Shown: positions 1 to 41,604 of the stretch, one piece after another
Layout: the number at the start of each line of letters is the position of its first letter
Position numbering within the stretch: position 1 is the stretch's first letter
Assembly (NCBI GenBank): GCA_001784815.1
Contig: MFSF01000011.1
Location: forward strand, 1 to 41,604
DNA: 41,604 bases
Reading direction: 5' to 3'
Origin: Candidatus Moranbacteria bacterium RIFOXYA12_FULL_44_15
GTDB lineage: Bacteria > Patescibacteriota > Minisyncoccia > Moranbacterales > UBA2206
The notes under the pieces: model-generated
What the model was told of the DNA's origin: nothing
Databases searched by the model: none
What the model saw: the letters and a program-made list of their open reading frames with translations, nothing else
Program-made: the position numbers and the translations under genes

Positions 1-12
1 TACGTCGCGACA

Positions 13-34
13 TCTCTCCCGATTACGGGAGAGA
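13..34. repeat. CTCTCCCG palindrome, copy 1
   Basis: Perfect hairpin with 9-bp arms TCTCTCCCG / CGGGAGAGA and an ATTA loop. Related copies lie at 16638-16690, 20702-20740, 22881-23017 and 38809-38864. It is intergenic here, at the window edge. Confidence 0.8.
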
Positions 35-61
35 GGGATAAGGAGAGGAGGCTGAAATAAA

Positions 62-115
62 AAAATCCGCCTCCTTCCGAATCGCAAAGGATCTTGCGAA
101 GCGGAAGAAGGCGGG
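62..115 (-). terminator. Intrinsic terminator of the 128-562 gene
   Basis: On the minus strand a GC-rich stem (CCGCC..CTTCCG against CGGAAG..GGCGG) with a nested TCGCAA/TTGCGA hairpin is followed by a T-rich stretch. It sits just after the stop codon at 128. Confidence 0.7.
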
Positions 116-127
116 TAGCGAACAATG

Positions 128-562
128 TTAGAGAAATCGTTTCCGTTTGAAATGAATTTTATAACGGTTTCCACGATTGGAATTGGAATGGACGATCTCG
201 GTGATATACACTTTTTCCAAATCAAGCATGATTTGGGTGAGTCCAACGTCGCCAGTTGAATGACCAAATTCGATTTTTTCCGGTTCGACCAGACTTACGA
301 CAGGAATCCAGATAGGAATCAAGATGCCGATATCTCTTTTGAAGAAAATCGGATCGCCCGTGATTATTACACTAAGTTTTTCAGCAGATACTGGATAAAA
401 CCTATCAGGCACTTCGGACCAAAACCGGCAACTGTCATCCTCAATAATTTTCCTTGGCAGATCATCCCCAAAAACATAGGCTTTTTGAGGATCACTGTGA
501 TTCCATTGCTGTCTTATATCAAGAAACCTACTCTTTTCACTCTGGATGATTACGCCTTTCAT
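128..562 (-). CDS. Hypothetical protein, 144 aa
   Basis: I recognise no family. The product is mostly soluble and ends in a basic tail (KRKRFL). One hydrophobic stretch near residues 78-92 (IGILIPIWIPVV) looks more like a buried strand than a membrane helix. The ATG at 562 follows a run of eight Gs (AAGGGGGGGG) that could act as a ribosome binding site, with a TATATA about 30 bp further upstream. A terminator follows the stop. Start signal plus terminator make a real gene likely. It is divergent from the O-antigen ligase-like gene, with a 66-bp shared upstream region. Confidence 0.55.
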   Translation of the reverse strand: MKGVIIQSEKSRFLDIRQQWNHSDPQKAYVFGDDLPRKIIEDDSCRFWSEVPDRFYPVSAEKLSVIITGDPIFFKRDIGILIPIWIPVVSLVEPEKIEFGHSTGDVGLTQIMLDLEKVYITEIVHSNSNRGNRYKIHFKRKRFL

Positions 563-628
563 TGAAAACCCCCCCCTTAATCTGCGATAAGTTGTTTTAT
601 ATAGACATTCGCAATTGTAAATCTGACT

Positions 629-2404
629 ATGCTATCACAGTTACAACAATTTGTCAACTCCCTGAATAGACCGAAATATTATCTTTTGGCGGGTAACATT
701 CTTTTGGTCGCGGCGCTGATTATTCTCAGCAATCTGAAAATCGTCCCGTTGCGGACGGGGGATTTTGCTTTTTTCGCGGTGATTACGCTGGCTTTCGCGC
801 TGTATCGGCCGGGATGGGCGTTTTTGTTTTTTGTCGGAACCATTCCTTTGGAAAACATCAATCTGGCGCCGGAAAGTTTGGGTATCGCGATCCGGCCGTA
901 CCAATTCGTTGGCGCACTGGCGATCACGGCGCTTCTCATCAGATTTTTTTCCAAAAGATTATTCTTTAAGCCGGCAAAATTCAATTTGGCGGATTGGCTG
1001 GTGATCGTTTTGGTTGCGGCCGGATTTTTGAGCGCGTTTGCGGCAGTAGGGGCAAAAAATTTTTTGCCCCTACGCCTGGCGGTAATTTTCGCAAGCTTCG
1101 CGGCGCTGTATTTTTTAGCGCGAAATTATATCCAAACTCTGGATGATTTGAAAAAAGTCTTACCGTTCTTCTTGAGTTCCGGCGCGGTCGTAACTTTCTA
1201 TGGCATTTGGCAAAATTGGCGATTTACGCGCAACCTGCCGAATTTTGAAGTGATGCCCGGGAGGCCGAACTCTGTATTTAGCGAGCCTGATTGGTTAGGC
1301 ATGTATTTGGTTTTATTGATAAGCGTCGTTTATGTTTTGATTTATTATTATATCAAGCAGGTTCAATCGTCTCGATTGAACCGAATGTTTCTGGAAAAAC
1401 AAACTCATTCACAGTATCCAGACTCTTTAGACACTTTTACAAATAAGCAAGATTTTCCAGAACTGAGCGGCTCGGGCGAAACGCCCGAACCTGCCCTTGA
1501 CCAAATTTTGAATTTAAATCCCATTTACCATTTACCATTTACTAATTATTTCTCTGTGTTTGGCATATATGTTCTTTTAAATATTTTTTTGGTTCTTCTT
1601 GTCATTACCGTTAGCAGAAGTGCCTGGTTGGGGGCGTTCGCGGCAACTTTTATATTCTTGTTCGTAATATTCACTAATTTGAAATTCAGCCCGAAGGAAT
1701 GGCGCTGGAAAGAAACTTTTTATCTAAAGTTGAAGATATTGGCGTCTTTGTTAGTTGCTCTCGCGGCAGTTTATGTTTTTAATCTTACCGATTTCCAATT
1801 ATTCAATCGCGCCAAAAGCACCGGGACGGGTCTGCAAAAAATCACAGTAGCTTGTGAGCCGGATTGCAATGTAGAGACGAGGCAGTGCCTCGTCTCTACG
1901 GAAACGATAATAAGCAACATTTCCGAATTGGAGCAGTACGATTGCCGGCATATTAATTTAGAAGAAATAGAATCAGAAAAAGCGAAGAATAATATCATCG
2001 CGGAAATTTATCGCGAAGACCCGAATGTGAACATTCGCGGAGAAATTTACAGAAAGTCTTGGCAAGAAATAAAAAAGCACCCGATTATGGGAATCGGATG
2101 GGGGAGTATCGGCAGTGTCTTGGGACAAGACGAACGCGGCGCCACGTTCAATTCTTCCAATATTTTCCTGGAAACCTGGCTGGGAGCGGGAATCTTGGGT
2201 CTCGCATCTCTGTTGGCTTTATTTTCGTATATATTACTAAGCGCCATCAAAAACTATTTTTACGCCTGTGACCAAGAGGGCAAGGTTTTTCATTTGTTTA
2301 TAATTATTTCCTGGTTTGCTATAATTATCCCAAACCTCTTCAACGCCGGAATATTTCTGGGGTTTTTGTGGGTTTGGTTGGCAATCACACAAATTAAAGA
2401 ATAA
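629..2404 (+). CDS. O-antigen ligase / Wzy polymerase-like membrane protein
   Basis: The 591-aa protein has about ten hydrophobic segments. Its C-terminal motif HPIMGIGWGS...NSSNIFLETWLGAGILG matches the Wzy_C/O-antigen ligase family, which joins or polymerises undecaprenyl-linked glycans outside the membrane. Neighbouring glycosyltransferase and LCP genes fit surface polysaccharide assembly. The reading frame contains foreign-looking palindromes: residues about 140-149 (1046-1073), 244-289 (1357-1494), 298-305 (tandem CCATTTA) and 415-424 (1871-1899). All remain in frame, and they inflate the loops between membrane segments. No clear SD precedes ATG 629. Ligase versus polymerase cannot be decided from sequence alone. 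Confidence 0.8.
   Translation: MLSQLQQFVNSLNRPKYYLLAGNILLVAALIILSNLKIVPLRTGDFAFFAVITLAFALYRPGWAFLFFVGTIPLENINLAPESLGIAIRPYQFVGALAITALLIRFFSKRLFFKPAKFNLADWLVIVLVAAGFLSAFAAVGAKNFLPLRLAVIFASFAALYFLARNYIQTLDDLKKVLPFFLSSGAVVTFYGIWQNWRFTRNLPNFEVMPGRPNSVFSEPDWLGMYLVLLISVVYVLIYYYIKQVQSSRLNRMFLEKQTHSQYPDSLDTFTNKQDFPELSGSGETPEPALDQILNLNPIYHLPFTNYFSVFGIYVLLNIFLVLLVITVSRSAWLGAFAATFIFLFVIFTNLKFSPKEWRWKETFYLKLKILASLLVALAAVYVFNLTDFQLFNRAKSTGTGLQKITVACEPDCNVETRQCLVSTETIISNISELEQYDCRHINLEEIESEKAKNNIIAEIYREDPNVNIRGEIYRKSWQEIKKHPIMGIGWGSIGSVLGQDERGATFNSSNIFLETWLGAGILGLASLLALFSYILLSAIKNYFYACDQEGKVFHLFIIISWFAIIIPNLFNAGIFLGFLWVWLAITQIKE
1046..1073. repeat. 28-bp perfect palindrome inside the O-antigen ligase-like gene
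   Basis: Arms GTAGGGGCAAAAAA / TTTTTTGCCCCTAC are perfectly complementary. The segment is read in frame as part of VGAKNFLPLR. It looks like a mobile palindrome fixed inside a coding region. Confidence 0.8.
1357..1494. repeat. Two-hairpin GGTTC element, copy 1 (138 bp, intragenic)
   Basis: The ends are GCAGGTTC and GAACCTGC. The left hairpin is GGTTCAATCG-TCT-CGATTGAACC (1360-1382). The right hairpin is GGCTCGGGCG-AAA-CGCCCGAACC (1469-1491), with one mismatch. Between them TTCTGGAAAA (1389-1398) pairs with TTTTCCAGAA (1453-1462). The same architecture recurs at 12301-12437 and, diverged, at 38899-38985. It encodes about 46 in-frame residues of the ligase-like protein. Confidence 0.85.
1521..1541 (+). 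repeat. Tandem CCATTTA x3
   Basis: Three exact 7-bp units total 21 bp, so frame is kept. The words resemble the AATTACCA-type insertions in priA and the WecG gene. Confidence 0.75.
1871..1899. repeat. GTAGAGACG palindrome, copy 1
   Basis: Arms GTAGAGACGAGGCA / TGCCTCGTCTCTAC are perfectly complementary around one central G. It is read in frame in the O-antigen ligase-like gene. Two relatives lie in the dus gene (33354-33381 and 33850-33877). Confidence 0.85.
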
Positions 2405-2412
2405 AAAAAGCT

Positions 2413-3573
2413 ATGTCAACTATCGGCATCGACATAAGACTTATTGGCAAAAAGCAGACCGGCAGTGAAGCGGTATTTTTTAATTTGGTAAAGAACTTGG
2501 TGGTTATTGACAAAAACAGCGATTATAAATTATTCACCGATATTACCAGCCTGGAAACTCTGGAAAAGATTAAAAAAGATCTGGGAATAACGGATAAGCG
2601 CAATTTTGAAATTATTTCACTCGCAACAAGAAACAAATTCTTCTGGAATTTTTGGACCTTGCCGAGGTATTTGCGAAGAAGACCGACGGATATGTATCTC
2701 ACGCAATACATAACCCCTTGGTTCGTTCCGCGATCCGTGAAAATTATTACGATCATCCACGACATTTCTTTCAAAGTTTTTCCCGAGTTTATCAAAAAAA
2801 GCGATTTGTTTTTTCTTAATTGGCTGATTCCAATCAGTCTCAAACGGGCGGATAAAATTATCGGGGTGTCGAAGTTTACGAAAGACGAAATAATCAAGCG
2901 CTATGAGATCAGCGAGAACAAAGTCGATTTTGTCCATAACGCGGTCTCAGACGATTTTTTGGCGCAAGATATTTCAGCAGAAAAAATAAAAAGCGTAAGA
3001 GAAAAATATAATTTGCCGGAAAAATATATTCTGTACATCGGCACGCTTCAGCCGCGAAAAAATCTTCCGACTTTAATCGAAGCATTTTCTTTCCTAACAT
3101 CGAATGTTAGGAAAGTTGGTCTGGTAATTGCCGGCGGGAAAGGACATAATTATGATATCCGAATTGACGAGACCGTAGAAAAATACGGCTTAGCCAGGGA
3201 TGTCATTATGCCGGGATTCATCGATGAAGATGATAAAGCGGCGCTTATCGCCGGAGCGGAAACTTTTTGCTTTCCATCGCTTTATGAAGGCTTTGGCATT
3301 CCAATCCTCGAAGCAATGGCCGTCGGGACTCCGGTGATCGCGTCAAACATCGCTCCGCACAAGGAAATAGCCGGGAACGCGGCAGTACTTTTTGATCCCG
3401 GCGACGCGACGGAACTGGCGGGAAAAATTTCCGAAGTTTTGGACAATAATGAGCTGCGGGAAAAATTGATCCGAGCGGGAATGTCTCAAACGAAGAAATT
3501 TTTTTGGAAAAAAACTGCCAAAAAAATGCTGCGTATTTTCAACGGTATCGCGATTGACAAAGAAAACAATTGA
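2413..3573 (+). CDS. GT4-family glycosyltransferase
   Basis: The 386-aa protein has the GT-B fold signatures of family 4: an N-terminal domain starting IGIDIRLIG, a nucleotide-sugar domain with GTLQPRKNLPTLIEAF, then CFPSLYEGFGIPILEAMAVG, which carries the E-x7-E pair. It probably transfers a sugar (mannosyl-like donors are common in the family) to a lipid-linked glycan in the cytoplasm. The start lies 8 bp after the ligase-like gene, so the two are probably co-transcribed. A short palindrome at 3090-3114 adds residues about 227-234 (LTSNVRKV) between two conserved segments. Substrate is unknown. Confidence 0.85.
   Translation: MSTIGIDIRLIGKKQTGSEAVFFNLVKNLVVIDKNSDYKLFTDITSLETLEKIKKDLGITDKRNFEIISLATRNKFFWNFWTLPRYLRRRPTDMYLTQYITPWFVPRSVKIITIIHDISFKVFPEFIKKSDLFFLNWLIPISLKRADKIIGVSKFTKDEIIKRYEISENKVDFVHNAVSDDFLAQDISAEKIKSVREKYNLPEKYILYIGTLQPRKNLPTLIEAFSFLTSNVRKVGLVIAGGKGHNYDIRIDETVEKYGLARDVIMPGFIDEDDKAALIAGAETFCFPSLYEGFGIPILEAMAVGTPVIASNIAPHKEIAGNAAVLFDPGDATELAGKISEVLDNNELREKLIRAGMSQTKKFFWKKTAKKMLRIFNGIAIDKENN
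3090..3114. repeat. Intragenic palindrome in the GT4 gene
   Basis: Perfect 11-bp arms TTTCCTAACAT / ATGTTAGGAAA surround a CGA loop. It is in frame and sits between the conserved segment PTLIEAF and the strand VIAGG. Confidence 0.75.
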
Positions 3574-3581
3574 AGTAAAAT
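3554..3581 (+). promoter_or_regulatory. Sigma70-type promoter of the LCP gene
   Basis: TTGACA (3554-3559), a 16-bp spacer and TAAAAT (3576-3581) overlap the end of the GT4 gene. The predicted leader of about 80 nt carries hairpin GCCAAAC-CTTGC-GTTTGGC (3591-3609). Confidence 0.6.
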
Positions 3582-3666
3582 AGAGACATTGCCAAACCTT
3601 GCGTTTGGCGGTGTTTGTTGGATAATATTTAAAAAATAACATTCTCTTTATCTTAAAGGCAAAGAG

Positions 3667-4893
3667 ATGAAACAAATGGCTTATTTTGAAAAGAGTTTTA
3701 ATAAAACTCAAAACAGCGGAGCGAACGCCAAGAACCGCTTCTATAAAAAGAAGTGGTTTAAGATCGCGATTATAATTGTTGCCGTCCTGGCGATAAGTGG
3801 AGGAGTTTTCGCCTGGAAGACCGGCAGCGTGCTCCAAAAAATTTCCGGAGGCGGACTTTTTCAAAGCTTGGTTCACGCCATCCCGGGAGTGGAGGATAAG
3901 CTTAGAGGAGAAGACGAGGGAAGGGTAAACGTGCTCATTTTAGGAATGAGGGGTGATAACTTGCCCGGCGGCGGACTTCTGGCTGACACCATCATTGTCG
4001 CCAGCGTCAAACTGGCGGAGAATCCGACCGAAAGCAAAGTTTCCATGATCTCCATTCCCAGAGATTTGTACGTAACCGTTCCGGGAACCCAAGACAAACA
4101 GAAAATAAACGCCGTGCATCATTACGGCGAAGAGAAAGGAAAAGGACAAGGACTGGAGGATATGAAAACGATTGTCTCTGAAATAACGGGATTGCCTATC
4201 TACTATGCCGCCAGCATTAATTTTTCCGGCTTCAAGCAACTGATCAACGCTATCGGAGGAATAGAAATAACTTTGGATAAAGCTTTCGAAGAACCTTTGC
4301 AATTCAACGAACCCCACGTTTGCGACAGCAGTGTTTTCACCGTTCCGACCGGAGAGTATGAATACAAAAAACACACCACTCGGACCGGAAAAGTCAAAAT
4401 CGTCGCCCAATATCCTCTTTGCACCAATCCCAACACTGAATGCGGGGGCGATTTCAAACTGCCGGCTGGCCAGCAGACGCTTAATGGCGACCAGGCGCTT
4501 TGCTACGCCCGATCCCGCGTAACCACCAGTGATTTCGAAAGAGCCAAACGGCAACAAATAATAATCCAGCTGGTCAAAGACAAAATGCTCAGCGCCGGTA
4601 CGCTGGCGGATTTTTCTAAGCTTAACGGGGTGCTGGACAGCTTGGGCGACAATGTACGCACTGATATGCAAATATGGGAAATGGAAGAATTTTACAAGCT
4701 ATACAAAGACGTGCCTAATCCTAAAATCTATCAAAGAGTGTTAGAAGACAGCGAAGAAGGATTTCTATATTATCCCGGCGAATCCGCGGCTGGATACATT
4801 TTGCTTCCCCGCGGCGACAATTACGACCGGATCCGCGAAATGGCAAAAAACATTTTTGATTTGCCGGCGCAATCCGATATAAAACCCAAATAG
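3667..4893 (+). CDS. LytR-CpsA-Psr (LCP) family phosphotransferase
   Basis: The 408-aa protein has a cytoplasmic basic N-terminus, one membrane helix (residues about 32-50) and an extracellular LCP domain. Family signatures are visible: NVLILGMRGD, DTIIVASV, SIPRDLYVTVPG and YARSRVTTSDFERAKRQQ, with the conserved Arg and Asp residues that bind the polyprenyl pyrophosphate. LCP enzymes move undecaprenyl-linked polymers onto the wall, which suits the upstream ligase and glycosyltransferase genes. A cysteine-containing insertion (HVCDSS, LCTNPNTECGG) lies mid-domain and may form disulfides outside the membrane. It has its own promoter; CtpA follows 8 bp downstream. Confidence 0.9.
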   Translation: MKQMAYFEKSFNKTQNSGANAKNRFYKKKWFKIAIIIVAVLAISGGVFAWKTGSVLQKISGGGLFQSLVHAIPGVEDKLRGEDEGRVNVLILGMRGDNLPGGGLLADTIIVASVKLAENPTESKVSMISIPRDLYVTVPGTQDKQKINAVHHYGEEKGKGQGLEDMKTIVSEITGLPIYYAASINFSGFKQLINAIGGIEITLDKAFEEPLQFNEPHVCDSSVFTVPTGEYEYKKHTTRTGKVKIVAQYPLCTNPNTECGGDFKLPAGQQTLNGDQALCYARSRVTTSDFERAKRQQIIIQLVKDKMLSAGTLADFSKLNGVLDSLGDNVRTDMQIWEMEEFYKLYKDVPNPKIYQRVLEDSEEGFLYYPGESAAGYILLPRGDNYDRIREMAKNIFDLPAQSDIKPK

Positions 4894-4900
4894 CCAACGG

Positions 4901-6220
4901 ATGCTTATGGATGAAAATGATTTTAAAAATCTGGATGGCGCGGAGCCTCTTAAATATAGTTTGGAAAAAAACCGGAGAATCTTTAAGAAGTCTCTGATTG
5001 TTTTTGTGTTTATTTTTTTCGTTCTCGGCGCGTTCTTTTTAGGCCGTGATATGGGAAAAAACAGCGCCCTTGTCGAAAAGCAAAAAGAAATAAACATTCC
5101 CCTGAGCCGATCTGTCGTTGAAAACAGCTTGCCCCCAGAGAACCTGAACGTCGATTTCTCGCTTTTTTGGAAAGTCTGGGAGATAGTTAAGGAGAAACAT
5201 ATCGGAAAAGCCGATCTCAACGCGCAAGAGTTGGTTTATGGCGCCATAAAGGGTATGCTCAAGGCTACCGGCGACCCCTACACTTCTTTTTTCGACCCCA
5301 AGGAAAGCAAATCATTCAGTGAAGACTTAGAGGGCAGTTTCGAAGGGATCGGAGCGGAATTGGGAATCAAGGACAACATTTTAACAGTCATCGCTCCATT
5401 GGAAGACTCGCCGGCTCAACGCGCCGGATTGCGTGCGGGAGACAAAATTTTGAAAGTCGGCGACCAGATCGTGGCTGATATGACCATCGATGAAGCGGTG
5501 GATATTATCCGGGGGAAAAGCGGAACAGAAGTGAAACTTACAATTTTGCAAACCGGCGCGGAAGAAACCAAAGAAGTGACGATAGTCCGCGGCAAAATTG
5601 AAATTAAAAGCGTCAAACTGGAGTTCAAAGAAAATGATATCGCTTACGTGAAACTGACCAAGTTCGGAGAAACCACTTCTGAAGAATTCGACCAGACCGT
5701 CAACCAAATAGTTTCCAAAAACGCCAAAGGCATAATTTTAGATCTTCGCAATAATCCCGGCGGACTGCTTGACCAGTCGGTGGAAATCGCCAGCCGCATG
5801 ATTCCTCGAGGAAAGGTGGTCGTGACGGAAGAAGATAGCGCCGGCAAAAAAGAAAGTCTGCGCACCATCGGCGGAGACCGGCTGAGCGCGCTTCCGATGG
5901 CAGTCCTTATCAACGAAGGCAGCGCCAGCGCTTCGGAAATTCTGGCGGGCGCTTTGCGGGACAACCAAGGCATCGCCCTTATCGGTAAAAAATCATTCGG
6001 TAAAGGTTCGGTTCAGGAGCTCAAGACTCTTCCCGGCGGATCCAGCGTGAAAATAACCGTCGCCAAATGGCTCACTCCCAACGGCGATTATATCATGGAT
6101 AAAGGTATCAATCCCGATGTCGAAGTTGATTTGACTCTGGATGATTTCAACAACAACCGCGATCCGCAGCTGGATAAGGCGATGGAGGTGATAAGGGAGA
6201 AAGTCAGAACCACTGATTAG
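4901..6220 (+). CDS. S41 carboxy-terminal processing protease (CtpA-like)
   Basis: The 439-aa protein has a membrane anchor (residues about 31-47), a PDZ domain (FEGIGAELGI...AGLRAGDKIL) and an S41 serine protease domain. The segments ILDLRNNPGG and NEGSASASE carry the nucleophile (about Ser343), and KSFGKGS the catalytic Lys (about Lys368), so the Ser-Lys dyad looks intact. It would trim or degrade extracytoplasmic proteins. The ATG at 4901 has a second in-frame ATG at 4907; neither has a good SD. No palindrome insertions are present. Confidence 0.92.
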   Translation: MLMDENDFKNLDGAEPLKYSLEKNRRIFKKSLIVFVFIFFVLGAFFLGRDMGKNSALVEKQKEINIPLSRSVVENSLPPENLNVDFSLFWKVWEIVKEKHIGKADLNAQELVYGAIKGMLKATGDPYTSFFDPKESKSFSEDLEGSFEGIGAELGIKDNILTVIAPLEDSPAQRAGLRAGDKILKVGDQIVADMTIDEAVDIIRGKSGTEVKLTILQTGAEETKEVTIVRGKIEIKSVKLEFKENDIAYVKLTKFGETTSEEFDQTVNQIVSKNAKGIILDLRNNPGGLLDQSVEIASRMIPRGKVVVTEEDSAGKKESLRTIGGDRLSALPMAVLINEGSASASEILAGALRDNQGIALIGKKSFGKGSVQELKTLPGGSSVKITVAKWLTPNGDYIMDKGINPDVEVDLTLDDFNNNRDPQLDKAMEVIREKVRTTD

Positions 6221-6258
6221 CACATGATTATACTGATTACACGTGAATTAAAAATTCT

Positions 6259-6699
6259 ATGAAAATAATTCTTCTTCAAAACATCAATTCCCTCGGAAAA
6301 GCAGGCGATGTCAAAGACGTTTCCGAGGGCTATGCCCGTAATTTTTTGCTGCCCAAAAAATTGGCGGCAGTCGCGACGGAAGAGGCTATAAGAGAAACTG
6401 AAGCGAAAAAATCCGCTGAAAAAGCGATAGAAAATACCCAGTTGGAAAAACTGCGGCAATTGGCAAAAAAGCTGAAAGACCATAAAATCATCCTAAAATC
6501 ACGCGCGAAAGGCAAGAAATTGTTCGGATCAATTACTGTCAAAAACATCATCGCGGAAATGGAAAAAGCGGATTTGGCAGTTTCGGAAAAAAGTATTATA
6601 ATCAAAGAGGCGATCAAAAAGACTGGCGAATATGAAATCAAAATTGTCCTGGCGCCGGGAATCGAGACAAAAATAAAATTGGAAGTAACGGGGGAATAG
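6259..6699 (+). CDS. rplI: 50S ribosomal protein L9
   Basis: The 146-aa protein starts MKIILLQNINSLGKAGD and has the L9 signature KDVSEGYARNFLLPKKLA, the long connecting helix, and the C-terminal domain with LFGSIT. Length is normal for L9. The gene stands alone between ctpA and pyrG rather than beside rpsR or rpsF. A TATACT box lies about 30 bp upstream of the start. Confidence 0.96.
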   Translation: MKIILLQNINSLGKAGDVKDVSEGYARNFLLPKKLAAVATEEAIRETEAKKSAEKAIENTQLEKLRQLAKKLKDHKIILKSRAKGKKLFGSITVKNIIAEMEKADLAVSEKSIIIKEAIKKTGEYEIKIVLAPGIETKIKLEVTGE

Positions 6700-6765
6700 C
6701 GAAACAGATCTTGAAAATAATAATTTTTAAAGTCGCGGGGGAAGCGGCTTTTTGTCTTTAAAACC

Positions 6766-8406
6766 ATGAAAAACCGAAAGTACATCTTCGTCGTCGGGGG
6801 AGTGATGAGCGGAGTGGGAAAGGGAATAACCACGTCTTCAATCGGAACAATTCTCAAAGCGCGGGGGTTCAATATAACCGCACTGAAAATCGATCCCTAT
6901 ATTAACGTAGACGCGGGCACGATGAATCCCACGGAACACGGAGAAACTTTCGTCTTGGACTCAGGATTGGAGTGCGACCAGGATATGGGCAACTATGAAA
7001 GATTTATGAACATCACCCTGCCCTCGGAAAATTATATGACCACCGGCTCGGTCTATGAAACAGTCATTCATGACGAAAGGAACTTGAAATATAATGGGCG
7101 TTGTGTCCAAGTCGTTCCCCATATTCCGCTGGAGGTTATAAGCAGAATAGAAAAAGCTTCCGCCAAAGCCAAATCAGACATAACCATCATAGAAATCGGG
7201 GGAACGGTCGGAGAATACGAAAACATTCTTTTTTTGGAAGCCGTCCGGCTTATGAAACTCAAAAATCCGGAAGATGTGATTTCGGTGATGGTAAGCTATT
7301 TGCCGATTCCATCCAAAGTCGGTGAGATGAAAACCAAACCCACCCAGCACGCCGTCAGGACCTTGAACGGTACCGGCATTCAGCCTGATTTTATTGTCGC
7401 TCGAAGCGAAACATATCTCGACAAAAAACGCAAAGAAAAGATCGCTCTTTTTTGCAATGTGCCGGAAAGATACGTTATCAGCGCGCCGGACGTGGACAGC
7501 GTTTACGAAGTGCCCATCAATTTCGAAAGGGACGACTTGAGCCGCCTGATCCTCAAAAAACTGAATTTATCTTACAAAAAAACCGACTTGTCGAATTGGT
7601 ATGATTTGGCGGAAAGGATCAAAAATCCGAAAGGCAAAGTGAAAATCGGAGTGGTGGGAAAGTATTTCGGCACCGGAGATTTCGTTTTGTCAGACGCTTA
7701 CATCTCAGTCCTGGAAGCCATCAAGCATGCGTCCTACAAGTTGGAGCTCAAGCCGGAGATTGGCTGGATCAACAGCGAAGTTTTTGAGAAGGAACCGGAC
7801 AAACTTGAAGAACTGCGAAAGTATGATGGGGTAATTGTTCCGGGCGGATTCGGCTCAAGGGGAATCGAAGGAAAAATAAAAGCCATCCGATTTTTGCGGG
7901 AAAATAAAATTCCGTTTTTCGGTTTATGCTATGGAATGCAATTGGCCGTCATTGAATTTGCCAGAAACGTTCTTGGAATGAAGGATGCCAACACGACGGA
8001 AATCAACCGGGACACGGCGTATCCCGTTATCGACATTATGCCGGAACAAAAGAAAAATTTGGAAGACTCCAACTATGGCGCCACTATGCGCCTCGGCGCC
8101 TATCCCGCCAGCCTTAAAAAAGGAACGGTTGCGTTTGACGCGTATAAAAAACCAAAGATTTCCGAACGCCATCGCCATCGCTGGGAAGTCAACCCGGAAT
8201 ATATTTCTAAGTTGGAAAAGGGCGGCTTGGTTTTTTCCGGCATTTCACCGGACAGAAAACTGATGGAAATCACCGAATTACCGCGATCTATCCACCCGTT
8301 TTTCCTCGGCACCCAATTCCATCCCGAACTAAAATCTTCACCCATCAATTCACACCCGCTGTTTTTGGAATTTATTAAAGTCGCAAAATCGCTAAAGCAG
8401 AGCTAA
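6766..8406 (+). CDS. pyrG: CTP synthase
   Basis: The 546-aa protein converts UTP to CTP with glutamine and ATP. The synthetase domain starts FVVGGVMSGVGKGIT and contains DPYINVDAGTMNPTEHGE. The amidotransferase domain has GFGSRGIEGK, the nucleophile elbow FGLCYGMQ and a terminal GTQFHPE, so the Cys-His-Glu triad is present. The last residues (SLKQS) and the stop codon come from the palindromic element at 8389-8494. It is convergent with rpmA. Confidence 0.97.
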   Translation: MKNRKYIFVVGGVMSGVGKGITTSSIGTILKARGFNITALKIDPYINVDAGTMNPTEHGETFVLDSGLECDQDMGNYERFMNITLPSENYMTTGSVYETVIHDERNLKYNGRCVQVVPHIPLEVISRIEKASAKAKSDITIIEIGGTVGEYENILFLEAVRLMKLKNPEDVISVMVSYLPIPSKVGEMKTKPTQHAVRTLNGTGIQPDFIVARSETYLDKKRKEKIALFCNVPERYVISAPDVDSVYEVPINFERDDLSRLILKKLNLSYKKTDLSNWYDLAERIKNPKGKVKIGVVGKYFGTGDFVLSDAYISVLEAIKHASYKLELKPEIGWINSEVFEKEPDKLEELRKYDGVIVPGGFGSRGIEGKIKAIRFLRENKIPFFGLCYGMQLAVIEFARNVLGMKDANTTEINRDTAYPVIDIMPEQKKNLEDSNYGATMRLGAYPASLKKGTVAFDAYKKPKISERHRHRWEVNPEYISKLEKGGLVFSGISPDRKLMEITELPRSIHPFFLGTQFHPELKSSPINSHPLFLEFIKVAKSLKQS

Positions 8407-8494
8407 TGTTAGCTAATAAGAGCGAATAATAAAAAGCGGACTTATTTAGCAAGTTCGCTTTTATTCGCTATAATTCGTTCTTCTTTCGCGAGTT
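8389..8494. repeat. ~106-bp inverted-repeat-ended element between pyrG and rpmA
   Basis: It begins TCGCTAAAGCAGAGCTAAT and ends CTTTCGCGAGTTA, giving inverted ends TCGCTAAAG / CTTTCGCGA with one mismatch. It contains the bidirectional terminator. The left end supplies the pyrG stop (TAA of GCTAAT) and the right end the rpmA stop (TTA on the plus strand). A relative lies at 35561-35655. Confidence 0.7.
8432..8462. terminator. Bidirectional terminator between pyrG and rpmA
   Basis: Stem AAAAGCGGACTT / AAGTTCGCTTTT (12 pairs, one G-T) with a 7-nt loop. A-rich and T-rich flanks serve both convergent genes. Confidence 0.8.
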
Positions 8495-8765
8495 ACTCCA
8501 CCGAAACAAACCGCTTCTCCACTAATTTTCCGGTGAACGCCCGGATTTTTTTGGCGGCGAATTTGACCACGCCGTCTTTCAAAGCGAAAAGAGTATCGTC
8601 ATTTCCTCGTCCGACATTTTTCCCCGCCCGGAACTTGGTTCCGCGCTGGCGGATAATGATCTGTCCGGTGGTGATTTTTTCGCTGCCGAATTTTTTCACT
8701 CCCAATCTCTTGGAAATCGAGTCGCGGCCAAGTTGTGTAGAACCGCCGGCTTTTCTATGTGCCAT
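8493..8765 (-). CDS. rpmA: 50S ribosomal protein L27
   Basis: The 90-aa protein begins [16 protein letters not shown] and contains [19 protein letters not shown], the L27 signature. Its N-terminus reaches the peptidyl transferase centre. It starts directly at MAHRKAGG, without the cleaved extension seen in Firmicutes. It is not next to rplU (36407-36715) or obgE (27252-28217), its usual operon partners. No SD precedes the ATG. Confidence 0.96.
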
Positions 8766-8813
8766 ATAATTAAATTGCTAAATTGTTACTCGAGTATCTT
8801 AGCAATATTGTGG

Positions 8814-8819
8814 TATAAT
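8814..8819 (+). promoter_or_regulatory. Extended -10 box for a possibly leaderless transcript
   Basis: TGGTATAAT has its TATAAT at 8814-8819 and the ATG at 8826, only 6 nt later. No convincing -35 is seen. Transcription would start at or next to the start codon. Confidence 0.5.
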
Positions 8820-8825
8820 GTCAAC

Positions 8826-9266
8826 ATGCGAGCTAAACTTAAAGACTTTTGGGGAAAATACGAATACAAAATCATCCTTGTGGCAGGCTTTGTTTTGGCG
8901 TCCGTAATTTCTTTTGAAGCCGGAGTTTTGAAAGGGGCGGAAATGAGACAAAAGCCGATAATCATCGAAAAACCGGCTGAAAACGTGGCTGGCGCGGCTG
9001 TGGATAACTCTGCTTCCCAAAACGCTCCAGGGGCTCAAAATTCGGCTCAGGAGGAGAAAAAAGACCCAAATGACATAAATCCAACCCAAACCATGCCTGA
9101 CGGCAGGCAGGACTGCGCCTTTATCGGTTCTAAAAACTCCAACAAATACCACCTGCCGACTTGCCGCTATGCCAAAAATATCAACCCCGAAAACCGGATT
9201 TGCTTTTCTTCCCAAGATGACGCGAAAGCGAAAGGGTATTTGCCAGATAAGAACTGCGTAAAATAA
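8826..9266 (+). CDS. Membrane-anchored protein with a C-terminal Cys-rich (Ada/DNase-type) domain
   Basis: The 146-aa protein has one N-terminal membrane helix (IILVAGFVLASVISFEAG), a flexible Ala/Gln/Asn-rich linker, and a compact C-terminal domain FIGSKNSNKYHLPTCRYAKNI ending in CFSSQDDAKAKGYLPDKNCVK. The pattern of YHLPTC, a second Cys, A..GY.P and a final Cys is the small Zn-binding domain found in Ada and at the C-terminus of some secreted nucleases. No enzyme domain is present. The ATG at 8826 is chosen because the -10 box is just upstream and an earlier ATG at 8733 would run through the rpmA start. The linker includes an in-frame palindrome (9094-9109). Confidence 0.7.
   Translation: MRAKLKDFWGKYEYKIILVAGFVLASVISFEAGVLKGAEMRQKPIIIEKPAENVAGAAVDNSASQNAPGAQNSAQEEKKDPNDINPTQTMPDGRQDCAFIGSKNSNKYHLPTCRYAKNINPENRICFSSQDDAKAKGYLPDKNCVK
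9094..9109. repeat. TGCCTG-ACGG-CAGGCA palindrome in a linker
   Basis: Six-bp arms around ACGG, read in frame as MPDGRQ in the protein at 8826-9266. Confidence 0.6.
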
Positions 9267-9280
9267 TTCTAAGTATATTT

Positions 9281-9991
9281 ATGCCATCTTCTAACAACAA
9301 AATAACAGTCATCTCTCTCGGCGGGTCTTTGATCGTTCCCAAGCATATCGATTGGCAATTCTTGAAAAAATTTCGCGCGCTGATCGTTTCGGAAATAAAA
9401 AAAGGCAAAAAATTCGTCATCATAACCGGCGGGGGATACGCGGCGCGGGAATATCAACAGGCGGCTTCAAAAATCACAAAACTCACCCGGGACGACCAAG
9501 ATTGGTTGGGAATCCACGCCACCCGAATGAACGCGCATTTGATAAAAACCGTTTTTCGGGAATACGCCAATCCCAGGATAAACAAAAATCCCAATACCAA
9601 AGCCGACGTAACCGAACATTTCGCGCACGGCGAAAAAATTATGGTGGCGGCCGGCTGGCGGCCGGGCTGGTCCACGGATTATGTCGCCACCATTCTCGCC
9701 AAACGCCTTGGCGCTAAAACTCTCATCAACCTTTCCAATATCAAATACGTCTGCGACAAAGATCCCAACAAATTCAAAGACGCGAAAATCATCAAAGAAA
9801 TAAACTGGAAAGATTTTCGGCGTATCGTTGGCAACAAATGGGATCCGGGTCTCAACGCGCCCTTTGATCCGGTAGCTTCAAAACTGGCTCAAGAAATCAA
9901 TCTGAAAGTAATTATCGCCGAAGGAAAAAATTTGAAGAATTTGAATAATATTTTGGGAGAAAGGAAATTTCAGGGAACGGTGATAAAATAA
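9281..9991 (+). CDS. pyrH: UMP kinase, archaeal type
   Basis: The 236-aa amino acid kinase-fold protein phosphorylates UMP to UDP. It has the N-terminal phosphate-binding segment ISLGGSLI, the Gly-rich IITGGGYAARE, and DWLGIHATRMNAHLI with GWRPGWSTDYVA, which match the archaeal UMP kinase branch rather than the usual bacterial PyrH. It lies 14 bp after the Cys-rich protein gene and is followed by a strong terminator. UDP/UTP from this enzyme would feed PyrG. Confidence 0.85.
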   Translation: MPSSNNKITVISLGGSLIVPKHIDWQFLKKFRALIVSEIKKGKKFVIITGGGYAAREYQQAASKITKLTRDDQDWLGIHATRMNAHLIKTVFREYANPRINKNPNTKADVTEHFAHGEKIMVAAGWRPGWSTDYVATILAKRLGAKTLINLSNIKYVCDKDPNKFKDAKIIKEINWKDFRRIVGNKWDPGLNAPFDPVASKLAQEINLKVIIAEGKNLKNLNNILGERKFQGTVIK

Positions 9992-10014
9992 GAATAAAGT
10001 ATAAGGCATTTGAC

Positions 10015-10046
10015 AAAAAGCCTGGCGTTATGCTAGGCTTTTTTTA
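10015..10046 (+). terminator. Intrinsic terminator after pyrH
   Basis: Stem AAAAAGCCTGGC / GCTAGGCTTTTT with a GTTAT loop and a T-run. Confidence 0.85.
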
Positions 10047-10050
10047 CCTG

Positions 10051-10103
10051 AACGAGACGGTTCCGTGGGCGCCCACGGAGTATGGAAACATACACGTCTC
10101 GTT
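10051..10103. other. Three-way-junction palindrome between pyrH and tRNA-Asn
   Basis: Outer stem AACGAGACG / CGTCTCGTT (10051-10059, 10095-10103) encloses CCGTGGGC / GCCCACGG (10063-10078) and GTATG-GAAA-CATAC (10080-10093), which has a GNRA-type loop. Almost every base is paired. It resembles the Y-shaped insert in iscS (13332-13381) in form, not in sequence. Confidence 0.75.
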
Positions 10104-10141
10104 TGGGCATCAAAAAGAAATACGAACTTTGGTTTTTTTAT

Positions 10142-10215
10142 TCCCGAGTAGCTCAGCTGGTTAGAGCGAGTGGCTGTTAACCACTAGGCTGGCGGTTCAA
10201 ATCCGTCCTCGGGAA
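10142..10215 (+). tRNA. tRNA-Asn (GTT)
   Basis: Cloverleaf: acceptor TCCCGAG / CTCGGGA, D stem GCTC/GAGC, anticodon stem AGTGG/CCACT with loop CTGTTAA (anticodon GTT at 10176-10178), T stem GGCGG/CCGTC with loop TTCAAAT. No CCA is encoded. The discriminator reads A, although G is usual for tRNA-Asn. Confidence 0.95.
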
Positions 10216-10274
10216 CTAAACCGAAAATCCAAGGCTAAGCAGATCCATACTTACGCCTTTTTTATTTTTGCAAG

Positions 10275-10306
10275 CTTCCTAAAACCGAGTTTTAGGAAGT
10301 TTATTT
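10275..10306 (+). terminator. Terminator after tRNA-Asn
   Basis: Stem CTTCCTAAAAC / GTTTTAGGAAG with a CGA loop, then TTTATTTTTT. The T-run is on the plus strand, so it ends the tRNA transcript ahead of the convergent nuclease gene. Confidence 0.7.
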
Positions 10307-11461
10307 TTTCTTCACGATCAAGCTTTTTGTTTCTTTGTCCACAGTTTTGACTTTTTCGATTTCACGGCGCGTAGGAGCCGGCAAAACGCCCAGGATGTTT
10401 TTAAGCGCGATGCCGTCAACTTTCAAGACATCCTCCCACTTATCCAAAGGCTCAAGAATTTCCTTGAGTTTTTTCGCGTCATATTTGTACGTCCGGCGCA
10501 GGCTCTGCCCGATAACGCCCGCTTGCCCGAAAACCCGCTCCACGCCTTCCTGAGCCATATAATTCACAATAGTTTCCTGGAGTTTTCCTAAACGGTCTTT
10601 GGTCAGACTGATGGCCGATTTCAAATTGACATATTCGTCAATAGCGTTGTTTATTTCCTCCGTGTCGATTTTTCTGGCTTCTTTGAATTTGTGCTTCCAC
10701 ATCGGGCAAATATTCTGGTAGCCGCACCAATCGCAAAGAGGGGACACTTGCGGCTCAAACTTTTGCTCCTCAATGAGCTTTATAGTTTCCAAAAACATTT
10801 CCTCGCTTTGTTTCAGTTGTTCCAACGTTCGGGTGGCGGAAAGTTTCACGCCGTGTTTCAAGAAGTATAAACTGACTTTTATCTTATCCATGTTTTGGGC
10901 TTCCCCGGGATATTGCGACAAAAAAGCTTGGAGATAAACCGACAACTGAATATCATTTTCCACCCGTTCCTGAGTCGGCATCTTCTTGGTGGTTTTGTAG
11001 TCGATAATCTCCCAGCCGTCTTCCGTACGATCGATTCTGTCGATAATCCCTGAAATAATATGCCTATTACTTTCTGTGTCATTCCGTTTGTTTCCGTGTG
11101 ATTCTGTATTTTTCCCTATCTCGATTTGGAAACGCGATTCCAAATTGGCAATATTGAAATCAGCCGGGTTATTGCGTTTATAATAGTCCTGGATGATTTT
11201 TACTCCTTGCGAAAAAGCCGCCCGTTCCTCGTCCGGATTTTCAAAAACCGCCGGGTTCCAGGAATTGGAAAAATGTTCCATCGCTTGATCCAAAGTAGGG
11301 GAGAGAATGCCGGGCGTATGGATAAATTTCATCACGGAATGGAGCGTCGTTCCGAAAACCGCCTCTTTGGATTTGGGCGTTTTGATATGGTCAATCTGCT
11401 GAAACTTATACTTCAGCGGACAATTTTTGTACGTGTCAAAAGCGGAGTAAGAAATGCGCAT
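10301..11461 (-). CDS. PD-(D/E)XK nuclease, RecB/AddB C-terminal-like
   Basis: The 386-aa protein has the Cas4/RecB-type nuclease core: opening YDTYKNCPLKYKF-like segment (here FDTYKNCPLKYKF), GTTLHSVMKF, ISGIIDRIDR...WEIIDYKTTKK (Asp, and the D-x-K of the active site), then LSVYLQAF. Downstream CDWCGYQNICP, together with the first Cys, could hold a 4Fe-4S cluster as in AddB. It is a stand-alone nuclease without helicase domains, probably for DNA repair. Residues about 117-136 (KNTESHGNKRNDTESNR) derive from a low-complexity insertion just before the catalytic motif. No SD. Confidence 0.85.
   Translation of the reverse strand: MRISYSAFDTYKNCPLKYKFQQIDHIKTPKSKEAVFGTTLHSVMKFIHTPGILSPTLDQAMEHFSNSWNPAVFENPDEERAAFSQGVKIIQDYYKRNNPADFNIANLESRFQIEIGKNTESHGNKRNDTESNRHIISGIIDRIDRTEDGWEIIDYKTTKKMPTQERVENDIQLSVYLQAFLSQYPGEAQNMDKIKVSLYFLKHGVKLSATRTLEQLKQSEEMFLETIKLIEEQKFEPQVSPLCDWCGYQNICPMWKHKFKEARKIDTEEINNAIDEYVNLKSAISLTKDRLGKLQETIVNYMAQEGVERVFGQAGVIGQSLRRTYKYDAKKLKEILEPLDKWEDVLKVDGIALKNILGVLPAPTRREIEKVKTVDKETKSLIVKKK
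11055..11112. repeat. Word-like T-rich insertion in the RecB-like gene
   Basis: Reiterated words of the type ATTCCGT / TTTCCGTGT / ATTCTGT encode a polar stretch not expected between the conserved blocks of this family. Confidence 0.5.
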
Positions 11462-11492
11462 AAAACTATTATAGCATTTTACAAAACAAAAT

Positions 11493-11530
11493 AAAAAGTC
11501 TTTCCAGAAACGATACTGGTCAGACTTTTT
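11493..11530 (-). terminator. Terminator of the small membrane gene
   Basis: Stem AAAAAGTCT / AGACTTTTT with inner CCAG/CTGG. On the minus strand it is followed by a T-rich run. Confidence 0.75.
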
Positions 11531-11550
11531 AACTCAAGGGGTAGGAAAAA

Positions 11551-11715
11551 CTAAAGGTACTTTTTTTCCACAACAAGCCCAGTCACAATCATTAAGATAC
11601 CAAAAACAATGAGCTTGGGCGCTGTGAGTTGGACTCCCGTAATACTCAATACGCCCAGAGCTAACGTCCACATGCCAGCAGGTATGGTAAATCCTATAAA
11701 TGATCTAGCTATCAT
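11551..11715 (-). CDS. Small two-helix membrane protein, 54 aa
   Basis: Starting at ATG 11715, the protein reads MIARSFIGFTIPAGMW and is almost entirely two hydrophobic helices separated by a short polar turn (TGVQLTAPK), ending VVEKKYL. I recognise no family. The start is fixed by a strong SD (GGAGG, 5 nt upstream); the longer frame to 11784 has none. It has its own terminator and is divergent from the Rrf2 gene, sharing a 137-bp upstream region. The small size, strong SD and isolated transcription unit match other accessory genes here. Confidence 0.65.
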   Translation of the reverse strand: MIARSFIGFTIPAGMWTLALGVLSITGVQLTAPKLIVFGILMIVTGLVVEKKYL

Positions 11716-11791
11716 GATACCCTCCTTTGTATTTCGATTCCCTTGAGTTAGTGCTATGTTAGTACGTGTTTTATTATAAGTCAATTACTAG

Positions 11792-11820
11792 TTGACAAGA
11801 AAAACGTTTTTATATATACT
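11792..11820 (+). promoter_or_regulatory. Consensus promoter of the Rrf2-iscS-iscU module
   Basis: TTGACA (11792-11797), a 17-bp spacer and TATACT (11815-11820). Transcription would start near 11827, inside the inverted repeat described next. Confidence 0.75.
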
Positions 11821-11825
11821 CAAGT

Positions 11826-11842
11826 CATACTAATTTGGTATG
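11826..11842. promoter_or_regulatory. Possible Rrf2 operator
   Basis: Inverted repeat CATAC-TAATTTG-GTATG covers the predicted transcription start. Rrf2 proteins bind dyad sites and usually repress their own operon, so autoregulation is a reasonable inference. It does not match the E. coli IscR type 1 consensus exactly. Confidence 0.45.
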
Positions 11843-11852
11843 CTATTAAAAA

Positions 11853-12293
11853 ATGAATTTTTCCACAAAAGGGGAGTATGGACTCAGAGCGGCGGTCAGT
11901 CTGGCCAAGAGCTATCCGGTCAAAAAAACCATCAAGGAAATATCCATTGAAGAAAAAATTTCAGTGAAATATTTGGAACGCCTGGCGGGAGATTTGAGGC
12001 GCGGGGGAATTGTCAAAAGCGTGAAAGGCAAAAACGGGGGATATGTCCTGGCGGAAAGCCCGGCGAAAATAAAAGTGGGAAAGATAATCGAATCCGTTGA
12101 AGGGCCGATTTTGGTCAAGTGCTTCGGCGCAAGATGCAAGTTATTCGCTTCGCGAACCGGCACTACGAACGCCGGACATACGAATGAAAAAATGATAGCG
12201 CATCAGTGTCCGTCAAGTTTTGTTTGGATGAAACTGGGAGAACAAATTAAGAAAACGCTGTACGGGATAAGGTTGAGTGATTTGATAAAATAA
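11853..12293 (+). CDS. Rrf2-family Fe-S cluster-sensing regulator (IscR-like)
   Basis: The 146-aa protein has the Rrf2 winged helix: FSTKGEYGLRAAVSLA, EEKISVKYLERLAGDLRRGGIVKSVKG, NGGYVLAESP, GKIIESVEGP. Three Cys expected to bind a cluster are at 90, 95 and 119. In E. coli IscR the second and third Cys are only six residues apart. Here residues about 97-111 come from the 46-bp repeat at 12140-12185, which stretches the ligand loop. It leads the iscS-iscU module and probably represses it according to Fe-S status. Whether the stretched loop still holds a cluster is uncertain. Confidence 0.85.
   Translation: MNFSTKGEYGLRAAVSLAKSYPVKKTIKEISIEEKISVKYLERLAGDLRRGGIVKSVKGKNGGYVLAESPAKIKVGKIIESVEGPILVKCFGARCKLFASRTGTTNAGHTNEKMIAHQCPSSFVWMKLGEQIKKTLYGIRLSDLIK
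12140..12185. repeat. 46-bp structured repeat, copy A (inside the Rrf2 gene)
   Basis: It matches 41221-41266 at 43 of 46 positions. Hairpin TTCGC-TTC-GCGAA is followed by CCGGC...GCCGG. In the other copy the second stem is CCCGC...GCGGG, so two of the three differences form a compensated pair. Confidence 0.85.
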
Positions 12294-12300
12294 TAAAAGA

Positions 12301-12437
12301 GCAGGTTCAATCGTCCACGATTGAACCGCATGGTTCTGGCAAGACTTAATTTTACGGATGCGCGTTAAGTTTACGCATAATCAAAACAAGCTGACTTTAC
12401 CAGAAACGTGCGGTTCGGGCGAGACGCCCGAACCTGC
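12301..12437. repeat. Two-hairpin GGTTC element, copy 2 (137 bp, 5' of iscS)
   Basis: Same ends GCAGGTTC / GAACCTGC as copy 1. The left hairpin GGTTCAATCG-TCCA-CGATTGAACC (12304-12327) and right hairpin GGTTCGGGCG-AGA-CGCCCGAACC (12412-12434) are perfect. TTCTGG (12334-12339) and CCAGAA (12400-12405) pair internally. It ends 10 bp before the iscS start. Confidence 0.88.
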
Positions 12438-12447
12438 GATAGGAATT

Positions 12448-13767
12448 ATGAAGAAGATTTACCTGGACCACGCGGCGACAACGCCGGTGGACAAGAAAGT
12501 ATTAAAAGCAATGTTGCCGTATTTTTCGCGCGTATTCGGCAACGCGATGTCGCTTCATTCTTTCGGACAAGAAGCGGTCAAAGCAACGGAAAAAGCCCGC
12601 CGACAAACCGCGGATTTCTTTGGTTGCGATTCGGACGAAATAGTTTTCACCAGTGGCGCCACCGAAGCGAACAATTTGGCCGTAAAGGGCGTGGTAAAAG
12701 CTTATTGCAACGCTTGGACATCCGATGTCCAAGAGCGTGCTAAAACCCCGGGGGGACATCGGATGTCCCCGCTGACGAAACCGCATATAATCACTACGAT
12801 TTTCGAACATCATTGCGTCCTGGACGCTTGCAAATCTTTGGAAAAAGAAAAAGTGGCGGAAGTAACCTATATCAAGCCCGGAAGCGACGGCGTGATAAAA
12901 ATCGAAGACGTGGAGAAGGCGATTAGGAAAAATACAATTTTAGTTTCCATAATGTACGTCAACAACGAAATAGGCACCGTGCAGCCAATCGCCGCTATAG
13001 GAAAAATGATAAAAGCGCGTAACGCGAAGCATTCCATGTTCCACGTTCCACGATTAACGACCCTATTTCACACCGACGCGACTCAGGCGGTAAATTATTT
13101 TGAGTGCGATGTAGACAAATTAGGAGTTGACTTACTTTCTATGTCGGCGCATAAGATTTACGGACCGAAAGGTATCGGCATACTATACATCAAAAAAAAT
13201 ACCCCCATCGCGAGAGTGCAAGACGGCGGAGACCAGGAAAACAAAAAGCGCGCCGGAACGCACAATGTCCCGGGAATTGTCGGGTTGGGAGCGGCGCTTG
13301 CCGAAGTTCAAAGTGAAAAGTTAAAAGTTTACCCTGTTAAATCCTCGCGAAGCGAGGACGCCAAAGGCGTATTTAACAGGGTGAAAGAACTAAGAAATTA
13401 TCTCATCAAAAGAGTTCTGAAGGAAATTCCAGACACGAAACTCAATGGTTCAAAAACAAAGCGTTCGCCGAACAACGCCAACTTTTCTTTCGCGAACGTG
13501 GAAGGAGAGAGTCTTCTCCTGATGCTGGACGCGGAAGGCATCGCGGCTTCAACCGGATCAGCCTGCTCTTCCGGATCGCTCCAGCCGTCCCACGTCCTTC
13601 TTTCTTTGGGAATAAAACCAGAGCAAGCTCACGGCTCATTACGCGTAACCATCGGAAAATATATAACAAAGAAAGAGATTGATATATTCATAAATAAATT
13701 AAAAGAAATTATCGAACAGCTACGAAAAGTTGCAGGTAACGTGCTAAATGACTATTACGCAAAGTAG
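12448..13767 (+). CDS. iscS: Cysteine desulfurase
   Basis: The 439-aa PLP enzyme takes sulfur from cysteine for Fe-S assembly. It shows YLDHAATTPVD, TSGATEANN, the PLP lysine in SMSAHKIYGPKG, and the active Cys373 in STGSACSSG. Length exceeds the usual 380-400 aa because of in-frame insertions at residues about 89-108 (12711-12771), 190-203 (13016-13055) and 295-312 (13332-13381). ATG 12448 is chosen: MKKIYLDHAATTP is the normal family N-terminus, while the open frame from 12358 just translates the GGTTC element. IscU follows 39 bp downstream. Confidence 0.95.
   Translation: MKKIYLDHAATTPVDKKVLKAMLPYFSRVFGNAMSLHSFGQEAVKATEKARRQTADFFGCDSDEIVFTSGATEANNLAVKGVVKAYCNAWTSDVQERAKTPGGHRMSPLTKPHIITTIFEHHCVLDACKSLEKEKVAEVTYIKPGSDGVIKIEDVEKAIRKNTILVSIMYVNNEIGTVQPIAAIGKMIKARNAKHSMFHVPRLTTLFHTDATQAVNYFECDVDKLGVDLLSMSAHKIYGPKGIGILYIKKNTPIARVQDGGDQENKKRAGTHNVPGIVGLGAALAEVQSEKLKVYPVKSSRSEDAKGVFNRVKELRNYLIKRVLKEIPDTKLNGSKTKRSPNNANFSFANVEGESLLLMLDAEGIAASTGSACSSGSLQPSHVLLSLGIKPEQAHGSLRVTIGKYITKKEIDIFINKLKEIIEQLRKVAGNVLNDYYAK
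12714..12770. repeat. GGACATC palindrome pair inside iscS
   Basis: TTGGACATC-C-GATGTCCAA (12714-12732) and GGGGACATC-G-GATGTCCCC (12752-12770) share the core, with flanks changed but still paired (TT..AA versus GG..CC). They are read in frame. A second such pair brackets 24005-24112. Confidence 0.8.
13016..13055. repeat. CGCG-TAA-CGCG plus TTCCACG words inside iscS
   Basis: A short hairpin followed by reiterated TTCCATG/TTCCACG words encodes NAKHSMFHVPRLT, an in-frame stretch foreign to the desulfurase family, just before LFHTDATQA. Confidence 0.55.
13332..13381. repeat. Three-way-junction palindrome inside iscS
   Basis: Outer stem CCCTGTTAAAT / ATTTAACAGGG encloses CCTCGC-GAA-GCGAGG and ACGCC-AAA-GGCGT. 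All 50 nt are paired except two 3-nt loops. It is in frame, at residues about 295-312. Confidence 0.85.
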
Positions 13768-13806
13768 AACGTTTCGTATTTCGTTAATTTCGTAGTTCGT
13801 AAATGT

Positions 13807-14187
13807 ATGTATTCTAAAAAAGTCATCGAACATTTCACTCATCCGCATAACCAGGGCGCCATCGACAATCCTGACGGCGTTGGCATTGTCGGCAATCCGG
13901 TTTGCGGAGACCTGATGAAAATATACCTAAAAATAAAAAAAGACAAAAAGAGGGGAGAATACATACAAGACGTCAAATTTGAGACTTTGGGCTGCGCCTC
14001 GGCTATCGCCACCTCATCGATGATCACCGACCTGGCCAAAGGGAAGACTTTGACGGAAGCGAAAAAAATTTCCCGCGAAGATGTGGCTGACGCGCTGGAA
14101 GGCTTGCCACCGATAAAAATGCATTGTTCCAATTTGGCAGTTGATGGGCTAAGGGAAGCGATAGAGGATTATGAGAAGAAAAAATAA
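13807..14187 (+). CDS. iscU: Fe-S cluster scaffold protein
   Basis: The 126-aa protein holds nascent Fe-S clusters delivered with sulfur from IscS. The three ligand Cys are in NPVCGD, TLGCASAIATSSM and MHCSNLA, and the conserved Asp is in the first motif. The start MYSKKVIEHFTHPHNQG is typical of the IscU/NifU-N family. ATG 13807 is in frame; the ATG at 13803 is not. The gap to iscS holds TTCGTA-type words. A strong terminator follows, so Rrf2-iscS-iscU appears to be a complete unit without hscAB, fdx or iscA. Confidence 0.94.
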   Translation: MYSKKVIEHFTHPHNQGAIDNPDGVGIVGNPVCGDLMKIYLKIKKDKKRGEYIQDVKFETLGCASAIATSSMITDLAKGKTLTEAKKISREDVADALEGLPPIKMHCSNLAVDGLREAIEDYEKKK

Positions 14188-14200
14188 GCGTTGGAAAATA

Positions 14201-14232
14201 AAAAAAACTTCCATCGAAACGGAAGTTTTTTT
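14201..14232 (+). terminator. Terminator after iscU
   Basis: Stem AAAAAAACTTCC / GGAAGTTTTTTT with an 8-nt loop and a T-run. Confidence 0.85.
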
Positions 14233-14299
14233 ATCAAAAAGGGGGGGGCTGGAGAAAAACACAGAGTGTCGCACATTAATACTTTTCAGACGTCATCTT

Positions 14300-14941
14300 T
14301 TATTCGACTACATATGGGCAATATCTTTCTATTTCCACTTTGAATTCATTGACATCTAATATAATCCAATTAGCCGGATGCCTCGTTGTCTTCCTGCTTA
14401 GCCATAGTTGCACTCTATCTTTATCAATTTTATCGCCAAAGTACACAAAATATAAATTTTCGTTTAAGTTAACAGTACTGTTCCTATATTTTCTCTCCTT
14501 GGTATTCATATTTCCAATAAACGTCCTTATACCACCATCCGTGTTAAAAACATCTACACAAAAGTTATTTGGTTTTGCAAAGACATAGAAGTCTAACCTG
14601 TTTTTGCGATCAAAATTAACTGGTCTTTCAATATGAACAAATTTCTCATCAAACTTGTCTCTGAGTAGTTTAAAGATAATATTTTCGCAATTTTTTCCAA
14701 CTTTACCTATTCTGCAAGCAGTACTCGATCGGATATCTCCCGTTGTGTAGTTTTCAATAGATAATCCTAACTTTTTTCTTAAATTTGGTAACCCTCCAAA
14801 TCTTCTTTGTATTTGTCTTGAAGAAGGCAATAAGGCAAAATCATCTATCTCGAACGCGGTTGGGTATCTTCCATTTATTTCACGAAACTTTTCAAAGCCG
14901 TCTTTTATACTTTCTATTGTCCAGACAGTTTCATATGTCAT
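14300..14941 (-). CDS. HNH-repeat / PD-(D/E)XK-like nuclease ORFan
   Basis: The 213-aa protein begins with a segment resembling the homing-endonuclease-associated repeat: WTIESIKDGFEKF, then GRYPTAFEIDD, LPSSRQIQRRFGG, LRKKLGL. The C-terminal half has a restriction-fold-like pattern, with NCENIIFKLL, NRLDFYVF and FCVDVFNTDG followed by a KERKY lysine. Catalytic residues are not certain. The gene is more AT-rich than its neighbours. No SD. It may be a recently acquired DNA-targeting enzyme; the function is inferred from weak motifs. Confidence 0.6.
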   Translation of the reverse strand: MTYETVWTIESIKDGFEKFREINGRYPTAFEIDDFALLPSSRQIQRRFGGLPNLRKKLGLSIENYTTGDIRSSTACRIGKVGKNCENIIFKLLRDKFDEKFVHIERPVNFDRKNRLDFYVFAKPNNFCVDVFNTDGGIRTFIGNMNTKERKYRNSTVNLNENLYFVYFGDKIDKDRVQLWLSRKTTRHPANWIILDVNEFKVEIERYCPYVVE

Positions 14942-14953
14942 AAAAAAATAATT

Positions 14954-16183
14954 TTACAAATATTTCATCGGGTTGACGCCGGCGCCTGTTGGTATCATCA
15001 AGCCTTTAACATACTTGGATTGGACCACTTCATAACTGCTTTTAACGAAAACAGAAAAATGAAGATGCGGTCCGGTGGAAAAACCGGTGTTTCCGCTGAT
15101 GCCTATTTTATCACCCCTTTTGACGCTATCCCCTCTCGAAACCGATTTAGAACTCAAGTGGCCGTAAAGCGTCACTAATCCGTCGCCGTGATCGATAGCG
15201 ATCCAATTGCCATAAGCGTATTTTCCATTGCTGCCGGAGCCAATGACTTTTCCGTTCCCGGCTGCGTATATCGGCGCCTTGTTCACTGCAAAATCCACCC
15301 CGTTATGACGGCCGGAAGCGTAATTTTTTGAGAAGCTTGTTTTACCGTATGCCTGGGTGATTTTTATCGAAGAAACCGGGTAGTCGAAATAATCGCCCTT
15401 GGCCGGAGGAATTTTGGAATAGTCAACACTGCCCTCCTTGGCTATTTCCAGTTCGTCAATTTCGCTTTCAATATTTTTCAAAAGTTCCTCGTATTTTTCT
15501 TTTTCCGCCTGAGTCTGCCCTAAAAGCTTTTGCTTCTGGTTTTCGTTGTATTGAAGGTTAAGCCCCTTCCTCGCCAGCTCGTCTTTGGCGCCTTCGTTCT
15601 CCCCCTTCTTTTTTTCCAGTTCCTGCTTGTCACGCACTAACTCATTTTTAAGTTTTTGGATTTCCGCCAAAACGTCTCCCACTCTGGCACCGGACTGCTC
15701 GGTATAATCCGCCTGGTTCACGATATCGGAAAAATCTTTTTCCGCCAGGGCCATCCCCAAAAGCCCTTGCTGGTCATATTCATAATAAGATTGCATCAGC
15801 CCGGACAAAACTGTTTTTCGGGTTTTCATGGAAGCTTCTTTTTCCGCTATGTCGTTTTCCAGCCGGGCTATGTTCTTGTTTATGTCTTCCAATTGCGCCT
15901 GAGTCAGAGTCAATGCGGATTCATTTTTCTGCTGTTCCTGGTCGATTATTTTTATCTGCTGAGTCAAAGCGTTTTCCTGTTTGCCTTTAAGCTTGATTAA
16001 GTCTTCGTAAATCTTCGCTTTTTTTTCTTTCTCCTCGCATTGGTCTTTCAAATCACCTTGTCCTTCAAACTCATCGCAATCGACAGCGTTAGCGTAACTG
16101 GTAAATAATAATTGGTAAACAGCAAAAATCAAAAAGGCAGCCGTTGCCAGAAAGAGATACTTTGTTTTATGGTTTTTTATCAT
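14954..16183 (-). CDS. M23 (LytM) peptidase with coiled coil, EnvC-like
   Basis: The 409-aa protein has an N-terminal membrane or signal segment (YLFLATAAFLIFAVYQLLF), about 200 residues of Lys/Glu/Gln-rich coiled coil (residues about 45-245), then a LytM domain: SGRHNGVDFAV, WIAIDHGDGLVTLYGHL and GPHLHFSVFV. The zinc-binding His/Asp set (H-x3-D and H-x-H) appears intact, so it should be active rather than a pure activator. It probably cuts peptidoglycan cross-links during division. It lies 30 bp downstream of gltX on the same strand. Confidence 0.92.
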   Translation of the reverse strand: MIKNHKTKYLFLATAAFLIFAVYQLLFTSYANAVDCDEFEGQGDLKDQCEEKEKKAKIYEDLIKLKGKQENALTQQIKIIDQEQQKNESALTLTQAQLEDINKNIARLENDIAEKEASMKTRKTVLSGLMQSYYEYDQQGLLGMALAEKDFSDIVNQADYTEQSGARVGDVLAEIQKLKNELVRDKQELEKKKGENEGAKDELARKGLNLQYNENQKQKLLGQTQAEKEKYEELLKNIESEIDELEIAKEGSVDYSKIPPAKGDYFDYPVSSIKITQAYGKTSFSKNYASGRHNGVDFAVNKAPIYAAGNGKVIGSGSNGKYAYGNWIAIDHGDGLVTLYGHLSSKSVSRGDSVKRGDKIGISGNTGFSTGPHLHFSVFVKSSYEVVQSKYVKGLMIPTGAGVNPMKYL

Positions 16184-16193
16184 AAAGCGCCAG

Positions 16194-16208
16194 AGCGGAC
16201 ATTCCGCT
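16194..16208. other. Short hairpin between gltX and the M23 gene
   Basis: AGCGGA-CAT-TCCGCT, 6-bp arms. The T-rich flank is on the plus strand, opposite to both genes, so it is not a terminator for them. Confidence 0.45.
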
Positions 16209-16213
16209 GTGTT

Positions 16214-17815
16214 TTATTTTATTTTTTCCATAGCTATCGCGATTCTTTTTAAGCTTTCTGTTTTACCCAACACCCACGCGACTTCAAAGGGCGAGGGTGA
16301 CTTTTGCTCGCAAGTCAAAGCCGCGCGAAGGGGCCAAAGCAGTTTCCCACGGTCGATTTTTCCGTCTTCGTTTTTGTAATGTTTTTCGCAAGCTTCCATC
16401 AGGGATTTTTCCAAATTTTCCCGCGTCCAATCCCCTTCCGGTATATTTTCCAACACTTCTCTGGAATTGGCAAGCGAGCCGCGCAAGTCTTCGTCGGACA
16501 TATCTTTCCATCGAAGAAGATCTTTTTCGCAAGAAACTTCATCTTTGAAAAAGAAAATATTGCTCTCCCCTACCTCGGACAGTTTTGTCAAACGCTCGCG
16601 CTCGACAGTTAGAACCTTTTTCAAATATTCCTTCTTACCCTCCTCTCCCGTAACCGGGAGAGGATGTCCGGTACTCCGGACAGGAGAGGGCAACCTTTGC
16701 AAAAATTTTTCGTAGTACGGCAAAGCTTTTTCATACAAATCATCCAACGGAATTTTCTTTATCCATTGCGCGTTGATCCAGTCCAGTTTTTTGATGTCAA
16801 ACACCGCGCCGCCCTTATGGACGTGGGCAAAATCGAATTTCTCCACCAATTCTTCGAGAGTAAAAATTTCCTGTGTTTCTCCCTTGCCTGGATTCCAACC
16901 CAGCATAGCCACAAAATTAATAATGGCTTCTTTCAGATATCCTTTTTTGATATAATCTTCCACTGCCACGTCGCCTTGTCTTTTGGAAAGCTTGCTCCGG
17001 TCGAGATTTAAAAGCAACGGCAAATGAGCGAATTGCGGCGGTTCCCAGCCGAGATAGCGGTACAACAGCAAGTGTTTAGGCACACTGGAAAGCCATTCCT
17101 CGCCGCGAATAACGTGCGTTATTTTCATATCGTGGTCATCCACCACGTTAGCCAGATGGTAGGTCGGAAAACCGTCGGATTTCAAAAGCACCTGGTCGTC
17201 AACGAGATTAGTATTAAATTTCACTTTGCCCCGTACCATATCTTCAAACTCGATCGTTTCGTCTTTGGAAATTTTCATCCGAATCGTATACGGACAATTT
17301 TCCTTGAGTTTCTTGTTAACTTCTTCCGGCGTAACATTTCGCAAACAATACTGGTCATAGATGGGCGGCAATTTTTGCGCTTGTTGTTCTTTCCGCATTT
17401 CTTCAAGCCTCGCTGGTTCGCAGAAACAATAATAGGCATGTCCGTCCTTAACCAACTGTTCGGCGTGTTTTTTATAGACTTCCAATTTTTCCGACTGAAT
17501 ATATGGTCCGTGTTCCCCCGCTTCGATTATTCCCGGATAATTTTTCGAATCAACTATTTTCCCGTTTTCAAACTCAGACGCAATGTCTTTTTTAAAAACG
17601 CCTTCATCCCAATTGAGTCCTAAAAAATCCAGGGAACTTATCAAGCTTTCCACCGCACCCTCAACAAATCTTTTGCGATCGGTGTCTTCAATTTTTAACA
17701 CAAAATCACCGCCGGTTTTTCTGGCAAAAAGATAATCATACAAAGCCGTACGAAAGTTTCCAATGTGCATAAATCCCGTCGGCGACGGCGCAAACCGAAC
17801 TCTTGTCTTTTTCAT
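16214..17815 (-). CDS. gltX: Glutamyl-tRNA synthetase
   Basis: The enzyme charges tRNA-Glu, and in many bacteria tRNA-Gln for later amidation. Class I signatures: RFAPSPTGFMHIGNFRTALYD (HIGH-like) and KLSKRQGD (KMSKS-like). From ATG 17815 it is 533 aa, longer than the usual 470-490. Residues about 376-393 (RLPSPVRSTGHPLPVTGEEG) come from the palindrome at 16638-16690 in the helical anticodon-binding half. A GTG at 17827 could add MNNN, but MKKTRVRFAPSPTG is the standard start. The transposase element begins at 17828, directly upstream. Confidence 0.94.
   Translation of the reverse strand: MKKTRVRFAPSPTGFMHIGNFRTALYDYLFARKTGGDFVLKIEDTDRKRFVEGAVESLISSLDFLGLNWDEGVFKKDIASEFENGKIVDSKNYPGIIEAGEHGPYIQSEKLEVYKKHAEQLVKDGHAYYCFCEPARLEEMRKEQQAQKLPPIYDQYCLRNVTPEEVNKKLKENCPYTIRMKISKDETIEFEDMVRGKVKFNTNLVDDQVLLKSDGFPTYHLANVVDDHDMKITHVIRGEEWLSSVPKHLLLYRYLGWEPPQFAHLPLLLNLDRSKLSKRQGDVAVEDYIKKGYLKEAIINFVAMLGWNPGKGETQEIFTLEELVEKFDFAHVHKGGAVFDIKKLDWINAQWIKKIPLDDLYEKALPYYEKFLQRLPSPVRSTGHPLPVTGEEGKKEYLKKVLTVERERLTKLSEVGESNIFFFKDEVSCEKDLLRWKDMSDEDLRGSLANSREVLENIPEGDWTRENLEKSLMEACEKHYKNEDGKIDRGKLLWPLRAALTCEQKSPSPFEVAWVLGKTESLKRIAIAMEKIK
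16638..16690. repeat. CTCTCCCG-type Y-shaped palindrome inside gltX
   Basis: CCTCTCCCG-TAAC-CGGGAGAGG (16642-16663) and TGTCCGG-TACT-CCGGACA (16665-16682) are perfect hairpins, enclosed by CCCT/AGGG. It is in frame. Confidence 0.8.
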
Positions 17816-17827
17816 GTTGTTGTTCAC

Positions 17828-18519
17828 ATTCTACCCCGCTTTAGCGGGGGTTCACGTGGCTTTAGCCACACATTATCTTTTCTTAGAACTTTATCTCGCT
17901 TAGCTTCTCGATATCAACATTACCAAACCCATCTTCATTAACATCAATGACGCCGCGAATTAAGCTGTTTATCTCATTTTCTCCATATTTGCCAACCATA
18001 AAACTATAGCTGGAAAATCGATTATTCTTTAGCTTTTCAAATGTGCCGACTTCCTTATGTTTCAACAAGTTTCCTGCGATATACCCCGATATTTTCCAGT
18101 TCACTTCTTCAGAAACGACCGGAATTATCCTTCTGCTCTGCCACATTTCTTTATAGGGAACTTGATACCGCTTTCGATATTGATATGAGATACCGCCTCG
18201 AAGCTGTTGCTTTATTTTCAGCATATCCAGTCCGTTTTCCAAATAAAATTTTACGTGATAATGATTTATGGCAATGCTGAAATCGGAAATCTTGATATTG
18301 AATTTTTGTTTAATATTTCTCAGTTGGTCAAGTATGATTTCTTTTTGTTCGTCTTTGGAAAAATATGGATAATGAATAAAGGTGGAATCGGTTAGAAAAT
18401 ATATCGTATCGTCTTCCCAAAAATTTTGTCGTTGAAATTTTGCTAGTTGTTTTGCCATGCAAATCGCATCGTACTACGGGCACTAAAGTGCCCGAACCCG
18501 CCCTAAAGGGCGGTAGAAT
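17828..18519. mobile_element. 692-bp transposase element with inverted hairpin-pair ends
   Basis: Read outside-in, both ends are ATTCTA, hairpin, GTTC, hairpin. Left: CCCCGC-TTTA-GCGGGG (17834-17849) and GTGGC-TTTA-GCCAC (17856-17869). Right, on the minus strand: CCGCCC-TTTA-GGGCGG (18498-18513) and GGGCAC-TTTA-GTGCCC (18478-18493). All four loops are TTTA while all four stems differ. The only gene inside is the transposase. The layout is like a RAYT gene flanked by REP sequences. Confidence 0.75.
17883..18458 (-). CDS. REP-associated / IS200-like tyrosine transposase (Y1, HUH)
   Basis: The 191-aa protein has the Y1 transposase layout. N-terminal FLTDSTFIHYPYF is the first strand. The HUH metal site is INHYHVKFYLE (His66, His68). 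The catalytic tyrosine is probably Tyr126 in GYIAGNLLKHKE, which matches the Y-x3-N-x2-K pattern of REP-associated transposases. It would nick single-stranded DNA at hairpin-marked sites. Motifs are complete, so it may be active. The gene fills the hairpin-bounded element at 17828-18519. No SD. Confidence 0.85.
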   Translation of the reverse strand: MAKQLAKFQRQNFWEDDTIYFLTDSTFIHYPYFSKDEQKEIILDQLRNIKQKFNIKISDFSIAINHYHVKFYLENGLDMLKIKQQLRGGISYQYRKRYQVPYKEMWQSRRIIPVVSEEVNWKISGYIAGNLLKHKEVGTFEKLKNNRFSSYSFMVGKYGENEINSLIRGVIDVNEDGFGNVDIEKLSEIKF

Positions 18520-18531
18520 TATCTTCTACTT

Positions 18532-18990
18532 CTACTTCATCTTAAAACTGCCAAATTTCCTTTCCATCTTCACATGCGGGATGCCCACTTCTTCAAATGT
18601 TTCTCCTTTTTGCTCATAGCCCAGTTTTTCGTAAAAGCCCTTAGCATGCTCCTGCGATTCCAGCTTTGCTTCCTTGACGCCTTTTTCTTTCAAAAATTCA
18701 TGCAAATAATCCATTATTAGTTTTCCAATTTTAAGCTTTCTATACTCTTGCAATACAGCCACTCTTTCTATTTTAGCCAGTTCTTTTTTATCATCCAAAT
18801 ATCTTGCTCTGGCGGTTCCAATCGGATTGTTTTCTAAATACACAATGACGTGTTCAGCCTCGTTATCCTTGCCATCAAAATCAAGCTCGGCGCCAATCCC
18901 CTGTTCTTCCTGAAAAACTTTTTTTCTTACTTCTTGAGCGTCTCTTAACTCCTGTTCGGATTCTACTATTTTTATAATTGGCTCATTCAT
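18532..18990 (-). CDS. GNAT-family N-acetyltransferase
   Basis: The 152-aa protein has the acetyl-CoA fold: IVESEQELRDAQEVRKKVFQEEQG, then PIGTARARYL, IERVAVLQEYRKLKIGKLIMDYL (the Q/R-x2-G-x-G/A loop is present as EYRKLKIGK) and a C-terminal AKGFYEKLGYEQKG. The RKKVFQEEQ opening resembles the ElaA/YjcF-type subgroup. Substrate unknown. Its start is 4 bp from the end of the WecG/TagA gene upstream on the same strand, so the two are likely co-transcribed. Confidence 0.85.
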   Translation of the reverse strand: MNEPIIKIVESEQELRDAQEVRKKVFQEEQGIGAELDFDGKDNEAEHVIVYLENNPIGTARARYLDDKKELAKIERVAVLQEYRKLKIGKLIMDYLHEFLKEKGVKEAKLESQEHAKGFYEKLGYEQKGETFEEVGIPHVKMERKFGSFKMK

Positions 18991-18994
18991 TTTG

Positions 18995-19723
18995 TTATTT
19001 ACTAAAAATTATTTTTACCGGAAAAATTATTACCGCCCGGAAAATTCTTTTCAGTCTTTCTTTTTTGAATTTCCAGGGTTGTGGTTGACCAAGACGCCAG
19101 AGCCATTCGAGTCCCCCGCGACGAAAAAACAGAGGGGCGCGTTTGACTTTTCCCGTGAGAAAATCGAAAGACCCGCCGACTCCCATGGCCAGTCTTATAT
19201 TATCATTTTTTACGGAATTGATAAAGAGTTCCTGGGCAGGCGCGCCGAAGTTGCAAAAGACTGCGTCGTAATTGGTAACTGGTAATTTGTAATTAGGATT
19301 TTTTGTGTCTATGTTGTCTCCTGAAATATTTAAGTTGGGATGTAATCTTAAAATAGAATCGCGGGTTTCTTGCCAGGAACTTAAGCCCTCTTTTTTTGCC
19401 GCGAGGAATATTTTTAAGCCATTTCTGTTGGTCATTTCCAAAATTTCCAGCATCAAATCCGTTCCCGCCATCCGGCATTTCAGATTCTTTCCATACCGCC
19501 AAAAAGCGTACTTTATCCCAAAGCCGTCCGCCACGTTCAAATCGCAAGAATTTAATATTTTTTTAAATTCCGGATTTTTTTGCGCTTCCAAAACAAACTC
19601 CGGGTTAATTGTCGCAATTTGATGAAATTTGTCTTGCAAAATAAATTCATTTACTTTTTGCAAAATCTCTTTTTTAGTCAAATTATCAATCCGGACTCCT
19701 AAAATGTTTGCTAATTCAACCAT
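18995..19723 (-). CDS. WecG/TagA/CpsF-family glycosyltransferase
   Basis: The 242-aa GT26 enzyme transfers ManNAc(A)-like sugars to lipid-linked acceptors at the membrane. Signatures: ILGVRIDNLTKKEIL, TINPEFVLEAQKN, ADGFGIKYAFW, RMAGTDLMLEI, FCNFGAPAQELFI and GVGGSFDFLTGKVKRAP, which carries the conserved Asp-Thr-Gly-like segment. Residues about 142-153 (TKNPNYKLPVTNY) come from an AATTACCA-word insertion (19267-19300). It probably serves the same surface glycan pathway as the genes at 0.6-4.9 kb. Confidence 0.9.
   Translation of the reverse strand: MVELANILGVRIDNLTKKEILQKVNEFILQDKFHQIATINPEFVLEAQKNPEFKKILNSCDLNVADGFGIKYAFWRYGKNLKCRMAGTDLMLEILEMTNRNGLKIFLAAKKEGLSSWQETRDSILRLHPNLNISGDNIDTKNPNYKLPVTNYDAVFCNFGAPAQELFINSVKNDNIRLAMGVGGSFDFLTGKVKRAPLFFRRGGLEWLWRLGQPQPWKFKKERLKRIFRAVIIFPVKIIFSK
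19267..19300. repeat. AATTACCA-word insertion in the WecG/TagA gene
   Basis: Reiterated AATTAC / AATTACCAG / TTACCAATTACG words on the minus strand, in frame. The same vocabulary occurs in priA (21325-21415). Confidence 0.6.
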
Positions 19724-19752
19724 ACTAAATACAAAATACTAGCTACTAAATA

Positions 19753-20295
19753 CTACCTAAGTGGACAGCTTTCAATAACAACATACTCGCTTTCTTCATC
19801 GTCAAAATCGCTGGCCATAATGTCAACGGATTCGACGGAAACGCTTAGGAGGTACTCCGCGTCAATCGCCGGCTTGTTCTCCAAATCCGCCCATTTGCGT
19901 TTCCTGATTCTCCCCAAGGTTATATGCGCCCGAAAAGATTTTTTAGGCGTTTTCGAAATCTCCAGCTCTCTTTCGATGTTATTCACTAAATCACGAAGAT
20001 TTTCATTCGGCTCGCCAATCAAGGCGACCATCCGAGGATCCGAAACGGACGGAAAAAGCTCCCAACGGGAAAATTCCAAATCAAAAATCCGGCTTTCAGC
20101 GGAAGCGCCGGAAACCTTCAAGCATATTTCATTTAACATATTCTCGTCCACAAAACCCAAAAACGCCAACGTAATGTGCAAATTTTCTTCCCGAACCCAC
20201 TTTATGGGTAAACTTTGCCATTTCTCAAGAGCTTTCACAAGCCTTCGCCGGTCTTTTTCGGGAACATTAATGCTGATAAATAATTTTCGTTTCAT
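19753..20295 (-). CDS. thpR: RNA 2',3'-cyclic phosphodiesterase (2H family)
   Basis: The 180-aa protein has two H-x-T-x motifs, HITLAFLG and HITLGRI, the twin active-site signatures of the 2H phosphoesterases (ThpR/LigT). These open 2',3'-cyclic phosphates on RNA. MKRKLFISINVPEKD is the family N-terminus, which fixes the start at 20295; the longer frame to 20358 would overlap the priA start. It is divergent from priA. Confidence 0.88.
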   Translation of the reverse strand: MKRKLFISINVPEKDRRRLVKALEKWQSLPIKWVREENLHITLAFLGFVDENMLNEICLKVSGASAESRIFDLEFSRWELFPSVSDPRMVALIGEPNENLRDLVNNIERELEISKTPKKSFRAHITLGRIRKRKWADLENKPAIDAEYLLSVSVESVDIMASDFDDEESEYVVIESCPLR

Positions 20296-20341
20296 ATAAA
20301 TCACTAAAGCAAAGCAAATTACAGCTAATTCAAGCAAATTA

Positions 20342-20350
20342 TGATACAAT
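20342..20350 (+). promoter_or_regulatory. Extended -10 box before priA
   Basis: TGATACAAT with TACAAT at 20345-20350 and the ATG at 20358, 7 nt later. The -35 is weak. It suggests a leaderless or nearly leaderless priA mRNA. Confidence 0.45.
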
Positions 20351-20357
20351 ACTACCA

Positions 20358-22421
20358 ATGAAAGATAAAAAAGGCAATTTTATTCTTGACATCGTTCCTC
20401 TGACCAAAATTCCCCTGACGCGGGGGCAGTCTTTTTCGTATCTGCATGATACGGCGCTTCCGGCGGGAACTTTGGTGTCCACTCCCCTCTTTCATCGAAA
20501 GGTTGAAGGAATTGTTTTGGGAAGTAAAAAGGATTTTCCGCGACTCGGCAATATTGAGTTAAAAAAAATTGATAAAGTTATTGAAGAAATTTTTTTAACT
20601 AAAAAGCAACTGAAGCTTGCTAATTTTATTTCAGATTATTATATTTCCCCGCTCGGAGTGGTGATGAAAAATTTTGTACCAAAGCAAACGAAAGCGCGTA
20701 CGCCCTCTCCCCAACCCTCTCCCGATTACGGGCGAGGGGGCAAAAATATCCAACTTACAAAAGAACAAAAAAACGCTGTCGACTTAATTTCCAACGGTAA
20801 TTTAAAATTAAAAATTAAAAATTTAAAATTTCTTCTATATGGTCCTTCCGGTTCCGGAAAAACGGAAGTCTATATCCATTCTATTTTAAAATTGCGCGAG
20901 AAAGACAAGGATTTGCAGTTTCTAATACTGGTTCCCGAGCAGACTTTGACTCCTCAAGCCATCGAGCGCTACGGGGCGTATTTTAACTCTGGCGAGATAG
21001 TCGTTTTATCCAGTAACGTTTCTAAGGGCCAATATTACTCCCATTGGCTCAAAATCAGGTCAGGCGAAGCAAGAATAGTGATTGGGACTCGGATGGCGGT
21101 CTTCGCGCCCTTCAAAAAGCTGGGGCTTATTGTAATTGATGAGGAACAGGATATGTCTTACAAACAATGGGATATGAATCCGCGCTATGACGCCAGGATG
21201 GCAGCCGAAAAACTGGGAGAACTGCACGAGTGTCCGGTTGTGAGGGGAACCGCGACGCCAAGCGCGGAAAGTTATTTTAGAGCTATTAAAAAGCAATATG
21301 CCTTAATAGAGTTGCCTGAATTAAAAATAAAAAGTAATTTGCAATTAGTAATTAGTAATTCGGAAAATAATAAATCCCAATTACCAATTACGAGTTACCA
21401 TTTACGCTCAATAGAGATTGTCGATATGCGCAAGGAACACTGGGCAAAGAATTATTCTTGCATATCAAAAAAATTGAAATCCGAGATCGCTTACGCGCTC
21501 AAGTATAACCAACAGGTGATTTTATTCATCAATCGCCAAGGAATGAGCAGTTTTTCCGTATGCGAGTCTTGCAAAACAGTTTTGAAATGCCCCAAATGCG
21601 AGCGGGCGTTGGTGTATGACAACAGCGGAAATTATCGCTGCGTCCACTGCGCCTATAAAACTTCCATTACTCCCGAATGTGAAAAGTGCCGCGGGATAAC
21701 TTTCAAAAACGTGGGACTGGGCACGCAAAAAGTGGAAAAGGAAATTCGCGATATTTTTCCCGCCGCGCGCGTCGCCCGAATCGACAGCCAGACGATAAAG
21801 ACCAAAGGGCAACACGCGAAGATATACGCAAATATGGAGCATGGAGAAATTGACATTCTCATCGGAACGCAAATGATCACCAAAGGCTGGGATTTGCCCC
21901 GGCTGGCTTTGGTTGGTATAATAGACACGGACAATATGCTTTCTTTTCCCGATTTCAGAACCAAGGAAAAGGCTTACCAGATGATAGTCCAGGCGGCGGG
22001 AAGAACCGGTCGTCCGGGAGCAAAATTTCCGGGAACGGTCGTTTTACAAACATACCAACCGGAGTTGAAAGTTTTTCAATGGCTATCAGACAGGAATTTT
22101 GAAGCTTTTTTTGAAAATGAGATTTTAGAAAGAGAAACATTCGATTATCCGCCCTTTGGCCGGATAATCAAACTGGTTTTCCAGGATTATTCTTCTAAAA
22201 GAGTATCCGCCGAAACCCAACGCGTATATGAAACGCTGGAAAAGGTGAAAAATGCTAAAATCAGCGAACCGCAAGACTCGTTCATTCCCAACATCCGCGG
22301 ACGCCACCGAAAGCAAATTATCATCAAATTTAAAAAAGAATTGCCCTCGGAATTAAGGAAAGAACTGAAAAAACTGGGGCAAGGATGGATAATTGATGTA
22401 GACCCGGTGTCAATAATCTAA
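20358..22421 (+). CDS. priA: Primosomal protein N' (replication restart helicase)
   Basis: The 687-aa SF2 helicase restarts stalled replication forks. It has an N-terminal 3'-DNA-end binding domain, Walker A LLYGPSGSGKTEVY, the DEEQ box VIDEEQDMSYKQ, the Zn-binding cluster CESCKTVLKCPKCERALVY...CVHC...CEKC, and the helicase segments LIGTQMITKGWD and VQAAGRTGRPG. In-frame palindromic or word insertions occur at residues about 115-128 (PSPQPSPDYGRG), 148-159 (LKLKIKNLK) and 323-353 (NLQLVISN...ITSYH). Def follows 8 bp downstream. Confidence 0.95.
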   Translation: MKDKKGNFILDIVPLTKIPLTRGQSFSYLHDTALPAGTLVSTPLFHRKVEGIVLGSKKDFPRLGNIELKKIDKVIEEIFLTKKQLKLANFISDYYISPLGVVMKNFVPKQTKARTPSPQPSPDYGRGGKNIQLTKEQKNAVDLISNGNLKLKIKNLKFLLYGPSGSGKTEVYIHSILKLREKDKDLQFLILVPEQTLTPQAIERYGAYFNSGEIVVLSSNVSKGQYYSHWLKIRSGEARIVIGTRMAVFAPFKKLGLIVIDEEQDMSYKQWDMNPRYDARMAAEKLGELHECPVVRGTATPSAESYFRAIKKQYALIELPELKIKSNLQLVISNSENNKSQLPITSYHLRSIEIVDMRKEHWAKNYSCISKKLKSEIAYALKYNQQVILFINRQGMSSFSVCESCKTVLKCPKCERALVYDNSGNYRCVHCAYKTSITPECEKCRGITFKNVGLGTQKVEKEIRDIFPAARVARIDSQTIKTKGQHAKIYANMEHGEIDILIGTQMITKGWDLPRLALVGIIDTDNMLSFPDFRTKEKAYQMIVQAAGRTGRPGAKFPGTVVLQTYQPELKVFQWLSDRNFEAFFENEILERETFDYPPFGRIIKLVFQDYSSKRVSAETQRVYETLEKVKNAKISEPQDSFIPNIRGRHRKQIIIKFKKELPSELRKELKKLGQGWIIDVDPVSII
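20702..20740. repeat. CTCTCCCG palindrome inside priA
   Basis: CTCTCCCG-ATTA-CGGGCGAG (20717-20736, one mismatch) is preceded by another CCCTCTCCCC. It is in frame, giving PSPQPSPDYGRGG. Confidence 0.75.
20798..20832. repeat. AAAATTTAA-word insertion in priA
   Basis: Reiterated TAAAATT / AAAAATT words sit just before Walker A, in frame. Similar A/T words fill 32950-33045. Confidence 0.55.
21325..21415. repeat. AATTAGT / AATTACCA word insertion in priA
   Basis: Reiterated AATTAGTAATT and CCAATTACC words encode about 30 polar residues between the helicase core segments, in frame. Confidence 0.65.
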
Positions 22422-22429
22422 TTTTCGAT

Positions 22430-22870
22430 ATGGTTCTCCCAATCCTAACCTACCCTCATCCCATCCTCCAAAAAAAAGCGGAGGAGATAGATGACCCGAA
22501 AAGCTCGGAAATCCGCGAGTTAGTTTTGGATATGTTGGAAACGATGGAAAAGGCCGGGAACGCGCTGGGACTGGCCGCGCCGCAAGTGGGAAAATCCGTC
22601 CGGCTTTGCATCATCAAGCTTGACGGCAAAACTCATATTCTTATCAATCCCCAAATAAAATCCAAGTTCTGGAAAAAAGAAATTTCGGAAGAAGGCTGTC
22701 TTTCTTTTCCGGGAAAGTTCATCCCGATCAAGCGCCACAAGAAAATAACAGTCAGGGCGCAAGACCGGGAAGGAAATAAAATTACCATCAAAGCGGATGG
22801 AATTTTTTCCCGCGCCCTCCAGCACGAGATCGACCATTTGGACGGGATTTTATTTATTAACAGACAATAA
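22430..22870 (+). CDS. def: Peptide deformylase
   Basis: The 146-aa metalloenzyme removes the formyl group from nascent proteins. All three motifs are intact: GLAAPQVG, EEGCLSFP (the metal-binding Cys) and QHEIDHLDG (the two His and catalytic Glu). It is slightly shorter than the usual 150-180 aa. It lies between priA and fmt, so formylation and deformylation genes are neighbours, separated from fmt by the repeat element at 22881-23017. Confidence 0.97.
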   Translation: MVLPILTYPHPILQKKAEEIDDPKSSEIRELVLDMLETMEKAGNALGLAAPQVGKSVRLCIIKLDGKTHILINPQIKSKFWKKEISEEGCLSFPGKFIPIKRHKKITVRAQDREGNKITIKADGIFSRALQHEIDHLDGILFINRQ

Positions 22871-22880
22871 TAACCCGACA

Positions 22881-23017
22881 CGAAACCACGAAATCCTTCT
22901 CCCCCGTAATCGGGACAGAGAGGGCTTGGCGCAATGTTTGCGAGTATGCCCTCTCCCCAGCCCTCTCCCCAGCCCTCTCCCGATTACGGGCGAGGGGGTA
23001 AAAAATTCGTAGTTTCG
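22881..23017. repeat. 137-bp inverted-repeat-ended composite element between def and fmt
   Basis: Ends CGAAACCACGAAAT (22881-22894) and ATTCGTAGTTTCG (23005-23017) are inverted with small differences. Inside are CTCTCCCG-type palindromes, including a 12-bp unit GCCCTCTCCCCA repeated about three times (22948-22983) and CTCTCCCG-ATTA-CGGGCGAG. Confidence 0.7.
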
Positions 23018-23031
23018 CATCGGTCTTTAAT

Positions 23032-23991
23032 ATGAAAGAACCAATCAAGTTGCGGACAATCTTCATGGGGACTTCCGGCTTTGCCGCGGAGATTCTCAAG
23101 TCTTTGCTTTTGGCCAACTATAATATCATTTCGGTTTACACCCGTTCGGACAAAAAAACCGGCCGAAAGCAGGAAATCCAAAAAACCGAAGTGAAAACAG
23201 CGGCTGAAGAAAAAAACATTCCGATATATGATCCGGAGAAACTGGATAGTGAAACTATCGCGGAAATCCGCGCCCAAAAACCGGATCTGATAATAGTAGC
23301 GGCTTACGGAAAAATTTTACCCGAGGAAATATTGAACCTGCCGGGATTCGGATGCGTCAATGTCCACGCTTCGCTTTTGCCGAAATATCGCGGACCATCC
23401 CCTATTCAAAACGCCATTCTTCGCGGCGAAGAAGAGACCGGCACTACGATTATGCTAATGGACGAAGGAATTGATACTGGAAGCATTCTGAGCCGAAGAA
23501 AAACCGCCGTCGAGCCGAATGAAACATGCGCCCAGCTGTATCGCAAACTTTCCGCGCTCTCATCTTCTCTTCTTTTGGAAACCATTCCCCTTTGGATAGA
23601 AAGAAAAATAACGCCGGAAGCGCAAAATGACGCCGAAGCGATTTTGTGCGAGTTGATTGAAAAAAACGACGGAAAAATAATGTGGACGGACAGCGCCGAG
23701 GATATTTATAACCGCTATCGGGCATTTTATCCCTGGCCGGGAATTTTCACTTATTTTGAAAGTGGAAAATTCAACTTCAGGTTGAAATTGAACAAAATAG
23801 TTATCATGGACGATGACCAAAAGACCAGACACCACTTGGGAGAGGTCATCGCCTTTGAAGAAAAAATCGGCGTGCAAACAGGAAGAGGAACGATAATTTT
23901 GGAAGAAGTCCAGCTAGAAGGAAAATCCAACGTGAAAATTTCCGATTTTCTGAACGGCTATCCTGAATTCGTCGGAAGTATTTTAAAATAG
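23032..23991 (+). CDS. fmt: Methionyl-tRNA formyltransferase
   Basis: The 319-aa enzyme formylates initiator Met-tRNA using 10-formyl-THF. It has IFMGTSGFAAEIL at the N-terminus, the substrate loop region, the catalytic NVHASLLPKYRGPSPIQNAIL (Asn, His) and MDEGIDTGSIL with the catalytic Asp, then a C-terminal OB-like domain. Length is normal. The partner def is upstream. Confidence 0.96.
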   Translation: MKEPIKLRTIFMGTSGFAAEILKSLLLANYNIISVYTRSDKKTGRKQEIQKTEVKTAAEEKNIPIYDPEKLDSETIAEIRAQKPDLIIVAAYGKILPEEILNLPGFGCVNVHASLLPKYRGPSPIQNAILRGEEETGTTIMLMDEGIDTGSILSRRKTAVEPNETCAQLYRKLSALSSSLLLETIPLWIERKITPEAQNDAEAILCELIEKNDGKIMWTDSAEDIYNRYRAFYPWPGIFTYFESGKFNFRLKLNKIVIMDDDQKTRHHLGEVIAFEEKIGVQTGRGTIILEEVQLEGKSNVKISDFLNGYPEFVGSILK

Positions 23992-24004
23992 CAAGTTACG
24001 CCTG

Positions 24005-24112
24005 AGGACATCCGATGTCCTTACGCTAAAATGCGCTTGCTAAAAATACAATTTTTTTTAATTATAATAAGACTTTTTTTATAAAATAGAATCTTGGACA
24101 TCGGATGTCCAA
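24005..24112. repeat. GGACATC palindrome pair between fmt and the rhodanese gene
   Basis: AGGACATC-C-GATGTCCT (24005-24021) and TTGGACATC-G-GATGTCCAA (24094-24112) bracket about 70 bp of AT-rich sequence that may include the next gene's promoter (TATAAAAT). Same core as the pair inside iscS. Confidence 0.75.
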
Positions 24113-24121
24113 ATACTAATA

Positions 24122-24949
24122 ATGGCAAACAACCAAAATGATCACCTTGGCGTCTTGGGCATAGGATTATTTTTCATAATTCTCGTTTTGGCAATTACTT
24201 TTTTGCGGCCGGTGTTTTTTGGAAAAAAAGAAAAGGATAATATGAAAAGTACTGAGGTTGAACAACCGGAAGAAAAAGACGCCTTTGAAAATCGCCGGAT
24301 TAGCGCTGAAGAATTGCTCTCGAAAATTAATAGTCAGGAGCTGGTTTCTTTGATCGACATCCGCGACGAGGTCTCTTTCAAAAAAGAACATCTGCTCGAC
24401 TCCCAAAGTATGCTTCCGCCGGATCTGGAATCGTTTTTGGCGTCTTTTGACCGAAACAAAAAATACGTCCTTATTGGAAACGACGGGCAAGACGCGCTGG
24501 AAGTGATAACGCGACTGTTTTCTGAGGATAATTATTCTAACATCAATTATCTTACCGGCGGCTTCTCCGGATGGAAACAGGCGCTCGGCTCTACTGTCAA
24601 TGAAGGCGACCCGAATTCCTTCACCGATCAATCCAAAGTCAGTTACATCAAAAGTGAAGACCTCAAGGCTTTATTGGAAAAAGAAAGCAATTTGCTTGTC
24701 ATTGATCTGCGAAAAAACGCCACTTTTCAAGACGGACACATCGAAGGATCAATGAATATCTTTTTAGATGATTTAGAGAAGAAACGCGCGGAAATACTTC
24801 CCGGAAAAAAGATTATTCTGACGGACAACAACGGCCTCTGGGCGTTCCAAGGCGCGGTCAGACTGTTTGACATGGGGATTTTCAACGTGCTAGCCTTATC
24901 AGACGGGCTGGACGGATGGAAAAGCAAGGGATTTGAAATAGTAAGATAG
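24122..24949 (+). CDS. Membrane-anchored tandem rhodanese-like protein, no active Cys
   Basis: The 275-aa protein has an N-terminal helix (residues about 12-33), then two rhodanese folds: residues about 55-155 (SLIDIRDEVSFKKEHL ... YLTGGFSGWKQA) and 180-275 (LVIDLRKNATFQDGHIEGSMNI ... LSDGLDGWKSKGF). The active-loop Cys is missing from both: the first reads VLIGNDGQ and the second IILTDNNGLW. It is therefore probably a binding or structural protein rather than a sulfurtransferase. Confidence 0.82.
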   Translation: MANNQNDHLGVLGIGLFFIILVLAITFLRPVFFGKKEKDNMKSTEVEQPEEKDAFENRRISAEELLSKINSQELVSLIDIRDEVSFKKEHLLDSQSMLPPDLESFLASFDRNKKYVLIGNDGQDALEVITRLFSEDNYSNINYLTGGFSGWKQALGSTVNEGDPNSFTDQSKVSYIKSEDLKALLEKESNLLVIDLRKNATFQDGHIEGSMNIFLDDLEKKRAEILPGKKIILTDNNGLWAFQGAVRLFDMGIFNVLALSDGLDGWKSKGFEIVR

Positions 24950-24988
24950 TTTTTTTAAAATCGAATATCCGAGAGGAGGATATATGCA

Positions 24989-25240
24989 ATGACAAAACCA
25001 AGTTCGATTAAAATAAGTTTAATTGCTCTTCTTTATTTTGATAAGATTATCGGCTGGATAACTTTGTCAAATGAAGCTTGCCTTTCTATCGGTGACCAAG
25101 TCGAAGTGAATTTCGACGATTTAACGATTCGATTTGAAGAAGGGCTATGGGAACGACCTGCCGGATCATATCAATTTGATATTCATGAACTTGAAGACGC
25201 TAAAGCCGTCTGTCAATTCGCTTATTATAATGGCAATTAA
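24989..25240 (+). CDS. Hypothetical protein, 83 aa
   Basis: I recognise no family. It is a small soluble, acidic protein with alternating hydrophobic segments (IKISLIALLYF, GDQVEVNFDDLTIRFEEG, YQFDIHELEDAKAVCQFAYYN). A strong GGAGG lies about 9 nt upstream of ATG 24989, and a mini-ORF ATGCAATGA overlaps the start. It forms a pair with the next gene, ending at the terminator at 25459-25496. Confidence 0.6.
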   Translation: MTKPSSIKISLIALLYFDKIIGWITLSNEACLSIGDQVEVNFDDLTIRFEEGLWERPAGSYQFDIHELEDAKAVCQFAYYNGN

Positions 25241-25258
25241 AGAGTAAAGGAGGAAGCC

Positions 25259-25441
25259 ATGTGCGAGGAAAGAGAGGAAAAGCAAAGACTAGTACATTTC
25301 AGCGGTTGGAGCATCGCTCTGGTGGCAGCTCATTTGGGAATCGGAGACGGCAGAATTTTTGAAACTCCAAATTACGAACCTCCAGATCCCAACGACATTC
25401 TGCCTATTCATCTCGTGAAGTGGGCGAAAAAAGATAAATAG
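25259..25441 (+). CDS. Hypothetical protein, 60 aa
   Basis: I recognise no family. It starts MCEEREEKQRLVHFSGWS, has one mildly hydrophobic segment (IALVAAHLGIG) and a Pro-rich C-terminal half (NYEPPDPNDILP). It lies 18 bp after the preceding small gene, with a very good SD (AAAGGAGGAAGCC-ATG). Shared start signals and a terminator suggest a two-gene unit. Confidence 0.6.
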   Translation: MCEEREEKQRLVHFSGWSIALVAAHLGIGDGRIFETPNYEPPDPNDILPIHLVKWAKKDK

Positions 25442-25458
25442 GAACACGCACAACCAAA

Positions 25459-25496
25459 AGGAGCAACTTTCGTATCAAGTTGCTCCTCGTTTTTTT
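25459..25496 (+). terminator. Terminator of the small-gene pair
   Basis: Stem AGGAGCAACTT / AAGTTGCTCCT with a 7-nt loop, then CG and seven Ts. Confidence 0.88.
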
Positions 25497-25498
25497 AT

Positions 25499-25556
25499 TC
25501 GCTCCCATTCGCTATAATTCGCTCTGCTTTCGCGAGTTCCAGCTTTCGCAAGTTTA
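25499..25556. repeat. TTCGCT / TTTCGCGAG-word repeat 3' of groES
   Basis: Its reverse complement reads CTCGCGAAAGCAGAGCGAATT and so on, related to one end of 8389-8494 and 35561-35655. It reaches the groES stop codon. Confidence 0.6.
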
Positions 25557-25829
25557 TTTAACTACCGCCAGTATATCTTCGTTTTTTATAATCAGATATT
25601 CTTCCTTGTCCAGTTTGATTTCCGTGCCGGAGTATTTGGCGAAAATGACTTTTTGGTTTTTCTTAACTTTGATTTTGGCGCTATCCCCTATCGCGATGAC
25701 TTTGCCTTCCTGCGGCTTTTCTTCGGAAGCGGTATCCGGAAGCACCAATCCGGATTTTGTCTTGGTTTCGGTTTTCACGATCTTGACCAGCACATTTTCT
25801 CCCAAAGGAGTGATTTTTTCTTGAGACAT
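25554..25829 (-). CDS. groES: Co-chaperonin GroES (Cpn10)
   Basis: The 91-aa protein from ATG 25829 (MSQEKITPLGENVLVK) has the GroES beta-barrel and mobile loop TKTKSGLVLPDTASEEKPQEGKV, with the conserved IGDS and VIFAKYSGTEIKLD. Length is slightly under the usual 95-97. The frame extends to 25874, but MSQEK is the family start. No groEL is adjacent, so it must be elsewhere. No SD. Confidence 0.94.
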   Translation of the reverse strand: MSQEKITPLGENVLVKIVKTETKTKSGLVLPDTASEEKPQEGKVIAIGDSAKIKVKKNQKVIFAKYSGTEIKLDKEEYLIIKNEDILAVVK

Positions 25830-25889
25830 ATTTTTATGCGCGGAAACAATTCGAAGTCCAAGACCTCGCGTCATTCCGTTGGTTTATTA

Positions 25890-26591
25890 TTATCCATTTT
25901 TTTCGCTTGTTCTGCCGTGGATATAAGAATAAAGGAAGATGGCTTGCGAAGCGAAAACTTTCAAAATTTCAATGTTTTTAGGACTGGTTTCTTCCTCCTT
26001 ATCATAATCAGCGATTATCAAGCAGCTCTTGATACTGTTTATTTTTTGAGAAGATAAAACGACCAATTCTTCCGGCAATTTTTTTACGTTAATATGATCT
26101 TCCAACGTCGTCAATTGGTTGTTTTTTACGGAAAAGACCTCGTCGCTGGTTTTTATTTCCTTTTCGGTTTGTCCTGTTTCAAAATTAACAAACCGCAAAG
26201 ATACTCTCTCAGCTTTCATCAAAAAATTAGCGGCGCTGATAATGGATTCATAGATTTCTGTTTCGCGATCTTTACTGAGCATCGACCGGTCGGAAAGTCC
26301 GAGGGCGATATTCATCAGAATATCCATCTTGCGGTTTACCTCTCCGATATAGCTGTACGATTCCACCAAGTCTTTGACAGTCTGGTTGATCTTTTTCCGG
26401 TCTTTTTCCTTCTCTCTTTTATGGAATGAGATTAATCGCTCATAATAGATAAAAATAAAAAAAGCCGCGGCTCCTATTAGAAAAATAAAAATCTCTTCAA
26501 CGCGCTGTTCGGAAAGGAAGTAAAGACCGTTCCGGACGAGATCAGGAATCAAAACCGCTACGACAAAAAGAATCAGAAAAATCCAGTACAT
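25890..26591 (-). CDS. Two-helix membrane protein with coiled coil and GAF-like domain
   Basis: The 233-aa protein has two membrane helices (residues about 2-19 and 34-51), a charged coiled coil (KREKEKDRKKINQTVKDLVESYSYIGEVNRKMDIL) and a C-terminal region (about 95-225) whose pattern (YESIISAANFLMKAERVSLRFVN ... CLIIADYDK) resembles a GAF-type sensor. No kinase or cyclase domain follows. It may be a stand-alone signalling or scaffold protein. Upstream on the same strand is the small gene at 26606-26827. Confidence 0.6.
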   Translation of the reverse strand: MYWIFLILFVVAVLIPDLVRNGLYFLSEQRVEEIFIFLIGAAAFFIFIYYERLISFHKREKEKDRKKINQTVKDLVESYSYIGEVNRKMDILMNIALGLSDRSMLSKDRETEIYESIISAANFLMKAERVSLRFVNFETGQTEKEIKTSDEVFSVKNNQLTTLEDHINVKKLPEELVVLSSQKINSIKSCLIIADYDKEEETSPKNIEILKVFASQAIFLYSYIHGRTSEKNG

Positions 26592-26605
26592 AGAAAGAAA
26601 AACAA

Positions 26606-26827
26606 TTACAGATTATTATCCAGTTGCGGTTTTCTCTTTTTGGAGAAAATAAAGATGTAGGCGATTTCCAAAATCGCCAGGGTGTTAATAACTAGCAGAA
26701 CGGCAAACCAAATTTTGTCGCCGCGCCGGGCGGCTTTCCACAATGCCGCTGCTTTCCAGGGAATAGTCCAAAGAACTGCCAAAAGTATTATTATGTAATA
26801 TGTTTGACTGTCGGCAAAATTTATCAT
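26606..26827 (-). CDS. Small two-helix membrane protein (DUF5652-like)
   Basis: The 73-aa protein has two helices (YIIILLAVLWTIPWKAAALW and WFAVLLVINTLAILEIAYIFIF) around a basic loop KAARRGDK, ending KKRKPQL. The WKAAALWKAARRGDK-WF pattern is typical of a short protein family common in candidate phyla bacteria. Function unknown. It lies 11 bp from the DUF1003 gene, in the same direction. Confidence 0.7.
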   Translation of the reverse strand: MINFADSQTYYIIILLAVLWTIPWKAAALWKAARRGDKIWFAVLLVINTLAILEIAYIFIFSKKRKPQLDNNL

Positions 26828-26838
26828 AAGAATGTGGT

Positions 26839-27213
26839 TTATTTTTTCTCTAAAATTTCCAATATCCGGTCAATTTTATCGCTTTCCATGCATTTCAATT
26901 TGGCTTGCAAATCTTCTATTTCCCTTTCCGCCTTGCGGTCAGTCGCCAGATCCATCGCGGCCTTGCTTCTGTCCCTTTCGGCGGCGCGATTCTGGCTCAT
27001 CAAAATGACGGGCGCGGTATAAGCCGCCTGGAAACTCAAAACTAGATTGAGCAAGATGAACGGATAGGGATCCCAGTGCATCATCCAAGCGGTTATATTT
27101 AAGACAAACCAGACAACCAGCAGAAGACTTTGGATGATTATGAACCGCCAACTGCCTACAACCGCGGCAATTCTGTCGGCAGCCATTTGCCCGATAGTCG
27201 ATTTATTTCGCAT
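26839..27213 (-). CDS. DUF1003 membrane protein
   Basis: The 124-aa protein has the DUF1003 pattern: ADRIAAVVGSWRFIIIQSLLLVVW, WDPYPFILLNLVLSFQAAYTAPVILMSQNR, then a charged helix RAAERDRSKAAMDLATDRKAEREIEDL, and a coiled-coil tail. The two helices and the NLVLSFQAA motif are diagnostic. Function is unknown. It probably forms a short operon with the two genes downstream. Confidence 0.88.
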   Translation of the reverse strand: MRNKSTIGQMAADRIAAVVGSWRFIIIQSLLLVVWFVLNITAWMMHWDPYPFILLNLVLSFQAAYTAPVILMSQNRAAERDRSKAAMDLATDRKAEREIEDLQAKLKCMESDKIDRILEILEKK

Positions 27214-27251
27214 ATATTATTTTATTTTTTGAGATAGACTCTAACATTATT

Positions 27252-28217
27252 CTAAACTTTTTTTTCAACAATGGCAAGGATTTTTTTGGCCAGCTTTTGC
27301 AGACTGTCCCAGTCATGGATCGAAACTGCCAAAACTTGTGGGTTTATCTTTTTCAACTTCTTTTCGGCCTTTTCGATTCCTTTTTCGTCCAAAAGGTCGG
27401 TTTTAGTCAAAAGAACTATCTCCGGCCTCTTCAGCAAATCTTTATTGTACGCTTTCAACTCATCGCGGATAATTTTATAATCTTTTTTCAGATCTTCCGA
27501 CTCGGCCGACACGCAGTGCAGAAGTATTTTTGTCCGTTGGATATGGCGCAAAAATTTTATTCCCAATCCCCGGCCAATATGCGCGCCCTCGATTAATCCG
27601 GGAATATCAGCGATAATAATCTCCCCCAGCGCTCCCAAATTCGGCTCCAGCGTGGTGAAATGATAAGCCGCCACTTTGGCATTAGCACTGGTAAGCTCGT
27701 TAAGTAAACTGGATTTTCCGGCGCTAGGAAGGCCGATCAGACCGACATCGGCAATAAGGCGCAGTTCCAGAGTGAAAGTGTGTTCCTCTCCTATTTTGCC
27801 TTCTTCATATTCTTCCGGGCTGGTGTTGGTGCTGGAACGAAAATAGAAATTTCCCTGCCCTCCAATTCCTCCCTTGGCAACCAAAACTCTTTCGCCGGAT
27901 CGCGTAATTTCAATGTCTTTTTTCGTATCCAAATTATGAATGACGGTTCCGGTAGGAACCGGCAAAACCAAGTCTTTTCCGTTCGGTCCGTCGGAACGGT
28001 TGCCGCGGCCTTTCTGGCCGTCCGGAGCGTAATATTCTTTTTTATGCAAAAATTTGCGCAAAGCAAAAATATCGGACACGCCTTCAAAATAGACGCTTCC
28101 GCCTTTTCCTCCCCGCCCGCCGGTAGGTCCGAGGCTCATTTTGACCTTGTCAAAAGCCACCACTCCGTCCCCGCCGCGTCCGGCAATTACCTTAATTTTT
28201 ACTTCGTCGGTTAGCAT
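27252..28217 (-). CDS. obgE: Obg GTPase
   Basis: The 321-aa ribosome-associated GTPase has the glycine-rich Obg fold (GRGGDGVVAF, GPTGGRGGKGG, GGIGGQGNFYFRSSTN) followed by a G domain: G1 GLPSAGKSS (about 162-170), G3 DIPGLIEGA and G4 LTKTDL. The C-terminal OCT domain is absent, as in the shorter members. It is not clustered with rplU or rpmA, which lie 8 to 19 kb away. No SD; TTCGTA-type words lie upstream. Confidence 0.95.
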   Translation of the reverse strand: MLTDEVKIKVIAGRGGDGVVAFDKVKMSLGPTGGRGGKGGSVYFEGVSDIFALRKFLHKKEYYAPDGQKGRGNRSDGPNGKDLVLPVPTGTVIHNLDTKKDIEITRSGERVLVAKGGIGGQGNFYFRSSTNTSPEEYEEGKIGEEHTFTLELRLIADVGLIGLPSAGKSSLLNELTSANAKVAAYHFTTLEPNLGALGEIIIADIPGLIEGAHIGRGLGIKFLRHIQRTKILLHCVSAESEDLKKDYKIIRDELKAYNKDLLKRPEIVLLTKTDLLDEKGIEKAEKKLKKINPQVLAVSIHDWDSLQKLAKKILAIVEKKV

Positions 28218-28348
28218 TGTTACGAAATACGAAAAAATTATACTTCTGGCTTATCTTAACAATAATTTACAAAATAAGCAATTATTGCTTGATTTTAAAT
28301 TATATTCGTGAAATATTAGACTTAATCAATTTAAAAAATAATAAAGAC

Positions 28349-29158
28349 ATGAAACCATTATATATTCTAAAAATAGGCGGAAGCGTTGCTACATATAAAA
28401 ATCGTTCCGGTGCTTTGATTAGAACGCCTCTTTTAGCTAAAATTGCCGAGTCAATTAGGAAGGCTCAAAAAGAAAAAAAATTCCGGCTTATCTTGATACA
28501 TGGAGCAGGATCCATCGGTCATCAATTGGCTAAAAAATACAACTTAATGAGTGGCGTCAACGGCGATAAAAAAAAGCTTTACGGATCGCTAATTTCCAGA
28601 CTGGCTAATCAAAAACTCAATACCGCTATCACTGAAATTTTTATAGAAAAAGGACTAAATGTTACCCCGGCGCATACTTCCTCAATAATTATTCAGGAAA
28701 ACAAAAGGCTTACGGATTGCAATTTGAAAATAATCAAGGAGGCTCTAAGTCAAAACTACATCCCCCTTTTGTATGGCGAGATGGTTTTTGACACAAAGCT
28801 GGGAATGTCGATTTGTTCCGGCGATGCCATTGCCCCTTATTTAGCCAAAAAACTCAAAGCCCAAAAAATATTTTTTGCTTCAGATATCGATGGAATTTTT
28901 ACAAGAGATCCGCATATTCATAAAGATGCCAGACTGATAGAAAAAGTTTCGCTTAAAGATATTGAAAAAAACGCTACACTTTCAAAATCACATAACATTG
29001 ATGTTACTAGCGGGCTTTTGGGAAAAATAAAAAGCCTTAATATAGCAAGCGATAAATCAATTAAGACGGTTGAGATTTTTAATGGCTTGGAGGGGAAAAA
29101 TTATGAGAGAGCGCTTTTAAACAAGAAGTTTCCTCACACGATAATTTGCCATAAATAA
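28349..29158 (+). CDS. Isopentenyl phosphate kinase
   Basis: The 269-aa amino acid kinase-fold protein starts YILKIGGSVATYK. The IPK signature is LIHGAGSIGHQLAKKY, with the His that contacts the substrate phosphate. Further motifs are GDAIAPYLAKKL, FFASDIDGIFTRDP and DVTSGLLGKIKS. IPK makes isopentenyl diphosphate from isopentenyl phosphate in the alternative mevalonate pathway, known from archaea, plants and some bacteria. ATG 28349 is chosen: the frame back to 28217 overlaps obgE and adds an unrelated Tyr/Ile-rich leader. Confidence 0.85.
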   Translation: MKPLYILKIGGSVATYKNRSGALIRTPLLAKIAESIRKAQKEKKFRLILIHGAGSIGHQLAKKYNLMSGVNGDKKKLYGSLISRLANQKLNTAITEIFIEKGLNVTPAHTSSIIIQENKRLTDCNLKIIKEALSQNYIPLLYGEMVFDTKLGMSICSGDAIAPYLAKKLKAQKIFFASDIDGIFTRDPHIHKDARLIEKVSLKDIEKNATLSKSHNIDVTSGLLGKIKSLNIASDKSIKTVEIFNGLEGKNYERALLNKKFPHTIICHK

Positions 29159-29175
29159 AGCGGCCCTTAGGCCGC
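29152..29175 (-). terminator. Terminator of the Nudix gene, stop codon in the loop
   Basis: On the minus strand GCGGCC-TAAG-GGCCGC is followed by TTTATTTAT. The gene's TAA lies in the loop. Confidence 0.65.
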
Positions 29176-29655
29176 CACGGAAAGCTGGTTCAGCAATTCC
29201 TTGAAGTGGTTGACGTAAAAATGCCGGATTATGGGGGTAGTCTCCACTCTTATCCTGCAGACAAGGAGCTCATTGAGGGTTTTCCATCCCGCAAACCTTA
29301 TGTCACTGTCCTTAGGCCGAAATTTACGACCTGGATTTCCCAAAAGCGTCCCATACCCATAAACAGTGACTATGTCCTGTCTTCCTGGTATTAGACTAAA
29401 CTTCTCGGGAGACACTTTGCAAATGTCTACAAAATGCGGATGAACTCCAACTTCTTCTTCAAGAAGCCGAAATATTGTTCCTATTTCTGACATATCTTGT
29501 TTTTGGAAAGTTTCTAGTGGGAAAGAAATCATTCCCGCCTCCTTGCTTATGGACGGCTTACCTACAAGCTCCTCCACTGTGAAAACGCAAGGCTCGCCAA
29601 GTTCATTTTTCGAAAAGAGCAAAAATCCTACGCCAATAATCATCCCACTTTCCAT
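29167..29655 (-). CDS. Nudix-like hydrolase, degenerate box
   Basis: From ATG 29655 the protein is 162 aa (MESGMIIGVGFLLFSKN). A Nudix-type segment runs GMISFPLETF ... IFRLLEEEVGVHP: the EE-x-G end is present, but the Glu after the Arg is Leu (RLLEEEVG instead of RE-x2-EE-x-G). Substrate unknown and activity uncertain. An SD (GAGGAG, 9 nt upstream) fixes the start; the frame to 29751 has none. It lies 40 bp downstream of the Cys-rich gene on the same strand, so they are probably a unit. Confidence 0.65.
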   Translation of the reverse strand: MESGMIIGVGFLLFSKNELGEPCVFTVEELVGKPSISKEAGMISFPLETFQKQDMSEIGTIFRLLEEEVGVHPHFVDICKVSPEKFSLIPGRQDIVTVYGYGTLLGNPGRKFRPKDSDIRFAGWKTLNELLVCRIRVETTPIIRHFYVNHFKELLNQLSVAA

Positions 29656-29695
29656 GATATTTATCTCCTCTGAAATACAGAAAAACAGAAAGTTT

Positions 29696-29968
29696 TTACC
29701 TGCCGAACCCGCAACCGCGAATAATTGGACCCGACTCGCGACATTGAACACAGCGAGTAATATTTACTGGAGGTTTTCTTAACTTCCTCAACTCCGCAAA
29801 GCACAAAGAACATGTTTTCGGAGCTGAAAAAAATCCTCCGTAAGTCTTGTCAGCTTCAGGACAATACACTGACCGACCGCTGAATATCACGTGACCATTC
29901 AGCAGTTGTTCAATTTCCAGAGTGATAAATTTCAAACGCAGTTTTTCAAAAAACAATCTGAGACTCAT
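29696..29968 (-). CDS. Small Cys-rich (zinc-ribbon-like) protein, 90 aa
   Basis: A basic N-terminal helix (LRLFFEKLRLKFITLEIEQLL) is followed by a Cys-rich half: SVYCPEADKTY, KTCSLCFAEL, TRCVQCRESG and a last Cys near the end. The two C-x2-C knuckles suggest one zinc site. No family is recognised. A strong SD (AAAGGAGAAAGTC-ATG) marks the start. It is followed by the Nudix-like gene. Confidence 0.6.
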   Translation of the reverse strand: MSLRLFFEKLRLKFITLEIEQLLNGHVIFSGRSVYCPEADKTYGGFFSAPKTCSLCFAELRKLRKPPVNITRCVQCRESGPIIRGCGFGR

Positions 29969-29989
29969 GACTTTCTCCTTTCGTCATTT

Positions 29990-30229
29990 TCATTTCTTCG
30001 GCGGCGGATCGTATCCTCCCTCATTCCACGGGTGGCAGCGGGCAACTCGCTTGAGTCCCAGCCAACCGCCTTTTAATATTCCAAACCGGTCAATCGCCTG
30101 ATATGAATATTCCGAACAGCTGGGGTGGAAACGGCAGAAACGCTCGGAAATAACAAACGACAGCGGTCCATGGTCAAGCGACAGTGTTTTTTGGTAAGCT
30201 CGTATCAAAAATAACAACAACTTTTTCAC
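29990..30229 (-). CDS. yidD: Membrane protein insertion efficiency factor YidD
   Basis: The 79-aa protein matches the YidD family: [53 protein letters not shown] and GGYDPPP. The three conserved Cys ([14 protein letters not shown]) are present. It starts with GTG at 30229. The usual neighbours rnpA, rpmH and yidC are not nearby. Confidence 0.93.
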
Positions 30230-30343
30230 AAGGCTATTTAACTACACTAAAGCGCCTTTGTCAAATAAAAAGATACCTGTTATACTTGACGCAAACAGCA
30301 AACACAATAAAACAAAATCATAAAAAATAAATCCGATAGTGGC

Positions 30344-30400
30344 TGCGAATAAGCTTACGTCATTCGTAATAATTCGCTTCGTTATTCGCGTCCATTCGCC
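30344..30400. repeat. GCGAATAA / TTCGC-word repeat before corA
   Basis: GCGAAT...ATTCGC and related TTCGTAATAATTCGC words belong to the same vocabulary as 8389-8494 and 25499-25556. Confidence 0.5.
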
Positions 30401-30407
30401 AATTTAA

Positions 30408-31316
30408 ATGCGACAAATAAAATTAGGACAAACAACCTGGGTTCATTTCAAAGAACCGGACGCCGACGATGTTTTGGCAGTCGGGAAAAAGTTCAACCTC
30501 CACCCGCTTGTTATTGAAGAGTTTTCCACGCCGACGCTTCGCCCCAAAGCCGCCGAATATGACAACTGCCTGTATCTAACCATCCATATTCCCCTTTTTG
30601 ACGCTGAAAATAAAACCACCTACCCGGGCGAAATCGACATCGTTATCTGCGAAAACGTCCTTATCACCTCCCATGACAAAGACATCTACCAACTGACTGA
30701 TTTTTTTGAAGAACTAAAAGGCGACAAGAAAAAACGGGACGCTTTCGCCGAGAAGACTCCAGGGGCGCTTTTGCACTATATCGTCGAGATGCTGATGGAA
30801 TCGTGCTTCCCAAAACTCGATCATATTTCCCGCAAACTGGATTATATTGAAGAACAAATTTTCGCCGGCAATGAAAAGGAGATGGTTTTTGAAATTTCAG
30901 TCGTAAAGCGCGATATCCTGAACTTCCGGCGCACGATGAAGCCGCAACGGTCGATTTTCGAATCTCTGGCGCAAAAAGATTATAAATTGATCGAACGGGA
31001 CTTGAAACCGTATTATCAAGACCTCATCGGCACCAACATCCGGCTTTGGAACAATTTGGAAAGCGCCAAGGAAACAGTGGAATCCCTGGAAGACACCAAC
31101 AATTCCCTCCTTTCCAACAAGCTGGATATGACTATGAAAATTTTGACGATTTTTTCGGCCGTGCTTCTGCCGATGACCGTCTATTCCAATATTCTGGCGA
31201 TGAGCGCCGAGATTCCTTTCGGCAAAAACCCTCACGCTTTCTGGATCCATTTCGCCATAATGCTTATGATCGCCCTGGTAACTATCACAATTTTCCGAGT
31301 CAGGAAATGGCTCTAG
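30408..31316 (+). CDS. corA: CorA-like divalent cation transporter, GMN motif altered
   Basis: The 302-aa protein has the CorA layout: a cytoplasmic alpha/beta domain (WVHFKEPDADDVLAVGKKFNLHPLVIEEF), a long helical stalk, and two C-terminal membrane helices. The pore signature after the first helix normally reads P-x-T-x4-G-x2-GMN. Here it is LPMTVYSNILAMSAEIPF, so AMS occupies the GMN position. GMN is needed for Mg2+ selectivity in characterised CorA, so the ion or function may differ. The cysS gene follows 5 bp after the stop, or overlaps it by 10 bp. Confidence 0.85.
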   Translation: MRQIKLGQTTWVHFKEPDADDVLAVGKKFNLHPLVIEEFSTPTLRPKAAEYDNCLYLTIHIPLFDAENKTTYPGEIDIVICENVLITSHDKDIYQLTDFFEELKGDKKKRDAFAEKTPGALLHYIVEMLMESCFPKLDHISRKLDYIEEQIFAGNEKEMVFEISVVKRDILNFRRTMKPQRSIFESLAQKDYKLIERDLKPYYQDLIGTNIRLWNNLESAKETVESLEDTNNSLLSNKLDMTMKILTIFSAVLLPMTVYSNILAMSAEIPFGKNPHAFWIHFAIMLMIALVTITIFRVRKWL

Positions 31317-31321
31317 AAGTT

Positions 31322-32776
31322 ATGCTTAAACTCTATAACACCCTCACGAAATCCAAAGAAGAATTCAAACCGATTCACGCCGGAAAAGTCGGGATGTATG
31401 TTTGCGGACCCACAGTTTATGACCATTGTCATCTCGGACATGGCCGCGGCTATGTTTCGATGGATGTAATCAGAAAATATTTGGAATATTCCGGATATGA
31501 AGTGCGTTACATTATGAATTACACCGACGTTGGACATTTGGTGAATGATGCCGAAGAAGGTGAAGATAAAATTCAAAAAAAAGCTCGGAAAGAGAAAGTT
31601 GATCCGATGGAGATTGTTGAAAAATATATCGCGTCAGCCAAAGAAGATTTCAAAACACTTAATATCAAACCGGCCAATTTTAATCCTCGGCCGACGCAAT
31701 ACATCGCCCAGATAATCAAATTTGTACAACATCTGGTTGAAAAAGGGTTTGCCTATGAAGCCAACGGGTCGGTGTATTTTTCCGTCGAAAAATTCCCAGA
31801 GTACGGAAAGCTCTCAGGCAGAAAAACAGACGAATTGATTGAAGGCGCTCGAGTCGAAATCAATCCAGAGAAAAAAAATCCCCTGGATTTCGCTCTTTGG
31901 ATAAAGGCTGACAAAAGCCACATTTTGAAATGGGAAAGCCCTTGGAGCCTTGGTTATCCGGGCTGGCATATCGAGTGCTCTGTTATGTCATACGACCTCC
32001 TTGGACAAGATACTTTCGATATTCATGGCGGGGGCAATGAAAACATTTTTCCCCATAACGAAAATGAGATTACGCAAAGCGAGGCCTACCTTGGGAAAAA
32101 AATGGCTAATTTTTGGACTCTCTGGAGCATGGTTAATATCGACGGAGAAAAAATGTCCAAATCAAAAAACAACCACACGCTAATCAAGGACATTCTTAAG
32201 AAATATAACTCGACTGTTGTCAGGCTTTGGATAATCAGCTCCCACTACAGAAGCGTGATGGATTATACTGAAAATTCTCTTGGGCAAGCCAAAATTAATT
32301 TGGGAAGAATTACCGATTGGATAATAAATTTGGAAAATATCGCCAAGAACGCCGCCACTCCACTGGAATCCAAGAGCTTAGCTCTCGGAGAAGATATAGA
32401 TTTCACTCATATTTACCAAAAGCGTTTTGAAGACGCGATGGATGACGACCTGAACACCCCTCTCGCCCTTTCGGTTTTATATGAGTTGATCACGGAAACC
32501 AACAAGCTGACAACCGGAGGCAAACTGTCTTCCGGCACCGCCAAAGAAATTTTGGATTTTTGGAACAAGATAAACAAAGTTTTCGGGTTGATTATAAAGA
32601 AGGAGGAGCTGACTGTCCCGCAAGAAATTATCACGCTGGCCGAAGAAAGAAAGCGGGCGCGCGAAGAAAAAAACTTCCAGAAATCCGATGAATTGCGGGA
32701 GGAAATAGAAAAAATGGGATATGTTGTTGAGGACTTGAAAGACAATCAATATTCAATAAGAAAAAACAATGACTGA
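31322..32776 (+). CDS. cysS: Cysteinyl-tRNA synthetase
   Basis: The 484-aa class I synthetase has CGPTVYDHCHLGHGRGYVSMDV (zinc Cys plus HIGH-like), GWHIECSVMS, DIHGGGNENIFPHNENE (zinc and substrate His) and KMSKSKNN. MLKLYNTLTKSKEEF is the family start, giving 31322; an in-frame ATG at 31307 overlaps corA. The C-terminal tail is KMGYVVEDLKDNQYSIRK. A small gene overlaps its stop by 8 bp. Confidence 0.96.
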   Translation: MLKLYNTLTKSKEEFKPIHAGKVGMYVCGPTVYDHCHLGHGRGYVSMDVIRKYLEYSGYEVRYIMNYTDVGHLVNDAEEGEDKIQKKARKEKVDPMEIVEKYIASAKEDFKTLNIKPANFNPRPTQYIAQIIKFVQHLVEKGFAYEANGSVYFSVEKFPEYGKLSGRKTDELIEGARVEINPEKKNPLDFALWIKADKSHILKWESPWSLGYPGWHIECSVMSYDLLGQDTFDIHGGGNENIFPHNENEITQSEAYLGKKMANFWTLWSMVNIDGEKMSKSKNNHTLIKDILKKYNSTVVRLWIISSHYRSVMDYTENSLGQAKINLGRITDWIINLENIAKNAATPLESKSLALGEDIDFTHIYQKRFEDAMDDDLNTPLALSVLYELITETNKLTTGGKLSSGTAKEILDFWNKINKVFGLIIKKEELTVPQEIITLAEERKRAREEKNFQKSDELREEIEKMGYVVEDLKDNQYSIRKNND

Positions 32777-32951
32777 ACCAAAAAAAGAAGATGAAAAAAA
32801 AGATCTTGACTGTGTCGACGAGAAGTGTGATTTCAAGATGAGCAAAGACTTCAAGTCGGCTGAAGACAAGGTGGAAGATCTCAAAAAAGCGATTAAGGAA
32901 TTGGGGTATAAGATTGAGGAAACGGAAGAAGGAATCCGAATTAGTGAATAA
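32769..32951 (+). CDS. Small acidic protein, 60 aa, coupled to cysS
   Basis: It starts within cysS at ATGACTGA, so translation is probably coupled. The product is Lys/Glu/Asp-rich with two Cys (DCVDEKCDF). Its C-terminus (KELGYKIEETEEGIRI) resembles the end of CysS (EKMGYVVEDLKDNQYSI). No family recognised. It may be a duplicated CysS tail or a coincidence of helix plus hairpin. AT-rich word repeats follow. Confidence 0.5.
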   Translation: MTEPKKEDEKKDLDCVDEKCDFKMSKDFKSAEDKVEDLKKAIKELGYKIEETEEGIRISE

Positions 32952-33045
32952 TTTTTAATTTTTATTGAATTTTTAATTTAAAAATTATAAAATTTGAAAT
33001 TTATTAAAAATTAAAAACTTCAAATTAAAAATTCTAAATCCTAAA
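32950..33045. repeat. AT-rich word repeats between the cysS unit and dus
   Basis: AATTTTTAATTT / TTAAAAATT words recur in both orientations and can form long imperfect hairpins. They may include a terminator. The same vocabulary is found in priA at 20798-20832. Confidence 0.6.
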
Positions 33046-33074
33046 CTCTCTCCCCAAGAGAATTTTTATTTTAT

Positions 33075-34085
33075 ATGAACAGTTTCTGGCTCAAGTTTAA
33101 AAAACCAATTTTCGCTCTCGCGCCGATGGCGGGCATTACCGACAGCGCTTTTCGCGAAATTTGTCGGAGGTATGGCGCGGATGCGACGTACAGTGAAATG
33201 GCCAGCGTTAGCGCGCTGTTTTTTAAGCCGCAAAAAACTTTAGAATTAGTAAAATTCAACGACAGCGAGCGACCGTATGTTGTCCAGCTTTTTGGCAAAG
33301 ACCCAGCACACTTTGCGAAAGCTGCAAAAATTATATCTTCCCTGCCAAGACATGTAGAGACGCATCGCGATGCGTCTCTACAAACGCGTCCCGACGGCAT
33401 CGACATTAACTTCGGCTGTCCGGCCAAAAAAGTTTTCGGTCACGGTTCCGGCTGCGCCCTGATGCCGCAAAAAGAATTGGCGCGCGACATCATTTCGGCT
33501 GTTTGCGAAAATACCGATTTGCCGGTTTCCATAAAGATCCGCGCCGGACTAAAAGATACGACAGCACTGGAATTTATTGAAAATACCAAAGATCTCCCCT
33601 ACTCCGCCGTGATGATTCATTGCCGCACGTACGAAGGCGGTTTTTCCGGACCGGTGGATTTCGGCATCTGCGAAGAAGTGAAAAAAATAATTCCGGAAAA
33701 AATCGTTCTCGGAAACGGCGGCATCAACTCGCCGGGAGACGCGGTTAAAATATTACAAAATTATCCAACGCTTGACGGTCTCGGCATCGCCCGCGGCGCT
33801 TGGGGCCGGCCGTTTATATTTGATGAAATAAAAAATCTCCTTTCACGAAGCAGAGACGCATTGCAATGTGTCTCTACGGACGAATATGATTTCAACAAAA
33901 TAAAAAAAAATATGCTCGAACACGCCGAACTGATTTATCGAAATAAAGGCCGGTTGGGACTATTTGAAATCCGAAAACATATGAGCTGGTACGTCAAAGG
34001 CTTTCCCGGTGCCTCAGAACTCCGCCGAAAGTTGGTGCTGGCGGAAAGTTTGGAAGAAATAAAAAACATACTGAACTGTGCGTAA
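33075..34085 (+). CDS. dus: tRNA-dihydrouridine synthase (DusB-like)
   Basis: The 336-aa flavoenzyme reduces uridine in tRNA. TIM-barrel motifs: LAPMAGITDSAFREICRRYGA, YVVQLFGKDP, GIDINFGCPAKKVFGHGSGCALM (the catalytic Cys is in the GCALM context), SIKIRAGL, IHCRTYEGG, LGNGGI and LGIARGAWGRPFIF. Two GTAGAGACG palindromes are read in frame, at residues about 94-103 (VETHRDASLQ, just before the DINFGCP strand) and 259-268 (SRDALQCVST). Despite this, all active-site motifs are intact. Confidence 0.95.
   Translation: MNSFWLKFKKPIFALAPMAGITDSAFREICRRYGADATYSEMASVSALFFKPQKTLELVKFNDSERPYVVQLFGKDPAHFAKAAKIISSLPRHVETHRDASLQTRPDGIDINFGCPAKKVFGHGSGCALMPQKELARDIISAVCENTDLPVSIKIRAGLKDTTALEFIENTKDLPYSAVMIHCRTYEGGFSGPVDFGICEEVKKIIPEKIVLGNGGINSPGDAVKILQNYPTLDGLGIARGAWGRPFIFDEIKNLLSRSRDALQCVSTDEYDFNKIKKNMLEHAELIYRNKGRLGLFEIRKHMSWYVKGFPGASELRRKLVLAESLEEIKNILNCA
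33354..33381. repeat. GTAGAGACG palindrome, copy 2 (inside dus)
   Basis: Perfect 28-bp palindrome with arms GTAGAGACGCATCG / CGATGCGTCTCTAC, in frame. Confidence 0.88.
33850..33877. repeat. GTAGAGACG palindrome, copy 3 (inside dus)
   Basis: Arms GCAGAGACGCATTG / CAATGTGTCTCTAC with one mismatch and one G-T pair, in frame. The decay suggests it is older than copy 2. Confidence 0.8.
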
Positions 34086-34114
34086 TTTCTTCATAAACTG
34101 TCGAAAAGCGCAAG

Positions 34115-34142
34115 TTGCCGAGAAAGCATAGTTTGATATAAT
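34115..34142 (+). promoter_or_regulatory. Promoter of dnaB
   Basis: TTGCCG (34115-34120), a 16-bp spacer and TATAAT (34137-34142). The predicted leader is about 45 nt. Confidence 0.55.
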
Positions 34143-34194
34143 AAACTAACCGCAAGATGAACTAATTTTCACTAAAACGCTAAAAACCTAAGAG

Positions 34195-35556
34195 ATGGCG
34201 AATTCTTCCAATCAAAACCTGCGCGTGCCACCGCAAAACATCGAGGCTGAGAAATCTGTGCTGGGCGCTTTGATGCTGGACAAAGACGCGATCATCAAAG
34301 TCGCCAACCTGATTCGCGTGGGCGATTTCTACCGCGACGACCACAATTTGATTTTCGAAACTATGATCGAGCTGTACGAACAGCGGGAGCCGATCGACGT
34401 TTTGAGCTTGTCCAACCGGTTGGAAGAAAAAAAACAACTCGACAAAATCGGCGGATCCAGCTATCTGACGGAATTGGTCAACTCCCTCACCTCCAGCTCC
34501 AACATCGTCCACTACGCCAAAGTGGTCCAGAAAAAATCGACTCTTCGAAAATTGATCGTCACTGCCAGCGAAATATCGGAGCTGGGCTACAAAGAAGAAG
34601 AGGATGTGGAAAAAATCCTCGACACGGCCGAACAAAAACTTTTTTCCGTTTCGCAAAAATACATCAAACAGGATTTCATTCCGATCAAATCCATTTTGGA
34701 ATCGGCCTTCAACCGCATTGACGAATTGCATAAAGGCGACCACAAATTGCGCGGCATTCCCAGCGGCTTTCCCGATCTGGACCAAATCCTGGCCGGTTTC
34801 CAAAAATCCGACCTGGTGATTCTGGCCGCCCGGCCTTCCATCGGAAAGACCACCCTAGCGTTGGATTTCGCGCGCCAGATCGCCGTTAAAGAAAAAATTT
34901 CCGTCGGCATATTTTCTTTGGAAATGGGCGCCGACCAGCTGATCGACAGAATGCTGGCGGCGCAATCGGGAGTGGATCTTTGGCGGCTCCGCACCGGGCG
35001 CCTGAAAACCGGCGAAGGCGATGACGATTTCCAGCGCATCGGCGACGCCATGGGCGTGCTTTCGGAAGCCAAAATTTTCATCGACGACGCCGGCTCGGCC
35101 AACGTGATGGAGATGCGCACGATGGCGCGCCGCCTCCAGGCGGAACACGATGTCAAACTGATCATAATCGACTATTTGCAGTTGATGGAAGGGCGCGGCA
35201 ACGGAAGAGACGGCCGAGTCAATGAAATTTCCGAAATTTCCCGCGCCTTGAAGCAACTGGCGCGCGAACTCAATATCCCCATTATTGCTCTCTCCCAGTT
35301 GTCCCGCTCCGTCGAATCAAGAAGTCCGCAAATCCCCAAACTGTCCGACTTGCGTGAATCCGGTTCTATCGAGCAAGACGCTGACATCGTCCTCTTTCTC
35401 TATCGTGAAGATCGCGAAAAACCCGACACGCCCAACAAAAACATTGTCGAAGTGCATATTGCCAAACACAGAAACGGCCCCATCGGTCGATTGTCTCTAT
35501 ATTTCGAAGAAAACTCCACGACGTTTAAGAGCTTGGAGAAAGTACACACTGAATAA
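34195..35556 (+). CDS. dnaB: Replicative DNA helicase DnaB
   Basis: The 453-aa ring helicase has an N-terminal DnaG-interacting domain (PPQNIEAEKSVLGALMLDK), a linker, and a RecA-like domain: Walker A ARPSIGKTTLALDFA (about residue 215), GIFSLEMG, Walker B LIIIDYLQLM, ALSQLSRSVE and the C-terminal DLRESGSIEQDADIVLFLYRE. No intein or palindrome insertion interrupts it. It is followed by the element at 35561-35655. Confidence 0.97.
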   Translation: MANSSNQNLRVPPQNIEAEKSVLGALMLDKDAIIKVANLIRVGDFYRDDHNLIFETMIELYEQREPIDVLSLSNRLEEKKQLDKIGGSSYLTELVNSLTSSSNIVHYAKVVQKKSTLRKLIVTASEISELGYKEEEDVEKILDTAEQKLFSVSQKYIKQDFIPIKSILESAFNRIDELHKGDHKLRGIPSGFPDLDQILAGFQKSDLVILAARPSIGKTTLALDFARQIAVKEKISVGIFSLEMGADQLIDRMLAAQSGVDLWRLRTGRLKTGEGDDDFQRIGDAMGVLSEAKIFIDDAGSANVMEMRTMARRLQAEHDVKLIIIDYLQLMEGRGNGRDGRVNEISEISRALKQLARELNIPIIALSQLSRSVESRSPQIPKLSDLRESGSIEQDADIVLFLYREDREKPDTPNKNIVEVHIAKHRNGPIGRLSLYFEENSTTFKSLEKVHTE

Positions 35557-35560
35557 TAAA

Positions 35561-35655
35561 ACTCGCGAAAGCAGAGCTAATTTAAGCTAATTAGAACGAA
35601 TCTTCTAAAAACATTAGCTCCCATTGGCTTTCCATTCGCACGGCTTTAGCGAGTT
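35561..35655. repeat. ~95-bp inverted-repeat-ended element between dnaB and recR
   Basis: Ends ACTCGCGAAAGC / GCTTTAGCGAGT are inverted with one mismatch. The left 39 nt match 8389-8427 with 5 differences. It ends 6 bp before the recR start. Confidence 0.75.
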
Positions 35656-35661
35656 AATGCT

Positions 35662-36246
35662 ATGTTTCCCAAATCTTTCAAAAAACTCATCGATCATTTT
35701 TCCTCCCTTCCTTCCGTCGGACCTAAGATGGCTGAACGGCTGGTTTTGTATCTTTTCAAGCAGGACAAAGAAAGGCTGTTGGATTTTTCGGAAAGTCTGG
35801 GAAACTTGAAAACCAATTTGAGATATTGCAAAAGATGCTTCAATATCAGCGAGGAAGACCTTTGCGAGATATGCCAAGACGGCAAGCGCGAGCGAAAAAC
35901 CATCCTGGTCGTGGAAGAACCGCTGGATATCATCGCCATCGAACGCGTCAAAAAGTATAACGGACTCTACCACGTTTTGGGCGGAGTCATCAGCCCGAAC
36001 CTGAACTCAAAAAACGATTTAAAGATAAGCGAGCTGGAAAAGCGCGTGAAGGAAGAAAACATCGAAGAAGTGATCCTTGCCACCAATCCGACCACTGAAG
36101 GCGACGCCACGGCGCTCTATACTGCCAGGACATTGAAAAATAACGGCGTAAAAATCACCCGCCTGGCGCGCGGACTTTCCACCGGCGGAGACATCGAATA
36201 CGCGGATGAAATCACACTGGAAAGCGCGATTTTGAATAGAAAATAA
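35662..36246 (+). CDS. recR: Recombination protein RecR
   Basis: The 194-aa DNA repair protein acts with RecF/RecO in loading RecA. It has an N-terminal helix-hairpin-helix (LPSVGPKMAERL), a four-Cys zinc finger (RYCKRCFN ... DLCEICQD), a Toprim domain (ILVVEEPLDIIAIE, NPTTEGDATALY) and the C-terminal Walker-like LARGLSTGGDIEYADEITL. Length is standard. A minus-strand small ORF overlaps its 3' end. Confidence 0.96.
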   Translation: MFPKSFKKLIDHFSSLPSVGPKMAERLVLYLFKQDKERLLDFSESLGNLKTNLRYCKRCFNISEEDLCEICQDGKRERKTILVVEEPLDIIAIERVKKYNGLYHVLGGVISPNLNSKNDLKISELEKRVKEENIEEVILATNPTTEGDATALYTARTLKNNGVKITRLARGLSTGGDIEYADEITLESAILNRK

Positions 36247-36368
36247 AAACAAATATCTGCGTAGAGATTCAACCTGCGAGGAGTAAGTCTCTCCCCGGGG
36301 GGATATTTTATTGCACAATATCCCCAAAGAACAATACCAACCGACATCCAAAGCCACCCGCTGTTCAT
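36117..36368 (-). CDS. Small membrane protein, 83 aa, antisense to the recR 3' end
   Basis: A very strong SD (AAGGAGGAAAAT-ATG) precedes ATG 36368, followed by MNSGWLWMSVGIVLWGYCAIKY, one clear membrane helix, then a basic turn (PGERLTPRRLN). The last ~42 residues are encoded antisense to recR and look like shadow sequence, so the original gene may have been shorter or lost its stop. No family recognised. The start signal is the main evidence. Confidence 0.4.
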   Translation of the reverse strand: MNSGWLWMSVGIVLWGYCAIKYPPGERLTPRRLNLYADICFYFLFKIALSSVISSAYSMSPPVESPRARRVIFTPLFFNVLAV

Positions 36369-36406
36369 ATTTTCCTCCTTGTTTTTGCAGGACATTACAA
36401 TTTGCT

Positions 36407-36715
36407 TTAACCAATCTTCATTATCTCCACTTCCGTCATCGTCTGCCTGTGTCCGAATTTGACTTTGTATCTTTTTTTGGCTTTGAATTTCATGCCGACC
36501 ACTTTTTTGCCTTTGGCGGTTTTCAGAATTTTTCCCTCCACGACCGCGCCGTCCACTAGCGGCGTTCCAACCTTGGTCTCTTTTTCATCACCCAAAAACA
36601 AAACCTCGGAAAAAGTTATCTTCTCGCCTTCTTCTCCGGTCAACTTTTCCACCTTAATTTTATCTCCTTCTTTTACCTTGTATTGTTTTCCGCCTGTTTT
36701 AATGATAGCCAACAT
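36407..36715 (-). CDS. rplU: 50S ribosomal protein L21
   Basis: The 102-aa protein starts MLAIIKTGGKQYKVKEGDKIKVEKL and has the L21 pattern VGTPLVDGAVVEGKIL and KAKKRYKVKFGHRQTMTEVEI. The frame extends to 36772, but the extension only translates the leader hairpins. It is monocistronic: its usual partner rpmA is 28 kb away. The leader carries two tandem hairpins (36734-36763), and a promoter is predicted at 36819-36847. Confidence 0.95.
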   Translation of the reverse strand: MLAIIKTGGKQYKVKEGDKIKVEKLTGEEGEKITFSEVLFLGDEKETKVGTPLVDGAVVEGKILKTAKGKKVVGMKFKAKKRYKVKFGHRQTMTEVEIMKIG

Positions 36716-36733
36716 ATGAAAAGTTAAAAGTTT

Positions 36734-36763
36734 CAGCCAAAGGCTGATCCGCCTATGGCGGAA
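36734..36763. other. Tandem hairpins in the rplU leader
   Basis: TCAGCC-AAA-GGCTGA and TCCGCC-TAT-GGCGGA, two adjacent perfect 6-bp stems 19 bp upstream of the rplU start. It could be a palindromic repeat or an L21 autoregulatory site. Confidence 0.6.
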
Positions 36764-36818
36764 AAAGTGCAAAGTGCAAAGTTTGGGAAATTTGCAGTTC
36801 GAAACTCTTACTTTAGAT

Positions 36819-36847
36819 ATTTAATGCTTATCTGATTACTAAGCCAA
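36819..36847 (-). promoter_or_regulatory. Promoter of rplU
   Basis: On the minus strand TTGGCT, a 17-bp spacer and TTAAAT. Confidence 0.45.
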
Positions 36848-36882
36848 TATAGCGGATTTGGCGCTTTCTGTCAATCGCCGGC

Positions 36883-36911
36883 TTGGAATTTTATCCGGGC
36901 GCGTATGTAAT
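36883..36911 (+). promoter_or_regulatory. Promoter of the DUF378 gene
   Basis: TTGGAA, a 17-bp spacer and TGTAAT. Predicted leader of about 45 nt with SD-like GGGGGTGAG before ATG 36962. Confidence 0.4.
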
Positions 36912-36961
36912 ACTACCTGCCAAAGAAAAAGTCTTTTAAGGCGAAAGGGGGTGAGAGTTTT

Positions 36962-37207
36962 ATGAAAAATATGAACGGATGGGACTGGACAGCCTTGATC
37001 GTCCTGATTGTCGGCGGTCTGAACTGGGGGTTAGTCGGTTTTTTCGGCTTTGACCTTATAGCGGCCATATTTGGCGAAATGACGGGCATCACCCGAATCA
37101 TCTACGCGCTTGTGGGAATAGCCGCGCTTTACGGAGTCGCGATGCCCTTCAAGATGAGTAGCGGAGAATATATTTCGTCCCACGGGGGGGCGATGAAAGG
37201 AGTCTAA
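36962..37207 (+). CDS. DUF378 membrane protein
   Basis: The 81-aa protein has the DUF378 signature: DWTALIVLIVGGLNWGLVGFFGFDLIAAIFG, then RIIYALVGIAALYGV, with two membrane helices and the NWGLVG motif. Function is unknown. A purine-rich GGGGGTGAG lies about 8 nt upstream, and a strong terminator follows, so it is a single-gene unit. Confidence 0.88.
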   Translation: MKNMNGWDWTALIVLIVGGLNWGLVGFFGFDLIAAIFGEMTGITRIIYALVGIAALYGVAMPFKMSSGEYISSHGGAMKGV

Positions 37208-37249
37208 AAAGTAACTTCATCCCCTATGCCCGCCAAAAAAAGCTAAAAC

Positions 37250-37278
37250 ACACGGCAGTCGAGCCGTGTTGTTTTTTT
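37250..37278 (+). terminator. Terminator of the DUF378 gene
   Basis: ACACGGC-AGTCGA-GCCGTGT followed by TGTTTTTTT. Confidence 0.9.
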
Positions 37279-37279
37279 G

Positions 37280-37308
37280 TTGGACAAAGACGTTTTTTTG
37301 GTTTAATA
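37280..37308 (+). promoter_or_regulatory. Promoter of the PEGA gene, possibly leaderless
   Basis: TTGGAC (37280-37285) and a TTTAAT/TAATAT box near 37302-37309. The ATG at 37317 is only about 8 nt downstream. Confidence 0.5.
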
Positions 37309-37316
37309 TTGCCAAT

Positions 37317-38786
37317 ATGGAAAGCAAGTGGAAAAGATCAGCCTTTTTTTGGATATTAGCTTTTTCTTTTTTTCTCACCGCTCCCGTGGTTATCCTGCGC
37401 GCCAGGGGCTACCGCTTCGATCTCAGTCGAGGTGTTTTTGTGTACAGCGGAACCATCACTTTCAAAACCAATCCCCAAGATATTGAAGCGTCCATAAATG
37501 GAGAAATCAACGATTCGAAAAAGCTCGACCGCATCAACAGCTCCTACAATATCACCGGACTTGTCCCCGGAGATTACGAGATAAAAATATCCGCTGACGG
37601 TTTTCAGCCCTGGAGCAAAAAAACCGATGTCCACAGCGGAGTATCCAGTGAATTTTGGAACACTCTTTTAGTTCGGAACAGCTATGAAAGGGCTGCCTAC
37701 GAAACCGGCGGAATTGAAAAATTTTTCCTTTCTCCAGAAAACGACTCAGTGGCTTACGCGAAAAATTCCGATGGAAATCTTTCCGTGAAAATTATGGACT
37801 TGGAGGAAAAAACGCTTTCAAATATCTTCGATTTTTCCGGCTGGCAGCTTCTCCGGGAAGATGAAAAAGAAAATATCGAGTGGTCTCCCGAAGCGGACTA
37901 TCTGTCGATTCCGGTTGAAAAAACCCAGGAACCACTAACACATTATTATCTCATCGCCGACTTGGAAACCGAAGAAATCACCAACTTGAACGAACTTTTG
38001 GGCTTTAGGGACATGCGAAGCGTCCGTTGGGATCCGCAAGAAAAAGATTATCTGTTCTTTTTGAGCGAGAAGAAACTGTACCGCGCCAATATCAAGAATG
38101 TCTCCGAAACCGCCCTTATCGCCGAAGACGTGACCAGCTTCGATTTAGCGGCTAAAAAATATATCTATTTCATAAAAGAACCCGCCAATTTGGTGTTTCA
38201 ATCCAGTCTGGACGGCCAGTCAATCATCCAAACAACCGACAGCTTTCCAGACGGATCAAACCAAAAAATTTTCCGCACCATCTATTATGATGAAGACCGG
38301 ATAGCTTTCATCGGAGAAAACAAAGACCTTTTTGTTTACAACCGAGGCGAACATGAGGATTATTTCAAAAAAATCGGCAACGGCGTCTTGGGCACACACT
38401 TTTCCGATGATGGAAAAAAAATGCTTTTCTGGACAGACAACGAAATTTTCGTGTATTTCCTCCGCGATTGGAAAGTCCAACCAATCCGCGAAGAAAACGA
38501 ACTCCAAACTATCACCCGCTATTCCGAACCGATCCGGAACGTCCAGTGGTTTTGGGACTACGAGCACGTGGTTTTCAGTACCGGCAGATTCATCAAGATT
38601 ATCGAATTGGACGGGAGAGATAAAAGAAATTGCATGGATATCGCTTCGACAAACATCGAAAAGCCTTTTATGATCTATAATTCTTTTTTGGAAAAAATGT
38701 ATTTCACCGACGCCTCCGGCGATTCGACAGATCTGCATTCCATCACCTTCCCCGAACCGGCCACGCTTTTTGGATTTCAAATATAA
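37317..38786 (+). CDS. PEGA-domain membrane-anchored surface protein
   Basis: The 489-aa protein has an N-terminal membrane helix (AFFWILAFSFFLTAPVVIL), then a PEGA domain (residues about 45-115): VYSGTITFKTNPQDIEASINGE ... ITGLVPGDYEIKISADGFQPWSKK. The remaining ~370 residues have repeated strand patterns (FLSPENDSVAYAK, WSPEADYLSIP, WDPQEKDYLFFL, FSDDGKKMLFW) suggesting a TolB-like beta-propeller on the outside. ATG 37317 is chosen over 37266, which lies inside the terminator. The substrate or partner is unknown. Confidence 0.8.
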   Translation: MESKWKRSAFFWILAFSFFLTAPVVILRARGYRFDLSRGVFVYSGTITFKTNPQDIEASINGEINDSKKLDRINSSYNITGLVPGDYEIKISADGFQPWSKKTDVHSGVSSEFWNTLLVRNSYERAAYETGGIEKFFLSPENDSVAYAKNSDGNLSVKIMDLEEKTLSNIFDFSGWQLLREDEKENIEWSPEADYLSIPVEKTQEPLTHYYLIADLETEEITNLNELLGFRDMRSVRWDPQEKDYLFFLSEKKLYRANIKNVSETALIAEDVTSFDLAAKKYIYFIKEPANLVFQSSLDGQSIIQTTDSFPDGSNQKIFRTIYYDEDRIAFIGENKDLFVYNRGEHEDYFKKIGNGVLGTHFSDDGKKMLFWTDNEIFVYFLRDWKVQPIREENELQTITRYSEPIRNVQWFWDYEHVVFSTGRFIKIIELDGRDKRNCMDIASTNIEKPFMIYNSFLEKMYFTDASGDSTDLHSITFPEPATLFGFQI

Positions 38787-38808
38787 AATAGAGAGAAATT
38801 CTCAATAT

Positions 38809-38864
38809 CCTTCTCTCCCGTATTCGGGAGAGATGTCCCGATGTACTCGTCGGGACAGAGAGGG
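38809..38864. repeat. CTCTCCCG-type Y-shaped palindrome after the PEGA gene
   Basis: CCTTCTCT / AGAGAGGG (one G-T) encloses CCCG-TATT-CGGG and GTCCCGA...TCGGGAC. An alternative 8-bp CTCTCCCG/CGGGAGAG pairing is also possible. Confidence 0.7.
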
Positions 38865-38898
38865 CTCGGAGAGCGGTGCTTGCAAGTGTTCTAGCGTC

Positions 38899-38985
38899 GG
38901 TTCAGTGTCTCCAGACCTGAACCGAAAAGGTTCTGAAGGGAGCGCTTCTTTAGAACAGCGCGGTTCAAGTCTGGAGACTTGAACC
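38899..38985. repeat. Two-hairpin GGTTC element, copy 3 (diverged)
   Basis: The left hairpin starts GGTTCAG and ends CTGAACC with an inner GTCT/AGAC (38899-38923). The right hairpin is GGTTCAAGTCT / AGACTTGAACC (38962-38985 region). TTCT (38931-38934) and AGAA (38952-38955) lie between. The frame matches copies 1 and 2 although stems and length differ. Confidence 0.7.
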
Positions 38986-38991
38986 GACAAT

Positions 38992-39025
38992 AAAATACTC
39001 CCGCGTTATAGGGCGGGAGTATTTT
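38992..39025. terminator. Bidirectional terminator between the PEGA and Wzz-like genes
   Basis: AAAATACTCCCGC / GCGGGAGTATTTT, 13 bp with an 8-nt loop, between convergent genes. Confidence 0.88.
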
Positions 39026-39043
39026 GTATTTGAAGATATTGCT

Positions 39044-40087
39044 TTAGAATTTTCCGCTCAAAAGCCGGTTGAGCCTTTCTTTGGCTTCTTCCGGAGTTGG
39101 GTTTTTGAAAATTACGCTTTTCTTGCTATCTAATTCCTTTCCCTGAAGCCTTTCCAGCCGCCTCTTAACTTCTTCCGGCGTAGCTTCTCTGGTGACTTCT
39201 TCTTTTTTCTTTTCTTCAACAACTTTTTCCAAGGAAATATTTTCCTCGGCTATCGGCAAATTATCGGGAGCAATCGGAAGATTATCCGGCGCCATTGACT
39301 TCTTTCCTGACGAAAAAACATAATCTTCCTGGTTTTTAATTTCTTCCTCAAAAATCGGCAGTTCTTTTTTTGGCGCGACTTCTTTTTGAACCGCCGCCGC
39401 GGGCTGTTCTTCTTTTTTCCTTTCAAAGCCAAACTTGTCTTTGGAAAATTTTTGAGACAGTTCCGCCAGAGAAAATTCCCGCTCCGGATAAGATTCTTTG
39501 GATTGGGATATTTTTCCGGACACTTTATCGGAAATGTAGAAAGAAAAATAGATGGCCAAAAATCCGGTCAGCGCGCTCAGCGCCAAGAGATAAAGTTTAT
39601 TCGGCACGGTTCCGATTTCGGTAACCGGTCCTTCGATTATCCGCGCGTCCAGTTCGGTTCTGACGTTATAATAAAGGCTGACTGTGCGAGAAAAAGTTTG
39701 GGAAACCCGCCAAGCCAAATCTTCCGCCAAAACCGCGTCTTTGTCTTTCACTTCAATGCTCAGCACAAAACTGCCGTTTTTTCTTTTTACCTTTATTTTA
39801 TCCTCCCAAAGGTCCGCTCTCTTATAATCGGGAAGTTCTTCGATATGTTCCAGTCCCCGGCTGTCTTCCGCGATCACGCGATCAAAGAAAGGCAAAGATT
39901 CGACGATGTTTTCAAAATTCGCCAAAATGCCGTCGATGTTTTGGGCGGCCGCTCCGCTTTTGGGAATCAGCATTATTTCCACCCGTGAAACGTTGGTTCG
40001 GCCGGCGTTCAGAGAAACGACGAAAATAACCGCCGAAGCGGCGAGAGCTGTTATCCAAAAAGACTTGAAATTAAGGATGTTTTTCAT
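39044..40087 (-). CDS. Wzz-like (chain length determinant) membrane protein with long cytoplasmic tail
   Basis: The 347-aa protein has a first helix (WITALAASAVIFVVSL), an extracytoplasmic region (about 30-160) and a second helix (KLYLLALSALTGFLAIYFSFYI), as in Wzz/CapA polysaccharide co-polymerases. The tail of ~150 residues is Lys/Glu-rich and has internal repeats: APDNLPI twice, and TPEEVKRRLERL / TPEEAKERLNRL. No kinase domain is attached. It probably helps set glycan length or contacts cytoplasmic partners. Confidence 0.65.
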   Translation of the reverse strand: MKNILNFKSFWITALAASAVIFVVSLNAGRTNVSRVEIMLIPKSGAAAQNIDGILANFENIVESLPFFDRVIAEDSRGLEHIEELPDYKRADLWEDKIKVKRKNGSFVLSIEVKDKDAVLAEDLAWRVSQTFSRTVSLYYNVRTELDARIIEGPVTEIGTVPNKLYLLALSALTGFLAIYFSFYISDKVSGKISQSKESYPEREFSLAELSQKFSKDKFGFERKKEEQPAAAVQKEVAPKKELPIFEEEIKNQEDYVFSSGKKSMAPDNLPIAPDNLPIAEENISLEKVVEEKKKEEVTREATPEEVKRRLERLQGKELDSKKSVIFKNPTPEEAKERLNRLLSGKF

Positions 40088-40152
40088 AATGATTTGTCAG
40101 AATAAAACAACTTTAGTTATCTACAAATTAACCTAATAATGTAGCATAATCC

Positions 40153-40190
40153 ATAAAAAAAGTCAACCCCGTACAAAATAGTACGGGGTT
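40153..40190 (-). terminator. Terminator of the polysaccharide deacetylase gene
   Basis: AACCCCGTAC-N6-GTACGGGGTT, followed on the minus strand by GACTTTTTTTAT. A second nested hairpin (CCCTC..GTCGA / TCGAC..GAGGG, 40195-40220) lies nearer the stop. Confidence 0.85.
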
Positions 40191-40229
40191 GCGTCCCTCA
40201 AGTCGACGATTCGACGAGGGGGGGTATCT

Positions 40230-41069
40230 CTACTGCTGTTTCATGAGACAAACGGCATCGGACAGCGTGAGCACCTGAAGACCGTTCTCCTGCTGGTGCC
40301 AGACGATATGGTCAATCATCTTTCGATATTTCCGGTAGGAATAATCGTAAGGATCGCCGATTGCCGGCAGCTTGCTGATCTTGTGAAATACCAATACCAG
40401 CATCAGTCTTTTGTCAACCGCCCGACTGATCAGGCGACGGAGAGTCGGCAGGCTGACATCTTGTTTGACGCTCACAACCGCAATATTCGCAGGATCAAAC
40501 TGAGTGCCTGGGTAATTGTAGGCTGTACCGTCTTGGAAGGCTTGCCGTGAGTATTCGATTTCTCCGTCGGATATGAGACGCCTGATTACTTCAGGAACGG
40601 ACGAGCCATAAGTCGGAGCATACCCTTTCGACATGTTGATACCATTGTCAGCAAGAATAGTCCGACACTGCTGACTATCATCCACGATCCAATCGTAACC
40701 GAGCGATGCGGCATCCTCGTGATTTAATCCGTGGTAGCCAACTTCGCAGGGTCCCTTTTCTCTGTTCTGTAGGGATTTAAGCCTCGCAAAACTCTTGAAA
40801 CCTGTGCTTCCCAGCCAGCTCACAGTCGGAAAGTACGTAATCGGAAGCCTGTAATATCCCGAATACGCATCCGCCGCGCTGTTCAAATAACCATCATCAT
40901 CCGTAATGACGACGATGGGGACACGTGTTGCGGTCGTTTCTGCCAATTCAGGCTCATCATAGCCTTCATAAAGCTGCCCGTCAATGAAGTAATCCACTGC
41001 TTCGACCTGCGACACCGCGGTCAAAGCAACGATTGCCATCAGAACAACCAACCAAATCTTTTTCAACAT
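40230..41069 (-). CDS. Secreted polysaccharide deacetylase (NodB-like)
   Basis: The 279-aa protein has a typical signal peptide (MLKKIWLVVLMAIVALTAVSQ-VEA). Deacetylase motifs follow: VVITDDDGY (Asp pair), GYHGLNHED (H-x3-H metal site), KGYAPTYGSS (the RxPY-like motif), and LVLVFHKI near the C-terminus with the last His. It would remove acetyl groups from an extracellular glycan or peptidoglycan. A perfect SD (GGAGGA, 7 nt spacing) precedes ATG 41069. Codon choice looks more GC-balanced than its neighbours, which may mean transfer. Confidence 0.8.
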   Translation of the reverse strand: MLKKIWLVVLMAIVALTAVSQVEAVDYFIDGQLYEGYDEPELAETTATRVPIVVITDDDGYLNSAADAYSGYYRLPITYFPTVSWLGSTGFKSFARLKSLQNREKGPCEVGYHGLNHEDAASLGYDWIVDDSQQCRTILADNGINMSKGYAPTYGSSVPEVIRRLISDGEIEYSRQAFQDGTAYNYPGTQFDPANIAVVSVKQDVSLPTLRRLISRAVDKRLMLVLVFHKISKLPAIGDPYDYSYRKYRKMIDHIVWHQQENGLQVLTLSDAVCLMKQQ

Positions 41070-41136
41070 GATACTTCCTCCTGTAAAACGTTGTGGGTTT
41101 AGAAACTATTTCCTTCCTGTAAAAGAAACTACTTCA

Positions 41137-41216
41137 CCGCCACGCCACATAGCGGGGCGGCGCAGAATGAACTGACATTCTGAACGCAAGAAAGAATTAT
41201 TTCTTCACTGCGTTCA
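41137..41216. other. Hairpin array upstream of the deacetylase gene
   Basis: CCGCC/GGCGG with inner CGC/GCG (41137-41160), CAGAATG/CATTCTG (41163-41182) and TGAACGCA/TGCGTTCA with inner AGAAA/TTTCT (41181-41216) follow each other, then the 46-bp repeat. No gene is seen between 41070 and 41269. Confidence 0.65.
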
Positions 41217-41220
41217 AAAC

Positions 41221-41266
41221 GTTATTCGCTACGCGAACCCGCACTACGAACGCGGGACATACGAAT
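41221..41266. repeat. 46-bp structured repeat, copy B (intergenic)
   Basis: Matches 12140-12185 at 43 of 46 positions. TTCGC-TAC-GCGAA and CCCGC...GCGGG stems are kept, the second through a compensated pair change. Confidence 0.85.
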
Positions 41267-41269
41267 AGT

Positions 41270-41604
41270 TTAATGCTCTTCTATATGATAACCTTTAAAC
41301 TTCACATCCATAAAATCCGTCCTGATTCCGGCGTAGCCTTTTTCGAAAATAGGCGCGGCGCCGTATTTTTCATCTTCGTCCGTTACTTCCAAAACCTTCT
41401 TCCATTCCCCCGTTCCGTCGTCGATATATAGTTTTATATTAACTGCGTCATCGCCGTCGTTCTCCAATTCGCTTTTGAGCCCGATCCAGGTGTTTTCCGG
41501 AATGAGATTGGGACTATCAACCCTAGCATACTTTCCCTTTTTTGTCAAGACATTTTTCTCCGCCAGGGTATAATATTTCCCGTCGATTTTTTTCTTAATT
41601 ACCG
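41270..41604 (-). CDS. C-terminal part of a lectin-like (LamG/concanavalin fold) protein, partial
   Basis: The frame is open to the window edge, so the N-terminus is missing; about 111 residues are visible. The pattern IDGKYYTLAEKN, TWIGLKSELEND, VNIKLYIDDGTGEWKKVLEV and final KGYAGIRTDFMDVKFKGYHIEE is typical of the last strands of concanavalin-like carbohydrate-binding or glycan-active domains. It is probably extracellular. A possible TTG start at 41548 is internal to this fold, so I do not use it. Confidence 0.6.
   Translation of the reverse strand, partial: VIKKKIDGKYYTLAEKNVLTKKGKYARVDSPNLIPENTWIGLKSELENDGDDAVNIKLYIDDGTGEWKKVLEVTDEDEKYGAAPIFEKGYAGIRTDFMDVKFKGYHIEEH

Follow-up and report, generated by a model that had tools for sequence, protein, structure and literature searches.

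Here, we analysed a stretch of 41,604 nucleotides (contig MFSF01000011.1, hereafter the window) from the tiny, uncultured Candidatus Moranbacteria bacterium RIFOXYA12_FULL_44_15. In the window, a WecG-like gene and a GNAT gene are followed by a compact unit (17829-18518) and then by gltX. Direct reading of the unit gives a single gene for a Y1/HUH transposase flanked by two arms, which are inverted relative to each other. Each arm, read on the plus strand at the left end and on the minus strand at the right end, consists of a 5' tag, an outer hairpin, a linker and an inner hairpin (Table 1). All four hairpins carry the loop TTTA and all four stems are different, so that the two ends share only TTCTA, the loops and GTT. 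A preliminary description of this DNA had recognised both ends, the four TTTA loops and the unrelated but paired stems, all of which stand; its tag ATTCTA is TTCTA with an optional outer A in the family, and its linker GTTC, present at both ends in the window, is GTT followed by C, T or A in sister elements.

Table 1 Features of the transposase unit in the window (R2, covariance model built without any sequence of this genome)
Feature	Position	Strand	Basis
5' tag TTCTA of left outer hairpin; element boundary	17829..17833	+	Direct reading; tag kept in 114 of 135 distinct arms
Left outer hairpin CCCCGC-TTTA-GCGGGG	17834..17849	+	Direct reading; R2 match 17829-17871, 53.0 bits (E 4.2e-28)
Left linker GTTCAC (family form GTTN plus 1-2 nt)	17850..17855	+	Direct reading
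Left inner hairpin GTGGC-TTTA-GCCAC	17856..17869	+	Direct reading
Y1/HUH tyrosine transposase, 191 aa	17883..18458	-	Open reading frame, Pfam, profile, predicted fold
Right inner hairpin GGGCAC-TTTA-GTGCCC (7 bp if extended to 18477-18494)	18478..18493	-	Direct reading; R2 match 18477-18518, 46.5 bits (E 2.1e-24)
Right linker GTTC	18494..18497	-	Direct reading
Right outer hairpin CCGCCC-TTTA-GGGCGG	18498..18513	-	Direct reading
5' tag TTCTA of right outer hairpin; element boundary	18514..18518	-	Direct reading; R2 match

The encoded protein matches the Pfam family Y1_Tnp (27.6 bits, cut-off 23) and, under that model's own cut-off, the NCBIfam family REP_Tyr_transpos (E 2.3e-9). Its HUH motif NHYH occupies residues 64-67, and the candidate catalytic tyrosine is Y125 within YIAGNLLKH (both in 190-aa numbering). 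The nearest solved structure by profile is 4ER8, the TnpA_REP of E. coli (E 3.9e-10), ahead of ISDra2 and IS608, and the same structure is the top Foldseek match of the predicted model (pLDDT 89.9), which bears out the earlier assignment of a RAYT-like protein. In the profile alignment, V114 takes the place of R104, the residue of E. coli TnpA_REP that makes the GTAG contact, in line with the non-GTAG tag found here. The unit thus contains a Y1 HUH transposase related to TnpA_REP, as in RAYTs; the gene is flanked by tagged hairpins with hairpin copies elsewhere in the same genome, as in REPtrons, and the elements of the family contain an inverted doublet of REP units, as in REPINs. The tag lacks the tetranucleotide GTAG (GT[AG]G). 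This excludes the unit from the GTAG superfamily, but not from the RAYT kind, since the published classes 2.6 and 3 are also without GTAG (PMC6006769). The inverted arms differ from the different, non-inverted hairpins on one strand that define IS200/IS605 elements, and the unit lacks the long conserved TIRs of TIRYTs.

Pattern and covariance-model searches, together with retrieved stretches, were used to follow the arms through the whole genome. The literal frame put forward in the preliminary description, ATTCTA-N4-10-TTTA-N4-10-GTTC, recovered only the two ends of the unit and is too strict as a search pattern for the family; relaxed versions matched elsewhere as well. The pattern SNNNNCTTTAGNNNNS, for which pairing was not required, occurred at 49 places, and the clustered occurrences revealed three more elements (C32, C37 and C44) of about 90 bp, in which the same two arms surround a short filler and no gene. 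With the covariance model of the family (R1), exactly eight arms scored above 50 bits, corresponding to four elements, of which one contains the gene and three lack it, and the next match reached 11 bits. R2 recovered all eight arms at 39.5-54.1 bits (next match 5.5) and, although trained on other genomes only, gave the two arms in the window the scores listed in Table 1, with 5.5 bits for the next-best place. According to these held-out scores, the two arms are not a chance pattern. The idea that the enzyme is the engine behind the many palindromes of this genome is not supported, as the 758-kb genome contains only three other elements and the other palindromes seen there have different loops. 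A link to the genome's second Y1 gene (C30) was rejected likewise, because the palindromes there (GGACGTGCCACGTCC) differ in loop and tag. This second, unrelated gene (L001, G000:C30) lies among TTGGACGTGCCACGTCCAA palindromes (L001 1249-1267, 1729-1749, ~1958 and ~2880), some of them inside reading frames (RGTSK), and is perhaps another REPtron with its own repeat.

The left arm ends 13 nt upstream of the likely ATG of gltX (17815), in agreement with the earlier remark that the element abuts the gltX start; the frame has a second possible start, a GTG at 17827. None of the 26 relatives examined has hairpins of this kind before gltX, and in several of them, e.g. L042, L047, L049 and L054, a WecG-like gene directly precedes gltX (judged by eye from translated ends). 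Hence, the element looks inserted before gltX, as far as gene order in other genera can tell; an exact empty site was not found among the gltX relatives compared. The preliminary description had named two observations that would speak against it, namely hairpins at gltX without a transposase in relatives and a lack of other TTTA-loop hairpin pairs: the former were absent from the 26 relatives, and further pairs occur both in this genome and in its relatives.

Could the hairpins instead be RNA elements, i.e. terminators or 5'-UTR structures of neighbouring genes, with only a secondary likeness to REPs? In favour of this, elements of the family occupy narrow spaces between genes, many of them flanked by genes of the same direction, and surprisingly many adjoin aminoacyl-tRNA synthetase genes. 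We nevertheless consider this highly improbable, given that an Rfam search returned no match up to E 0.1, that mismatches in the 135 arms described below show no preference of GT(U) over AC, and that presence of the hairpins tracks the transposase, with none at gltX in the 26 relatives. A role of the hairpins as regulators of gltX was rejected because of this absence and the missing Rfam match. Independently of this question, about ten independent elements were found directly beside synthetase genes, more than the few per cent expected informally. The neighbours are gltX (twice), pheS/pheT, cysS, thrS (twice), lysS, ileS, alaS and hisS (L069/L071/L074, L072, L076, L114, L126, L127, L160/L202, L196, L199 and window 16214-17827), and one gene-free copy adjoins miaA. 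Within gltX itself, a palindromic stretch at window 16641-16682 (TCCTCTCCCGTAACCGGGAGAGGA TGTCCGGTACTCCGGACA, reading RLPSPVRSTGHPLPVTGEEGKK) resembles stretches at three other places in the genome, which suggests that a second repeat family has entered genes without breaking their frame.

Among 380 genomes of the phylum, the transposase was present in three, namely this genome (G000), G163 and G245, the latter two encoding proteins 52-54% identical to it. Full arms were found in all three genomes with the transposase and in one of the 377 others (G151), and four relatives without the gene (G120, G096, G094 and G088) had none. G163 and G245 each harbour one gene-bearing and two gene-free elements. 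Single-query scans of genome contigs, viral contigs and plasmids yielded no relatives of the transposase, but an alignment query did: in GTDB contigs, it recovered 16 relatives, all from MAGs whose names give a Patescibacteria group or simply 'bacterium'; two of these MAGs are identical with the genomes G163 and G245. Arms were detected genome-wide in 14 of these 16 genomes, while the other two have a changed loop (CAT and CTTG, respectively). Other Y1 proteins of the order (L006-L011, MARIPR-type and L009) lack such hairpins and are of a different kind.

This distribution bears on the question whether the transposase is mobile at all. Published RAYTs have been called housekeeping-like (PMC8266576), and a domesticated enzyme whose gene stays put, with hairpins that serve the host or spread by recombination, would agree with the single gene copy in each of G000, G163 and G245 and with the vertical inheritance of some elements, which three related genomes have at identical sites. 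The very patchy occurrence (3 of 380 genomes), the different insertion sites in different genomes and the existence of copies that lack the gene but have the same two arms at their ends all argue against domestication, which we therefore regard as unlikely. As each well-studied genome holds one gene copy, movement of the gene-bearing unit is deduced from its differing positions across genomes.

Several more distant proteins are accompanied by related repeats. In genome G435 (L037 and L129), a relative at 31% identity co-occurs with approximately 100 hairpins (104 model matches) that carry a TTTA loop and the tag TTCTTA and mostly stand alone; we read them as REPs of the same system at high copy number. 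Further away, Patescibacteria RAYTs of the YIHQNPIKH type (L019, L022 and L023) are flanked by GTAG-NN-CANNC-TTTA-GNNTG hairpins, which is the layout of Marinomonas REPs. Together with L030, L016 and L018 they form a separate clade with the tags GTAG or GGAG/TGAG and CANNC-TTTA-GNNTG hairpins, in which the residue matching R104 of E. coli is Arg in the GTAG-tagged RAYTs, Ala in L016 (GGAG) and L030 (TGAG), and Arg in L018 (GGAG). The published RAYT/REP literature covered here, including PMC6006769, made no mention of Patescibacteria RAYTs; since this coverage is incomplete, 'undescribed' is a provisional term.

The R1 collection comprises 135 distinct arms, in which 97.3% of the stem cells are paired, 354 with two-sided changes. 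The covariation score of the stems (0.660) exceeds that of shuffled arms (0.206 ± 0.010) and of stems with partners slid (at most 0.129). In 24 orthologous hairpins at the same sites of three related genomes, we counted 21 two-sided and no one-sided pair changes, a count based on hairpins that still pair and in which decayed arms (e.g. L034 and L074 left) are under-represented. Mismatches of the GT type (19) were no commoner than those of the AC type (about 18, counted from pair types), and since selection on RNA should favour GU, the constraint on the stems looks like one at the level of DNA rather than RNA. A permutation test of identity between left and right stems gave 7 of 44 against 9.4 expected for hairpin 1 and 22 of 45 against 21.1 for hairpin 2. 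The two arms thus assort independently, indicating that pairing is kept within a hairpin and not between arms, and a presumed avoidance of left-right identity to escape long palindromes was discarded. Predicted folding of the doublets was mixed, with L033 folding as four separate hairpins and L032 and L128 as long ones. At one orthologous site (L167 1322-1423 and L182 1306-1454), the inner stems GATGC and GAGGT occur on swapped sides, which suggests an internal inversion or exchange.

Compensated stems can arise from template-switch correction as well as from selection. If palindromes correct themselves, with replication copying one stem arm onto the other by template switching, the stem pattern would be largely mutational and would tell little about how the enzyme reads its substrate beyond its tolerance. 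Such an origin agrees with the dominance of two-sided changes, with the lack of one-sided intermediates at orthologous sites, with GT and AC mismatches being about equally rare and hence without a sign of wobble intermediates, and with the independent assortment of left and right stems. It leaves unexplained why the same copies keep a fixed loop and tag, why the loop varies at position 3 only, and why two genomes switched their loop system-wide. As the main account of the stems, we judge self-correction to be somewhat unlikely; it is compatible with reading by loop and tag and is not an alternative to all of it.

In contrast to the free stems, loops and tags are held. Loops of hairpin 1 were TTTA in 124 and TTCA in six of the 135 arms (130/135) and those of hairpin 2 TTTA in 123 and TTCA in five (128/135), in a collection that is biased to TTTA loops by the model R1 used to gather it. 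The variation is almost only TTTA/TTCA, that is at position 3, the loop position found to be free in SELEX with Marinomonas TnpA_REP (PMC8266576). TTCTA was retained as indicated in Table 1. A less biased, loop-agnostic scan near the transposases (TTCYA followed by a 6-nt stem) returned 39 hairpins, 33 with TTTA, three with TTCA, two with CTTG and one probable chance match, while permuted tags gave 0-4 matches at 168-383 sites. Almost every loop of hairpin 1 is closed by a C-G pair, and almost every loop of hairpin 2 by C-G or T-A, which makes C-TTTA-G the constant core. Equally less biased are the two genomes with switched loops. In G518, the relative L079 (47% identity) is flanked on both sides by TTCTA-7 bp-CAT-7 bp with two different stems, and four CAT-loop hairpins lie beside its gene; in G522, with L083 (42% identity), six paired TTCTA hairpins have the loop CTTG on the stems CCCCGT, CCCTGT and CTCCGT, and hairpins of this type were absent from three control genomes. 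G518 and G522 are exactly the two relative genomes without any match to the TTTA model. The switches are system-wide and point to a code between loop and enzyme. As a side observation, the outer TTTA loop of 4 of the 135 distinct arms (alignment A5), including L072 2045-2119, is split by another palindrome-rich insert, such as TTTCTTGTCCGCC...GGCGGAA, as if hairpin loops were landing sites for a second repeat family.

How might such a unit work? We suggest that it is probably a divergent REPtron, whose RAYT-like nuclease is closest in fold to E. coli TnpA_REP and is directed by loop and 5' tag. It would be self-contained, with the nuclease gene between inverted arms of two tandem REP-like hairpins each. 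The most likely substrate of the enzyme is the strand with the order TTCTA-hairpin-GTTN-hairpin in its folded form, as could arise on the lagging-strand template. Contacts would be made to the TTYA loop and the tag, and a paired stem of fixed length would be needed, with little or no dependence on the stem sequence. The tyrosine of the enzyme would nick beside the arms, and the segment between them would move as single-stranded DNA, while the copies with about 20 bp of filler in place of the gene would be non-autonomous and mobilised in trans. CT is the dinucleotide cut by published RAYTs, and the tag TTCTA contains a CT. The sequences themselves show how the unit is built, its homology and its copies, the constancy of loop and tag, the compensation within stems and the joint occurrence of arms and gene; that the protein binds, cuts and moves the DNA, and what each of an arm's two hairpins does, is inferred. 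The earlier proposal that the enzyme reads shape, loop and linker rather than stem sequence fits the natural variation and the Marinomonas precedent, and for this protein it is a proposal by analogy rather than a demonstration. A further-reaching reading is possible, though we hold it only tentatively: a Patescibacteria family of loop-coded single-stranded DNA transposons, in which loop (TTYA, CAT or CTTG) plus TTCTA form the code, stems are interchangeable, loop and enzyme switch together and, unlike domesticated RAYTs, the gene-bearing unit is an active transposon. If so, specificity residues could be mapped, and the enzyme could perhaps be retargeted via changed loops.

RAYTs and REPs are widespread. 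Hairpin choice by a RAYT has been tested in detail in vitro for three systems (PMC8266576), and the family described here offers a natural experiment on the same choice, with more than 100 hairpins in which loop and tag are held while stems are free. Its sole common loop change falls at the position that SELEX left free in a distantly related system, and the two natural switches of the loop suggest a code shared by loop and enzyme. The family also extends the range of RAYT-like mobile units to Patescibacteria with their reduced genomes, where the published RAYT/REP catalogues examined do not list them. The unit is a real and well-supported RAYT/REP variant with an unusually clear natural record of recognition that would rely on loop and tag and tolerate stem changes. 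In sum, the preliminary description was right on anatomy and largely on the mode of reading, and wrong on the source of the other palindromes of the genome.

Of the known systems, TnpA_REP is a nearer structural relative of the transposase than the enzymes of IS200/IS605. E. coli TnpA_REP (4ER8) has the same HUH fold and the YI..N-KH region, but E. coli REPs are long, bulged, GTAG-tagged and of high copy number, and R104 is not kept here. The contrast with sequence-specific enterobacterial REPs drawn earlier was overstated, since the E. coli enzyme also ignores the sequence of the loop and upper stem and relies on GTAG, the bulge and a few bases of the lower stem (PMC8266576). REPINs (Bertels and Rainey 2011, PMC3116915) are likewise small non-autonomous elements with an inverted REP pair that exist alongside a RAYT lineage; there, the REP sequence is highly conserved, the doublet forms one long hairpin and compensatory changes lie in the spacer, whereas here the REP stems themselves vary and the two arms are often not mutually complementary. 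The GTAG/CGTC-tagged superfamilies (Di Nocera 2013, PMC3733652) share alternative complementary stem residues, family-specific loops and inverted dimers, but do not cover Patescibacteria or a TTCTA tag, and GT pairs are common there and rare here. Atypical REPs of TnpA_Y1 subclass 2.6 and class 3 (Quentin 2018, PMC6006769) likewise lie next to Y1 genes, have a REP-like structure and genomic copies, and lack GT[AG]G; their Y motifs (YIH[QN]NP and YV[VI][AENY]EQ) differ from the one here, mostly Y[IV]xGNLLKH, as do the host phyla. For the REPtron of Marinomonas sp. MWYL1 (REPMb, group 3 TnpA_REP; Corneloup 2021, PMC8266576), the REP is GTAG-NN-5 bp-TTTA, loop positions 1, 2 and 4 are essential and 3 is free, and most stem swaps are tolerated while mismatches cost activity. 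It shares with our unit the TTTA loop on a short perfect stem and a 5' tag at a fixed distance, and differs in its GTAG tag and single REPs, as opposed to TTCTA and two tandem hairpins per arm. The natural variation described here follows the loop and stem rules of Marinomonas, a likeness drawn at the level of the REPs.
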